This document shows positions 1 through 24,883 of a stretch of 24,883 nt of DNA, piece by piece. The stretch is taken from the IMG/VR virus record IMGVR_UViG_3300034190_003745, positions 1 to 24,883 of that record. The stretch is one strand, 5' to 3'. The stretch comes from a virus. Positions within the stretch are counted from its first letter, which is position 1. Every line of letters starts with the position of its first letter. Both the position numbers and the translations under genes were made by a program. The notes under the pieces were generated by a model that was not told the origin of the DNA, ran no database searches, and saw only the letters and a list, made by a program, of their open reading frames with translations.

Positions 1-1
1 A

Positions 2-706
2 AGAATCGATGCAAACCTGTTCAACATCAGTATGGATGAACTCAAGCAACTTCCCAAGTCGATGTATGATTCTAAAATTGAAAAGATCAAGTCTAATGTC
101 AAGGGTAACTTGATTGTCAAGGAGTATCCTACCGCGACTGCAAATGTGAACCACTTTCGTGCTTTGCTCGACGAACTAAAGATTAAGAAGAGGTTTGTAC
201 CCGACATAATTTTTATTGACTACCTTAACATTTGTGCGTCCGCAAGAATTAAGAACGGCGGTAATGTTGGTTCTTACTTCTACATCAAAGCGATCGCGGA
301 GGAACTAAGAGGACTAGCGGTTGAGTATGATGTGCCTGTTTTCACTGCAACACAAACAAACCGATCTGGTTTCTCTAACACTGATGTAGGCCTCGAAGAT
401 ACTTCTGAATCATTTGGTTTGCCTGCAACCGCTGACTTCATGTTTGCTTTAATCGCAACAGAGGAACTAGAAGAACTCAATCAAATACTTGTAAAACAAC
501 TGAAGAATCGCTATAATGACACAGCGGTAAATCGTAAGTTTGTATTGAAGATTGATCGATCTAAGATGAAGTTTGAGGATGTTCAATTAGAAGATCAAGA
601 GTTGATTGATGCCAATCAAACACAAACCTCCTCTGGTAACGGGTTTGATCAGAAGTCCTTCGAGAAGAACTTTGACAAGACTAAGTTTGAGAATTGGAAT
701 ATATGA
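2..706 (+). CDS. 41: Replicative DNA helicase, T4 gp41 / DnaB family (5' end missing)
   Basis: C-terminal part of the hexameric 5'-3' replicative helicase that unwinds the fork and works with the gp61 primase. The reading frame is open to the left window edge (RIDANLFNIS precedes the first internal Met at 32), so the gene starts upstream and its Walker A motif lies outside the window. Visible RecA-fold motifs of DnaB helicases are Walker B with the catalytic Asp (DIIFIDYLNI), the H3 glutamine strand (TATQTNRSGF) and the H4 region with basic finger residues (KNRYNDTAVNRKF, then KIDRSKMKF). The stretch ETSESFGLPATADFMFAL-like (SFGLPATADFMFAL) is also typical of gp41. The tail is low-complexity and rich in Asn, Gln and Lys. 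Its TGA overlaps the primase ATG (ATGA), as expected for a coupled helicase-primase pair. Family assignment is firm. Confidence 0.93.
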   Translation, partial: RIDANLFNISMDELKQLPKSMYDSKIEKIKSNVKGNLIVKEYPTATANVNHFRALLDELKIKKRFVPDIIFIDYLNICASARIKNGGNVGSYFYIKAIAEELRGLAVEYDVPVFTATQTNRSGFSNTDVGLEDTSESFGLPATADFMFALIATEELEELNQILVKQLKNRYNDTAVNRKFVLKIDRSKMKFEDVQLEDQELIDANQTQTSSGNGFDQKSFEKNFDKTKFENWNI

Positions 707-1755
707 GCGGATTCATTGACAAAAAGTATATTAACTTAGTATCTGCTCAGTTAGAAAAGTTTGCATGGAAGAAGGATAATCTAGCCAACTGTCGTTGTCC
801 AATTTGTGGAGACTCACAAAAGAACAAGACAAAGGCTAGAGGTTACTTCTACCAAAAGGGTAATGACTATTTTTACAAGTGTCACAATTGTGGTGCTGGA
901 CATTCTTTGTATAGATTTTTAGAATCCGTTTCCCCTACATTAACGAAAGAGTATTCCTTCGAACGTTGGAAAAACGGCGAAAATGGAAAGTCTAATTACG
1001 TTAAGCCAAAGGAAACAGAGTTGTTAAGTATTTTTAAGAAACCAGAATTTAAACCCACTCATGATTTACTTAAACCTTTAACTTCTGTCAAGGATCTTCC
1101 TGACAATCATGTCTGTAAACAATTCGTGGAGATGCGCCGAATCCCAAAAAAGTTTTATGATATTCTTTATTACACAGAGGATTTCGGTTCGTACATGAAG
1201 TTGGTTGATCCTGAAGTTTCAACTATGATTTCTCATCCTCGTCTAATTATTCCTTTTTTTAATAAAAAGGATGAGGTTGTCGCGGTTCAAGGTCGTTCTC
1301 TTTCGATGAAAGACGAATACAAGGCAAGAACTACCGCTCGATATGTCACGGTGAAGTCCGACAAATCTATTGAACGATTGTGGTATGGTATGTGGCGAGC
1401 GAATCCTAAGAAGCGTGTGTATGTTGTAGAGGGTCCTTTGGATAGTCTCTTTGTCGATAATACGGTTGCAATGGTTGGCGCTGCTTCTCTTGAACATGAA
1501 CCCGCGCGTTTTGCAAATAGTGACATGGTTTATGTTTTGGACAATGAACCAAGAAACCCACAGATAGTTAAGTTTAACGAAAACTTAATTGAACAGGGTA
1601 AAACAGTTTGCATTTGGCCAAACGGAATCAAGGACAAAGATATTAATGATATGATTTATCATATGAAACCAAAGCAGATTAAAAAGATTATGGATGATAA
1701 CGCTGTTTCTGGATTAGAGGCAAAGATGCGTTTGAACCGATGGAGGAAAGTATAA
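703..1755 (+). CDS. 61: DNA primase, T4 gp61-like
   Basis: Synthesises RNA primers for lagging-strand replication and joins gp41 in the primosome. The 350-residue protein is close to the T4 gp61 length. The N-terminus has a zinc-ribbon with CPIC (residues 32-35) and CHNC (60-63). A TOPRIM core follows: VVEGPLDSLF with the conserved Glu near 243, and MVYVLDNEP with the metal-binding DxE near 280-282. I chose the ATG at 703, inside the helicase stop (ATGA overlap), over the TTG three codons upstream, because MSGFIDKKYIN is the family-like N-terminus. The last codons overlap a TATAAATA late-promoter box. Family known; primosome role inferred from order and motifs. Confidence 0.93.
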   Translation: MSGFIDKKYINLVSAQLEKFAWKKDNLANCRCPICGDSQKNKTKARGYFYQKGNDYFYKCHNCGAGHSLYRFLESVSPTLTKEYSFERWKNGENGKSNYVKPKETELLSIFKKPEFKPTHDLLKPLTSVKDLPDNHVCKQFVEMRRIPKKFYDILYYTEDFGSYMKLVDPEVSTMISHPRLIIPFFNKKDEVVAVQGRSLSMKDEYKARTTARYVTVKSDKSIERLWYGMWRANPKKRVYVVEGPLDSLFVDNTVAMVGAASLEHEPARFANSDMVYVLDNEPRNPQIVKFNENLIEQGKTVCIWPNGIKDKDINDMIYHMKPKQIKKIMDDNAVSGLEAKMRLNRWRKV

Positions 1756-1758
1756 ATA
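1751..1758 (+). promoter_or_regulatory. T4-type late promoter box upstream of the lipid-remodelling pair
   Basis: A perfect TATAAATA sits over the primase stop codon, 19 nt before the ATG at 1778. The following leader holds a strong SD (GGAGGAAGAG). In T4-like phages this box alone is recognised by the gp55 late sigma factor. Perfect boxes recur at 13483-13490 (minus), 20665-20672 and 21077-21084, each a short distance before a start codon, which supports function here. Confidence 0.65.
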
Positions 1759-1777
1759 ATTTCTATTGGAGGAAGAG

Positions 1778-2539
1778 ATGTCTAAAGCAGTTTTCATTTC
1801 CGATCTTCACTTGGCATCCAAAAAGTCAAAGGGGGATTGCATACATGAATTTCTCAAAGATTTGAAAACTGAAGATCTCTACATGGTTGGTGATGTCATC
1901 GACATTTGGAGATTTCAACAAGCATTTTCGATGGGACCGATTAAACAACAGGAGACAGTCAAGTGTTTTGATCGCCTTCTGAGACTCTCCAAAAAAACAA
2001 ACGTACACTACATTTGGGGAAACCATGACGAATTCATGTCAAGATTTGCTGATTCTTCTGGGTTTGGTAACATCACACTGGCGGAGCGTAAAGACTACAT
2101 TTCAAGCGATGGTAAGAGATATCTCGTCCTTCATGGTCATCAGTTCGATCTTCTTGCAAAATATGCCTGGTCGCCTTGGTTGGGTAAAGTAGGTGATATC
2201 GGTTACGATATTATGATCGAAATTAACGAATGGTATAACTGGTTTCGACGGAAGATTGGTTTAAGGTATTGGTCGTTGTCCAAGTATATCAAAGTCAAGT
2301 TCAAGACAGCAGTGGTGTTCATGGATCGTTTTGAAAAGATTACAACCGATTATGCAAAGAAAAATGGTTACGACGGAGTGATTTGTGGTCACATTCATGA
2401 TCCTCAAGATAAGACTGTAAATGATGTTCATTATCTCAACTGTGGATGCTGGACAGACGAAGAAAACCTCACTTACATCGTAGATGACGAGAATGGAATT
2501 AGACTAGAATATGCAAAAAAGAATACTCATAGTAAGTGA
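1778..2539 (+). CDS. plcP: Metallophosphoesterase of the COG2908 family, probable phospholipase PlcP
   Basis: A 253-residue calcineurin-type metallophosphoesterase. Metal-binding motifs are all present: DLH (D9, H11), GDVID (from 38), GNHDE (from 81), HGH (119-121) and GHIH (204-207). The central segment with the RRKIGLRYWSLSKYIK pattern and the FEKITTDYAKKNGYDGVICG lead-in to GHIH matches the COG2908 group, annotated as UDP-2,3-diacylglucosamine diphosphatase (LpxH-like), which also contains PlcP. PlcP cleaves phospholipids to diacylglycerol under phosphate starvation in Sinorhizobium and marine bacteria. The downstream glycosyltransferase overlaps by 29 bases, the same pairing as host plcP-agt operons, so I prefer PlcP over an LpxH lipid A role. 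The start follows SD GGAGGAAGAG and replaces an upstream TTG. No signal peptide, so it is cytosolic or peripheral to the inner membrane. Enzyme class is firm; substrate is inferred. Confidence 0.75.
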   Translation: MSKAVFISDLHLASKKSKGDCIHEFLKDLKTEDLYMVGDVIDIWRFQQAFSMGPIKQQETVKCFDRLLRLSKKTNVHYIWGNHDEFMSRFADSSGFGNITLAERKDYISSDGKRYLVLHGHQFDLLAKYAWSPWLGKVGDIGYDIMIEINEWYNWFRRKIGLRYWSLSKYIKVKFKTAVVFMDRFEKITTDYAKKNGYDGVICGHIHDPQDKTVNDVHYLNCGCWTDEENLTYIVDDENGIRLEYAKKNTHSK

Positions 2540-3524
2540 CGCATGGAAACCACAAGTCAACGGTGTCGTAACGACCCTTACAAATGTCTCTGAAAAACTG
2601 AGAGAGATGGGACATGATGTTCGCGTTGTCTCTCCAGAGGATTGCTCCTTTCGGTTTCGTGTGCCGTTTTACCCAGAGATTCGTCTTGGGTGGCCTAAGA
2701 AACGAGTCATGGAAAATCTACTCCACGACTTTCAACCAAACCATATTCACATCTCAACACCAGAGGGTCCGTTGGGTCGGTGCTGGAGGAAGTTGTGCAA
2801 AAAATATAGACTAAACTACACAACGGCATACCACACCAAGTTTCCAGAGTTTGTAAAGTCAATAACGAAGGTGATTCCAGTCTTTTTCGGACATATGTTC
2901 ATGAGGTATGTGAATAAGCATTCCTCTTGCATTATGGTTCCGACTGGAAGTATGATTGATGAACTCAAAGAAAGAGGATATGAAAATGTGAAACTTTGGG
3001 GTAGGGGGTATGACGAAGAAATCTTCGGTCCAGTAAAAAGAGTCCCACAACAAAATGATCCACCCAGACTTCTTTGTGTTTCTCGAATTTCTGCTGAGAA
3101 GAATCTCGAAGATTTCTTTGAACTAGATGTGCGGGGCGACAAGATCATGGTGGGTGATGGACCTGAACGAAAGAAGTATGAAAAAAGATATCCCGATGTT
3201 ACCTTCGTTGGATTTAAGAAGGGGATGGAATTGGCGAGTTACTACCAAAATGCGGATGTCTTTGTTTTTCCATCGAAGAAAGACACTTTTGGTGTTGTCA
3301 TGATCGAGTCTCTTGCCTGTGGAACTCCAATCGCTGGATACGATGTGACAGGTCCGAAGGACATTGTAATCAATGGTTACAACGGATTTATTGGAAACGA
3401 TCTAAAAACGAATGTCATAAAGTGTCTTGACATAGATCGTGATATGGTGTATCGTTCTAGCTCCAGTTATTCTTGGACGGGTTCAGCAAATCAATTTTTA
3501 AATAATTTAGTAGGAATAATTTGA
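2511..3524 (+). CDS. agt: GT4 glycosyltransferase, probable diacylglycerol glycosyltransferase Agt
   Basis: A 337-residue retaining GT-B glycosyltransferase of family GT4, close to the SQD2/MgtA/Agt branch. Visible motifs: an N-terminal loop SDAWKPQVNGVVTTLTN (9-25), HISTPEGPLG (80-89), YHTKFPEF (107-114), the SRISAEKNLE donor-site loop with R192 and K197, VGDGPER (214-220), and the nucleotide-sugar site around DTFGVVMIESLACGTP with the conserved Glu at 266. It starts inside the phosphoesterase gene and ends in TGATG with thyX, so translation is coupled in both directions. Agt enzymes transfer a sugar from a nucleotide donor to the diacylglycerol that PlcP produces, making phosphorus-free glycolipids. 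Acceptor and sugar cannot be read from sequence; an LPS-modifying enzyme is the main alternative. Confidence 0.75.
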   Translation: MQKRILIVSDAWKPQVNGVVTTLTNVSEKLREMGHDVRVVSPEDCSFRFRVPFYPEIRLGWPKKRVMENLLHDFQPNHIHISTPEGPLGRCWRKLCKKYRLNYTTAYHTKFPEFVKSITKVIPVFFGHMFMRYVNKHSSCIMVPTGSMIDELKERGYENVKLWGRGYDEEIFGPVKRVPQQNDPPRLLCVSRISAEKNLEDFFELDVRGDKIMVGDGPERKKYEKRYPDVTFVGFKKGMELASYYQNADVFVFPSKKDTFGVVMIESLACGTPIAGYDVTGPKDIVINGYNGFIGNDLKTNVIKCLDIDRDMVYRSSSSYSWTGSANQFLNNLVGII

Positions 3525-4252
3525 TGCAAAAAAAAGTTTTGGATAAAGGTTTTGTTGACTACATTGATCACATGGGATCTGATGTTACCGTGTGTAACGC
3601 AGCGAGAGTTTCCTTTTCTAAGGATACTGATTGGGAGATTGATGAAAAAGCGGTCGCTCGTCTTGAACAGTCTGGATCATCTTATCATAAAGAGGATGTT
3701 CGTAAGTTAGGTGAACGAGATCAAAAACTTATTCAGTATCTTGCAAAGCACCAACACTGGACACCGTTCGCGCACCCGCAGATCACTCTTCGGATCAAGG
3801 CACCAGTTTCGATTCGAACGCAGTTTTTCAAGCACAAGCAAGGATTCGTGGAAAATGAAATCAGTCGTCGCTATGTTTCCTTTGAGCCGGACTTTTATTA
3901 TCCAGAGTGGAGAGGAAAGCCCGTTAACGGAGCAAAGCAGGGTAGCGAACACTTCATCAAAATTCACAAGGACATGGAAAAACAATACAACAGTTCTGTT
4001 CGTGTCGCTCTTTACACCTATGAGCAACTTCTAGAGGAGGGTGTTGCACCCGAACAAGCACGTTTCATTCTCCCACAGGCGATGTACACGGAGTGGTACT
4101 GGACAGGATCTCTTGCTGCATTCGCTAGGTTCTACTCCCAAAGAATCGAAGAACACGCTCAGTGGGAAATTCGTGAATATGCAAAAGCGATCGGTGAAAT
4201 AATTTCACCATATTTTAAAGAATCTTGGAAAGCACTGACTCAGTGCCATTGA
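3524..4252 (+). CDS. thyX: Flavin-dependent thymidylate synthase ThyX
   Basis: Makes dTMP from dUMP using methylene-tetrahydrofolate, FAD and NADPH, for phage DNA synthesis. The 242-residue protein has the ThyX signature in a variant form: RTQFFKHKQGFVENEISRRY (98-117), where the usual RHR is KHK but the downstream NE-x-S-x-RY is kept. HQHWTPFAHP (76-85) and the helix with PEQARFILPQAMYTEWYWTG are also typical of the family. The ATG at 3524 overlaps the glycosyltransferase TGA (TGATG) and is preferred over the TTG one codon upstream. It is followed by nrdJ after 40 bases, forming a deoxynucleotide-supply pair. The KHK-type motif occurs in other phage ThyX proteins as far as I recall, so I do not read it as inactivating. 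Confidence 0.95.
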   Translation: MQKKVLDKGFVDYIDHMGSDVTVCNAARVSFSKDTDWEIDEKAVARLEQSGSSYHKEDVRKLGERDQKLIQYLAKHQHWTPFAHPQITLRIKAPVSIRTQFFKHKQGFVENEISRRYVSFEPDFYYPEWRGKPVNGAKQGSEHFIKIHKDMEKQYNSSVRVALYTYEQLLEEGVAPEQARFILPQAMYTEWYWTGSLAAFARFYSQRIEEHAQWEIREYAKAIGEIISPYFKESWKALTQCH

Positions 4253-4292
4253 CTATATAAAGCACCAACAAATTTAGTAGGAGTAGAAGAAT

Positions 4293-6242
4293 ATGGAATT
4301 ACCGTCTTTATATCAATCTTTTATACATCTTTCGCGTTACTCTCGTTGGTTGGACGATAAGGGGCGTAGAGAAACGTGGAGTGAAACAGTTGCACGGTAT
4401 TTCGATTTCTTCGAAACGCATCTAAAGGAGGAATGCAATTACGAGGTTCCTACAGAACTTCGCACAGAGTTGGAGTCTGCGGTTCTTAATCTTGAAATTA
4501 TGCCGTCTATGCGCGCACTGATGACCGCAGGGGAAGCATTAAGGAGAGACAACGTTGCAGGGTACAACTGCTCCTATGTCAGTGCAAACAAACCTAAGTC
4601 GTTTGATGAGATTCTGTACATCCTCATGTGCGGAACAGGAGTCGGCTTTAGTGTCGAACGAGAATTCATCAAAACCCTGCCGACCATAGCAGAGGAGTTC
4701 GAAGACAGTGATACAACGATTATTGTCCAAGATTCAAAGATGGGTTGGGCGAAAGCCTATAGAGAACTGTTTAGCCTTCTCATTGGAGGTCAAGTTCCAA
4801 AATGGGACACGAGCAAAGTTCGTCCTGCCGGCGCACGCCTTAAGACTTTTGGAGGAAGAGCATCCGGACCCGAGCCGCTCGAAGACCTCTTCCGCTTCAC
4901 AGTTGACACTTTCCGAAAAGCAGCGGGTAGAAAACTTACTTCTATCGAATGTCACGATATCATCTGCAAAATTGCGGAGATTGTCGTTGTCGGGGGTGTT
5001 CGAAGATCGGCACTGATCTCTCTTTCCTCGCTCACGGATGAGCGTATGAGAGATGCAAAGAGTGGTGCTTGGTGGGAAGCAGATCCCCAGCGAGCACTTG
5101 CAAATAACTCTGTCGCTTACAAAGAGAAGCCAGAGCCAGGTATCTTCATGGAAGAATGGCTTTCTCTTTACAAGTCAAAGAGTGGTGAGCGTGGTATCTT
5201 TAACCGAGATGCTGCACAGAAGCAAATTGAAAAGGCGAATGACTTTAGAAAGCAACTGAACCCAGAGTATCGTATGCGTGAATCTGAGTTTGATTTTGGA
5301 ACTAATCCATGCTCAGAAATTATTCTTCGAGATAAAGAATTTTGTAACCTAACTGAAGTTGTTGTTCGTTCTGATGACACCGAGGAGTCTCTACGGAGGA
5401 AGGTGCGTCTTGCCACCATTCTTGGCACTTGGCAGTCAACTCTTATCAACTTCAAGTATCTTTCGGGAGACTGGAAGAAGAACTGCGAAGATGAGAGACT
5501 ACTTGGTGTTTCCATGACTGGTATCATGGATTCAAAGGTAACACGAGAACTTAAAGGTTTGGATCTAAAATTAAGAACGTTCAAGTCTATTGCGATTGAA
5601 ACCAATAAGGAACACGCCGATATTCTCGGTATTCCGCAGAGTGCAGCAATCACTTGTGTGAAGCCTTCTGGAACAGTCTCTCAGTTAACCGATGCTGCTT
5701 CCGGTATTCACGCTCGTCATAGTCAGTTCTATGTCCGCACCGTTCGTGCTGACAACAAGGATCCTCTGTGCGAATTTATGAAGAGATGCGGTTTCCCACA
5801 TGAAGCCGATGTCATGAAGCCAGAGCATGTTACCGTGTTCTCATTCCCCGTGAAGTCACCAAAGGGATGTGTTACTCGTAATGACATGACTGCTATTGAG
5901 CAGTTAGAACTTTGGCTTACATACCAACGCTATTGGTGCGAACATAAGCCTTCTGTAACAATCACTGTTCGTGAGGAGGAGTGGCCATTGGTGGGTGGAT
6001 GGGTATATGATCACTTTGATGAGATTTCTGGTATTTCATTCCTTCCGCACAGTGATCACTCTTATCGACAAGCACCTTATCAGGAGTGCGGAGAAGCAGA
6101 GTATAAAGAATTACTTAAGTCTCTACCAACGGATGTTGACTGGACTGGACTTGGTGATTACGAAAAAGAGGACAATACGTCAGGAACTCAGACATTCGCC
6201 TGCTCTGGTGACTCATGTGAAGTAGTCGATTTAACGAAATGA
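4293..6242 (+). CDS. nrdJ: Class II (adenosylcobalamin-dependent) ribonucleotide reductase, monomeric
   Basis: Reduces ribonucleotides to deoxyribonucleotides with adenosylcobalamin as radical source, independent of oxygen. At 649 residues it is somewhat shorter than the Lactobacillus leichmannii monomeric enzyme. Motifs: YNCSY with the substrate-reducing Cys93, GTGVGFS (114-120), the active-site loop TNPCSEI with thiyl Cys340 and Glu342, the second redox Cys at 351 (FCNLTE), a KPSGTVS phosphate-binding loop, and a C-terminal cysteine pair C637/C642 (CSGDSC) spaced as in the leichmannii enzyme for thioredoxin regeneration. No ATP-cone and no partner NrdB gene is seen. The start is fixed by SD TAGGAG upstream of 4293. 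It needs B12 from the host, which may relate to the CobS-like gene at the right end. Confidence 0.95.
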   Translation: MELPSLYQSFIHLSRYSRWLDDKGRRETWSETVARYFDFFETHLKEECNYEVPTELRTELESAVLNLEIMPSMRALMTAGEALRRDNVAGYNCSYVSANKPKSFDEILYILMCGTGVGFSVEREFIKTLPTIAEEFEDSDTTIIVQDSKMGWAKAYRELFSLLIGGQVPKWDTSKVRPAGARLKTFGGRASGPEPLEDLFRFTVDTFRKAAGRKLTSIECHDIICKIAEIVVVGGVRRSALISLSSLTDERMRDAKSGAWWEADPQRALANNSVAYKEKPEPGIFMEEWLSLYKSKSGERGIFNRDAAQKQIEKANDFRKQLNPEYRMRESEFDFGTNPCSEIILRDKEFCNLTEVVVRSDDTEESLRRKVRLATILGTWQSTLINFKYLSGDWKKNCEDERLLGVSMTGIMDSKVTRELKGLDLKLRTFKSIAIETNKEHADILGIPQSAAITCVKPSGTVSQLTDAASGIHARHSQFYVRTVRADNKDPLCEFMKRCGFPHEADVMKPEHVTVFSFPVKSPKGCVTRNDMTAIEQLELWLTYQRYWCEHKPSVTITVREEEWPLVGGWVYDHFDEISGISFLPHSDHSYRQAPYQECGEAEYKELLKSLPTDVDWTGLGDYEKEDNTSGTQTFACSGDSCEVVDLTK

Positions 6243-6245
6243 TCA

Positions 6246-6275
6246 TTGAAATTAGAAAATGTTGAAATTTATATA
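6246..6275 (+). promoter_or_regulatory. Candidate sigma70-type promoter
   Basis: TTGAAA (6246-6251), an 18-nt spacer and TATATA (6270-6275) lie in the 125-base gap between nrdJ and the RuvC-like gene. Any transcript would meet the strong terminator at 6321-6354 before the next gene, so it may instead give a short leader RNA. Pattern match only, in very AT-rich sequence. Confidence 0.25.
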
Positions 6276-6320
6276 TACGGTACACTTAAATTTAAATTTT
6301 TGAGTGGATCACTATCCTGC

Positions 6321-6354
6321 ACACAAAGGTGTCTAGCGACACCTTTGTGTTTTT
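6321..6354 (+). terminator. Strong Rho-independent terminator after nrdJ
   Basis: A perfect 13-bp stem, ACACAAAGGTGTC (6321-6333) and GACACCTTTGTGT (6338-6350), closes a TAGC loop and is followed by TTTT. It ends the helicase-to-nrdJ transcript. The next start codon lies only 14 bases downstream. Confidence 0.9.
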
Positions 6355-6367
6355 CATAAATAATTGT

Positions 6368-6931
6368 ATGAGTGAAGTAGAATTTATCGCTGGAATAGAC
6401 TACAGCTTATGCGGACCTGCAATTTGCATAAGCGATATGAGTCAAACTTTTGACTTTTATTCTTGTCAATTTTTCTTTTTGACACAAATAAAAAAGTACG
6501 CAAAGAAGATAAAATCCAATATTCAAGGTGAGACTTTTTCTGAGTATAATCAAGATATTGAGAGATACGAGACAATAGCAGATTGGGCAGCAGATAAAGT
6601 TATAGGCTGTACCCATATTGGTTTAGAAGGTTACGCTTATAATGCCACTGGCAAAGTGTTTCATATTGCGGAAAACACAGGCGTCCTTAAGTATAAATTG
6701 TACCAGATGTCTACCCCGGTTGATGTTATTCCTCCGAGCGAAATCAAGAAATTTGCAACCGGAAAGGGAAATGCAAATAAAGAAAAAATGTACGAAACAT
6801 TCTTTGCAGAAACTGGAGTTCCCCTTGCTTCTTTTTTGGGAACAAAGGGAGATAAGATAAAAAGCCCACTATCTGATATAGTAGACTCATATTATATTTG
6901 TAAATTTTTAAGATATGAAATTATTATTTAA
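6368..6931 (+). CDS. RuvC-like Holliday-junction resolvase / RNase H-fold nuclease
   Basis: A 187-residue protein with the acidic motifs of the RuvC/RNase H fold: GIDYSLCGPAI (first Asp), IGLEGYAY (central Glu) and SDIVDSYYIC (C-terminal Asp). The segment NTGVLKYKLYQ followed by PPSEIKKFATGKGNANKE is typical of RuvC-type resolvases found in large phages and helps recognise this subfamily. It would cut branched DNA during recombination-dependent replication or packaging. I use the ATG at 6368 because an upstream GTG lies inside the terminator hairpin. A CATAAATA box abuts the start (6355-6362) but is too close to serve it. It ends convergently, overlapping the minus-strand lipoprotein gene by 8 bases. 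Confidence 0.75.
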   Translation: MSEVEFIAGIDYSLCGPAICISDMSQTFDFYSCQFFFLTQIKKYAKKIKSNIQGETFSEYNQDIERYETIADWAADKVIGCTHIGLEGYAYNATGKVFHIAENTGVLKYKLYQMSTPVDVIPPSEIKKFATGKGNANKEKMYETFFAETGVPLASFLGTKGDKIKSPLSDIVDSYYICKFLRYEIII

Positions 6932-7157
6932 TTGTAGGTTTGTTTTTTCGAACAGAAAACCACCAAATACCTACGATTAAACTTGTGACGATTAACGCTA
7001 ACATTGATAATTTAAATAAATCAATCTTAACTATCGCCGATTCTGTGTTTATTAGTTTTTGTTGTTGTACCGGATCAATTGGATGATCAAAATCCTGAAT
7101 TTTTAATCCGCCCGTGCATGATGTTAAAAAAATGCATAATGGTATTAAATATCTCAT
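6924..7157 (-). CDS. Small lipoprotein with C-terminal membrane segment (spanin-like topology)
   Basis: A 77-residue protein with a lipoprotein signal peptide: MRYLIPLCIFLTSC, where LTSC is the lipobox with the acylated Cys at 14. A periplasmic stretch of about 35 residues follows, then a hydrophobic segment (LSMLALIVTSLIVGIWWF) and a basic cytosolic tail. An outer-membrane lipoprotein end plus an inner-membrane C-terminal anchor is the topology of unimolecular spanins, which fuse the membranes during lysis. The middle is too short to span the periplasm as known u-spanins do, so this is only a lead. It is last in the late operon, ATGA-coupled to the holin-like gene. No endolysin gene is visible nearby. 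Confidence 0.6.
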   Translation of the reverse strand: MRYLIPLCIFLTSCTGGLKIQDFDHPIDPVQQQKLINTESAIVKIDLFKLSMLALIVTSLIVGIWWFSVRKNKPTIK

Positions 7158-7594
7158 CGTCTTGCAACCGCACTTCCGAAGTAAAATCCTACTATGCTTA
7201 GTAGTATTTGACGGTTTTCTTCGGTGAAAAGATATCCATACACTGTATGGAAAGATACGTTTTCTCCTCCACCAAATAACCCCAAAAATGAAGGACTGGT
7301 TGATTTTATTTCAACAACTGTTGGTATGCCGAAAAATGGAAGAACAAATGGGGCAACTATGGTGCCGAATAGTATGCAAAGCACAATCGCTCTTCTGACA
7401 ATTTTACCTGCTTCTACCCCTACTCGTTGAACCGCTTTATCTTGATTTTCGGTTTCTACTTCATTCCTCTTTATGAGCATCTCGAATTGTTGTCTTCGAG
7501 CTTCTCTTTGCTCTGCCATATTTTTAAATATAAATCCGGTTAAAGATCCGCCTATCAGAGATAAAAATTCGGTTGTTAAAAAAGACTCTAACAT
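7154..7594 (-). CDS. Holin-like membrane protein
   Basis: A 146-residue membrane protein. Hydrophobic segments are an N-terminal one (FLSLIGGSLTGFIF), a long one near 66-90 (AIVLCILFGTIVAPFVLPFF) and one at the C-terminus (ILLSIVGFYFGSAVA); a charged helix rich in Glu, Arg and Gln sits between the first two. This arrangement resembles the three-segment holin-like proteins of gene transfer agents and many marine phages. SD AAAGGAGACTAAT precedes the ATG. The stop overlaps the lipoprotein gene (ATGA), which supports a lysis function. A structural or assembly membrane protein is the alternative. Confidence 0.5.
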   Translation of the reverse strand: MLESFLTTEFLSLIGGSLTGFIFKNMAEQREARRQQFEMLIKRNEVETENQDKAVQRVGVEAGKIVRRAIVLCILFGTIVAPFVLPFFGIPTVVEIKSTSPSFLGLFGGGENVSFHTVYGYLFTEENRQILLSIVGFYFGSAVARR

Positions 7595-7595
7595 A

Positions 7596-8216
7596 TTAGT
7601 CTCCTTTTCTTCTACTATTCAACCTTTTTAAAATATCATGAAATCTTTTTCTTGATTTTTCTCTCGGATCTTTTCTTCGCATTATTTGAGGTATGCCTTT
7701 ACCGAATCCCTCGTACCCAAGCAATGAATCGAACCCGGCGATTTTACTGGATCTGGAGACTGGATCTGAACTTAAGTTCATGTTGTCTGCGCCAAATGCA
7801 CCTGCGCCCATCGAATTTGCTGGTGCATCTTCGAACATGAAATCTATTTCTTCTTCTTCTAAGTTTATACCATTTTCAGTAAAAAACGTTTTTATTCCCT
7901 CGAATAGCACGCGGGAATCGCCTCCGGACTTATCCACGTCTTCGCCAAATAATTTTATAGCGGCAACAACTGATTGTAGTTGTGCTTTTGTTTTGGGATC
8001 TGGTACTTTATCAAAGACCTTTTTGACGTTTATTATCATTTGATAATATGGGGAATATGCTTCTTTTTCTTGAGGCGTTGTCGGTTCTTTTTTCTTGTTT
8101 CCCCTTGCATCTATGATGCCTAATCTATACGCTGGTAATTGCGAAAAGGGAGTTGTCACATCTTTTATAAATTTGTACATCGTAAATGAGGTCACATAGG
8201 CTCCTAAATTATTCAT
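7596..8216 (-). CDS. Conserved phage protein, probably virion- or assembly-related
   Basis: A 206-residue protein starting MNNLGAYVTSFTMYKFI, with TPFSQLPAYRLGIIDARGN near 22-40, a pattern I recognise from hypothetical proteins in marine T4-like phages. The first half is mixed helix, the middle is acidic (LEEEEIDFMFEDAP) and the C-terminus strongly basic (RRKDPREKSRKRF). No catalytic motif is seen. It starts with an ATGA overlap to the upstream gene and has SD GGAGGT. The order of this gene and its upstream neighbour resembles late regions of marine T4-like phages. Function unknown. Confidence 0.7.
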   Translation of the reverse strand: MNNLGAYVTSFTMYKFIKDVTTPFSQLPAYRLGIIDARGNKKKEPTTPQEKEAYSPYYQMIINVKKVFDKVPDPKTKAQLQSVVAAIKLFGEDVDKSGGDSRVLFEGIKTFFTENGINLEEEEIDFMFEDAPANSMGAGAFGADNMNLSSDPVSRSSKIAGFDSLLGYEGFGKGIPQIMRRKDPREKSRKRFHDILKRLNSRRKGD

Positions 8217-8590
8217 TTTATGACCTCCAGTTTTTTTAAGATTCTACTATCCAAACTGACGTAATTTAGGTTAACTTCCGGTATGGAATTTGGAAGGTAT
8301 TTTAGATAAAAAAGAAATGTTTTCAGATAGGAATGGTGATTAGGATCTACGTTAAAAAATAACATTCTAGTGCAAAATTCAGTTCCAAATAAATTGTTTA
8401 AAACTATTATGTGATTAAGTATTAAACGTTCTCTTAGTTCCCCTGATTTCTCGTACTTACTGAACAATCTTTTTATGTATTTAATACGATTTAAATCCTC
8501 TTGAAATTCATCCATGCTTTGACATGCAGGATTTTCATAGGTTTTTATCGCCATCATAAAGAAGTTTTGTTCAGTAAGTTTTATTGTCAT
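8213..8590 (-). CDS. Conserved T4-like phage protein (DUF7207-type)
   Basis: A 125-residue, mostly helical protein with FFMMAIKTYENPACQSMDEF and DLNRIKYIKRLFSKYEKSGE, followed by LRERLILNHIIVLNNLFG. This pattern is widely shared among T4-like marine phages, where it is annotated as a small hypothetical protein next to structural genes. It is ATGA-coupled at both ends, so it is made together with its neighbours. No enzymatic motif, signal peptide or membrane segment. The N-terminal MTIKLTE is followed by Q, which would fit a prohead-protease site, but the segment is too short to argue for capsid targeting. Confidence 0.75.
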   Translation of the reverse strand: MTIKLTEQNFFMMAIKTYENPACQSMDEFQEDLNRIKYIKRLFSKYEKSGELRERLILNHIIVLNNLFGTEFCTRMLFFNVDPNHHSYLKTFLFYLKYLPNSIPEVNLNYVSLDSRILKKLEVIK

Positions 8591-9168
8591 TTTTCATATG
8601 ATGTAAATGATTCGAGAGTGTCTTTTTCTTTCTTCTCTGATTTGCCTGGATGAAGTTCTTTTGAGTCTTTCTTTTCGTCGTTTTCTACATCAAAGGATGT
8701 TGTCTCTACAATTTTTGCATCAACTTTATAGAGACCGTTTGGGACATCAATCATGTTGATATTTAATGCGTAAGACTTTCCTTCTTCAAATCCATCAGTA
8801 ACTTCGAATTCATTGTGAGGTGTTGTTGGAGATTTTCCGAAAGTTCCACCGAACTTATAAAGTCTGTATGATGTGCTTCCATCCTCTAGGTTTTCTGCCA
8901 TATCAATCTTAAAGTCAAGTCCTGCGATGTTCAACTTTGCTCTAAGCATTCCAAGAGCAGCTCTTGGATCAAGAAATTCTTTTTGTGTGAATGCGTTTAC
9001 GAATGCGTTCAATCTCTTGAGTTGCGCGGGACTTTCTGTTCTGTATATCCCGGCATCACTGTGCGCAGATCGACCGTAACTGTCGCTGGGATCTCCGTTT
9101 CCGAAGCCACCACCGAATCCGTACTCGCTCTCATTAATTTTTTGCAATAGTTCGTTGTAAGTTTTCAT
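8587..9168 (-). CDS. Probable capsid-targeted internal head protein
   Basis: A 193-residue protein whose N-terminus MKTYNELLQKINE closely resembles the T4 capsid-targeting sequence MKTYQEFIAE of internal proteins IPI-IPIII, followed by an (I/L)xE-type cleavage point (INE before SEYGFGG). The rest has a Gly-rich stretch (GFGGGFGNG), HSDAGIYRTESPAQLKRLN (36-54), a folded mid-part (PRAALGMLRAKLNIAGLDF) and a charged tail rich in Lys and Glu. The mid-part is familiar from marine phage hypothetical proteins. SD TAGGAG lies upstream of the ATG. I infer encapsidation and gp21-type processing from the N-terminus; the mature function is unknown. Confidence 0.75.
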   Translation of the reverse strand: MKTYNELLQKINESEYGFGGGFGNGDPSDSYGRSAHSDAGIYRTESPAQLKRLNAFVNAFTQKEFLDPRAALGMLRAKLNIAGLDFKIDMAENLEDGSTSYRLYKFGGTFGKSPTTPHNEFEVTDGFEEGKSYALNINMIDVPNGLYKVDAKIVETTSFDVENDEKKDSKELHPGKSEKKEKDTLESFTSYEK

Positions 9169-9187
9169 TGTAGTCTCCTACCTCTAT

Positions 9188-10642
9188 TTAGCCTTTCTTC
9201 CATCCGCCGCCCTTGGACTTGTACCATTTGGCAGCCCATCCATTGGCATATGCGCTTGGATAAACATCGAATTTTTGTTTTGCTAGTGATTTTGCTCTCG
9301 ACCAGAGGGAAGGATTTGTTGGAACGTTTTTCTCTTCTAATTCCTGTCCATCTGGTTCGAAGTGACTCTTGAGAGTGGCACCATTTGTCTTTGGGTTGTA
9401 CTTATACTCTGATGGTTTTCTCCCGGATCTCTTTGCAGCGCGATCCTTTGCTCTGCCTGCAGCACCCATTGACTGTCTCTTTTCACCGTGCTTGGTGAGT
9501 TCCCTGGTTCCAGGTTTAAATGATCCGGATTTTTGGAGTTGTGCTGTTGCAGTTGCATGTGCCCTGTCCTTGGACATGCCTCTGGCAAGAAGTTGGGAAA
9601 CTAGACGATCGTAAAGTTTTCCTTCTTTTATATCTTCACCCTCACCACTTTCCATGTAATCAGAGGCTGTATCAATATAATCTGCTGCCTTAGTGATTTT
9701 GGACTGAACCCATGCTTCTAATTGTCCCTCTCCCTGGACTTTTTTCATTAACTTTTCCACTGCCTTTTTAATCGTGGAAAGTTGTGATCTTGCCATAGAG
9801 TGCTCGTGATCCTTTTCGGATTTTTCTGAAATCTCTTCGCCATGATCGGGTGTGAAATTATCTTCAACCTTTGCACCGGCTCTCCATTGTCTGCACGACC
9901 AGTATCTTGCTTTTGTTTTAGGACCTGGATTATCACAATTGTGTCTTGCACGGAAGTTCGATCTTCTTTCGGGATCGTCTCTTTTAATTTCCATATTTGG
10001 ATCACCAAAGCGAACTGTTTTAACATTGCCGGTTGATGGATCCTTAACCTTAACCATAAATTTTTTGGGGCCCCCAGGAGTTCTTTGAACTTTACCGAGT
10101 GGGCCTTCTTTTTCATTTAATTGTTCTTCGTGAACATTGTAGATGTTCTCTTGGGTGGCGTATTCTAGAACTTCGTTTCCGTTATGATCTGAAAGAACGA
10201 GTAATTTTAGACCATTTGATATGTCTTCAATTTTTTCAACGGTGTATTTGTATCCGTGGTTTTTAATAATTGTCAATCCCTCTTTTATTTCGGAGAGGGG
10301 AAGTTCTACTATCTTTTTCATTACGCTTTCCTCAGTTTTTTTAATCTTGTTTGAAACCATGATGGGAGCACCACCTTTACCCGCCCGGTCGGCTACGGGA
10401 TCCTGCTCTCTTTTTCTGCGGACAGCAGCTGCTATTTTCTTTTTTCCGCCCTGTGCTCGTAATTTTGCTGCTTTTTCTCGTGAGAGACATTTTGGTTTAC
10501 CTTCACCCGGACCTCTTGCACATTTACCAATTCTCTCCCCTTTGGTGTTGTAACGATCCCAACCGCCACCACCAACGCCGCCCTTGCCGCCGGTTCCAAA
10601 CCATTTTCTTAAATCTTCTGATATGGGATCTTTTTCAGTCAT
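9188..10642 (-). CDS. Basic modular protein with DUF5872-like module and repeated (I/L)xE sites
   Basis: A 484-residue, highly basic protein built from modules that occur separately in other phages. Residues 13-100 hold a Gly-rich WFGTGGKGGVGGGGWDRY module with two Cys (41, 52) and RRKRE, of the DUF5872-like type. Residues 178-258 are basic with Cys at 236 and 250 (RARHNCDNPGPKTKARYWSC). Residues 278-332 are helical (HSMARSQLSTIKKA). Residues 341-425 form another basic helical module, and 440-484 a tail with YPSAYANGWAAKWYKSKG. Between modules stand prohead-protease-like sites: ISE (7-9), LSEIKE (116-121), LNE (175-177), ISE (271-273), IKE (338-340) and LEE (435-437). The start overlaps the upstream membrane protein gene. 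I read it as a DNA-binding internal head precursor; this is inference. Confidence 0.7.
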   Translation of the reverse strand: MTEKDPISEDLRKWFGTGGKGGVGGGGWDRYNTKGERIGKCARGPGEGKPKCLSREKAAKLRAQGGKKKIAAAVRRKREQDPVADRAGKGGAPIMVSNKIKKTEESVMKKIVELPLSEIKEGLTIIKNHGYKYTVEKIEDISNGLKLLVLSDHNGNEVLEYATQENIYNVHEEQLNEKEGPLGKVQRTPGGPKKFMVKVKDPSTGNVKTVRFGDPNMEIKRDDPERRSNFRARHNCDNPGPKTKARYWSCRQWRAGAKVEDNFTPDHGEEISEKSEKDHEHSMARSQLSTIKKAVEKLMKKVQGEGQLEAWVQSKITKAADYIDTASDYMESGEGEDIKEGKLYDRLVSQLLARGMSKDRAHATATAQLQKSGSFKPGTRELTKHGEKRQSMGAAGRAKDRAAKRSGRKPSEYKYNPKTNGATLKSHFEPDGQELEEKNVPTNPSLWSRAKSLAKQKFDVYPSAYANGWAAKWYKSKGGGWKKG

Positions 10643-10901
10643 TTTGTTCTAACGCTCTTCTTATCCAAAGTAGATCTGTTTTAATTTCTGCGAGATCTGT
10701 CATTAGTGTGGCACGAAATGCCTCGCTTGTGTCTAATCTGGAATCTAAAGTTTCTAAATTTCTTTCTATAAATTCTAATTTTGTTTCGTAAGTTGCATCT
10801 TTTTGTGCAACAAACCAAACTGTTGATCCAAAGGTGATCGCAAAGCCAAGAATCGCGCTCATAATAGAAATGGTGGCACTAGTCTTCGCCGTAGCAGTCA
10901 T
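10635..10901 (-). CDS. Small membrane-anchored coiled-coil protein
   Basis: An 88-residue protein with one N-terminal membrane segment (about 12-32, ISIMSAILGFAITFGSTVWF) followed by a heptad-like coiled coil (KLEFIERNLETLDSRLDTSE and on to the C-terminus). The topology would leave the coiled coil on one face of the inner membrane. An inner-membrane spanin (Rz-like) shape is possible, especially with a lipoprotein gene in the same operon, but it is short and far from that gene. Its ATG overlaps the upstream stop (TAATG) after SD AGGAGACG, and its end overlaps the next gene by 8 bases. Function unknown. Confidence 0.65.
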   Translation of the reverse strand: MTATAKTSATISIMSAILGFAITFGSTVWFVAQKDATYETKLEFIERNLETLDSRLDTSEAFRATLMTDLAEIKTDLLWIRRALEQND

Positions 10902-13465
10902 TATCGTCTCCTTTTAGACACAATATGTTGTTTTTTCTGACCGGGCGTACCCTCTATGTAGGTTTTTAATAATTCATCAGTTCCCTCAAACCCAGCTCCA
11001 TATTCCTCGCCGATTCGATGCTTGTTATCCGCTCTGTTTTGACTTCTATCCCTCGCCCTTAGATTAGAATCGCCATTATTAAGTGCATTTCCATCTTTAT
11101 GATCCACATCTTGGTGGGGTTTTACTTTACCACTTTTGACCATTCTTCTTCTAGCCAAAACTCTATTTGATCTCTTTTTTCTTTGCTCTGGTTTTCCATG
11201 AAACGTCTCGTATTCGTGCTTATAGTCTCGCTTTGATGGATCATCCTGTTCAAACACCAAGTTAAAAGACTCGTTAACCCCATCTTCTTCCTCCGTGTAG
11301 AAGGTGTCTTCGAAGTCGGGTTTCTCTGGTAAAACCGGTACTTTCTTCTTTTTCCCGTTGATTGTTATGATATTCATTCTGCCCTCTTCGGGTGCGTCTT
11401 CAATAATATTACCACTGACAGATATATCCAGTCCTCTTGAGATTTCCCTTAAAATCTGCTCTGGGTTCTTGCCGTAAAAGTCACCAAGAAGTTCTGGTGT
11501 GTAAATGAAAGCGGTGTCTCCGTTCATTTTGACTTTTGGTTTGTTTGCCTCTGCGAGTTCGATATTTTTCCCTTTGAGTTCGAACCTGAAAGTCGGTTGG
11601 GTTATTTTTCCCCTGCTCTTGGATCGGATTCCGACGTAAGTTTTTGGCATCACGCTTGTGATATAATCCCCATCTGACTCGCCTATTTCTTCGAACCCTG
11701 CTGGACTGAGAAGATGTGTTGCCGCTGCCTCTGGATTGTCCTCGAATGCTCTTCTCCCAGTGAGTGCTTCGTGAACCAATTCTCTCTTAAACTCTTCACT
11801 TTCTGATAAAAACTTAACAAACTCGTCCTGAATGTTCTTTGTCACAGTTCCAGAATAGTTTTGCCAATTGTACTTGTCCTTAAGGTTTCCGTTCTTATCA
11901 AACATCTCTTCAAACCAAGGTTTTCCGCCGTGTCTATCCTTTGCCTCTTCAATATGCTTTGGATCTAACATCTTGTTTGGAAGTGATCTTAGAGATTTAG
12001 CAACATTTTTTGCAGCATTCTGCATAACTTCCTGATCTTGAGCGCCGACGATCGCAGAGAGGTTCTCAAGCGTTTTGGCGGTTGTCTGTGCGCTTTCACT
12101 TGACAGTTGAATGTTACCATTCATTTTAAGAGATATTTTATTGTCCCCGCATATCAAATCTGTTTTTGGTTCCGGTCTTCCAGAAATCCCCACCTCGTCG
12201 GAGTGCTTGAGTTGTCCTTTGCACTCGTCTGGTATGTGCTTTACTGCGGTTTTGGCCATGTCAAAAACATCTTTTCTAAAAGCAGTTAGATTTTGACCTG
12301 CCATATCGTTTCTTTTTGATAATTGCTCGTCTGTTGCGCCCGCAGCCTTAGCGGCAAGATAAGTGACAGCCCACTCAAACTGGACGCCTCTACCCTGAGT
12401 GATTTCCTTCGACGGACCTGGGTATTGAATTGTGTCTATGTTCTGTGCGGGGCCTGCCGGTGTAAACGGATCCAGAGCATCATATTCTGCTTGGGCTTGG
12501 GCTTGAGCTTCTGCGTCTGCATCTTGTTGCATCTGTTCCGTATCAGAATCAGAGGGCATTTTTTCTTCCGTTTCTTTCTTTCTTTTTTCTGCCTCTTTTT
12601 CTGTGTCTCTCTGTGATTCGACATCTTTCATCATATCAGAAAGATCACCAAAAACTTCCATTGAAGTTGGAGTTTGCTTAAATTTTTGTTGTCTAATCGC
12701 ACCCTCAACGTCAGTCATCGTTGGTTTTGGTTTATCTGGACCGCCCTTAAGAACAGTGTCATCATTGGGGTCAGGTCGAACTACCACCTCTATTTCGCCG
12801 CCCTTTCTTTTTTGAATGAGATACAGATCGGGAGGTAAATATTTGGCTGCTTCGTTTAATAATTCCGGATTGTTCATAAATTCCTCAAATTCCTCGTAAT
12901 TGAACCAATCTAAAGATTCCATGTGAGATGACAGAGTGGAGTGCATTTTCTTTGCATCGGAATGGGAAACATGCTTTGGAAGCATTGTCTTGAATGATGT
13001 GAGTCCCGCCTTTGCTCTTTTTCTTGTTTCTGTCCCGGATGCTCTTTCTACGGGATCATGGGAGTCTGGATCTCTGTGACCAGCGGAAACAATAGAAACA
13101 GATTTTAGTCCGGAGTGTTTCTTCAGGGCGTCTGCTTTTTTATTCATCTCTGCGTGCCGATCTGATCCTACGATCAAAGTTGCGTGTTGATATCCACTTT
13201 TTGCAGCGTGCTCTGCCGCATGAAACATGCTTTTAACTTCTGGATGAGAAACTACGTTATGTCCTCTAAGAACTTTTTTTGCAAACCCTTGCTTCACGTC
13301 CGGCGGCAATGGATTTTTTTTGCCATCATGAGTTTGACTCAAATAGATTGCGTGATCACCCCCGACTTTTTTGGCATGAGATCTTACCGCGTCTGCTAGT
13401 TTTAGATGTCCCGCGTGTGGGGGGTTCATTCTACCGAATGCGAATACAAGGTGTTTATTTGCCAT
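10901..13465 (-). CDS. Fusion of NMNAT-like nucleotidyltransferase, PD-(D/E)XK-like domain and HNH nuclease
   Basis: An 854-residue protein. Residues 1-180 form a cytidylyl/NMN-adenylyltransferase-like domain: FGRMNPPHAGH with the HxGH motif at 17-20, LSQTHDGKKNPLP, IVGSDR (98-103) and the SAGHRDPDS and GTETRKRAK region. After a helical stretch with an LNE site (203-205, before AAKYLPP) comes an acidic, Gln/Glu-rich linker (about 280-335). The next domain has FEWAVTYLAA (Glu364) and PKTDLICGDNKISLK (Asp436, Lys447), a PD-(D/E)XK-like pattern. The C-terminus (about 745-815) is an HNH domain: RRRMVKSGKVKPHQDVDHKD then GNALNNGDSNLRARDRSQN. I use the ATG at 13465 (SD GGTGGAG) over a GTG five codons upstream. 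It is the first gene of the late operon. The nucleotidyltransferase and HNH calls are firmer than the middle one. Confidence 0.8.
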   Translation of the reverse strand: MANKHLVFAFGRMNPPHAGHLKLADAVRSHAKKVGGDHAIYLSQTHDGKKNPLPPDVKQGFAKKVLRGHNVVSHPEVKSMFHAAEHAAKSGYQHATLIVGSDRHAEMNKKADALKKHSGLKSVSIVSAGHRDPDSHDPVERASGTETRKRAKAGLTSFKTMLPKHVSHSDAKKMHSTLSSHMESLDWFNYEEFEEFMNNPELLNEAAKYLPPDLYLIQKRKGGEIEVVVRPDPNDDTVLKGGPDKPKPTMTDVEGAIRQQKFKQTPTSMEVFGDLSDMMKDVESQRDTEKEAEKRKKETEEKMPSDSDTEQMQQDADAEAQAQAQAEYDALDPFTPAGPAQNIDTIQYPGPSKEITQGRGVQFEWAVTYLAAKAAGATDEQLSKRNDMAGQNLTAFRKDVFDMAKTAVKHIPDECKGQLKHSDEVGISGRPEPKTDLICGDNKISLKMNGNIQLSSESAQTTAKTLENLSAIVGAQDQEVMQNAAKNVAKSLRSLPNKMLDPKHIEEAKDRHGGKPWFEEMFDKNGNLKDKYNWQNYSGTVTKNIQDEFVKFLSESEEFKRELVHEALTGRRAFEDNPEAAATHLLSPAGFEEIGESDGDYITSVMPKTYVGIRSKSRGKITQPTFRFELKGKNIELAEANKPKVKMNGDTAFIYTPELLGDFYGKNPEQILREISRGLDISVSGNIIEDAPEEGRMNIITINGKKKKVPVLPEKPDFEDTFYTEEEDGVNESFNLVFEQDDPSKRDYKHEYETFHGKPEQRKKRSNRVLARRRMVKSGKVKPHQDVDHKDGNALNNGDSNLRARDRSQNRADNKHRIGEEYGAGFEGTDELLKTYIEGTPGQKKQHIVSKRRR

Positions 13466-13482
13466 TATACGGTTCTCCACCG

Positions 13483-13490
13483 TATTTATA
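13483..13490 (-). promoter_or_regulatory. T4-type late promoter for the 13465-6924 operon
   Basis: A perfect TATAAATA on the minus strand, 17 nt before the ATG at 13465. It follows directly on the U-run of a terminator, so it re-starts transcription right where the upstream unit ends. The leader would be very short and holds the SD GGTGGAG. Confidence 0.7.
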
Positions 13491-13491
13491 T

Positions 13492-13523
13492 AAAAAAACG
13501 AGAGGAGTTCTAGAACTCCTCTC
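13492..13523 (-). terminator. Rho-independent terminator ending the 15212-13593 unit
   Basis: On the minus strand an 11-bp stem (GAGAGGAGTTC and GAACTCCTCTC, 13500-13523) is followed by C/G and seven U residues (13498-13492). It closes the transcript that carries the exonuclease and NUMOD1-like genes and the anti-16S element. Confidence 0.8.
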
Positions 13524-13592
13524 TGGACCCCACTTTATGTTGTGCTGGATCACCTCCTGACTTTGGTATCCTTCCGGGCCCAAAGTTATATA
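13492..13592 (-). ncRNA. Candidate structured RNA with a 15-nt complement to the 16S rRNA 3' end
   Basis: This 101-base stretch after the stop of the 13593 gene has no credible reading frame. Read on the transcribed minus strand it holds a small hairpin (ACTTTGG / CCAAAGT, 13560-13586), then the unpaired AGGAGGTGATCCAGC (13558-13544), then the terminator. That sequence is complementary to the conserved 3' end of bacterial 16S rRNA (GCTGGATCACCTCCT). No ATG, GTG or TTG stands at SD distance behind it, the nearest GTG being about 20 nt away and giving only seven codons. Seed plus terminator is a small-RNA layout; an over-long SD left from a lost gene is the alternative. Confidence 0.35.
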
Positions 13593-13919
13593 TTATTTCT
13601 TTGTGATGAACTTGAATTTTTTGTGTTGTTTTCTTTTTCCCGAAATTACTTCATATAAAGCAGATTTTGTAAGATTGTGTTCCCTACAAAACTCCATAAC
13701 ATTAGATACTTCAAAGATTTCGCCCTCTCGCTCAAAAATCATAATTCTTTTTTCTGGTTCTTTTTCGAGTTCTTCCCATTTAAAATATCGACCTATTTTA
13801 TTAAATTCGCCTCCATATTGTTTGCAAAAATTATTTCTATTGTTTTTTGCATGAGAATCCTCATTCATTTTCACCCACGTTTTGGTGTTTCTTTTGTTTA
13901 CATTTTCTTTACTAAACAT
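13593..13919 (-). CDS. Small NUMOD1-like protein with KMNE/GGEF module
   Basis: A 108-residue basic protein. The first half has WVKMNEDSHAKNNRNNFCKQ followed by YGGEFNKIGRYFKWEE, shared with the protein at 18697-18924. The second half, VSNVMEFCREHNLTKSALYE then VISGKRKQHKKFKF, looks like a NUMOD1/IENR1 helix-turn-helix, the DNA-binding repeat usually attached to homing endonucleases; no nuclease domain is present. The ATG at 13919, preceded by SD GGAAGGA and overlapping the exonuclease stop by 8 bases, is preferred over an in-frame start 11 codons upstream. Function unknown; DNA binding is inferred. Confidence 0.7.
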   Translation of the reverse strand: MFSKENVNKRNTKTWVKMNEDSHAKNNRNNFCKQYGGEFNKIGRYFKWEELEKEPEKRIMIFEREGEIFEVSNVMEFCREHNLTKSALYEVISGKRKQHKKFKFITKK

Positions 13920-14577
13920 TTTGTTCCTTCCAAAACATTTTGGTTGCTTCAAATAAATTTCTTACCCACTTTGAGGGTTTTCCTGTGAACACTTGTGTTT
14001 CGCCAGTTTCACATGAAACTAAAATTTTAAACTTATCAATTTTTTGACCGGTCATATCTTCCCATAGCAAGCAATAAGCGGTTGATTGCATCATATAATT
14101 ATCGATGTGCTCTTTTTGTTTTTCTCTCGTGGATCCTTTGAAGTCAACGACACAAAGTTCCCCCTCATATTCTGCTATGCAGTCAACTCTACCTGCAAGA
14201 CCTATTTTAGAACTAAACAGCGGGACCTCAAGTGCAACTATGTTGTCAAGTTTATCCAACTCTGGTTTTAATTGCAGAAATAAATCACACTCCAAAGGTG
14301 GAATTTCCGCTAAAATTAACTTTTTGTTATTGAGGTAATCTTCTATCACCGAGTGCAGTTTGTTACCTCTGCGAGTTACTCTACCGGCCTCTTTTGGATT
14401 TTTTCTGCGCCAGTTTGCAAAGAATTTCTTTTTTTCCCATCCCGTAACAGTTGTCACGCTCGGTAGTTTTTTATTGTCTTCTGACATGTAATACCGACCA
14501 TCCTCTGTGGTTTCAGAGGATAGATCGGGAAAAGTTAAATCTGTATTGATGTGATTAAAATTCTTTTGCACAAACAT
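13912..14577 (-). CDS. PD-(D/E)XK exonuclease, MGME1/RecB-like
   Basis: A 221-residue nuclease. LPSVTTVTGWEKKKFFANW (38-56) and GNKLHSVIEDYL match the N-terminal helices of the RecB-like single-strand exonuclease family that includes MGME1. The catalytic core is GLAGRVDCIAEYEG followed by CVVDFKGSTREKQ, giving Asp and the D-x-K pair, and the helical part IDNYMMQSTAYCLLW carries the QxxxY motif. It would trim DNA ends or flaps in replication or recombination. The ATG at 14577 has no clear SD; a TTGACT/TATTAT pair lies so close (14576-14605) that its transcript would start inside the gene, so the true start or promoter is uncertain. It ends overlapping the 13593 gene. Confidence 0.8.
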   Translation of the reverse strand: MFVQKNFNHINTDLTFPDLSSETTEDGRYYMSEDNKKLPSVTTVTGWEKKKFFANWRRKNPKEAGRVTRRGNKLHSVIEDYLNNKKLILAEIPPLECDLFLQLKPELDKLDNIVALEVPLFSSKIGLAGRVDCIAEYEGELCVVDFKGSTREKQKEHIDNYMMQSTAYCLLWEDMTGQKIDKFKILVSCETGETQVFTGKPSKWVRNLFEATKMFWKEQNV

Positions 14578-14606
14578 AATATAACATAATTTTTTTTAAA
14601 GTCAAA

Positions 14607-15212
14607 TCAGTAGGAGTCTCCACCGACTCTCTTTGGTCCGGTGCCTTTTGCTTTCATAACCTTACCGGTGGGCATTGGTTTTGAAGATGGCTCTTCCGGT
14701 GCATTTGCACCCACACCTTTGTTTTTGTCGCCCTCTTGGGCATGAGCAGTCACTTGATTTTTTGCCTCTTCTGTAATCTTTTCGTAGTTGTTATCTACAA
14801 ACTCTTCGATTTCTTCAGGGGAAAGTCTTCTTCCGATCTGCTCTTCAAGGGCTTCAATCATGGCATAAGCAATTTCTTCGACAAGTAAATCTTCCTCAGT
14901 AATTTCAACCGATTCTTCGACCTCACTTTGTCCTGGAGTGGCTACTTTGACGGCAGCGTTCCCAACTACTCTTTTCATGACTTTCTTTGCGCCCATTCTA
15001 GCGGCAACTCCTCCTGCCATCTTTAGTGCGCCTAATGCTAATGGAGCGATTTCATCTATTTGTTCTGATTTTTCGACTTCCTTCGCTGTTTCACTAATGG
15101 ATTCTGCGGAGAATAACTTTTTATTAATTTCTTCATTGGTTAGTTTACCATGAGAAATTCTTTTGTTATACTGATCTTGAAGTTGCTGTAACCATATTTT
15201 GTGAGTGTTCAT
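14607..15212 (-). CDS. Protein with (I/L)xE sites and central hydrophobic-basic module, internal-protein candidate
   Basis: A 201-residue protein. The N-terminal 54 residues are helical and charged (MNTHKIWLQQLQDQYNKR at the start) and end in IDE, followed by IAPLALGALKMAGGVAARMG and AKKVMKRVV, an amphipathic, possibly membrane-active or DNA-binding stretch. Further (I/L)xE triplets are ISE (39-41) and ITE (104-106). The second half is very acidic (LLVEEIAYAMIEALEE), and the C-terminal 40 residues are Pro-, Gly- and Lys-rich. The start at 15212 replaces an in-frame start 16 codons upstream that lacks an SD. By analogy with the other CTS-bearing proteins I suspect cleavage during head maturation. 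Not matched to a named family. Confidence 0.65.
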   Translation of the reverse strand: MNTHKIWLQQLQDQYNKRISHGKLTNEEINKKLFSAESISETAKEVEKSEQIDEIAPLALGALKMAGGVAARMGAKKVMKRVVGNAAVKVATPGQSEVEESVEITEEDLLVEEIAYAMIEALEEQIGRRLSPEEIEEFVDNNYEKITEEAKNQVTAHAQEGDKNKGVGANAPEEPSSKPMPTGKVMKAKGTGPKRVGGDSY

Positions 15213-15237
15213 TGGCTTGCCTTTCTTATATACAAAA

Positions 15238-15245
15238 TATGTATA
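15238..15245 (-). promoter_or_regulatory. Late-promoter-like box TATACATA
   Basis: On the minus strand TATACATA, one base from TATAAATA, stands 25 nt before the ATG at 15212. The same variant precedes the genes at 16765 and 19976 (both plus strand), so it may be a weaker late-promoter form. It falls just within the end of the zinc-ribbon gene. Confidence 0.35.
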
Positions 15246-15247
15246 AA

Positions 15248-15538
15248 TCAACCATGCCAACGTCTGCCTGTTCTTTCCCTATCTAAACCATCTCTCATGC
15301 GTTCTGGTAGACCAGATTTCATTCTTGTCATGAGTTCGTTCCATTTACCACCTGTTGCCTTGTTCGGAGTTAATGTAGTATCTGATGCAAGAGATGGAAA
15401 GCCGCCCACTATCTTTTTTACTTTCTTTTTCCCGCATTTAGGGCATGGTTCTTTGGTTGGTTTGTCCATGTTACCCATCGACAAACTTTCTTCGAAATGA
15501 TACTCACAATCTTCACACACATAATCATACATCGGCAT
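15248..15538 (-). CDS. FmdB-type zinc-ribbon protein
   Basis: A 96-residue protein with one N-terminal zinc ribbon: MPMYDYVCEDCEYHFE, then CPKCGKKKVKKIVGGFPS, giving CxxC (8-11) and CxxC pairs of the FmdB regulatory-protein/zinc-ribbon family, often found in phages with unknown role. The tail (WNELMTRMKSGLPERMRDGL) is charged and helical. An in-frame extension upstream to 15751 runs through unrelated, Cys- and Phe-rich sequence antisense to the next gene and is not real. The ATG at 15538 has SD GGAGGAAAATT. It is divergent from the DUF6267-like gene, with only 39 bases between the two starts, which must contain both control regions. Confidence 0.8.
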   Translation of the reverse strand: MPMYDYVCEDCEYHFEESLSMGNMDKPTKEPCPKCGKKKVKKIVGGFPSLASDTTLTPNKATGGKWNELMTRMKSGLPERMRDGLDRERTGRRWHG

Positions 15539-15577
15539 AGTAATTTTCCTCCGTAATATATATTGGGGAATTAACGC

Positions 15578-16720
15578 ATGAAAACATTTACAAAATTTCT
15601 GACGGAACAAACTAAAAAACCAAAAGTAGAGACAACAGGTCATCTTGCACATGCAGGAGATTTTTTGTACTATGGAAATCCAGATCACGCCATTCACCAC
15701 CACGAAAAAATGTTTGATCGTCTTCACAATAACACAGAGGATCCAGATCACCCAATATCCTTGAAGGTAGATGGTGGTATGAGTTTTCTCATGGGTAAAG
15801 ATGAATCGGGAAAGCCTTTCGTATCCTACAAATCAGCGAAACAAAAGTTTTATAGTGCAAAAGACATTCTTGCAACTGGAAAGCCTCATTATGAAAAACT
15901 TTTGATCCCTGCATTGTATGCCACTCGAAAAATGAAATCCATGCCTGCTGGGACTGCCATTCAAGCCGATCACTTGTTTGATGATCGACCCTCGAAGGAC
16001 AATTATACTTCAAATACCATACCATATTCATCCCCTGGAAAAAGTCATTCCTTCGGATTTGCCCCGCATTCCCAGTATGATGTCAGGGGGAGTGATCTCA
16101 TAAAAGTTTCAAACGAACCAGATCACTCGCATTTTCCGAAGGATCATGTTTACGCACCGAAGTTATCGTTTGGTGGTAAAAAATTCACTCCGATGAGCGA
16201 TGATAGAGTTCAAAAAATTCAACAAAGTATTGGAACGGCGAAGGCGATATTGAATGACGAAGGCCTGAAAACATTTGCATCCACTCTTCCTGATGACAAA
16301 AAATTTCATTCGGCACTACAGGGATACTCTAATCATGTTGCAAGAACTTCTGGTGTTCGATCCACTGATGATCTGATCCAACACGTTCAGAAACATGTTA
16401 ACAGAAGAAAAGTTAGTGATAGACTGAAACAAAAAGAATTAGAATCTCACACACAGAAAATAGAGGATAATCGACAGCATTTCGATGCACTCTTTTCCGC
16501 CCACAACAACCTCACAAATGCTAAACATGAAATGACGGGACATCTGAAAGATCATCACGATCTCTTTGACATTCGTCCCCACCGAGATGAGGAGCATGAG
16601 GGTATTGTTGCTACGTCAAACTCAACAGGCACAACAGCCAAGTTTGTCCCAGAGGGTCCAGATGGTTTTGCCGCAAAGAACGCAGCAAGATCAGCAGAAC
16701 TTAGATCAAAAGGTAGGTAA
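15578..16720 (+). CDS. DUF6267-like protein with KxDG ligase-type motif and capsid-targeting N-terminus
   Basis: A 380-residue protein. It starts MKTFTKFLTE, a near copy of the T4 capsid-targeting sequence with an LxE cleavage point before QTKKPK. GHLAHAGDFLYYG and the helix after it resemble DUF6267 proteins of marine phages. SLKVDGGMSF places Lys63 in a KxDG motif like motif I of nucleotidyltransferase-fold DNA and RNA ligases, followed by GKPFVSYKSAKQKF and, near 128-150, TAIQADHLFDD and SNTIPYSSP, all in the order seen in DUF6267. The second half is His- and Lys-rich and helical. The ATG at 15578 is preceded by a weak GGGG SD. Adenylation activity is a hypothesis; the family call is from memory of its motif pattern. 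Confidence 0.7.
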   Translation: MKTFTKFLTEQTKKPKVETTGHLAHAGDFLYYGNPDHAIHHHEKMFDRLHNNTEDPDHPISLKVDGGMSFLMGKDESGKPFVSYKSAKQKFYSAKDILATGKPHYEKLLIPALYATRKMKSMPAGTAIQADHLFDDRPSKDNYTSNTIPYSSPGKSHSFGFAPHSQYDVRGSDLIKVSNEPDHSHFPKDHVYAPKLSFGGKKFTPMSDDRVQKIQQSIGTAKAILNDEGLKTFASTLPDDKKFHSALQGYSNHVARTSGVRSTDDLIQHVQKHVNRRKVSDRLKQKELESHTQKIEDNRQHFDALFSAHNNLTNAKHEMTGHLKDHHDLFDIRPHRDEEHEGIVATSNSTGTTAKFVPEGPDGFAAKNAARSAELRSKGR

Positions 16721-16726
16721 ACACCT

Positions 16727-16734
16727 TATACATA
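16727..16734 (+). promoter_or_regulatory. Late-promoter-like box TATACATA
   Basis: TATACATA within CTTATACATAA, 30 nt before the ATG at 16765. The same 11-nt string CTTATACATAA is found at 19949-19959 before another gene start, which argues against chance. Confidence 0.4.
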
Positions 16735-16764
16735 ATGTGAAATTTCATTGTCGTAGGAGGAAAA

Positions 16765-17484
16765 ATGTCCACAAACGACACGCAGGGTTGTTCAAGATGT
16801 CGTGACTATGATGAAATAAAGAATGATCTGGAAAAGCAGAAAGAAAAAATACAAGATAGCCAGAAAACCGCTCTCGCTGAGTGTGAAGAGAAAAGAACAA
16901 ATTTACAGAGAAAGTTGACCAGGGTAGGTGTCGCTGCCGTTATTGGCGGCACTATTTTGGGTAAAGAGTTTGTTGATAATGTTGTTTCATATATCGAATC
17001 ATTTAACAAAGTTGCTGAAGTCGTTCCTGGCTTAGTGGGATCTGTAACCCCCTCCTCTGGAGGTGCTGGTGGTTCGATGCCTGGTCAAAGTACATCATCA
17101 AAATCGCAAAAAAAGGAAGAGGAAGAGGATACCAAGAAGTCTAACCCCGACAAAATTCCCTTTTCCCCGTACAGCAACGTTAATCCTTATCCCATATTTG
17201 CAGACAAGGATGCAGTTTCGGATTCCTTGGAGAGTATTTTAAGAGGTGATGTTTATACCCCCGAGTCAATCCTTGATATGGATCTTGCATCACTTGTCGA
17301 TCCAATGATTGATTTTCCCATAATTCCTACTTCGAATGAGTTTGTAATAGATTTTAAACTGCTAGATCCAATTGAGTCGAGTTACTTTGTGGCAATGTCC
17401 AGTCAACCATCCATAGTGCCTGGGCCGCCAACTCTTGCTTTGCTCTTATTGCCTTTATTGTTCAAAGGACGCAGAAAAAGATAA
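16765..17484 (+). CDS. Membrane protein with coiled coil and PEP-CTERM-like C-terminus
   Basis: A 239-residue protein. It begins with a Cys-containing segment (CSRCRDYDE) and a charged coiled coil (about 15-48), then a hydrophobic stretch (VGVAAVIGGTILG, 52-65), a Gly/Ser-rich and acidic-basic linker (SSGGAGGSMPG, KKEEEEDTKK) and a region rich in Asp, Pro and Ile. The last 22 residues have three parts: VPGPPTLALL, a further hydrophobic run and a basic end KGRRKR. That is the layout of PEP-CTERM sorting tails (typically VPEPATLALL, hydrophobic, RRRR) recognised by exosortases; here the Glu is Gly. The start follows SD AGGAGG. It sits alone between divergent or convergent genes. Function unknown; the tail is the notable feature. 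Confidence 0.7.
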   Translation: MSTNDTQGCSRCRDYDEIKNDLEKQKEKIQDSQKTALAECEEKRTNLQRKLTRVGVAAVIGGTILGKEFVDNVVSYIESFNKVAEVVPGLVGSVTPSSGGAGGSMPGQSTSSKSQKKEEEEDTKKSNPDKIPFSPYSNVNPYPIFADKDAVSDSLESILRGDVYTPESILDMDLASLVDPMIDFPIIPTSNEFVIDFKLLDPIESSYFVAMSSQPSIVPGPPTLALLLLPLLFKGRRKR

Positions 17485-17485
17485 T

Positions 17486-17845
17486 CTATTTGTTTCTTTT
17501 CTTGGTGATCTTTTTCATTCTGTCGAGGAAGGATCTGTATTTTCCTGCCGCTGCTGCGAGGTTACGCCTCTTAGTCGGATCCTTCGCACGCTTTGAAGCA
17601 ACTTTTGCTCGCTGTCCCATCGCAATCGCCGCTTGAACTTTGTGTGCGTGCTTTCTCCCGGATCTTTTGATTTTTCTGATTGATCTCTCTGCGTCTGCTC
17701 CTGTTTTGAATCCGAGTCCATGTATCGTCCCCCGTGGATTCTCATCGGTGTATAGATCGCTATGCTTTTTTGGATCTTGACCTGGATACTTTTCAGGGAT
17801 CCGTCTCCCTTCCAAGAATGCTTGTGTAAGTCTTGTATATTTCAT
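17486..17845 (-). CDS. DUF5872-type small basic protein with CTS-like N-terminus
   Basis: A 119-residue basic protein. KHSDLYTDENPRGTIHGLGF and KTGADAERSIRKIKRSGRKH, then AHKVQAAIAMGQRAKVASKR, follow the DUF5872-like pattern known from many marine phages and large viruses, of unknown role. The N-terminus MKYTRLTQAFLEGRRIPE resembles a long capsid-targeting peptide ending in IPE before KYPG. The ATG at 17845 overlaps the HNH stop (ATGA), which fixes the start against one seven codons upstream. The protein is rich in Lys and Arg and would bind DNA well. It ends two bases from the convergent membrane-protein gene with no hairpin terminator visible. Confidence 0.8.
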   Translation of the reverse strand: MKYTRLTQAFLEGRRIPEKYPGQDPKKHSDLYTDENPRGTIHGLGFKTGADAERSIRKIKRSGRKHAHKVQAAIAMGQRAKVASKRAKDPTKRRNLAAAAGKYRSFLDRMKKITKKRNK

Positions 17846-18357
17846 AGTGATATCCATCTGTCCCATGAAGATTTGAGTGTCTCTGCTAAATTATTTATGT
17901 GTAACTCTAACCAAAGTGGTCTTTTTGGTTTCTTGGAGAGGGGCATACCGCACTCGTTTGGTTTTCGGTTTCCCTTTCTTGTATTGCACTTCGCACATGC
18001 AGCAACAAGATTTGTCCAAGAGGAGTCTCCGCCCCTAGACCTTGGCATGACATGATCAATTGTAAGATTACATCCCCTCTTTGAGTGATATCCGCAATAC
18101 TGACATGTCCATTTGTCTCGAAGAAAGATGTTCTTTCGTGACGGGAGAGAATGTTGATATGGTATATGAACGTAGTTGGTGAGCATAATCGCCTTGGGAA
18201 GATTGAACGCTCCCTTTGTTGTTCTAATTTTATATGAGTCGCCATATGATGCAGGTTTTATTGCCTTTCCAGATAGAAGCAAACATATTGCTTTTTTCCA
18301 ATCAACTACACTAAGGACTTCTTCAGATGCGTTGAGCAATAAAACCTGTCTCTGCAT
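17842..18357 (-). CDS. HNH endonuclease with two CxxC zinc knuckles
   Basis: A 171-residue HNH nuclease. CQYC (85-88) and CAKC (121-124) bind a structural zinc, and the betabetaalpha-metal core is TIDHVMPRSRGGDSSWTNLV with His102 and Asn116, followed by CNTRKGNR. The N-terminal 75 residues (LLLNASEEVLSVVDWKKAIC) match the domain common in McrA-like bacterial and phage HNH enzymes. It may be a free-standing homing nuclease or serve in host-DNA attack or packaging. SD AGGAG precedes the ATG at 18357. A hairpin with a U-run lies directly before the SD, so its expression depends on read-through. It is ATGA-coupled to the DUF5872-type gene. Confidence 0.9.
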   Translation of the reverse strand: MQRQVLLLNASEEVLSVVDWKKAICLLLSGKAIKPASYGDSYKIRTTKGAFNLPKAIMLTNYVHIPYQHSLPSRKNIFLRDKWTCQYCGYHSKRGCNLTIDHVMPRSRGGDSSWTNLVAACAKCNTRKGNRKPNECGMPLSKKPKRPLWLELHINNLAETLKSSWDRWISL

Positions 18358-18369
18358 GGGTTCTCCTAG

Positions 18370-18396
18370 AAAAAAACCATGCGATATCGCATGGTT
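18370..18396 (-). terminator. Rho-independent terminator directly before the HNH gene
   Basis: A perfect 22-nt palindrome (18375-18396, core CCATGCGATATCGCATGG) is followed on the minus strand by seven U residues (18376-18370). It ends the 19909-18430 unit. The SD of the HNH gene starts only a few bases after the U-run, so the same element can act as an attenuator for that gene. Confidence 0.8.
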
Positions 18397-18429
18397 TGAT
18401 CGAAACGAATTGTGTGTTTTGAATCTGCA

Positions 18430-18666
18430 TCAATATAGTGCGTGAACGCTACCGCTGGCAAACGTTACACCAAGTGGTGAAAATGGTAGAATATCACCGG
18501 ATGTGGGAGCTATCTTGACAAATCCCCCGTTGAAGTGCAAAGTTACGTCATTATGCAGGACAAGTAATCCTTTGATTCTGCCTCTGTCCGTACAATTGGT
18601 TGTTCCTGATGTTAACTCTACCATATCAGTGTAGTATTCTCTTCCGCCTATTGCTCCTACTGCCAT
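18430..18666 (-). CDS. Small conserved phage protein, probably structural
   Basis: A 78-residue beta-rich protein: MAVGAIGGREYYTDMVELTS, NCTDRGRIKGLLVLHND, then FNGGFVKIAPTSGDILPFSP. The regular beta pattern, with no charged tail, fits a virion decoration or baseplate/neck accessory protein, and its neighbour at 19317 is of the same kind; I recall similar small proteins next to structural genes in marine phages. SD GGGAGGACG precedes the ATG. No enzymatic motif. It is the last gene of its unit, followed by the terminator at 18370-18396. Confidence 0.7.
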   Translation of the reverse strand: MAVGAIGGREYYTDMVELTSGTTNCTDRGRIKGLLVLHNDVTLHFNGGFVKIAPTSGDILPFSPLGVTFASGSVHALY

Positions 18667-18696
18667 TTCTCGTCCTCCCTATGACTTTGGAATTTA

Positions 18697-18924
18697 TTAC
18701 TTAAAAAATTTGAATTTTTTCTTTGATTTTTCTTCTGTTTTTTCTTCTGTTTTTACTGGTTCTGATTTTACCACAGTCTTTGGTGATTTTTCAGATGAGG
18801 GTATCCATTTCCAGCCCTTTCCAAGACCTTTGACAAACTCTCCACCATTTTCTTTGACATATTCATCTCTATTGCGTCTTGCTCTGGGTGATTCGTTCAT
18901 TTTGATCCAAAATCTGCTGGCCAT
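18697..18924 (-). CDS. Small basic protein with KMNE/GGEF module
   Basis: A 75-residue protein. Residues 1-42 (FWIKMNESPRARRNRDEYVK then ENGGEFVKGLGKGWKWIP) share the module seen at 13593-13919. The remainder is a low-complexity Lys/Glu/Thr/Ser tail (VKTEEKTEEKSKKKFKFF). Both proteins end in KKFKF. The NUMOD1-like half of the other copy is missing here and replaced by the charged tail. SD AAGGAG lies upstream of the ATG. It sits between the CTS-bearing 18936 gene and the structural-type 18430 gene, so it may be packaged or DNA-associated, but no function can be assigned. Confidence 0.65.
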   Translation of the reverse strand: MASRFWIKMNESPRARRNRDEYVKENGGEFVKGLGKGWKWIPSSEKSPKTVVKSEPVKTEEKTEEKSKKKFKFFK

Positions 18925-18935
18925 TGGTTTTCTCC

Positions 18936-19196
18936 TTAGTTTTCATCTCTTTTGCGATCTTCTTCTTCTTTTCTCTTGGCGCCAAATTTGAGGGTTGCGC
19001 CTCCCTCTTCTCTTGACTTTTCGCAAATAGCAGCAGCTTCTTTTTCGCTCATTTCTTTACCATCTCGTTTGGCTTCTGCTTTTACTTTTGAAATGCAATC
19101 ATGAAAAGTGTCGTCTGCTTGTCCTGGCTCTTCTTTGGAACTGAAGTGCTTCGGTGCTTCTTCTAATTTGTTTAGAAACTTTTTAAATGTGTCCAT
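18936..19196 (-). CDS. Small charged protein with CTS-like N-terminus, internal head protein candidate
   Basis: An 86-residue, highly charged protein. MDTFKKFLNKLEE then APKHF resembles the T4 capsid-targeting peptide (MKTYQEFIAE then A), with a cleavage point at LEE before Ala. The rest (DDTFHDCISKVKAEAKRDGK, KEAAAICEKSREEGG) has two Cys and a helical pattern seen in small phage proteins with a D/H-x-C-V-x-K-V motif. The C-terminus is a Lys/Arg/Glu/Asp run. SD TGAGGAAAA precedes the ATG. It lies in a six-gene minus-strand unit with structural-type proteins. Encapsidation is inferred from the N-terminus. Confidence 0.7.
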   Translation of the reverse strand: MDTFKKFLNKLEEAPKHFSSKEEPGQADDTFHDCISKVKAEAKRDGKEMSEKEAAAICEKSREEGGATLKFGAKRKEEEDRKRDEN

Positions 19197-19203
19197 GTTT
19201 TCC

Positions 19204-19320
19204 TCAGTTCGTATATCTAATTATAATTTGTTCTTTGGGTTGTTTTACTTTTAACCCATCTGTAGTTCGAATTACTTTGTGCGGACTTTGTAAATCTGAT
19301 TTTATTTTTAATTTATTCAT
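19204..19320 (-). CDS. Unrecognised 38-residue protein
   Basis: A short frame in an otherwise empty 120-base gap. It starts at an ATG that overlaps the stop of the 19317 gene (ATGA), as many genes here do, and stops with TGA eight bases before the next gene, whose SD overlaps its end. The product begins MNKLKIKSDLQSPHKVIRTT and is basic, with GLKVKQPKEQIIIRYTN at its end and a likely beta-strand character. Support is the coupling and the gap-filling fit; I do not recognise the family. Confidence 0.55.
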   Translation of the reverse strand: MNKLKIKSDLQSPHKVIRTTDGLKVKQPKEQIIIRYTN

Positions 19321-19754
19321 CTAACAACTTCCGAATCAACTTCGAATCTTCCCTCTAATATTCTTGATACTTCAGAATTATTTGTAAGTTCTAAGTTGTA
19401 AAAGTGTCTTCCGCTTGGTATATTTTTCATGGTCGTTGCATCTGCAAGAATAAAAATTCCTCCAGTATATCCGGTAGCTCCTGTGGGACCAGAATTTAAA
19501 GTTATTCCGCCAGATCCTGCAATTCCACCTGTTCCTGTGTATGATCCGGTCGACCCCCCTCCAGTAACCGCTCCCGCTAGAGTGGTTCCGCTGAAGTGAA
19601 GTAAAACATTTTCATTTAATGAGTTTCGTCTAACCTGTAAGTTGGCACTGTAATTTTTTAAATCTATAGCAGTGTTACCTGATGTTTGATATTCAACAAA
19701 TAACTTAAATGTAGAACCTTGATCTGCGAATATGTGATATTGACCTGCTGGCAT
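19317..19754 (-). CDS. Probable virion structural protein with Gly/Thr-rich insert
   Basis: A 145-residue beta-rich protein. PAGQYHIFADQGSTFKLFVE and LKNYSANLQVRRNSL start a fold that resumes in ADATTMKNIPSGRHFYNLEL and ends in RILEGRFEVDSEVVR; this outline is familiar from structural proteins of marine T4-like phages. The middle (about 60-105) is a Gly/Ser/Thr-rich stretch with short GPTGATG-like units. The ATG at 19754 overlaps the upstream stop (TGATG), so I start there and not at the preceding TTG. Its own stop is ATGA-coupled to the 38-residue gene. The exact virion location is unknown. Confidence 0.75.
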   Translation of the reverse strand: MPAGQYHIFADQGSTFKLFVEYQTSGNTAIDLKNYSANLQVRRNSLNENVLLHFSGTTLAGAVTGGGSTGSYTGTGGIAGSGGITLNSGPTGATGYTGGIFILADATTMKNIPSGRHFYNLELTNNSEVSRILEGRFEVDSEVVR

Positions 19755-19909
19755 CAATCACTTCTTTTTTGTAGTAAAAATTGTTGCTCTTGGATTTGTT
19801 GCTCTGTTAAAATTCTACCACTATTTACGCATTTCCATGCGTTTAATTTAGCAACATACTCGTATCGCATTCCTTCAATGACTCTTGTTTGTCCGTCAGC
19901 GTAAAACAT
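19754..19909 (-). CDS. Small unknown protein, first gene of its unit
   Basis: A 51-residue protein starting MFYADGQTRVIEGMRYEYVA and ending with a Gln-rich helix (LTEQQIQEQQFLLQKR). The ATG at 19909 has SD CGGAGATCC; an in-frame start 22 codons upstream would read through the divergent promoter region and is rejected. One Cys (residue 29) and a Trp suggest a small folded beta domain before the helix. It is TGATG-coupled to the structural-type gene 19317, which suggests a shared role. Family not recognised. Confidence 0.6.
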   Translation of the reverse strand: MFYADGQTRVIEGMRYEYVAKLNAWKCVNSGRILTEQQIQEQQFLLQKRSD

Positions 19910-19950
19910 AGGGATCTCCGTTACGATTATACAATGATATATATCAATCT

Positions 19951-19958
19951 TATACATA
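19951..19958 (+). promoter_or_regulatory. Late-promoter-like box TATACATA in the divergent region
   Basis: TATACATA within CTTATACATAA, 17 nt before the ATG at 19976. The 66-base divergent region 19910-19975 also has a TGATATATATCA palindrome near 19935-19946, but no perfect TATAAATA box for the minus-strand unit. Confidence 0.4.
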
Positions 19959-19975
19959 AGAGGCGGAGAACACAC

Positions 19976-20662
19976 ATGAACAAATACGCTTTTAACGTTT
20001 TCTTAGAGAAACAAAAACTTGATGAGGCTCCCAGGGAGCGCATGACTGGTGCATCGGAAAATCCACAAGGACTTACCAGATCTCGAATGAGAAGAATTGA
20101 ATTGGCAAAGAAGCAAGCACCTGAGATCGAAGCAAAAATTAAAAGATTGAAGGGTCAGGCTGCTGGTGATCCCGCAAAGATGGCTGCTCTTCAAAAGAAA
20201 ATAGACGTGACACGAAAGCAAATATCAAATCCTGCAAATCTAAAAAGTCCTCAAGGGGAACTTAGACGACAGAGACTTGCAAAAGCAGAAAAGTTAAAAG
20301 CAAGAGGCGGGAAAGGAAGCGTTATTGATAAAGCAATGGCTGCAATTAGCAAGCGAGTGAGAGCAGTTGACACGCCACAAAATAGAGAAAGACTAAAGAG
20401 ACTCGGCCGAGCCGGTCTTGAGTACGCTAAAACTGGGGCTTTCTCTGGACAATTTGGAAGAGAAATGAAAGCAAGAGGTGTCGGATCCGGTGTTCAATAC
20501 AAGAGTGCGCTAGGAGCGTTGAAGGGTGGAGCATCCACTCAGATAATCGGGACTGGAGCAGAGACCGGTTCGAAAACCAGATCATCTGATCCACTAGCAG
20601 GACTTGATCCGGTAGAGAAAAGAAGAGCAAGAATGGCCGGCGCTGCTGGTCCGGTTGGATGA
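19976..20662 (+). CDS. Basic protein with CTS-like N-terminus, internal DNA-binding head protein candidate
   Basis: A 228-residue protein very rich in Lys, Arg, Ala and Gln. MNKYAFNVFLEKQKLDE then APRERMTG looks like a capsid-targeting peptide with an LDE cleavage point before Ala. The body is mainly basic helix (LTRSRMRRIELAKKQAPEIE, AALQKKIDVTRKQI, GELRRQRLAKAEKLKARGG), then Gly-rich segments (GGKGSV, GVGSGVQYK). No catalytic motif. The start has SD GGCGGAG; the in-frame ORF extends upstream but through the divergent promoter region. The composition matches T4 internal proteins that are packed with and injected with DNA. Inference. Confidence 0.75.
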   Translation: MNKYAFNVFLEKQKLDEAPRERMTGASENPQGLTRSRMRRIELAKKQAPEIEAKIKRLKGQAAGDPAKMAALQKKIDVTRKQISNPANLKSPQGELRRQRLAKAEKLKARGGKGSVIDKAMAAISKRVRAVDTPQNRERLKRLGRAGLEYAKTGAFSGQFGREMKARGVGSGVQYKSALGALKGGASTQIIGTGAETGSKTRSSDPLAGLDPVEKRRARMAGAAGPVG

Positions 20663-20664
20663 TT

Positions 20665-20672
20665 TATAAATA
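20665..20672 (+). promoter_or_regulatory. T4-type late promoter box
   Basis: A perfect TATAAATA two bases after the stop of the 19976 gene and 26 nt before the ATG at 20699; SD AATAAGGAAA lies between. Confidence 0.7.
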
Positions 20673-20698
20673 CAGAGTAAACTAATAAGGAAATACTC

Positions 20699-20980
20699 AT
20701 GTCAGATACAAAAGCACAAAGATCATTAGTTGAAGCAGCAATGCAAGTTCGACTAGGTGAAATCAAAGAGAACGTTGCAGAAGAAACTACAGAAGTCCAA
20801 GAGGAAACTGTCGAAGAAACAAAAGGAACAGAAGAACTCGTCTATGAGTATCTTTCGTCTTTCTTTGGTGCAGATCTCAAAGAATCGATTGACGATATTA
20901 CTGAAGAGCAACTTCAAGAGGCAATCACTGCAATTAATGTTCTTGCAGGAGCAGTCAACGAGTATTTCGAAATCAACTGA
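20699..20980 (+). CDS. Small acidic protein, unknown
   Basis: A 93-residue acidic protein. The N-terminal helix (MSDTKAQRSLVEAAMQVRLG) contains LVE and LGE triplets of the prohead-protease type, then a Glu/Thr/Val-rich low-complexity part (VAEETTEVQEETVEETK), then a folded helical end with YEYLSSFFGADLKESIDDIT and LQEAITAINVLAGAVNEYF. Its size and acidity recall prohead core proteins such as T4 gp67, but I see no diagnostic motif. It has its own perfect late promoter and is followed by a terminator, so it is expressed as a single gene, suggesting that a high and separate dose is needed. Confidence 0.7.
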   Translation: MSDTKAQRSLVEAAMQVRLGEIKENVAEETTEVQEETVEETKGTEELVYEYLSSFFGADLKESIDDITEEQLQEAITAINVLAGAVNEYFEIN

Positions 20981-21048
20981 AATAAGCAGAGCAGGCGATC
21001 GCGGTGTTTTTGATAAGCGCCCCAGAGCCTTTTCTCTGCGCCCTCAAC

Positions 21049-21076
21049 CAGCCACGCGAAAGCGTGGCTGTGTTTT
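21049..21076 (+). terminator. Rho-independent terminator after the 20699 gene
   Basis: A 9-bp stem, CAGCCACGC (21049-21057) and GCGTGGCTG (21062-21070), with a GAAA tetraloop and a T-rich tail (TGTTTTT). The tail runs straight into the late-promoter box at 21077. Confidence 0.85.
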
Positions 21077-21084
21077 TATAAATA
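21077..21084 (+). promoter_or_regulatory. T4-type late promoter box
   Basis: A perfect TATAAATA that directly continues the T-run of the terminator, 22 nt before the ATG at 21107, with SD ACAGGAGAAAA in the leader. Confidence 0.7.
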
Positions 21085-21106
21085 CTGTGTCTGACAGGAG
21101 AAAACA

Positions 21107-21559
21107 ATGCCGAAGTCATTAAAAGAAAAAACACAGCGATTAGTAAAAGAGCAAGAGGATCCCCATGTTTCTGCCGATCCTCGTCATCCAGCCAATAGAG
21201 GCGGCGAATCTCCAGTGAGAAAGAAGTCAATGGCCCATGTTGTTGATGTTGATGGCGTAAAGCACTACTCACAGATGCCATTTCTCACAAAGGGCGGTAA
21301 GGTTCACGGACCGGCAAAAGGAAAACAAGTGCCACTACCCAAAGGGGCAAAGTATAGATCACCTGTGAAAACAGAAGAATCATACTCCTATGTCACCAGA
21401 GCAAAAAGACTGGGCGATGTTATTGCTGGTAGAACTGCACAAGGTCGAACCGATAAGGTTAGCAAGGCACAAAGCAAACTTCTTGGTATGGGAGCCAAAG
21501 CAGCAGCAGACAAAATGATGGGCGACATTACCCGCGAGCGTCTTGGACTCAAAAAGTAA
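21107..21559 (+). CDS. Small basic protein, unknown
   Basis: A 150-residue basic protein. The N-terminus (MPKSLKEKTQRLVKEQEDPH) is a charged helix with an LKE triplet. A middle part with MAHVVDVDGVKHYSQMPFLT and GGKVHGPAKGKQVPLPKGAK looks like an extended Gly/Pro/Lys-rich segment, followed by a helical end (VTRAKRLGDVIAGRTAQGR, ERLGLKK). It has its own promoter and SD and ends before a strong terminator, so it is a one-gene unit like 20699. A nucleic-acid-binding virion protein is plausible from composition only. No family recognised. Confidence 0.65.
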   Translation: MPKSLKEKTQRLVKEQEDPHVSADPRHPANRGGESPVRKKSMAHVVDVDGVKHYSQMPFLTKGGKVHGPAKGKQVPLPKGAKYRSPVKTEESYSYVTRAKRLGDVIAGRTAQGRTDKVSKAQSKLLGMGAKAAADKMMGDITRERLGLKK

Positions 21560-21562
21560 AGA

Positions 21563-21578
21563 CAACCGGCGCCGGTTG
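21563..21578. repeat. Perfect 16-nt palindrome CAACCGGCGCCGGTTG
   Basis: A GC-rich inverted repeat with no spacer, just after the stop of the 21107 gene and 40 bases before the terminator at 21617. It could be part of the 3' end structure or a binding site at the border to the GC-rich block. Confidence 0.6.
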
Positions 21579-21616
21579 ATAGTTCGACGCCGATTGCACA
21601 CAAAGGAATGTTTCGA

Positions 21617-21636
21617 GGGGGCGAAAGCCCCCTTGT
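21617..21636. terminator. Terminator between convergent genes
   Basis: A 6-bp GC stem, GGGGGC and GCCCCC, with a GAAA tetraloop (21617-21632), followed by TTGTT on the plus strand. It lies between the plus-strand 21107 gene and the minus-strand ParB-like gene and can serve the former; the minus-strand side has only a weak U-run. Confidence 0.7.
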
Positions 21637-22680
21637 TCATTGGTATAGAATGGTATCGGTGTCCGAGTCGATCTCGATGAGACTATCCGCATCCTCGTTG
21701 TTGGACGATCCGAGATCCTGCGGCAACGCACCCACGAATCGAATCGGGTATCCGTACTGCCAGTCATTGACGCCGACTGCCTCCAGGATGTCATCAAGGA
21801 GTTGGTTGGCGGTGTCGATCACCTGCTGCCTCTTCTCCTCCACGCTCGCATCACCAGTCTCCAGCACGGCGATCACGACCTCCGTTGGGTTGTGTCGTTC
21901 GCCGTTCGGTCCTACTTCGTTGAAGTGACTGATGGCACGAGCGATGACTCGATACTCCGAACCCTGCTTCATGACTGCGCCATATACTTCCCGATCGGCG
22001 TCCCAACCGAAAGCGGTCGTACGGCCGTACTTGTCCATGAGAAACTGGGATGCAGCCTTCTCGGTCCAGTTGAGCCACTGTTCGTGCGAGCCGTTTCGCT
22101 TCACCACTTCGGCGACGATCTGATCCCGGAGAGCCTTCTTCTTGCCCCGATAGAGGATACCCACCTTCTTCTTGATGGAGTCCTTGTCGTTGCGGAGATC
22201 TCCACGCTTGATCTGCTTGCTGAGGGTATCGACGACGGACGAGACATCTGCGTCGAGTTGCGGGGGGTGGTTGTTCGCAGCCTGCTGTGCGTCCTCCCGT
22301 GCAGTCTCGTGATCGAACACGACGAGATCTGCTTCGAACTCAGACATGCCGATGCGGTCAAACGCTTGAAAGCGGTGATTGCCATCGACGATGTAATACT
22401 TCTTGCCTTGGTTCTCCGGAAGGTTACGATCCGCATGTGGGATCTCTTCGAGTACGGGCTTCGGGATCGTGCTGTCGATTCCGTTCTCGTTGATGTATTC
22501 GACGAGGCTCTGAATGTGGTAGTGGTCCATTCCCTTCGATCGCGTCGAGTTCCGACTCGAATCATCGTTCACCTCATCGATCCTGACACGAATAGTGCCG
22601 ATGCTGTTCACGCCATTGATACTTGCAATTCTGTTGTTCATCAGTTGATTCTCCATATTAATCGCTTCTTCTTTGGTCAT
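21637..22680 (-). CDS. ParB/sulfiredoxin-fold nuclease-like protein
   Basis: A 347-residue protein with the ParB-like core: a substrate-type loop (DSTIPKPVLEEIP), then KKYYIVDGNHRFQAFDRIG with the DGNHR motif (99-103), as in DGQHR/DGNHR-type ParB N-terminal domains that bind CTP or act as nucleases. After residue 125 comes a long helical part of unknown fold (IKKKVGILYRGKKKALRDQ) and an acidic tail (NEDADSLIEIDSDTD). No helix-turn-helix of plasmid ParB is obvious. The start is uncertain: the ATG at 22680 has a weak, purine-only leader, and MENQLMNN eight codons later is possible. Codons end in C or G far more often than in the left part of the window. Confidence 0.75.
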   Translation of the reverse strand: MTKEEAINMENQLMNNRIASINGVNSIGTIRVRIDEVNDDSSRNSTRSKGMDHYHIQSLVEYINENGIDSTIPKPVLEEIPHADRNLPENQGKKYYIVDGNHRFQAFDRIGMSEFEADLVVFDHETAREDAQQAANNHPPQLDADVSSVVDTLSKQIKRGDLRNDKDSIKKKVGILYRGKKKALRDQIVAEVVKRNGSHEQWLNWTEKAASQFLMDKYGRTTAFGWDADREVYGAVMKQGSEYRVIARAISHFNEVGPNGERHNPTEVVIAVLETGDASVEEKRQQVIDTANQLLDDILEAVGVNDWQYGYPIRFVGALPQDLGSSNNEDADSLIEIDSDTDTILYQ

Positions 22681-22733
22681 TTTTTTCTTCTTTTTCGTCT
22701 CTTTCCCTAGAGACTTCGGAACTTTCGTAACGA

Positions 22734-23129
22734 TCAGACATTACCGCACCTCCAGTATTCGTCTGCCAGTTCGTATTGCAGATCTTTAGCTTCTCGTTCA
22801 CCTTCGCCCTTCCAGTGCCCCCGTTCCCACTGCCAGAGATGCACGCACTCGTGGAAGATTGTGGCGAGCATGTCTCGGATCGACTGATCGATTGCGATAT
22901 CGATCACATAGTCGATCTTCTCACCCTCCCACTCGTAGCATTGGCCGTAGCATTTCAGATCCTTGTATTGCCATGCGTTGATACGAATGTTGATGTCCTC
23001 GAATTCGCCATCGAAGTCGTTCAGTTGCATGTTGTACCGATTGAGGAACCATCGCACCGCATCGATCATCAAATGGCGGGTTTTGTCGTTACAGTGAGCC
23101 GGATCGTGGATGATGTAGTTCTTCTTCAC
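22734..23129 (-). CDS. HExxH zinc-binding protein (putative metalloprotease)
   Basis: A 131-residue protein with a helix carrying HECVH (93-97) within LATIFHECVHLWQWERGHW, the zincin signature of metalloproteases, followed by a helix with Glu/Asp (KDLQYELADEYW) that may give the third ligand. The fold outline (strands, HExxH helix) resembles SprT-like or small phage zincin domains. The GTG at 23129, with SD GGAGAG and overlapping the upstream TGA (GTGA), is preferred to an unsupported long extension to 23270, which would read into the small membrane protein gene in another frame. Substrate unknown. Confidence 0.7.
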   Translation of the reverse strand: MKKNYIIHDPAHCNDKTRHLMIDAVRWFLNRYNMQLNDFDGEFEDINIRINAWQYKDLKCYGQCYEWEGEKIDYVIDIAIDQSIRDMLATIFHECVHLWQWERGHWKGEGEREAKDLQYELADEYWRCGNV

Positions 23130-23293
23130 TGTGTTCTCTCCATCGCTGCAAGCACGAGCCCCAGATTGGCGAGGGAGTACGAGATCCAGACGAGTGCCCA
23201 AGGGTAATCGTGCCGGATCAAGTACCCCACGCCAACGATCGCATACAGGATGCCTGCGATCATGGGGCACACTCGGACGAGTGCGTCGATCAT
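23126..23293 (-). CDS. 55-residue protein with two membrane segments
   Basis: A short frame between the 23290 and 22734 genes with overlaps at both ends: its ATG shares ATGA with the upstream stop, and its TGA overlaps the GTG of the HExxH gene. The product, starting MIDALVRVCPMIAGILYAIV, has two hydrophobic segments (MIAGILYAIVGVGYLI and ALVWISYSLANLGLVLAAM) separated by a short charged loop (RHDYP). No family recognised; the hairpin topology fits a small holin-type or regulatory membrane peptide, which cannot be told apart here. Confidence 0.7.
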   Translation of the reverse strand: MIDALVRVCPMIAGILYAIVGVGYLIRHDYPWALVWISYSLANLGLVLAAMERTQ

Positions 23294-23607
23294 GCGGACA
23301 CGACCTCCGTGCCGATGATCATGGTTTCGCCGTCGTCCGCAGGGAGTTCATCCCGGAGACACATCTCGTGATACTCCTTGAGTTCTGGCAGGATATAGGA
23401 TCCCTTGCCAACCTGACGAGACTTGTCCTTGACGATCCACGCGGGCGCCCAGTCCATGCCGCAATACTTTGCGGACATCATCTTGAGGTAGGATCGTGGA
23501 TATCGGTCGAGGATATCTACTCCATTGGCATCGGCTTCCTTACAGAGGCCAGTGTAGAGATTGATGATGAATTGCTGCTGCTTGGGCTTAAGATTGTCGA
23601 AACTCAT
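23290..23607 (-). CDS. Small unknown protein
   Basis: A 105-residue soluble protein. MSFDNLKPKQQQFIINLYTG starts a helical part; DILDRYPRSYLKMMSAKYC and WAPAWIVKDKSRQVGKGSYI, ending LPELKEYHEMC, suggest a small winged-helix-like fold, but there is no catalytic motif. SD AAGGAG lies before the ATG at 23607. It stands between the CobS-like ATPase and the two-segment membrane protein, all on the minus strand and GC-rich. Family not recognised. Confidence 0.65.
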   Translation of the reverse strand: MSFDNLKPKQQQFIINLYTGLCKEADANGVDILDRYPRSYLKMMSAKYCGMDWAPAWIVKDKSRQVGKGSYILPELKEYHEMCLRDELPADDGETMIIGTEVVSA

Positions 23608-23647
23608 AGATTTGATACTCCTTGTTCTTCTTGTTCGAAAGATGGTT

Positions 23648-24883
23648 TCAGGCGTTGAGTGCGTAATCCGCCGCAGTCACACGCTTCTTGGGTTCCCACT
23701 TGCTGAGTTCTTCTTCGTTGGCACGATAGATCTTGCCGGTGACGGTCCACTTCTTCATACCCGGATCCCACTTCGCACCGAGAGGCTTCACTTCGTCCTT
23801 CTTCTCGAATGCGACATTCAGATCGATGATGCCATCGTCCTGAACGGACGCTGAGTCAAAAGGGACGGAGGAGTCCGCTCCTTCCTCGCCCTCGGAGGAA
23901 GGAGACATGGACTCATCCACCTTGTCGTACAGATTGCGGAACGCCTGCTGGGTGTCGTCGTCAAACCTGGCAAGAGCCAGATCGATCGCAGTGGCACGAT
24001 CCTTGAAGATCGAAAACGCCTTGCAGATGTTCTCCAGACGCCGGGTCGTGATGATCTCGTCGATCGCACCCTCGGAGAATGCCTTGCGGGTGATCTCCGC
24101 CCAGGAGGTGAGGTGTTCGGCGAAGTCATTGTCAACGTGCCCAAACTTCTCCATCTTCTTGATGAGAATACGCTTCTCGGTGGATCGGGCTGCGTAGTCC
24201 TGCTCCATCGTCCAGTCGAAACGATCCAGGAACGCCTCGTTGAGAACGTTGGTGCCGATGAATCGTCCGTCGTTGTCACCCTTACCCTTGGTGTTGGCAG
24301 TGGCGATGACGGTGAATCCCTGCTTGGGAGTGATCCATTCGCCAGTCTTCTTGATGAAGATACCCTTACCTTCCAGCACGGGCTGGAGGCACATGATCTT
24401 GGACGAACCGAGATCGATCTCGTCGAGGAGGAGAACAGCGCCACGCTGCATCGCTTCGACGACGGGTCCGTAAACGAACTTCGTCTCACCCTCGACGAGG
24501 CGGAAACCACCGACGAGATCATCCTCGTCCGTCTCGGAGGTGATGTTGACACGGAAGCACTCACGATTCGTCTTGGCACACGCCTGCTCGATCATCGTCG
24601 TCTTGCCGTTGCCGGACATACCAGTGATGAAGATGGGAGCGAACATGTTCGCAGCAACGATCTTCTCCACGGTCTTGGAGTGTCCCCACGAAACGTAGTC
24701 CTTCATGCGATCCGGCACGAGACTGACACGCTCACCAGCGGTCATGCCCATCACTGCGTTCAGCACGGGAGCGGGCGTTGGATCGCCAACCGGAGCGGCG
24801 ACGGGGGCAGGAGCAGGAACAGGGGCGGGTGCAGACTGCTGAGGAGTCACGGTGCCACCAAACTCGGGCACGGCGAAGACGCC
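23648..24883 (-). CDS. cobS: CobS-like AAA+ ATPase with C-terminal DUF5710-like domain (5' end missing)
   Basis: A MoxR/CobS-type AAA+ ATPase: Walker A GMSGNGKTT (84-92 from the GTG at 24871), Walker B AVLLLDEIDLG, a sensor-like ATANT, and FLDRFDW arginine-finger region, plus ISE-type helices. The N-terminal 40 residues are a Pro/Ala-rich linker (APAPVPAPAPVAAP). After the ATPase core an acidic linker leads to DLNVAFEKKDEVKPLGAKWD then PGMKKWTV, a DUF5710-like domain. CobS is a subunit of cobalt chelatase in aerobic B12 synthesis and is carried by many marine T4-like phages. The frame is open to the window edge, so the gene starts outside; the GTG is not a secure start. A general AAA+ remodelling role is the alternative to cobalt insertion. 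Confidence 0.85.
   Translation of the reverse strand, partial: GVFAVPEFGGTVTPQQSAPAPVPAPAPVAAPVGDPTPAPVLNAVMGMTAGERVSLVPDRMKDYVSWGHSKTVEKIVAANMFAPIFITGMSGNGKTTMIEQACAKTNRECFRVNITSETDEDDLVGGFRLVEGETKFVYGPVVEAMQRGAVLLLDEIDLGSSKIMCLQPVLEGKGIFIKKTGEWITPKQGFTVIATANTKGKGDNDGRFIGTNVLNEAFLDRFDWTMEQDYAARSTEKRILIKKMEKFGHVDNDFAEHLTSWAEITRKAFSEGAIDEIITTRRLENICKAFSIFKDRATAIDLALARFDDDTQQAFRNLYDKVDESMSPSSEGEEGADSSVPFDSASVQDDGIIDLNVAFEKKDEVKPLGAKWDPGMKKWTVTGKIYRANEEELSKWEPKKRVTAADYALNA

Follow-up and report, generated by a model that had tools for sequence, protein, structure and literature searches.

The 24,883-base IMG/VR virus record analysed here (below, the window) contains two overlapping genes, which encode a PlcP-like metallophosphoesterase and a GT4 glycosyltransferase of the Agt type. 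The pair is probably a phage copy of the bacterial pathway for renovation of phospholipids to glycolipids, linked to phosphorus and serving phage nucleotide and DNA synthesis. Text searches of open-access journal articles yielded no paper that describes phage PlcP or a phage PlcP-Agt pair.

Gene neighbourhood of the pair

The pair lies in a co-directional run of genes in the order helicase-primase-pair-thyX-nrdJ (Table 1). The two ORFs overlap by 29 bases (2511-2539), and the start of thyX overlaps the stop of the glycosyltransferase gene by one base. Since neighbouring genes overlap or nearly touch, the run from the helicase gene to nrdJ is likely to form a single transcript. Both ORFs are complete, and the coordinates and overlap originally predicted for them are exact.

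The window has a T4-like character, as seen from PHROG matches of the helicase, primase, RuvC-like and NrdJ proteins. No capsid or terminase gene was recognised within it. TerL or gp23 was found in several, not all, of the contigs bearing the pair (L059, L073, L083, L092, L093, L097, L099, L121), and gp23 is present on a contig syntenic with the window (L035). The viral record with its T4-type genes, and gp23 on the syntenic contig, bear out the description of the pair as phage-borne.

Table 1. Genes and signals in the window
Feature	Position	Strand	Remarks
Replicative helicase, C-terminal part (T4 gp41 type)	2..706	+	phrog_19, 2.9e-57; truncated by the window edge
DNA primase (T4 gp61 type)	703..1755	+	phrog_47, 4.7e-70; directly upstream of the pair
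Ribosome-binding site GGAGG of the PlcP-like gene	1768..1772	+	read off the sequence
PlcP-like metallophosphoesterase, 253 aa	1778..2539	+	ATG at 1778, stop ends at 2539; intact ORF
Agt-type GT4 glycosyltransferase, 337 aa	2511..3524	+	ATG at 2511, stop ends at 3524; intact ORF
ThyX thymidylate synthase	3524..4252	+	TIGR02170, 138.5 bits, above cut-off
B12-dependent ribonucleotide reductase, NrdJ type	4293..6242	+	phrog_367, 6e-186
Strong terminator-like hairpin	6321..6350	+	13 pairs, then TTTT; ends the co-directional run
RuvC-like resolvase	6368..6931	+	phrog_159, 3.5e-26
854-aa protein	10901..13465	-	N-terminal cytidyltransferase-like and C-terminal HNH endonuclease-like domains
Protein with candidate sorting tail	16765..17484	+	no Pfam family above cut-off, no PHROG match
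AAA ATPase	23648..24871		

Several other features of the window were observed. The C-terminus of the protein with the candidate sorting tail, VPGPPTLALLLLPLLFKGRRKR, resembles tails of the PEP-CTERM type. The G+C content climbs from about 0.40 to 0.51-0.54 at positions 21000-24883. The AAA ATPase need not be foreign, since other phages of the subfamily to which the window belongs (vI, see below) hold relatives of it (52-57%).

Assignment of the phosphoesterase and the glycosyltransferase

The phosphoesterase matches PF00149 (1.3e-12) and retains the presumed metal ligands D9, H11, D42, N82, H119, H205 and H207 as well as the motif GNHD. Its neighbours in the tree are PlcP-like proteins from viruses and from bacteria such as SAR11, rhizobia and Pseudomonas, and its identity to bacterial PlcP is 38-42%. 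Viral PlcP-like proteins fall into two groups, vI with the window and vII with the cultured Pelagibacter phage Mosig. The signature HGD plus GDW is present in 131/131 vII proteins, as in bacterial PlcP, where HGD occurs in 77, GDW in 80 and GDWV in 79 of the 80 homologues considered; the three bacterial exceptions with HGH (L156, L162, L195) are all Verrucomicrobial. In vI, HGH is present in 50/50 proteins (a count that includes copies of the window's own locus), together with GCWT or GCGT. The window protein has HGH and GCWT at the positions of HGD and GDWV. This signature is our own observation and not a published criterion. As the window protein departs from it, the protein is filed as a member of a PlcP-like virus-only subfamily and not as PlcP proper. 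Thus the identity with PlcP that had been predicted is upheld by the grouping, whereas the altered signature residues make the substrate less certain than the name implies.

The glycosyltransferase matches PF00534 (2.9e-21) and PF13439 (1.7e-16). Over its full length it shares 38-45% identity with bacterial Agt and diacylglycerol (DAG) glycosyltransferases, and among cellular proteins the SAR11-type Agt stand closest to it in the tree (support 97/84). The catalytic dyad H108/D258 corresponds to His104/Asp256 of SAR11 GTcp, and 14 of the 15 sites mutated in GTcp are kept, the exception being Thr162, replaced by Gly164; the numbering was carried over via a SAR11 homologue (L124) that agrees with GTcp at 15/15 sites. 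GTcp produces MGlc-, MGal- and MGlcA-DAG, and its activity is abolished by alanine substitutions at the dyad and donor sites (PMC8231724). The best NCBIfam match is monoglucosyl-DAG synthase NF049988 (72.6 bits, under the cut-off of 400), and the structural model matches generic GT4 folds, e.g. BshA, MshA and PimA. Judged by its sequence, the window glycosyltransferase is assigned to Agt.

In a large clade of viral Agt proteins (84 Agt-type matches in all, among them L052, L055, L059, L069, L080, L087, L090, L097, L102, L108), ETFG stands instead of DTFG, with Glu replacing the catalytic Asp. The swap apparently was one event (support 100/98). The substitution D256E in GTcp costs more than 90% of the activity.

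The original prediction had raised a role in lipid A synthesis, with an LpxH-type phosphoesterase and an LPS glycosyltransferase. LpxH enzymes are indeed the nearest solved folds (Z 19.6, 17-22% identity) and the best NCBIfam match of the window phosphoesterase, and the Mosig homologue carries an LpxH-type annotation. However, such a fold is expected of both families and thus does not discriminate between them, and the scores of 31 bits with TIGR01854 and 47.3 bits with NF003743 are far below the cut-offs (190.35 and 134, respectively). GNRD is present in all eight LpxH references, one of them from E. coli and the other seven from genomes that also encode PlcP, whereas 266 of the 267 complete PlcP-like proteins, the window's included, have GNHD. 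A separate LpxH is retained in the seven checked genomes with PlcP. In the tree LpxH forms a 100/100 clade of its own on a very long branch, whose exact point of attachment to the PlcP tree is not fixed (AU test of LpxH grouped with the window protein, p 0.227). Thus the window protein resembles LpxH in its fold and presumed metal ligands and differs from it in motif, sequence and clade. LpxH identity was rejected in view of the HMM scores, the motif, the tree and the low sequence identity. The E. coli LPS and colanic acid GT4 enzymes WaaG, WaaB, WcaI, WcaL and WcaC lie far outside the Agt clade, and an LPS glycosyltransferase was rejected on this ground. All this makes the lipid A explanation very improbable. 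Another reading, that the GT4 enzyme glycosylates phage DNA bases like the T4 alpha-glucosyltransferase, agrees with the position of its gene between the primase gene and thyX/nrdJ, but otherwise owes its appeal to the coincidence that the T4 enzyme is also named Agt. The full-length homology to bacterial DAG glycosyltransferases, the best NCBIfam match and the nearest viral homologues, which adjoin plcP, all argue against it, and no T4 record was matched. This reading is scarcely credible and was dropped as unsupported.

A distant phosphoesterase (30% identity) annotated as UDP-2,3-diacylglucosamine diphosphatase was observed near psbA in Synechococcus phage S-SRM01 (L286:5989-6693). It has neither GNHD nor GNRD and lies on a long branch in the tree.

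The pair and its neighbours in bacteria and viruses

Among 80 bacterial PlcP loci, 47 encode Agt directly downstream. A search with the window's Agt retrieved 80 viral loci. In 70 of these, some of them near-duplicates, a same-strand plcP precedes agt, and the two genes mostly overlap or are separated by no more than 200 bases; in the remaining ten, the contig ends no more than 0.7 kb away from Agt. The same 29-base overlap occurs, by automatic start calls, in at least ten other viral loci. A glycosyltransferase gene (Agt or GT2) is found within three genes of plcP in 42 of the 61 non-redundant viral plcP loci, compared with 16.9 expected when genes are drawn at random from these loci (0/1000 draws). 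The dN/dS values among close viral homologues, where measurable, are 0.04-0.17, indicating purifying selection. This selection, together with the recurrence in about 70 viral and 47/80 bacterial loci, argues that the pair is not due to chance. In SAR11 HTCC7211 and Erythrobacter, plcP and agt are known to be adjacent (PMC4796936). The two-gene unit that had been predicted is thus the one of SAR11 and other bacteria. Sinorhizobium had been named for it as well, but in the rhizobial genomes examined plcP and agt are mostly apart.

Variants of the locus were also seen. A RimK-type ATP-grasp gene adjoins plcP in 13 viral loci (L053, L061, L097, L102, L104, L107, L237, L240, L245, L249, L255, L274, L278), usually between plcP and agt. 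In 11 others, GT2 directly follows plcP in the place of Agt (L239, L243, L247, L253, L258, L259, L268, L275, L276, L279, L280), possibly reflecting a different replacement lipid.

A full-length Agt match was found in one of the 22 vI contigs searched; Agt is absent from the other 21, several of which are 90-125 kb long. In both basal members of vI, L039 and L218, Agt lies within two genes of plcP, and a reasonable reading is therefore that Agt was lost in later vI phages and retained or regained in the window.

Genes of nucleotide metabolism and phosphate uptake are recurrent neighbours of viral plcP. The order nrdA-plcP-nrdB was observed in L236, L262, L272, L273 and L277, and agt or GT2 accompanies plcP between nrdA and nrdB in L235, L250 and L259. 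In L035 and L038 plcP follows thyX-nrdJ, and in L024 and L028 it follows nrdJ. With near relatives removed, the nucleotide link is modest (10/61 loci, 6.1 expected, 21/1000 draws). A search of 40 whole viral contigs identified PstS in nine, in each case no more than 5 kb from plcP, on contigs of up to 154 kb. Once near relatives are removed, this linkage rests on two lineages; the window itself contains no pstS. Thus the links to pstS and nucleotide genes exist, yet they are not universal. A membrane fatty acid desaturase gene was found a few genes from plcP in ten viral loci (including L053, L073, L080, L086, L087, L089, L106, L245, L275), but among the 61 loci with near relatives removed this linkage is not above random draws.

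In the Pelagibacter phage Mosig EXVC030M the vII protein Mosig_00120 (35% identity to the window protein) is annotated as UDP-2,3-diacylglucosamine hydrolase (L285), and its gene adjoins a divergent gene of a phosphate-binding protein (pstS). The genome report of this phage mentions no lipid or phosphate gene (PMC7892664). The host strain, SAR11 HTCC1062, reportedly has no plcP and therefore probably does not remodel its lipids (PMC4796936), and so Mosig would supply a function missing from its host. The region between the divergent genes (L312:1180-1330) contains loose aaacttaac repeats; nothing more was seen there, and a Pho box is not claimed.

Viral lpxH genes (K03269) are listed in surveys of marine and Lake Baikal viruses (PMC10653327, PMC9611531). 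Given the annotation of the Mosig protein, some of the published viral genes named lpxH or UDP-2,3-diacylglucosamine hydrolase may be plcP.

Possible function and comparison with known systems

The proposed mechanism has two steps. The PlcP-like enzyme would hydrolyse host glycerophospholipids to DAG and a phosphorylated head group, from which host phosphatases would then free phosphate. DAG destabilises bilayers; Agt would cap it, using a UDP-sugar as donor of a hexose or hexuronic acid, and so yield a phosphorus-free bilayer lipid. The net result would be that membrane phosphorus is freed and the membrane is not destroyed. The released phosphorus would most likely enter phage nucleotide and DNA synthesis, as genes for the helicase, primase, thymidylate synthase and ribonucleotide reductase flank the pair in the same orientation. 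The release of phosphate that had been suggested is favoured by the linkage to pstS and nucleotide genes; however, the product of PlcP is a phosphorylated head group and not free phosphate.

Two other explanations concern the substrate and the purpose. The phosphoesterases of vI, including that of the window, may have moved to another phosphoester (e.g. of a nucleotide or a sugar-lipid), the window Agt being independent cargo. A shift of this kind is suggested by the HGH/GCWT signature and the near absence of Agt from vI genomes, and vI plcP genes lie beside those of DNA polymerase, NrdJ, ThyX and dUTPase. On the other hand, the basal vI members have Agt close to plcP, the two ORFs of the window overlap, the protein retains GNHD and the presumed metal ligands, and HGH occurs in Verrucomicrobial PlcP-like proteins as well; we regard the shift as rather unlikely. 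It is unlikely, too, that the same enzymes act to change the envelope lipids (charge, curvature or receptor environment), with phosphorus release as a by-product. Possible benefits to the phage would be a block to superinfection, resistance to lysis from without or timing of its own lysis. Lipid renovation in Pseudomonas alters membrane proteins and resistance to antimicrobial peptides (PMC9804370), a study of Ruegeria ties aminolipids to phage attachment (PMC9938194), and the desaturase genes near plcP would fit the same purpose. However, many phages carry plcP but no agt, and there plcP stands with pstS or with genes of DNA polymerase, ribonucleotide reductase or dUTPase; no recurring lysis or receptor gene family is present among the identified neighbours of plcP.

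Membrane phospholipid is a large intracellular store of phosphorus, and phage DNA needs phosphorus. If the reading as phospholipid-to-glycolipid renovation is correct, phages, beyond improving phosphate uptake (pstS, phoA), tap the host membrane as a phosphorus source, with glycolipids keeping the membrane intact, and viral infection is tied both to the composition of lipids and to the phosphorus cycle in water. Mosig on HTCC1062 offers a direct test case, a phage with plcP on a host that presumably does no remodelling of its own. As a tentative generalisation, about which we are somewhat in doubt, many aquatic phages could carry a self-contained lipid-renovation module (plcP plus agt or GT2, in some cases with genes for PstS and a desaturase close by) and use it during infection to draw phosphorus for DNA synthesis out of the membrane of the host; at least one such host strain reportedly has no plcP of its own, and some lpxH genes of virome surveys would be plcP.

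Auxiliary genes of phages for phosphate and lipid desaturation are already known; in marine phages, the phosphate genes are pstS, phoA and phoH. Published examples of phage auxiliary genes also include phoH with mazG (PMC9004378). The presumed purpose is the same, phosphorus supply or response to phosphate stress during infection, but pstS, phoA and phoH concern uptake, free esters and stress response, whereas plcP-agt would act on membrane lipid. Mosig likewise carries a PlcP homologue with GNHD; however, it belongs to vII and its gene lies beside pstS with no adjoining Agt, whereas that of the window belongs to vI and lies beside Agt. Another close analogue is the plcP-agt pair found in SAR11 HTCC7211 and further marine bacteria (PMC4796936, PMC8231724), which is alike in gene order, homologous proteins and the glycosyltransferase dyad and shares the presumed route from phospholipid via DAG to glycolipid. 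The phage pair differs in sequence, at the identities given above, in the overlap of its ORFs, in its location within a run of replication and nucleotide genes and, in the window, in a PlcP-like protein lacking HGD/GDWV.

Follow-up and report, generated by a model that had tools for sequence, protein, structure and literature searches.

A putative head-targeted polyprotein with cleavage-type triplets at its module borders, encoded on a viral contig

Capsid-targeting sequences, processing by gp21 and the packaging of multidomain polyvalent proteins are already known (PMC9026906, PMC5512222). The T4 internal proteins IpII and IpIII both start with MKTYQEFIAE^A (here and below a caret is placed behind the leader, triplet or start residue), and their first ten residues are annotated as removed. 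IPIII is targeted by its first 10 residues, cleavage by gp21 follows L/I-x-E, and within the T4 leader residues 4 and 7 matter in targeting and residues 8 and 10 in cutting; an Asp at position 10 prevents processing in T4 (PMC9026906). Polyvalent proteins are thought to be packaged and delivered, and their authors liken them to viral polyproteins (PMC5512222). In the open-access literature we found no report of a targeting or cleavage signal serving as the repeated joint of a cargo polyprotein. Likewise, no T4-type leader (CTS) in cyanophage-like genomes is reported in the open-access literature searched, though such reports could exist elsewhere.

The window analyzed here (the whole stretch of 24,883 nt) encodes a 484-residue protein (Table 1), an identical copy of which is present on a second contig, L002. 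The polypeptide consists of six modules, M1 to M6, and neither a peptidase nor any other known enzymatic domain turned up in Pfam and NCBIfam scans of it. The initial annotation had described a modular protein with a series of (I/L)xE triplets; the reading frame and the listed triplets are indeed present, and an additional one, IVE111, had been missed. The eight triplets are ISE7, IVE111, LSE116, IKE119, LNE175, ISE271, IKE338 and LEE435. In 10,000 composition shuffles 3.8 +/- 1.8 triplets were expected against the 8 seen, and eight or more were reached in 2.8% of shuffles (P = 0.03). The number of triplets is therefore weak evidence, and it is their position, rather than their count, that carries the argument, as the annotation had itself held in calling (I/L)xE common by chance. 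Six of the eight lie at module borders (ISE7, IVE111, LNE175, ISE271, IKE338 and LEE435), while LSE116 and IKE119 belong to the first strand of M2, a folded module. Thus, the claim that the listed triplets lie near borders stood for ISE7, LNE175, ISE271, IKE338 and LEE435 and failed for the two inside M2. Two of the modules named at that time, DUF5872-like and YPSAYANGW-like, are one, M6, since Pfam DUF5872 matches the C-terminal M6, and the Cys-containing basic module resembles DUF5754. Nor would all products be basic, as had been supposed; among the six predicted fragments M2 (pI 4.8) and M4 (pI 5.4) are acidic and the other four are basic.

Table 1. Features of the window, with position, strand and the basis on which each was assigned
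Feature	Coordinates	Strand	Basis
Whole gene of the 484-aa modular precursor, stop included	9188..10642	-	ORF call
N-terminal leader, residues 1-9, ending ISE7-9 before DLRKWF	10616..10642	-	disordered in model
M1, residues 10-100, WF..GWDRYNTKGE..., basic	10343..10615	-	profile, 226 domain matches
IVE111-113, M1/M2 border site	10304..10312	-	degenerate copy of internal CTS
M2, residues 114-177, EF-P/eIF5A-like barrel, acidic, ends LNE175-177	10112..10303	-	model, fold match
LSE116-IKE121, triplets in first M2 strand, non-border	10280..10297	-	model, fold match
LNE175-177, M2/M3 border site	10112..10120	-	relatives L003, L004
M3, residues 178-258, DUF5754-like, basic, two Cys	9869..10111	-	PF19058, phrog_7595, pLDDT 88
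ISE271-273, M3/M4 border site, disordered linker	9824..9832	-	model
M4, residues 274-337, helical (DHEHSMARSQL...)	9632..9823	-	phrog_32745; 141 domain matches
IKE338-340, M4/M5 border site	9623..9631	-	contexts of relatives
M5, residues 341-432, basic helical	9347..9622	-	12 relatives found
LEE435-437, M5/M6 border site, disordered linker	9332..9340	-	joint contexts
M6, residues 438-484, DUF5872-like (YPSAYANGW), basic	9191..9331	-	PF19197, phrog_27331
859-aa cytidylyltransferase/HNH multi-domain protein, upstream	10901..13480	-	phrog_3041, phrog_22045, HNH_3
Neighbor with exact T4-type CTS, MKTFTKFLTE^QTKK	15578..16720	+	CTS pattern

An AlphaFold2 model of the protein, built from 50 aligned sequences, has confident domains with disordered stretches between them and no fixed arrangement (pLDDT 79, pTM 0.33). 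Six stretches are of low confidence (residues 1-9, 16-25, 89-107, 258-273, 332-337 and 429-437), and four of the eight triplets lie within such a stretch or at most 3 residues from one: ISE7, ISE271 and LEE435 are within disordered stretches and IKE338 adjoins one. LNE175 is the end of the last helix of M2. The model of M2 resembles the N-terminal domain of EF-P/eIF5A, a common small barrel, with a Z score of 9.2 and an rmsd of 1.6 over 61 residues at 13% identity; this match begins at residues 110-114, and M2 would therefore be nearly whole after a cut behind IVE111-113. Only the M2 rows stand out in the fold search with the whole model, in which the other modules were barely sampled. A fold search with M3 returned nothing better than E 0.6, the top rank being a non-significant match to Cren7, a DNA-binding chromatin protein, and the top matches in a viral fold library were uncultured phage proteins without useful names. 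Against Pfam DUF5754 (PF19058) M3 scores 24.1 bits over 47 of 49 positions (cut-off 27.4, E 3.8e-5). M6 scores 16.6 bits against DUF5872 (PF19197; cut-off 27.5, E 0.012, positions 1-38 of 116), and the M6 of relative L003 is likewise under the cut-off (E 0.0017). By its profile similarity M6 is thus best described as a relative of DUF5872 that is not filed as a member.

A search of viral contigs yielded 590 or more relatives; the 80 best of these were retained, and scans with single modules raised the set to 333 sequences. These relatives shuffle, swap and split the modules of the 484-residue protein. The architectures include M1-M3-M6 (45 distinct proteins), M1-M4, M1-M6, M1-M4-M6, M1-M6-M3, M3-M1-M6, M6-M4-M3 and single modules, and in L040 and L072 modules are fused to a cytidylyltransferase. 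The closest relative, L003, has a DUF6321 module in place of M3-M4, exactly between LNE and ISE, and in L004 M5 lies directly behind M2 at LNE. The border sites, whose loss in homologues the initial annotation had taken to speak against the proposal, are kept where a module is swapped, relocated or encoded as a separate gene. Residues 339-441 of an S-SM2 protein of this modular kind (L334 2701-4827) form a DUF192 domain (PF02643, E 3.6e-24), and in two further proteins (L030 4941-6818 and L033 4941-6818) an intein-like insertion with a weak Pfam match to Intein_splicing interrupts the M6 motif YPSAYAN (VYPC...TGN/SAYANAW). Functionally important sites are the usual locations of inteins, and the insertion thus hints that the YPSAYAN motif of M6 matters.

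In order to examine the joints across relatives, a profile was made for each module and the residues preceding the module start were compared, using contexts less than 60% identical to one another. Of the 46 non-redundant internal contexts of M6, 34 have an [IL].E that ends exactly at the border, where 2000 shuffles of the same 15 residues gave 2.1 +/- 1.4 with a maximum of 8. The triplet itself is variable at this joint (LEE, LNE, IEE, LVE, LLE, IME, LTE, FEE and others). The M5 start GKLYDRL is preceded by [IL].E in all three independent contexts (IKE, ISE and LNE), against 0.1 in shuffles. A hand count of the DUF6321 joints found [ILVM]xE in 24 of 27 contexts, and [ILVMF]xE precedes the IDKSKMKC form of M3 in 4 of 4. 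The M1 joint has a triplet in 7 of 12 contexts when V, M and F count alongside I and L, and in 1 of 12 when strictly I/L; the M4 joints, mostly M/VxE, are less clear. Both were rejected as strict I/L sites, being mainly V/F/MxE. Taken over relatives in which the modules have different neighbors, the triplet coincides with the module borders. Conservation of triplets within a single family was set aside as non-discriminating evidence: in the M1-M3-M6 family conserved triplets occur inside M2 as well, and some joints show conservation of the motif read backwards.

The same residue marks the end of a leader when modules stand alone. We scored the N-termini in the fetched loci for the CTS pattern M..[FY]..[FYLIM][ILV].E and found 74 distinct N-termini that fit. 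Shifting the pattern by one residue gave 15 and 14, and controls ending in D, K, N or Q instead of Glu gave 2-9. Stand-alone leaders were found for M3 (MKTYREFVTE^AEYQG and MKTFAQFLEE^KQLGK), M6 (MVTFKQYITE^ENKPTNP), M1 (MKSFIQYLKE^DLRKWF) and DUF6321 (MKSFKQFLEE^SAAW and MLSFKDFITE^AAPAW). All of these end at the residue where the internal joints bear the triplet, which answers favorably the comparison with separate genes that the annotation had recommended. Whole copies of the leader also occur inside some fused proteins, at module starts. They read QKTFNKFVTE^ASAAW (L252), LKTFEQFVLE^AKTAAW (L286), LKSFDNFMIE^ASSAW (L285) and GKTFFQFMIE^ASAAW (L306). L261 has an internal copy, QKTFSQFMVE^AIDKSKMKCNKP, and the sequence beyond it matches M^AIDKSRMKCNKP, which is M3 as a gene of its own in Roseobacter phage CRP-738; a search of that phage found no S77 protease. 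Of the 45 proteins of M1-M3-M6 type, 43 have the core [STCA][FY]..F[ILV].E at the M1/M2 joint, with variable residues in the intervening positions, and 13 such cores were counted in 488,715 residues of other long ORFs. In L043 the M1/M2 joint reads ESFDLFLVE. The 484-residue protein reads EESVMKKIVE at this border, a degenerate CTS. A complete N-terminal CTS is absent from it, MTEKDPISED having no fit to the 10-residue leader pattern with an aromatic residue at 4 and 7, I/L/V at 8 and Glu at 10; in relatives the place of its ISE7-9 leader is taken by LKE, LNE, ILE, LEE or a full CTS.

The occurrence of the sites was compared with that of the S77 prohead protease (PF03420). Every complete Kyanoviridae genome that was checked has this protease, as does Flavobacterium phage immuto, and it was not found in any of the small marine phages with M3 or M6. 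In the complete S77+ phages checked, [ILVMF]xE precedes M3 or M6 in 7 of 7, strictly I/L in five (LEE^AEFQG, LTE^AEYQG, LDE^GEYRG, MME^SEYQG, VSE^ENKP, IEE^KNVP and LEE^NNDP), whereas M3 or M6 lacks a site in 12 of 13 complete S77- phages, the exception being CRP-6. This contrast has a Fisher P of 1e-4 (0.007 for strict I/L), as scored by hand on phages that are not independent. Many S77- copies start at the Met of the module, leaving no room for a site; this is predicted by the polyprotein hypothesis, yet it is equally typical of a bare single-domain gene. The major capsid protein has [ILV]xE at its probable propeptide end in 12 of 12 S77+ phages compared, and the likely specificity of S77 therefore agrees with the joints. 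In Roseobacter phage CRP-6 (L336 3037-3726) one protein combines M3 with a putative XkdF head protease (PF14550), which is a direct link of M3 to head assembly; S77 was not found in that phage. Two markers were rejected. A strict 10-residue CTS does not mark every S77+ genome, as HTVC008M and Sf-CH8 have 0 strict starts and G008 and G003 have 2-3, and PF07068 (Gp23), considered as a contig marker, occurred in just 7 of the 48 records, most of which are fragments.

The contig itself encodes a DnaB-like helicase, a T4-type primase, a cobS-like ATPase and phrog_407, and no S77 protease gene is present on it. As judged from sequence, the host genome of the 484-residue protein is that of a T4-like phage of Kyanoviridae type. 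The 859-residue neighbor matches S-CREM2 gp154, and a counterpart of S-CREM2 gp159 has 42% identity; since these two counterparts adjoin the 484-residue gene, the neighborhood is related to that of S-CREM2. The direct match of the 484-residue protein to S-CREM2 gp160 is weak, and profiles find M1 and M6 in gp160. Mass spectrometry of S-CREM2 virions detected gp160, gp137, gp154, gp136 and the prohead protease (PMC10665884, Table 3). The C-terminal end of gp137 is DUF6321, the cytidylyltransferase gp154 starts with MKNFSSFLTE^ADEK, and gp136 starts with MQTFSMFFSE^DAGD. The 859-residue neighbor is thus likely to be another virion protein. It is modular as well, comprising a cytidylyltransferase, a phrog_22045 domain and an HNH domain, and LLNE^AA lies close to where its first domain ends. 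Full or near T4-type leaders were noted for four genes of the window: 15578-16720 (+), MKTFTKFLTE^QTKK; 8587-9168 (-), MKTYNELLQKINE^SEYG; 18936-19196 (-), MDTFKKFLNKLEE^APK; and 19979-20662 (+), MNKYAFNVFLEKQKLDE^AP. A full complement of head cargo genes may be encoded on the 24,883-nt contig. In the small podophages HTVC041P (L337), MedDCM-OCT-S30-C28 (L353) and P-SCSP2 (L400) the single M3 or M6 gene is flanked by the genes for the scaffold and the major capsid protein.

We consider it probable that the 484-residue protein is a head-targeted polyprotein that arose from fused capsid-targeted genes and is cut by the prohead protease. It and its relatives would descend from fusions of small genes, each bearing an N-terminal T4-type CTS. 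Some fusion joints would have retained the complete CTS and others just its cleavage triplet, mostly [IL]xE. The precursor would enter the prohead core, and at head maturation S77, the gp21-like protease, would cut behind the Glu of each joint and free about six folded modules of 5-11 kDa, four basic and two acidic. The masses calculated for cuts at the six borders are 11.1, 7.4, 11.0, 7.5, 10.7 and 5.3 kDa, in addition to a leader of 9 residues. The freed modules would remain with the DNA and probably be ejected into the host, and the joints would have been retained because the head protease uses them. For the protein at hand we infer its packaging, its cutting at the joints and the ejection of the products, as well as the presence of an S77 protease in the phage that encodes it.

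The triplets could instead be relics of fused CTS-led genes, in which case the packaged protein would be cut once or never and act as a multidomain whole. Some M4 and M1 joints resemble old start regions (MSEAKEKDHE and MNEEKKQPDHE) and not I/L sites, and the 484-residue protein has not kept a full CTS. Relics should decay, however, and P3 and P1 persist amid varying neighbors in the M6 contexts counted above. The F/Y, F, [LI] and E positions are likewise kept in nearly all internal copies at the M1/M2 joint, and a protease of matching likely specificity occurs in the same phages. We regard this explanation as unlikely but not negligible. A second alternative is that the protein is not head cargo at all and functions within the infected cell, in a role such as nucleic acid binding, with the leaders serving folding or some other targeting. 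The modules are small and mostly basic, and the resemblance of M2 to the EF-P/eIF5A N-terminal domain is compatible with a cellular role. However, S-CREM2 virions contain gp160, a homologue that has both M1 and M6, together with two CTS-led neighbors, and the podophage module genes sit among head genes, which makes a purely cellular role highly improbable. That acidic linkers yield LxE by accident, so that the overlap with borders would be trivial, is next to negligible: the triplet count is merely twofold over expectation and 17 of the 42 Glu of the protein lie near low-confidence stretches, but shuffling the same linkers gave 2.1 against the 34 observed, and four fifths of the CTS register matches disappear on a one-residue move or with a D/K/N/Q end.

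Returning to the head-targeted polyprotein, we hold the broader proposition to be evenly balanced, namely that T4-like aquatic phages reuse the CTS or cleavage signal as a repeated joint, so that one reading frame loads equimolar cargo that the head protease sets free. If this repeated-joint reading is true, modules could be swapped at the joints unharmed, which would explain the extreme shuffling and thus the scrambled architectures of these cargo proteins. It would also mean that several anonymous families common in aquatic phages (the DUF5754 and DUF5872 relatives, DUF6321 and the unnamed modules) are head cargo, and that a simple sequence rule can find more internal, probably ejected proteins in T4-like phages, whose genes of this sort are almost all labeled "hypothetical". 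Phages would then have a second route for processing multi-part cargo, in addition to the embedded peptidase of polyvalent proteins.

Four described systems bear comparison with these proteins. As in T4 IPI, IPII, IPIII and Alt (PMC9026906), the stand-alone modules share the register of MKTYQEFIAE and end in [ILV]xE, the same protease family occurs in the phages, and relatives are found in virions; unlike the T4 internal proteins, which are single units with one N-terminal leader, the units here form a fused chain in which the signal or its triplet recurs at the joints. The T4 core proteins gp22, gp67 and gp68 (PMC9026906) likewise receive several gp21-type cuts per chain, but their fragments are mostly those of a degraded core leaving the head, whereas the fragments predicted here are conserved folded modules. 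The cyanophage T4-GC 119 proteins of S-SM2 and S-BM3, encoded between gp16 and gp17 (PMC3037559), contain M1, M4, M6 and DUF6321 in other orders; they are annotated as hypothetical, with no processing proposed in the available parts of that paper. Polyvalent proteins (PMC5512222) also have multiple domains per polypeptide and strong shuffling, and no domain of the 484-residue protein was identified as belonging to their domain set, MPTase included. Their processing, if any, is by an embedded metallopeptidase, whereas for the protein described here we propose that the head protease acts in trans at CTS-like joints.

Follow-up and report, generated by a model that had tools for sequence, protein, structure and literature searches.

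A conserved viral fusion of NMNAT-like, PD-(D/E)XK-like and HNH domains with a capsid-targeting-like peptide at the join

Results

The fusion gene and its expression signals

The window analysed here is the whole of a 24,883-nucleotide stretch of viral DNA (IMG/VR record IMGVR_UViG_3300034190_003745, positions 1 to 24,883); related loci in other viral contigs are referred to by L numbers. On its minus strand lies a gene for an 854-residue protein in which the NMNAT-like, nuclease-like and HNH domains proposed in a preliminary description are all found, as predicted from the sequence. A terminator hairpin, a T4 late promoter core (TATAAATA) and the ATG follow one another ahead of the gene.

10901..13465, minus strand: whole gene, 854 amino acids, ATG start at 13465, supported by the same-layout homologues L011, L012 and L092
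13483..13490, minus strand: T4-type late promoter TATAAATA, recognised by octamer enrichment within the window
13492..13523, minus strand: intrinsic-terminator-like hairpin GAGAGGAGTT-CTAG-AACTCCTCTC followed by a T run, closing the upstream unit (z -2.9)
1751-1758, 20665-20672 and 21077-21084, plus strand: three other TATAAATA late-promoter cores, just 5' of predicted starts

The placement of the gene at 10901-13465 in the preliminary description is correct once it is taken as minus strand, the plus strand there being crowded with stops. The mechanically called open reading frame is longer by five codons, and its GTG start sits on the promoter/SD stretch. The late promoter that had been suggested ahead of the 854-residue gene is present at 13490-13483 and its octamer is enriched in the window, with 4 copies against 0.68 expected, a count reached in 0 of 100 shuffles; by inspection, all four copies lie directly 5' of predicted gene starts.

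The NMNAT-like domain

12911..13465, minus strand: HxGH nucleotidyltransferase (NMNAT-like) domain, residues 1-185, from PHROG 3041/395, the NCBIfam cyt_tran_rel and NMNAT models, and alignment
13406..13417, minus strand: HAGH motif, residues 17-20, from the homologue alignment
13022..13039, minus strand: SGTETR, the second nucleotide-binding motif (ISxTxxR type), residues 143-148, from the alignment

Residues 1-185 match PHROG 3041 (E=3e-39) and PHROG 395 (E=3e-28), both labelled 'cytidyltransferase', and the NCBIfam models place the family nearest to NMN/NaMN-type adenylyltransferases. HAGH occupies residues 17-20, where an HxGH nucleotidyltransferase motif had been reported, and is joined by SGTETR at 143-148, so that both motifs of the HxGH nucleotidyltransferase superfamily are found, in what would be a Rossmann-like domain. 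Residues around the two motifs are kept in 24 homologues of this part, across which S143 and R148 are invariant; the first His of HxGH is Thr in most separate NMNAT-like relatives. Because the domain scores 18.6 bits with the curated NMNAT model TIGR00482, far under the cut-off of 112.45, it is named 'NMNAT-like' only.

The targeting-like peptide and the small module

12851..12907, minus strand: capsid-targeting-like peptide WFNYEEFEEFMNNPELLNE, residues 187-205, with a candidate protease site after E205; motif shared with homologues
12611..12847, minus strand: conserved small module, residues 207-285 (KYLPPDLYLIQKRKGGEIEVVVRPDP...FKQTPTS...FGDLS), from homologue comparison
12431..12610, minus strand: low-complexity acidic/Q-rich linker, residues 286-345, from composition

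LNE is indeed found at 203-205, and the targeting-like peptide with a protease-type site that had been proposed between the NMNAT-like and nuclease parts is conserved in homologues: the cut-site triplet at the join is LNE in the window and L011, LDE in L012 and IQE in L092, and LxE is lost in L019. F..F[LIVM] followed by LxE at the observed spacing arises in 0.95% of shuffles of the fusion protein. An N-terminal peptide with an (L/I)xE site, as in a T4-type CTS, is not what the window protein has, its LNE peptide being internal.

In fusions that include the NMNAT part, the peptide motif is found at residues 182-197 by ORF numbering. Its pattern WF....F..[FY][LMA], confined among 6825 ORFs to the fusion's own protein family, falls near residue 190 where the NMNAT part is present and at residues 7-8 of L094, L096 and L098. 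These three are without that part and have a degenerate nuclease, but the small module and the HNH domain are common to them and the fusions. Since the internal peptide of the window matches the N-terminus of these nuclease-HNH relatives, the NMNAT part appears to have been added in front, and the simplest history would be the joining of an NMNAT-like domain ahead of a targeting-peptide/nuclease/HNH protein. The preliminary description had the peptide exposed internally by processing; its internal position stands, but an ancestral targeting peptide, once N-terminal and since capped by the added domain, is the better reading. Among separate NMNAT-like proteins, F..F[LIVM].E occurs within the first 30 residues in 52 of 56 (shuffled expectation 0.04), and it opens 0 of 60 nuclease proteins. 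The small module has a dN/dS of about 0.04 against L011, and the linker is the least conserved part in the same comparison (54% identity).

The nuclease-like domain

11576..12400, minus strand: PD-(D/E)XK-like nuclease domain, residues 356-630, with active-site candidates E364, D436, K447 and Q453, from PHROG 22045
L166 1898-4267, L167 1880-4267 and L097 1469-4366: members of the same layout with lost catalytic residues

Residues 356-630 match PHROG 22045 (E=2e-31), whose annotated function is unknown. E364, D436 and K447 are located as the preliminary description had them, and an alignment of 29 diverse proteins (the window's and 28 homologues, with identity down to about 20%) has G360, E364, EPKTD (432-436), S445, K447, Q453 and S456 invariant. 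The third motif reads SLK, Ser replacing the acidic residue of (D/E)xK; Ser in the third PD-(D/E)XK motif is known from restriction enzymes of the Cfr10I type. Motif invariance suggests that residues 356-630 are PD-(D/E)XK-like. The family profile gave no convincing match to PDB sequences or Pfam, its comparison with a Cas4-like exonuclease encoded in the window was not significant, and a scan of bacterial genomes found no relative of the nuclease. The nuclease lysine is lost in L166 and L167, and both the HxGH and nuclease motifs in L097, the layout being kept in all three; these degenerate sites may reflect structural reuse.

The HNH domain and the C-terminal tail

11246..11275, minus strand: second targeting/cleavage-like stretch NESFNLVFEQ ahead of the HNH domain, residues 731-740, from homologues
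11015..11242, minus strand: HNH domain, residues 742-817 (core DVDHKDGNALNNGDSNLRARDRSQNRADN), from PHROG, Pfam and relatives
10904..11014, minus strand: C-terminal tail GAGFEGTDELLKTYIEGTPGQ, common to L019 (without HNH) and a separate NMNAT-like protein of L117

The HNH part matches PHROG 4590 (E=7e-12, function unknown), PHROG 4578 (HNH, E=1e-4) and Pfam HNH_3 (E=4e-4), the last at 20.5 bits, below the gathering score of 24.8. The D-H...N...N catalytic pattern is present as DVDHKDGNALNNGDSNLRARDRSQN, and its DH, NL and final N are invariant in relatives; the domain is of the DHxDG..NN type, clear against phage relatives though weak in Pfam. At the position of NESFNLVFEQ the triplets are LFE in L011, LAE in L012 and LLE in L019. 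The tail, GAGxEGTxxLLxxYxxxTPGQ, is common to the fusions and one separate NMNAT-like protein (L117 6208-7242).

The product of the next gene but one downstream (9188-10642, minus strand) contains LVSQLLARGMSKDRAHATATAQLQKSG...KPSEYKYNPKTN, which resembles a stretch within the L117 small HNH protein (3701-4228) and suggests an exchange of late modules between such proteins. Examined by eye, free HNH genes had no single neighbourhood context.

Distribution and selection

The NMNAT-nuclease-HNH layout recurs in L011 (71% identity), L012 (54%) and L092 (43%); L019 is an NMNAT-nuclease fusion without HNH, and L097 a degenerate member. An assembly artefact is ruled out, as the fusion recurs at these identities in contigs from other metagenomes. 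No phage record spans 80% of the fusion protein. Between the window and L011 all domains are under purifying selection: dN/dS is about 0.04-0.17 for the parts with a measurable dS, and in those with a saturated dS, pN is much lower than pS.

The gene cassette and DUF6267

15578..16720, plus strand: DUF6267 protein with the N-terminal targeting-like peptide MKTFTKFLTEQ, a cassette member in relatives, from Pfam PF19782 (E=5e-18) and synteny

With the nuclease domain alone as query, 80 loci were found in viral contigs, 58 of them with room to judge the neighbourhood. A separate NMNAT-like gene lies no more than 2.2 kb downstream of the nuclease in 54 of these, the two parts are fused in 3, and 1 is without an NMNAT-like gene. 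The preliminary description had called the combination unusual, which holds for the fusion and fails for the neighbourhood, the parts being adjacent genes in many T4-like marine viruses; they are rarer as a fusion than as gene neighbours. DUF6267 is found near 18 of the 55 unfused nuclease loci, often between the nuclease and NMNAT-like genes, and also near the fusions of the window, L171, L173 and L019; in the window and two other fusion contigs its gene is on the strand opposite to the fusion. The isolates S-RIM50, DSL-LC02 and S-RS29 have the row nuclease, DUF6267, NMNAT-like. In S-SM1 the row is nuclease, T4-GC 71 hypothetical protein, NMNAT-like, where T4-GC 71 is DUF6267-like by position and size. 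The cyanophage cassette sits among replication genes (gp43, uvsX, gp41 and mazG, then gp61 and nrdA), and the surroundings in the window are likewise of replication type, with primase genes, ThyX and a ribonucleotide reductase.

In DUF6267 proteins of the window, L006, L007, L026, L045 and L079, three motifs stand at constant positions: KxDG, EG further along, and KxV. They resemble motifs I, IV and V of the covalent nucleotidyltransferases, or ligases. A comparison of the DUF6267 profile with a single sequence, T4 RNA ligase 2, was not significant, so the possible ligase reading comes from the motifs.

Other genes of the window

Small predicted proteins with targeting-like N-termini are encoded at 18936-19196 (minus strand, MDTFKKFLNKLEEA), 8587-9168 (minus strand, MKTYNELLQKINES) and 19889-20662 (plus strand, MNKYAFNVFLEKQKLDEA), and candidate head proteins are plentiful in the window. 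By eye, 1766-2539 and 2511-3524 (plus strand) encode a calcineurin-like phosphoesterase beside a GT4-type glycosyltransferase, between the primase and ThyX genes, possibly an envelope or sugar modification pair. The B12-dependent ribonucleotide reductase at 4293-6242 (plus strand) shares 63-65% identity with enzymes from phages of Rhizobium, Roseobacter and Puniceispirillum, a hint that the host may be an alphaproteobacterium.

Discussion

The gene described here encodes a real, well-conserved fusion of a known virion-associated enzyme with a nuclease partner. Published mass spectrometry detected the NMNAT-like protein T4-GC190 in purified virions of S-SM1 (PMC3037559), and NMNAT-like proteins in those of S-SCSM1 (PMC9602691) and S-CREM2 (PMC10665884), in both latter cases with the authors' caution of co-purification. 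In T4, the CTS carries foreign proteins, nucleases included, into heads and onward into the host (PMC9026906; PMC3012670), and is removed by gp21 (PMC9026906; PMC7411985; PMC3012670).

That the parts are fused, with a head-targeting-like peptide at the join, suggests that they ride in the virus head and act together. We give an even chance to the reading in which a T4-like marine myovirus makes this fusion of the virion enzyme and a nuclease-HNH partner as a late head protein, targeted to the head and probably cleaved and injected. The fusion would have originated when an NMNAT-like domain was joined ahead of a protein composed of targeting peptide, small module, nuclease and HNH. The targeting-like peptide at 187-205 would bring it into the prohead core, where the prohead protease would probably cut after E205, parting the NMNAT-like enzyme from the nuclease-HNH part. 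Both parts would then enter the host with the DNA and act at the start of infection, the former on NAD or a related dinucleotide in the host, the latter by cutting DNA, either that of the host or incoming DNA ends. The DUF6267 protein, which would be packaged separately, would work beside them. That the window protein is packaged, cut, injected and active in any of these ways is what we infer here; the virion data from relatives speak to presence only. The observed domain layout, late promoter, conservation, purifying selection and cassette count in favour of the packaged, cleaved fusion. Against it count the N-terminal position of T4 CTS peptides, as opposed to the internal one in the window, the degenerate catalytic sites of L097 and L166/L167, and the chance that the published virion detections may represent co-purified protein. 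Active nucleases packed alongside the genome also need restraint.

L097 and L166/L167 have lost catalytic residues but retain the layout, which leaves room for a purely structural role, in which the protein would be a head-assembly or DNA-organising component, its enzyme folds serving as binding modules, packaged but inactive as an injected enzyme. Conservation through most members of the non-catalytic modules (207-285, VNGxxxxIPV and the C-terminal tail) fits such a role, but every candidate nuclease catalytic residue is kept in the window and 28 further homologues and the window keeps both nucleotide-binding motifs, and we regard it as unlikely. We regard as unlikely to the same degree a cytosolic late or middle enzyme of NAD and DNA metabolism, with the peptide as an acidic linker helix of an unpackaged protein: the cassette lies among replication genes in cyanophages, as in the window, and L019 is without LxE at the join, whereas the window peptide is homologous to N-terminal peptides of relatives, and F..F[LIVM].E opens nearly all separate NMNAT-like relatives, some of which have been found in virions.

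The identity of single parts can also be questioned. The 'nuclease' might be another enzyme or binding fold with a coincidental E/D/K pattern, as the Ser in the acidic position of (D/E)xK and the failure of the profile to match any Pfam family, PDB sequence or, significantly, the Cas4-like exonuclease would allow. The invariant residues of the 29 proteins nevertheless stand in the usual PD-(D/E)XK order, with E in a helical-looking N-terminal stretch, D of KTD, then K of SxK, which in the window comes 11 residues later, and Q/S directly after it, and coincidence seems quite improbable. Very unlikely, in our judgement, is an HNH domain that hitch-hikes on a late protein as a mobile or homing-type endonuclease with no functional role. 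Free genes of 73-84 aa with this HNH type are common, L117 has the domain joined to a late module of another kind, unrelated to the fusion, and L019 retains the C-terminal tail without it, but HNH stays beside the nuclease across large sequence distances in the window, L011, L012, L092, L094, L096, L098, L097, L166 and L167.

A broader and rather unlikely proposal extends the packaged, cleaved fusion to its neighbours. The NMNAT-like protein, DUF6267, the PD-(D/E)XK-like family (not previously described as such, under this same proposal) and HNH would form one virion-delivered set for nucleic-acid and NAD processing, in which trimming would fall to the nucleases, sealing to the ligase-like protein and the remaking of NAD to the NMNAT-like enzyme. 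The window fusion would then be a pre-assembled version that the prohead protease splits.

Among cyanophage proteins the NMNAT-like protein belongs to the core and is virion-associated, and the fusion and the conserved gene order link the nuclease and DUF6267 to it as specific partners. The fusion is also an example of how multi-enzyme proteins of the head may be put together around a targeting peptide in T4-like viruses.

Comparison with known systems

The likeness we propose to T4 IPI-III and Alt lies in CTS head-targeting, cutting by gp21 after a glutamate motif and ejection into the host, with Alt engaged in NAD chemistry. No sequence relation to the window fusion was seen, the CTS is N-terminal in the T4 proteins, and we know of no nuclease domains in IPI-III or Alt. 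The NARP phage NAD reconstitution enzymes (Namat/Nampt/NMNAT) would share phage-coded NAD-salvage-type chemistry with the fusion if the window part is an NMNAT, whereas a phosphoribosyltransferase partner was not noticed in an untargeted look through the window's predicted proteins. The phage HNH family (PHROG 4590/4578, Pfam HNH_3) shares the core DHxDG..NN...NL....N and is usually a free protein, unlike the fused HNH of the window. The cyanophage 'cytitidyltransferase'/NMNAT-like T4-GC190 (PHROG 395/3041) has the same HxGH-type domain as the fusion, but its relatives are separate proteins of roughly 290-490 aa with the peptide N-terminal, whereas in the window the domain is fused ahead of nuclease and HNH and the peptide is internal. 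PHROG 22045 (T4-GC 1453 of S-SM1) has the same nuclease-like domain with the invariant E...EPKTD...SxK...Q; its members are free proteins (about 270-280 aa) whose genes lie upstream of the NMNAT-like gene, whereas in the window the order is reversed and the two are fused.

Follow-up and report, generated by a model that had tools for sequence, protein, structure and literature searches.

We conclude from sequence comparison that the stretch of viral DNA analysed here encodes a member of a new phage non-coding RNA family, one predicted to base-pair with the 3' end of 16S rRNA. The window and its relatives establish the element itself, the terminator beside it, the conservation of its core, the substitutions in that core that keep the pairing and, in most members, a stem that closes around it. 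What such an RNA would do is a separate question; the reading that we favour, at a probability of roughly 0.47, is that it would act in trans as a decoy, taking 30S subunits out of initiation led by Shine-Dalgarno (SD) sequences.

A complement of the 16S tail at the end of a predicted transcript

Within the window, by which we mean the whole 24,883-nt stretch of DNA from an IMG/VR virus record, the 15-nt site AGGAGGTGATCCAGC complements the 16S tail with 0 mismatches, just as the initial annotation had it (Table 1), and it is the sole match in the window at three or fewer mismatches, a level at which shuffled sequences give a mean of 0.33 matches. Its core, AGGAGGTGATCCA, is the complement of the single-stranded 16S tail. 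The E. coli 16S gene rrsH ends in ...GGTTGGATCACCTCCTTA, and 13 nt of that tail (TGGATCACCTCCT, which we take to be the 16S stretch directly after helix 45) are complemented exactly by the window site; against E. coli, the final two nucleotides of the site (GC) give one G.U pair, and they presumably fit the GCTGG form of the 16S tail found in many other bacteria. The duplex of the site with GCUGGAUCACCUCCU is calculated at -31.7 kcal/mol, versus -21.9 kcal/mol for the next-best site; the background, scanned along both strands at 49,730 positions, averages -5.7 (sd 2.9). The site ranks first among all of these positions, which bears out the view that no other site in the window would pair as strongly with 16S rRNA.

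Table 1. Positions of the predicted RNA and its neighbours in the window
Feature	Position	Strand	Basis or remark
16S-tail complement AGGAGGTGATCCAGC	13544..13558	-	exact match, duplex scan, conservation in relatives
Closing stem, 5' arm UGGGCCC	13576..13582	-	extension to 13585 possible; shuffle p 0.01
Closing stem, 3' arm	13524..13530	-	stem search and fold
Intrinsic terminator	13492..13523	-	10-bp stem 13523-13500, then G + T7
TATAAATA	13483..13490	-	immediately 3' of terminator, ahead of next gene's ATG
Upstream small ORF, 108 aa from ATG	13593..13919	-	RNA sits in its 3' UTR
Downstream gene, 854 aa from ATG	10901..13465	-	cytidylyltransferase-like N-terminus, HNH-like C-terminus

Two further claims of the initial annotation stand as they were made: no ATG, GTG or TTG occurs in the 20 nt after AGGAGG in the window, and a terminator (GAGAGGAGTT-CTAG-AACTCCTCTC followed by G and T7) lies beside the site on the same strand. 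A third stands in part, in that the small hairpin CTTTGG/CCAAAG is present in the window and absent from the relatives, which share a longer-range closing stem. The 94-nt RNA delimited in this way folds at -35.4 kcal/mol (z -3.65), and none of 200 shuffles folds as well. The sole ORF that covers the window core (TTG start, 42 aa) is not common to the relatives; a frame NFGPGRIPKSGGDPAQHKVGSREEF, picked out by eye along the window RNA, was dropped, no core-covering ORF being common to the relatives. The 108-aa product of the upstream ORF has an N-terminal VN..NT.TW..NED....F...GGEF motif and a C-terminal NUMOD/I-HmuI-like domain.

Behind the terminator lies TATAAATA, which we take to be the T4-type late promoter consensus and which probably drives the gene downstream of the terminator; similar sequences stand behind the terminator in relatives. 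This arrangement bears on the idea of antitermination controlled by the ribosome, in which a 30S subunit would open the closing stem or the terminator and let transcription run on into late genes. The terminator does directly adjoin the closing stem, as such a switch would have it, but its stem does not overlap the core and, because the late promoter sits directly behind it, the downstream gene needs no read-through. We consider antitermination improbable.

Relatives found with and without the core

How widely is the element shared, and is it also seen where the core was not used to find it? An exact 31-nt pattern returned one near-identical contig as its sole match. Searches with the downstream gene and with an exonuclease gene led to L013 and L016, respectively, and both of these loci, found without the core, have the element at the same place, with a terminator. 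Scanning for the core plus T6 gave 29 loci, among which those of window-like anatomy have the small upstream gene in common; several of the hits proved unrelated or coding and were left out of the family, e.g. L214, L220 and L224, in which an ORF contains the site. For sampling independent of the motif, six of eight aligned copies of the small upstream protein served as the query, which yielded 32 viral loci, some of them near copies of one another, and the element was sought in the 330 nt behind the stop codon of the small gene.

The element stands behind the small gene and ahead of a terminator in 19 of the 32 loci, as exact AGGAGGTGATCC in 10, as AGGAGGTGGTCC in 4, as AGGGGGTGATCC in 3, as GGGGGGTGATCC in 1 and with a 1-nt deletion in L266; its core starts 3 to ~210 nt past the stop codon. 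The other 13 loci are without the element in those 330 nt. Eight of them form the lake clade, a working name that makes no statement about habitat; each has the exact core in one copy at another place in its contig, which brings the carriers to 27 of 32, L266 included. No element was found in L251, L253, L254, L261 and L274 (5/32), whose contigs of 10.8-31.7 kb are possibly fragments. On a tree of the small protein (34 rows), the label "RNA behind gene" takes 4 changes versus 11.1 with shuffled labels, in keeping with an old element that has seldom been lost or moved. In many of the loci L248-L275, the small gene is separated from the RNA by an ORF of ~40 aa that looks like a transmembrane (TM) segment (..LGTxFYxVVVFxAGALIGTPLWxW...LPW); the window is without one.

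The pattern RGGRGGTGRTCCR occurs in exactly one copy per record in 20 of 20 family records, with one further copy in G023 (lake RNA), and its reverse matches once in 42 records. The RNA was found in none of the 16 named phage records searched: the one RGGRGGTGRTCCR match among them, in W02, lies inside an ORF, and the pattern is absent from the 15 others, which include Melnitz, HTVC008M, S-PM2, P-SSM2 and T4. Comparing the RNA regions with named phages by blastn returned nothing beyond a piece of the terminator and a short match at chance level. Searching named phages with the small gene gave matches mostly to its NUMOD part alone, or none, and these were not used.

The carriers of the RNA are a group of T4-like phages. 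A T4-type major capsid protein is encoded in 4 of the 21 family records searched (the window does not reach that gene), and the nearest named capsid proteins, 54-61% identical, are those of phage Melnitz, marine cyanophages and a single-cell marine virus. Ribosomal protein bS21 was found in 0 of 21 family records. As to the rest of the window, 4293-6242 on the + strand has weak Pfam matches, the best below 30 bits, that point to the large subunit of a class II (B12-dependent) ribonucleotide reductase, and G+C is ~0.52 in 21001-24000 versus 0.35-0.47 in other parts.

Conservation of the core and of its pairing

Conservation of the core relative to its flanks had been set beforehand as a check, and the element passes it: in 16 loci chosen independently of the core, information per position is 2.0 bits in the core versus 0.25 in the flanks. 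The substitutions in the core point in the same direction. Including an A to G change at position 13 in L263, every one of them puts G in place of an A whose partner in the 16S tail is U (positions 1, 4, 9 and 13), turning the pair into G.U; the sole change of another kind is the deletion in L266. Of the 39 possible single changes, six keep the pairing, with A to G allowed at four positions and C to T at two others, and the chance that four changed positions would all do so is (6/39)^4, or ~0.0006, and (6/13)^4, or ~0.045, when transitions alone are counted. In 22 of 24 loci, no other site forms as good a duplex with the 16S tail as the core does, the exceptions being L246 (6330 bases), where another site reaches -26.1 versus -24.9 for the core, and L266, where the core merely ties. 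Selection very probably acts on the pairing with 16S rRNA.

Could the site nevertheless serve, or once have served, translation? A start codon 4-12 nt past AGGAGG is found in 0 of 18 loci, the nearest ATG beginning 13 nt behind it (L271), and an ordinary SD site was rejected on this count. A hidden gene was likewise rejected: from one to another of 18 relatives, the ORFs that cover the core change in frame, in length and in sequence, and behind the site no short coupled gene came to light. AGGAGG is common among phage SDs, which might be thought to favour coincidence, the leader of a lost gene or the relic SD that the annotation had suggested; the start codon is missing, however, and the core is conserved even in loci chosen without it. 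Because of that conservation, and because the substitutions keep the 16S pairing, a relic SD is very unlikely, and to this whole group of explanations we give hardly any credence.

The same substitutions speak to a role at the level of DNA, as an origin, as a site for packaging, or as an attachment site whose counterpart is the 3' end of the 16S gene. A single copy per record and inverted repeats nearby would be in keeping with such a site, but the A to G changes retain RNA pairing and not DNA identity, the marine loci keep one orientation relative to transcription, and the polarity of the terminator suits an RNA. We hold a DNA element to be quite improbable.

A stem that closes around the core

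In marine RNAs, the core is enclosed by a stem of 8-19 bp whose sequence is quite different between members. Over 18 loci, stems formed with their own partner score a mean of 27.5 versus 16.5 (sd 3.2) with partners of other lineages, and the own-partner stem beats every exchange in 12 of the 18; comparison with shuffled flanks gives a p of 0.02 or less for 17 of 20 marine RNAs. Compensatory changes are seen in the stem between the close relatives L271/L275 and L248/L252. The stem is weak in L245 (p 0.199), L267 (0.08), L276 (0.075) and L266 (0.189), as it is in individual lake sequences (p 0.34, 0.055 and 0.60). Taken from sequence, these comparisons indicate a closing stem that is common to most members. 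The MAFFT alignment of four marine RNAs misplaces this stem, so stems were compared outward from the core, and no covariance model was built. An inner hairpin, GGAT...ATCC, was also considered as the common feature; the outer stem was preferred because, among the matches listed, most had no terminator behind them, and because L016 lacks the hairpin. Additionally, in the marine RNAs of L226, L227, L269, L271, L272 and L275 the core is preceded by G(C/T)ACAC and followed by a CCCTTT or CCCC stretch; it is possible that this stretch pairs with part of the core as an open/closed switch.

The lake clade has a conserved RNA of ~220 nt with frame-breaking indels (alignments of 7 and 5 rows), which carries AAGGAGGTGATCCAGCC and in which the 16S complement is lengthened to 17 nt. 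Its element follows a small lipoprotein-like gene, perhaps Rz1-like, whereas the marine element follows the small NUMOD gene or the 40-aa TM-like ORF; because the gene neighbourhood differs in this way, the element appears to be an independent unit and not the regulator of one gene. The strand assignment in the lake clade is tentative. There, the strand opposite to the SD has TATAAATAC upstream and a hairpin with a T-run, which would suit a functional opposite strand, i.e. a mimic of the 16S tail that titrates the SD sequences of mRNAs. The SD strand of the same clade has its own 12-bp terminator, however, and its G.U pairs favour it by a small margin in the pairing of the closing stem (61 of 64 cells versus 57 of 64 on the opposite strand); in the window and the marine loci, moreover, both the terminator and the genes on either side are oriented with the SD strand. 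A mimic on the opposite strand is, in our judgement, decidedly improbable.

What the RNA might do

The mechanism that we favour can be laid out step by step. The transcript of the upstream operon would have the RNA as its 3' end and would stop at the terminator. The closing stem would keep open a loop bearing 12-17 nt of complement to the single-stranded 16S tail, and this loop would pair with the tail of a 30S subunit; because a start codon is missing, the resulting complex would be unproductive. With the closing stem shielding its 5' side and the terminator its 3' side, the RNA could act in trans and withdraw 30S subunits from SD-led initiation, e.g. late in infection. In other words, we infer from sequence an RNA that is produced, accumulates, binds to 30S subunits and works as a decoy. 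The main objection is that a trap for 30S subunits in general would not spare the phage, which uses SDs itself: short SDs precede 20 of the 32 window ORFs versus 9.5% of random stretches, so the notion of an RNA that blocks only host initiation is disfavoured.

The main rival keeps the ribosome and dispenses with the free small RNA. As a docking site in cis, the element would hold a 30S subunit that protects the upstream mRNA or influences termination or coupling, and it would then be the 3'-UTR counterpart of STAB-SD, where 30S subunits bound at SD-like sites stabilise mRNAs. The marine element does sit behind a translated gene, just ahead of the terminator. No promoter of its own was identified for the RNA with confidence and, since the core in addition lies 3 to ~210 nt past the stop codon, the RNA may exist solely as a 3' UTR. 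Against docking in cis, the genes that precede the element are not the same in the two clades, and a complement of 13-17 nt far exceeds what a docking SD requires. We think this rival doubtful, while taking it more seriously than any other.

If the RNA does bind 30S subunits as predicted, it offers genetically simple access to global phage control of initiation and a route to the effect that a long SD duplex free of a start codon has on the 30S subunit. Takeover of the ribosome by phages is known, and we know of no characterised phage RNA that targets the 16S tail itself; a search of the open-licence PMC literature likewise found no phage RNA aimed at that tail. Tentatively, and on sequence grounds, we suggest that there may be a class of phage RNAs that pair with the entire 16S 3' tail and sequester or reprogram 30S subunits during infection.

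Other phages also have 16S complements. In L229, L233, L221 and L237 (viral) and in L319-L323 (gut-type genomes), AGGAGGTGATCCA is followed by ATCTC and a T-run and is apparently non-coding; several of the gut-type contigs are titled Lachnospiraceae, the element often stands ahead of a scaffold-like phage gene, and L229 and L319-L323 have no match in Rfam. These loci were found by motif, so conservation of the core among them is not independent, and unrelated Lachnospiraceae prophages may have reached the 16S complement separately. In another phage group (L123, L138 and L140), AAGGAGGTGATCCA lies directly ahead of a strong terminator, in L123 between two phage genes.

Comparison with known systems

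At the gathering threshold, Rfam 15 gave 0 matches for the window and 0 for 18 related loci; by E-value alone, three lake-clade loci gave two snoRNA matches (E 0.2-0.26), both under their gathering scores. The nearest Rfam family is CC2171 (RF01867), a Caulobacter small RNA, at 22.3 bits and E 0.0063 versus a gathering score of 75; it is present in 1 of 14 control genomes, that of Caulobacter. Like the phage RNA, CC2171 has the same 14 nt, as AGGAGGUGAUCCAG near its 5' end, and a terminator-like hairpin at its end; unlike the phage RNA, its model is 159 nt long and sets core and hairpin ~104 positions apart. Among the open-licence PMC literature, no paper describing its function turned up, and the main text of PMC4117421 leaves 2171 unmentioned. 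Were 30S binding true of the phage RNA, it would bear on why CC2171, for which we found no described function, has these same 14 nt.

Structured RNAs have been described in related T4-like marine phages, as in phage Melnitz, for which PMC9004378 gives a glnA riboswitch and a two-piece tmRNA. These differ from the phage RNA, and the 16S-complement pattern is missing from the Melnitz genome.

Two further systems invite comparison. STAB-SD elements, as in the cry and gsiB mRNAs, are short and lie in the 5' UTR; they resemble the phage element in having an SD-like site that binds 30S subunits without initiating translation (binding being predicted on the phage side), and they differ in that the phage site is at a 3' end, between the upstream stop codon and the terminator, is enclosed by a stem and spans the entire 16S tail. 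The other is 6S RNA, a decoy that sequesters RNA polymerase by mimicry, as the proposed phage RNA would sequester its own central machine; the target differs, being RNA polymerase and not the 30S subunit, and the phage RNA has no match in Rfam. By analogy, a phage RNA class of the kind suggested above could conceivably be for the ribosome what 6S RNA is for RNA polymerase.

Follow-up and report, generated by a model that had tools for sequence, protein, structure and literature searches.

The DNA analysed here (the window) is a 24,883-base IMG/VR virus record and represents a fragment of a genome. It carries T4-type replication genes, as T4-like phages of the cyanophage and pelagiphage type do. 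The gp61-type primase has its best match in Prochlorococcus phage P-SSM4 (43.1%) and the cytidyltransferase protein in Cyanophage S-RIM50 (31.4%). Two further window ORFs, 2-706 and 23648-24871, look by eye like gp41 and cobS, which the P-SSM4 record carries as well. The class II (B12-dependent) ribonucleotide reductase at 4293-6242 (+ strand) is nearest to those of Rhizobium (64.7%) and Roseobacter phages; the primase of the same phage is nearest to those of cyanophages. In the long protein at 10901-13480 (- strand), a cytidyltransferase domain is combined with an HNH-type region and with phrog_22045, an unknown domain. At 6924-7594 (- strand), a 77-residue protein with a lipoprotein-like beginning, MRYLIPLCIFLTSC, overlaps a 146-residue protein with a hydrophobic segment. 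Neither has a Pfam match; perhaps they are lysis or envelope genes.

The subject of this analysis is a 239-residue ORF at 16765-17484 on the + strand. It ends in a TAA stop codon (17482-17484), and a direct reading of the sequence places an AGGAGG ribosome-binding site (16755-16760, + strand) immediately 5' of its ATG. With the other window genes as reference, its codon score is 0.176 in its own frame and below 0 in the other five. Residues 1-53 are charged. They are followed by an internal hydrophobic segment, VGVAAVIGGTILG (residues 54-66; 16924-16962, + strand), a candidate signal anchor with the basic stretch QRKLTR on its N-terminal side. The segment is weak, with a Kyte-Doolittle mean of 2.05 over its 13 residues and at most 1.26 in the 19-residue windows there. 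Residues 67-216 (16963-17412, + strand) form an acidic middle part that has a net charge of -13 and is probably unstructured. An AlphaFold2 model built from the single sequence, with no alignment, has a pLDDT of 44 overall and below 50 for residues 61-228, a helix at residues 12-65 being its only confident part. Cysteines occur only at residues 9, 12 and 40. Inspection and hydropathy show no N-terminal signal peptide, segment 54-66 being the only hydrophobic one ahead of the tail. Use of an internal TTG start ahead of residue 52, which might have supplied a signal peptide, was rejected, as neither a clear ribosome site nor a cleavage site was seen by eye.

The last 22 residues form a tail, VPGPPTLALLLLPLLFKGRRKR (17416-17481, + strand), in which a VPGP motif is followed by a hydrophobic run and a basic end. 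The first-pass annotation had likened this three-part layout to that of PEP-CTERM sorting tails, and VPGP, the run and KGRRKR are indeed encoded exactly at these positions. The tail has a charge of +5. As in PEP-CTERM proteins, a basic cluster (KGRRKR) lies at the extreme C-terminus, directly before the stop. Where PEP-CTERM tails have a strongly hydrophobic stretch of about 14 residues, the window tail has TLALLLLPLLF, with a 13-residue mean of 1.98, one inner proline and no glycine. Where they have a near-invariant Pro-Glu-Pro, it has PGP. It had been claimed that only the Glu is changed. Gly does stand in for Glu, but the hydrophobic half is atypical as well, by its inner proline and lack of glycine, and the claim is therefore too strong.

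The upstream neighbour of the tailed ORF is a DUF6267 (PF19782) protein (15578-16720, + strand; 4.9e-18, 66.1 bits), which is 83% identical in the sister contig L002. On its other side lies a convergent 126-residue ORF (17486-17866, - strand) with a codon score of 0.369 and no homolog among the loci compared. Searches with the protein and with the HNH neighbour returned only this sister contig and three distant ones as relatives. When the window is aligned with L002 by blastn, the matching blocks stop at 16705 (L002 9128) and resume at 17938 (L002 9226); L002 has 97 bases (9129-9225) where the window has 16706-17937. This stretch, about 1.1 kb of extra sequence, holds both the tailed and the convergent ORF. 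Both are absent from L002 by ORF order, and a search of the whole sister record at E up to 1 gave no match to the former. The tailed gene is thus accessory, either gained in the window phage or lost in the sister. No homolog of the 239-residue protein was found in the bacterial and viral collections searched, and conservation of the tail among relatives of the phage, to which the first-pass annotation had looked for support, therefore finds none.

A gene within a stretch missing from the sister contig is what a recent gain would leave behind, and the first half of the tail is intact while the second is degenerate. Both observations could be explained if a tail module from a bacterial exosortase substrate had been fused to a phage membrane protein and were now decaying, or keeping the host exosortase busy as a decoy. 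We consider such a capture improbable: among bacteria and viruses in the collections searched, no relative of the body, or of the tail in full, turned up, and the G+C content of the ORF (41.5%) matches that of the window (42.6%).

The curated PEP-CTERM profiles PF07589 and TIGR02595 returned zero rows at E up to 10, with the whole protein or with the tail alone, and the Pfam, PHROG and NCBIfam rows for the ORF are weak and all below any cut-off. The profile match by which the tail was to be verified thus failed to appear, although the test is a weak one for tails of this kind. In a control scan of 10 natural bacterial VPGP proteins, only 2/10 passed the PF07589 cut-off and 3/10 had no PF07589 row, while TIGR02595 passed 1/10. 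Since natural VPGP tails mostly miss the profiles, a miss says little for PGP tails. The best NCBIfam row for the 22-residue tail was MYXO-CTERM (TIGR03901; 16.2 bits, E 0.01), which raises the alternative that this is a C-terminal sorting tail of a Cys type, MYXO-CTERM or another. The row is below its cut-off of 20, and an invariant cysteine is a feature of MYXO-CTERM (PMC11980579). The window tail has no cysteine, which refutes a MYXO-CTERM identity and leaves a Cys-type tail with hardly any probability.

Gly in place of Glu does occur in nature. A DNA pattern for VPGPx[TS]LALL matched at least 120 stretches in genome contigs, and among the genome matches listed, there are 13 genomes (L078, L052, L057, L058, L065, L011, L028, L096, L064, L093, L110, L042 and L020, the last being Neoroseomonas alkaliterrae, a cultured exosortase carrier) in which the pattern is 21-29 residues from the stop and the tail ends in basic residues. 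Exosortase (PF09721) was found in 11/13 of them versus 2/15 comparison genomes (Fisher p 3.8e-4), the latter being hand-chosen genomes with the pattern elsewhere than in a tail; the two groups together use 28 of the 120 loci listed and leave out L041 (a duplicate on the L078 contig) and four ambiguous loci, L023, L037, L053 and L125. The proposal that Gly for Glu is a natural variant of the exosortase tail is accordingly upheld. PF07589 matches were present in 5/8 VPGP-tail genomes examined. The tails in those five are mostly VPAP, VPVP, IPAP and VPTP, showing that the third position there need not be Glu. The PGP tails of exosortase genomes (L058, L011, L028, L065, L078, L096 and similar) mostly score under the curated cut-offs, and PGP and PAP tails appear to be under-called by current profiles.

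The resemblance was set against chance with 27 tails from exosortase genomes that had not been chosen with the window's pattern (34 strings, minus 6 that were junk and 1 that fitted the window pattern); they stem from genomes picked for holding a VPGP tail, a milder dependence. In a 10-column motif matrix built from them, VPGPPTLALL scores 17.8 bits and ranks 72 of 1923 phage ORF tails, a background called mechanically that includes spurious ORFs. All 71 tails above it carry VPEP. Of these, 63 also pass a basic-end rule, and the other 9 rows of the top 72, which do not pass, are VPEP tails too. Among unrelated tails the best reaches 13.0 bits and the next 7.2, and the highest of 361 T4-like ORFs, among the matches listed, reaches 6.1. 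When the last 34 residues are shuffled, 19/200,000 shuffles reach the window's motif score; for the 16-residue run the figure is 141/200,000. Scored with a full-length profile of those 27 tails, the window tail reaches -1.5 bits and ranks 525 of 1923, and 11,556/20,000 shuffles score as well. It sits at shuffle level on account of the proline and the missing glycine in its hydrophobic half. By these scores the motif half (the first ten residues) is specific, unlike the anchor half. Another profile, made from 76 tails (13 bacterial VPGP and 63 viral VPEP), gave 16.3 bits and rank 11 of 1847; it was discarded as circular because its training tails had been picked with a pattern from the window.

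These scores bear on the main alternative, a Leu- and Pro-rich C-terminal membrane anchor of the ordinary kind, basic at its end, on a phage inner-membrane protein; VPGPPTLALL would then be coincidental and no exosortase would take part. In favour of it, the tail matches no curated profile and over its whole length scores like its own shuffles, and the protein has no visible signal peptide. The tail was moreover selected post hoc out of a long sequence, and composition alone equals the motif score in the run shuffles often enough to be reachable given many windows. Against coincidence, no phage ORF tail other than VPxP tails of the exosortase type reached 17.8 bits. Apart from the window, only 4 of 2.9 million viral contigs match the VPGPx[TS]LALL DNA pattern, and none of the four matches is a real protein tail, so a chance tail of such a kind is rare, and the whole viral collection offers no second one. 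We regard an ordinary anchor with a chance motif as a strong contender, almost as likely as a genuine exosortase substrate; between these two the odds are about even.

PEP-CTERM proteins do occur on contigs classed as viral. The canonical VPEPx[TS]LALL pattern was found on 109 viral contigs (L127-L235), and 89/109 pass a tail-layout rule; several of the 20 that fail it are still PEP-type tails by eye. The proteins group into families of 28, 17, 6, 5 and 5 members and smaller ones, with examples at L175:1019-3801, L158:2475-3323 and L219:6195-7738. Neighbour genes were examined in 8 loci. In five of the eight (L175, L158, L160, L219 and L208) the PEP-CTERM gene has terminase, portal or major head genes nearby; of the other three, two have an exonuclease or ParB-like gene and one has nothing recognised. 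Two exemplars have no relatives in isolated phages, and some of the contigs may be prophages with host flanks. A literature search found no title or abstract opening that describes exosortase substrates encoded by phages as a system. Among the cellular-origin genes of hot-spring viral contigs, one paper mentions TIGR03118 genes, which have an exosortase-interaction domain (PMC11003980), and a further paper concerns genes of the Microcystis host (PMC12642866).

The tail had also been read as a hint of the host group, planctomycete-type hosts among them. A window gene that bears on the host is a family 4 glycosyltransferase (2511-3524, + strand) adjoining a PlcP-like metallophosphoesterase (1766-2539, + strand). 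Its relatives were found in 76/190 genomes of a first proteobacterial class, that of G007 (Rhodobacteraceae), at E up to 1e-20, and in 34/185 genomes of a second, that of G023 (Luteimonas), at E up to 1e-40 (class names inferred). Among Planctomycetota, 17/149 genomes match at 1e-20 and only 2/149 above 200 bits. Because the glycosyltransferase beside the PlcP-like gene has strong relatives in Proteobacteria, a proteobacterial host is more likely than a planctomycete one, and the planctomycete hint is not borne out. Exosortase exceeds its cut-off in 24/190 and 58/185 sampled genomes of the first and second class, and in 16/76 and 11/34 of the respective glycosyltransferase carriers. An exosortase in a proteobacterial host is accordingly possible, not the default.

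The metallophosphoesterase and the glycosyltransferase also lie side by side, in the same order as in the window, in 6/8 alphaproteobacterial loci. This is also the order of the plcP-agt pair of lipid remodelling in Alphaproteobacteria, and adjacency of plcP and agt is known from marine bacteria. A PlcP-like gene is also present in Pelagibacter phage Mosig. PlcP and Agt of lipid remodelling have been described for Pseudomonas (PMC9804370). Carried by the phage, the pair in the window could be a cassette for altering membrane lipids when phosphate is limiting; a literature search combining "plcP" and "auxiliary metabolic gene" returned no paper with both.

Several observations speak for the tail being an exosortase substrate. 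In the independent matrix, VPGPPTLALL is outscored only by VPEP tails; natural VPGP tails are similarly placed from the stop, mostly in exosortase genomes; Glu is dispensable in the five genomes with mostly VPAP, VPVP, IPAP or VPTP tails; chance tails of this pattern are rare among viral contigs; and PEP-CTERM genes do sit beside phage head and packaging genes. Against it count the missing PF07589 and TIGR02595 matches with a full-length profile at shuffle level, the lack of a visible cleavable signal peptide together with an extra hydrophobic segment ahead of the tail, the absence of the gene from the sister record and of relatives, and the 60/76 and 23/34 glycosyltransferase carriers that have no exosortase match over the cut-off. 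Signal peptides are present in 97% of PEP-CTERM proteins, and intervening membrane segments are almost absent from them (PMC1569441). The tail is PEP-CTERM-like by its motif half and no member of the group by curated tests. That the protein is a two-segment inner-membrane protein of a T4-like phage, with the tail as a putative exosortase substrate, is the reading we tentatively prefer, at a probability somewhat short of even. The observation of the tail stands; its interpretation, by which the phage uses a host exosortase or mimics the substrates of one, is plausible but unproven.

For this preferred reading we infer topology, export, cleavage and purpose as follows. An accessory gene of a T4-like phage would encode a two-segment inner-membrane protein oriented by the positive-inside rule. 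Its N-terminus would stay inside, the weak segment 54-66 serving as a signal anchor that is not cleaved, and the acidic middle part would be periplasmic. From the periplasmic side the C-terminal tail would then enter the membrane, VPGP staying at the surface and KGRRKR reaching the cytoplasm. Such a posture is that of an exosortase substrate in the model of Haft and others (PMC1569441), so cleavage is conceivable in an exosortase-bearing host, where a cut at VPGP or close to it would let the protein move on to the envelope or the exopolysaccharide layer. As to purpose, one may speculate about shielding of the infected cell, masking of a receptor or a change of the envelope. It is possible in a wider sense, though rather doubtful, that phages of exosortase-bearing bacteria repeatedly encode exosortase substrates, that the T4-like phage described here uses a PGP variant missed by the profiles, and that the host enzyme places the phage protein in the envelope. 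If true, the phage would exploit the exosortase route of its host, the protein would offer a handle on how phages change an infected cell's surface, and the tail would restrict the possible hosts to those with an exosortase.

Compared with known systems, the window tail has in common with MYXO-CTERM (TIGR03901) the hydrophobic run and the basic end. Relative to the PEP-CTERM (PF07589, TIGR02595) and exosortase (PF09721) system, it differs by Gly for Glu, by a proline and no glycine in the run and by the lack of a profile match; the protein has no visible signal peptide and the window record no exosortase. With PEP-CTERM tails it shares the layout of motif, hydrophobic run and basic end at the extreme C-terminus, and its first ten residues fit the motif half. 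The PEP-CTERM proteins of viral contigs have canonical VPEP tails on unrelated bodies, and the exemplar N-termini look like signal peptides, unlike that of the window protein, but they too present an exosortase-type tail on contigs classed as viral. Among natural VPGP proteins, most of the 15 N-termini viewed likewise look like signal peptides by eye, whereas the window protein has none. The VPGP and VPAP tails of Phycisphaerales and Alphaproteobacteria (e.g., L058 and L093) have, in the examples examined, a hydrophobic run rich in Gly or Ala, unlike the window tail, but their VPGPx[TS]LAL[LF] start is identical to that of the window tail and they resemble it in length and basic end.
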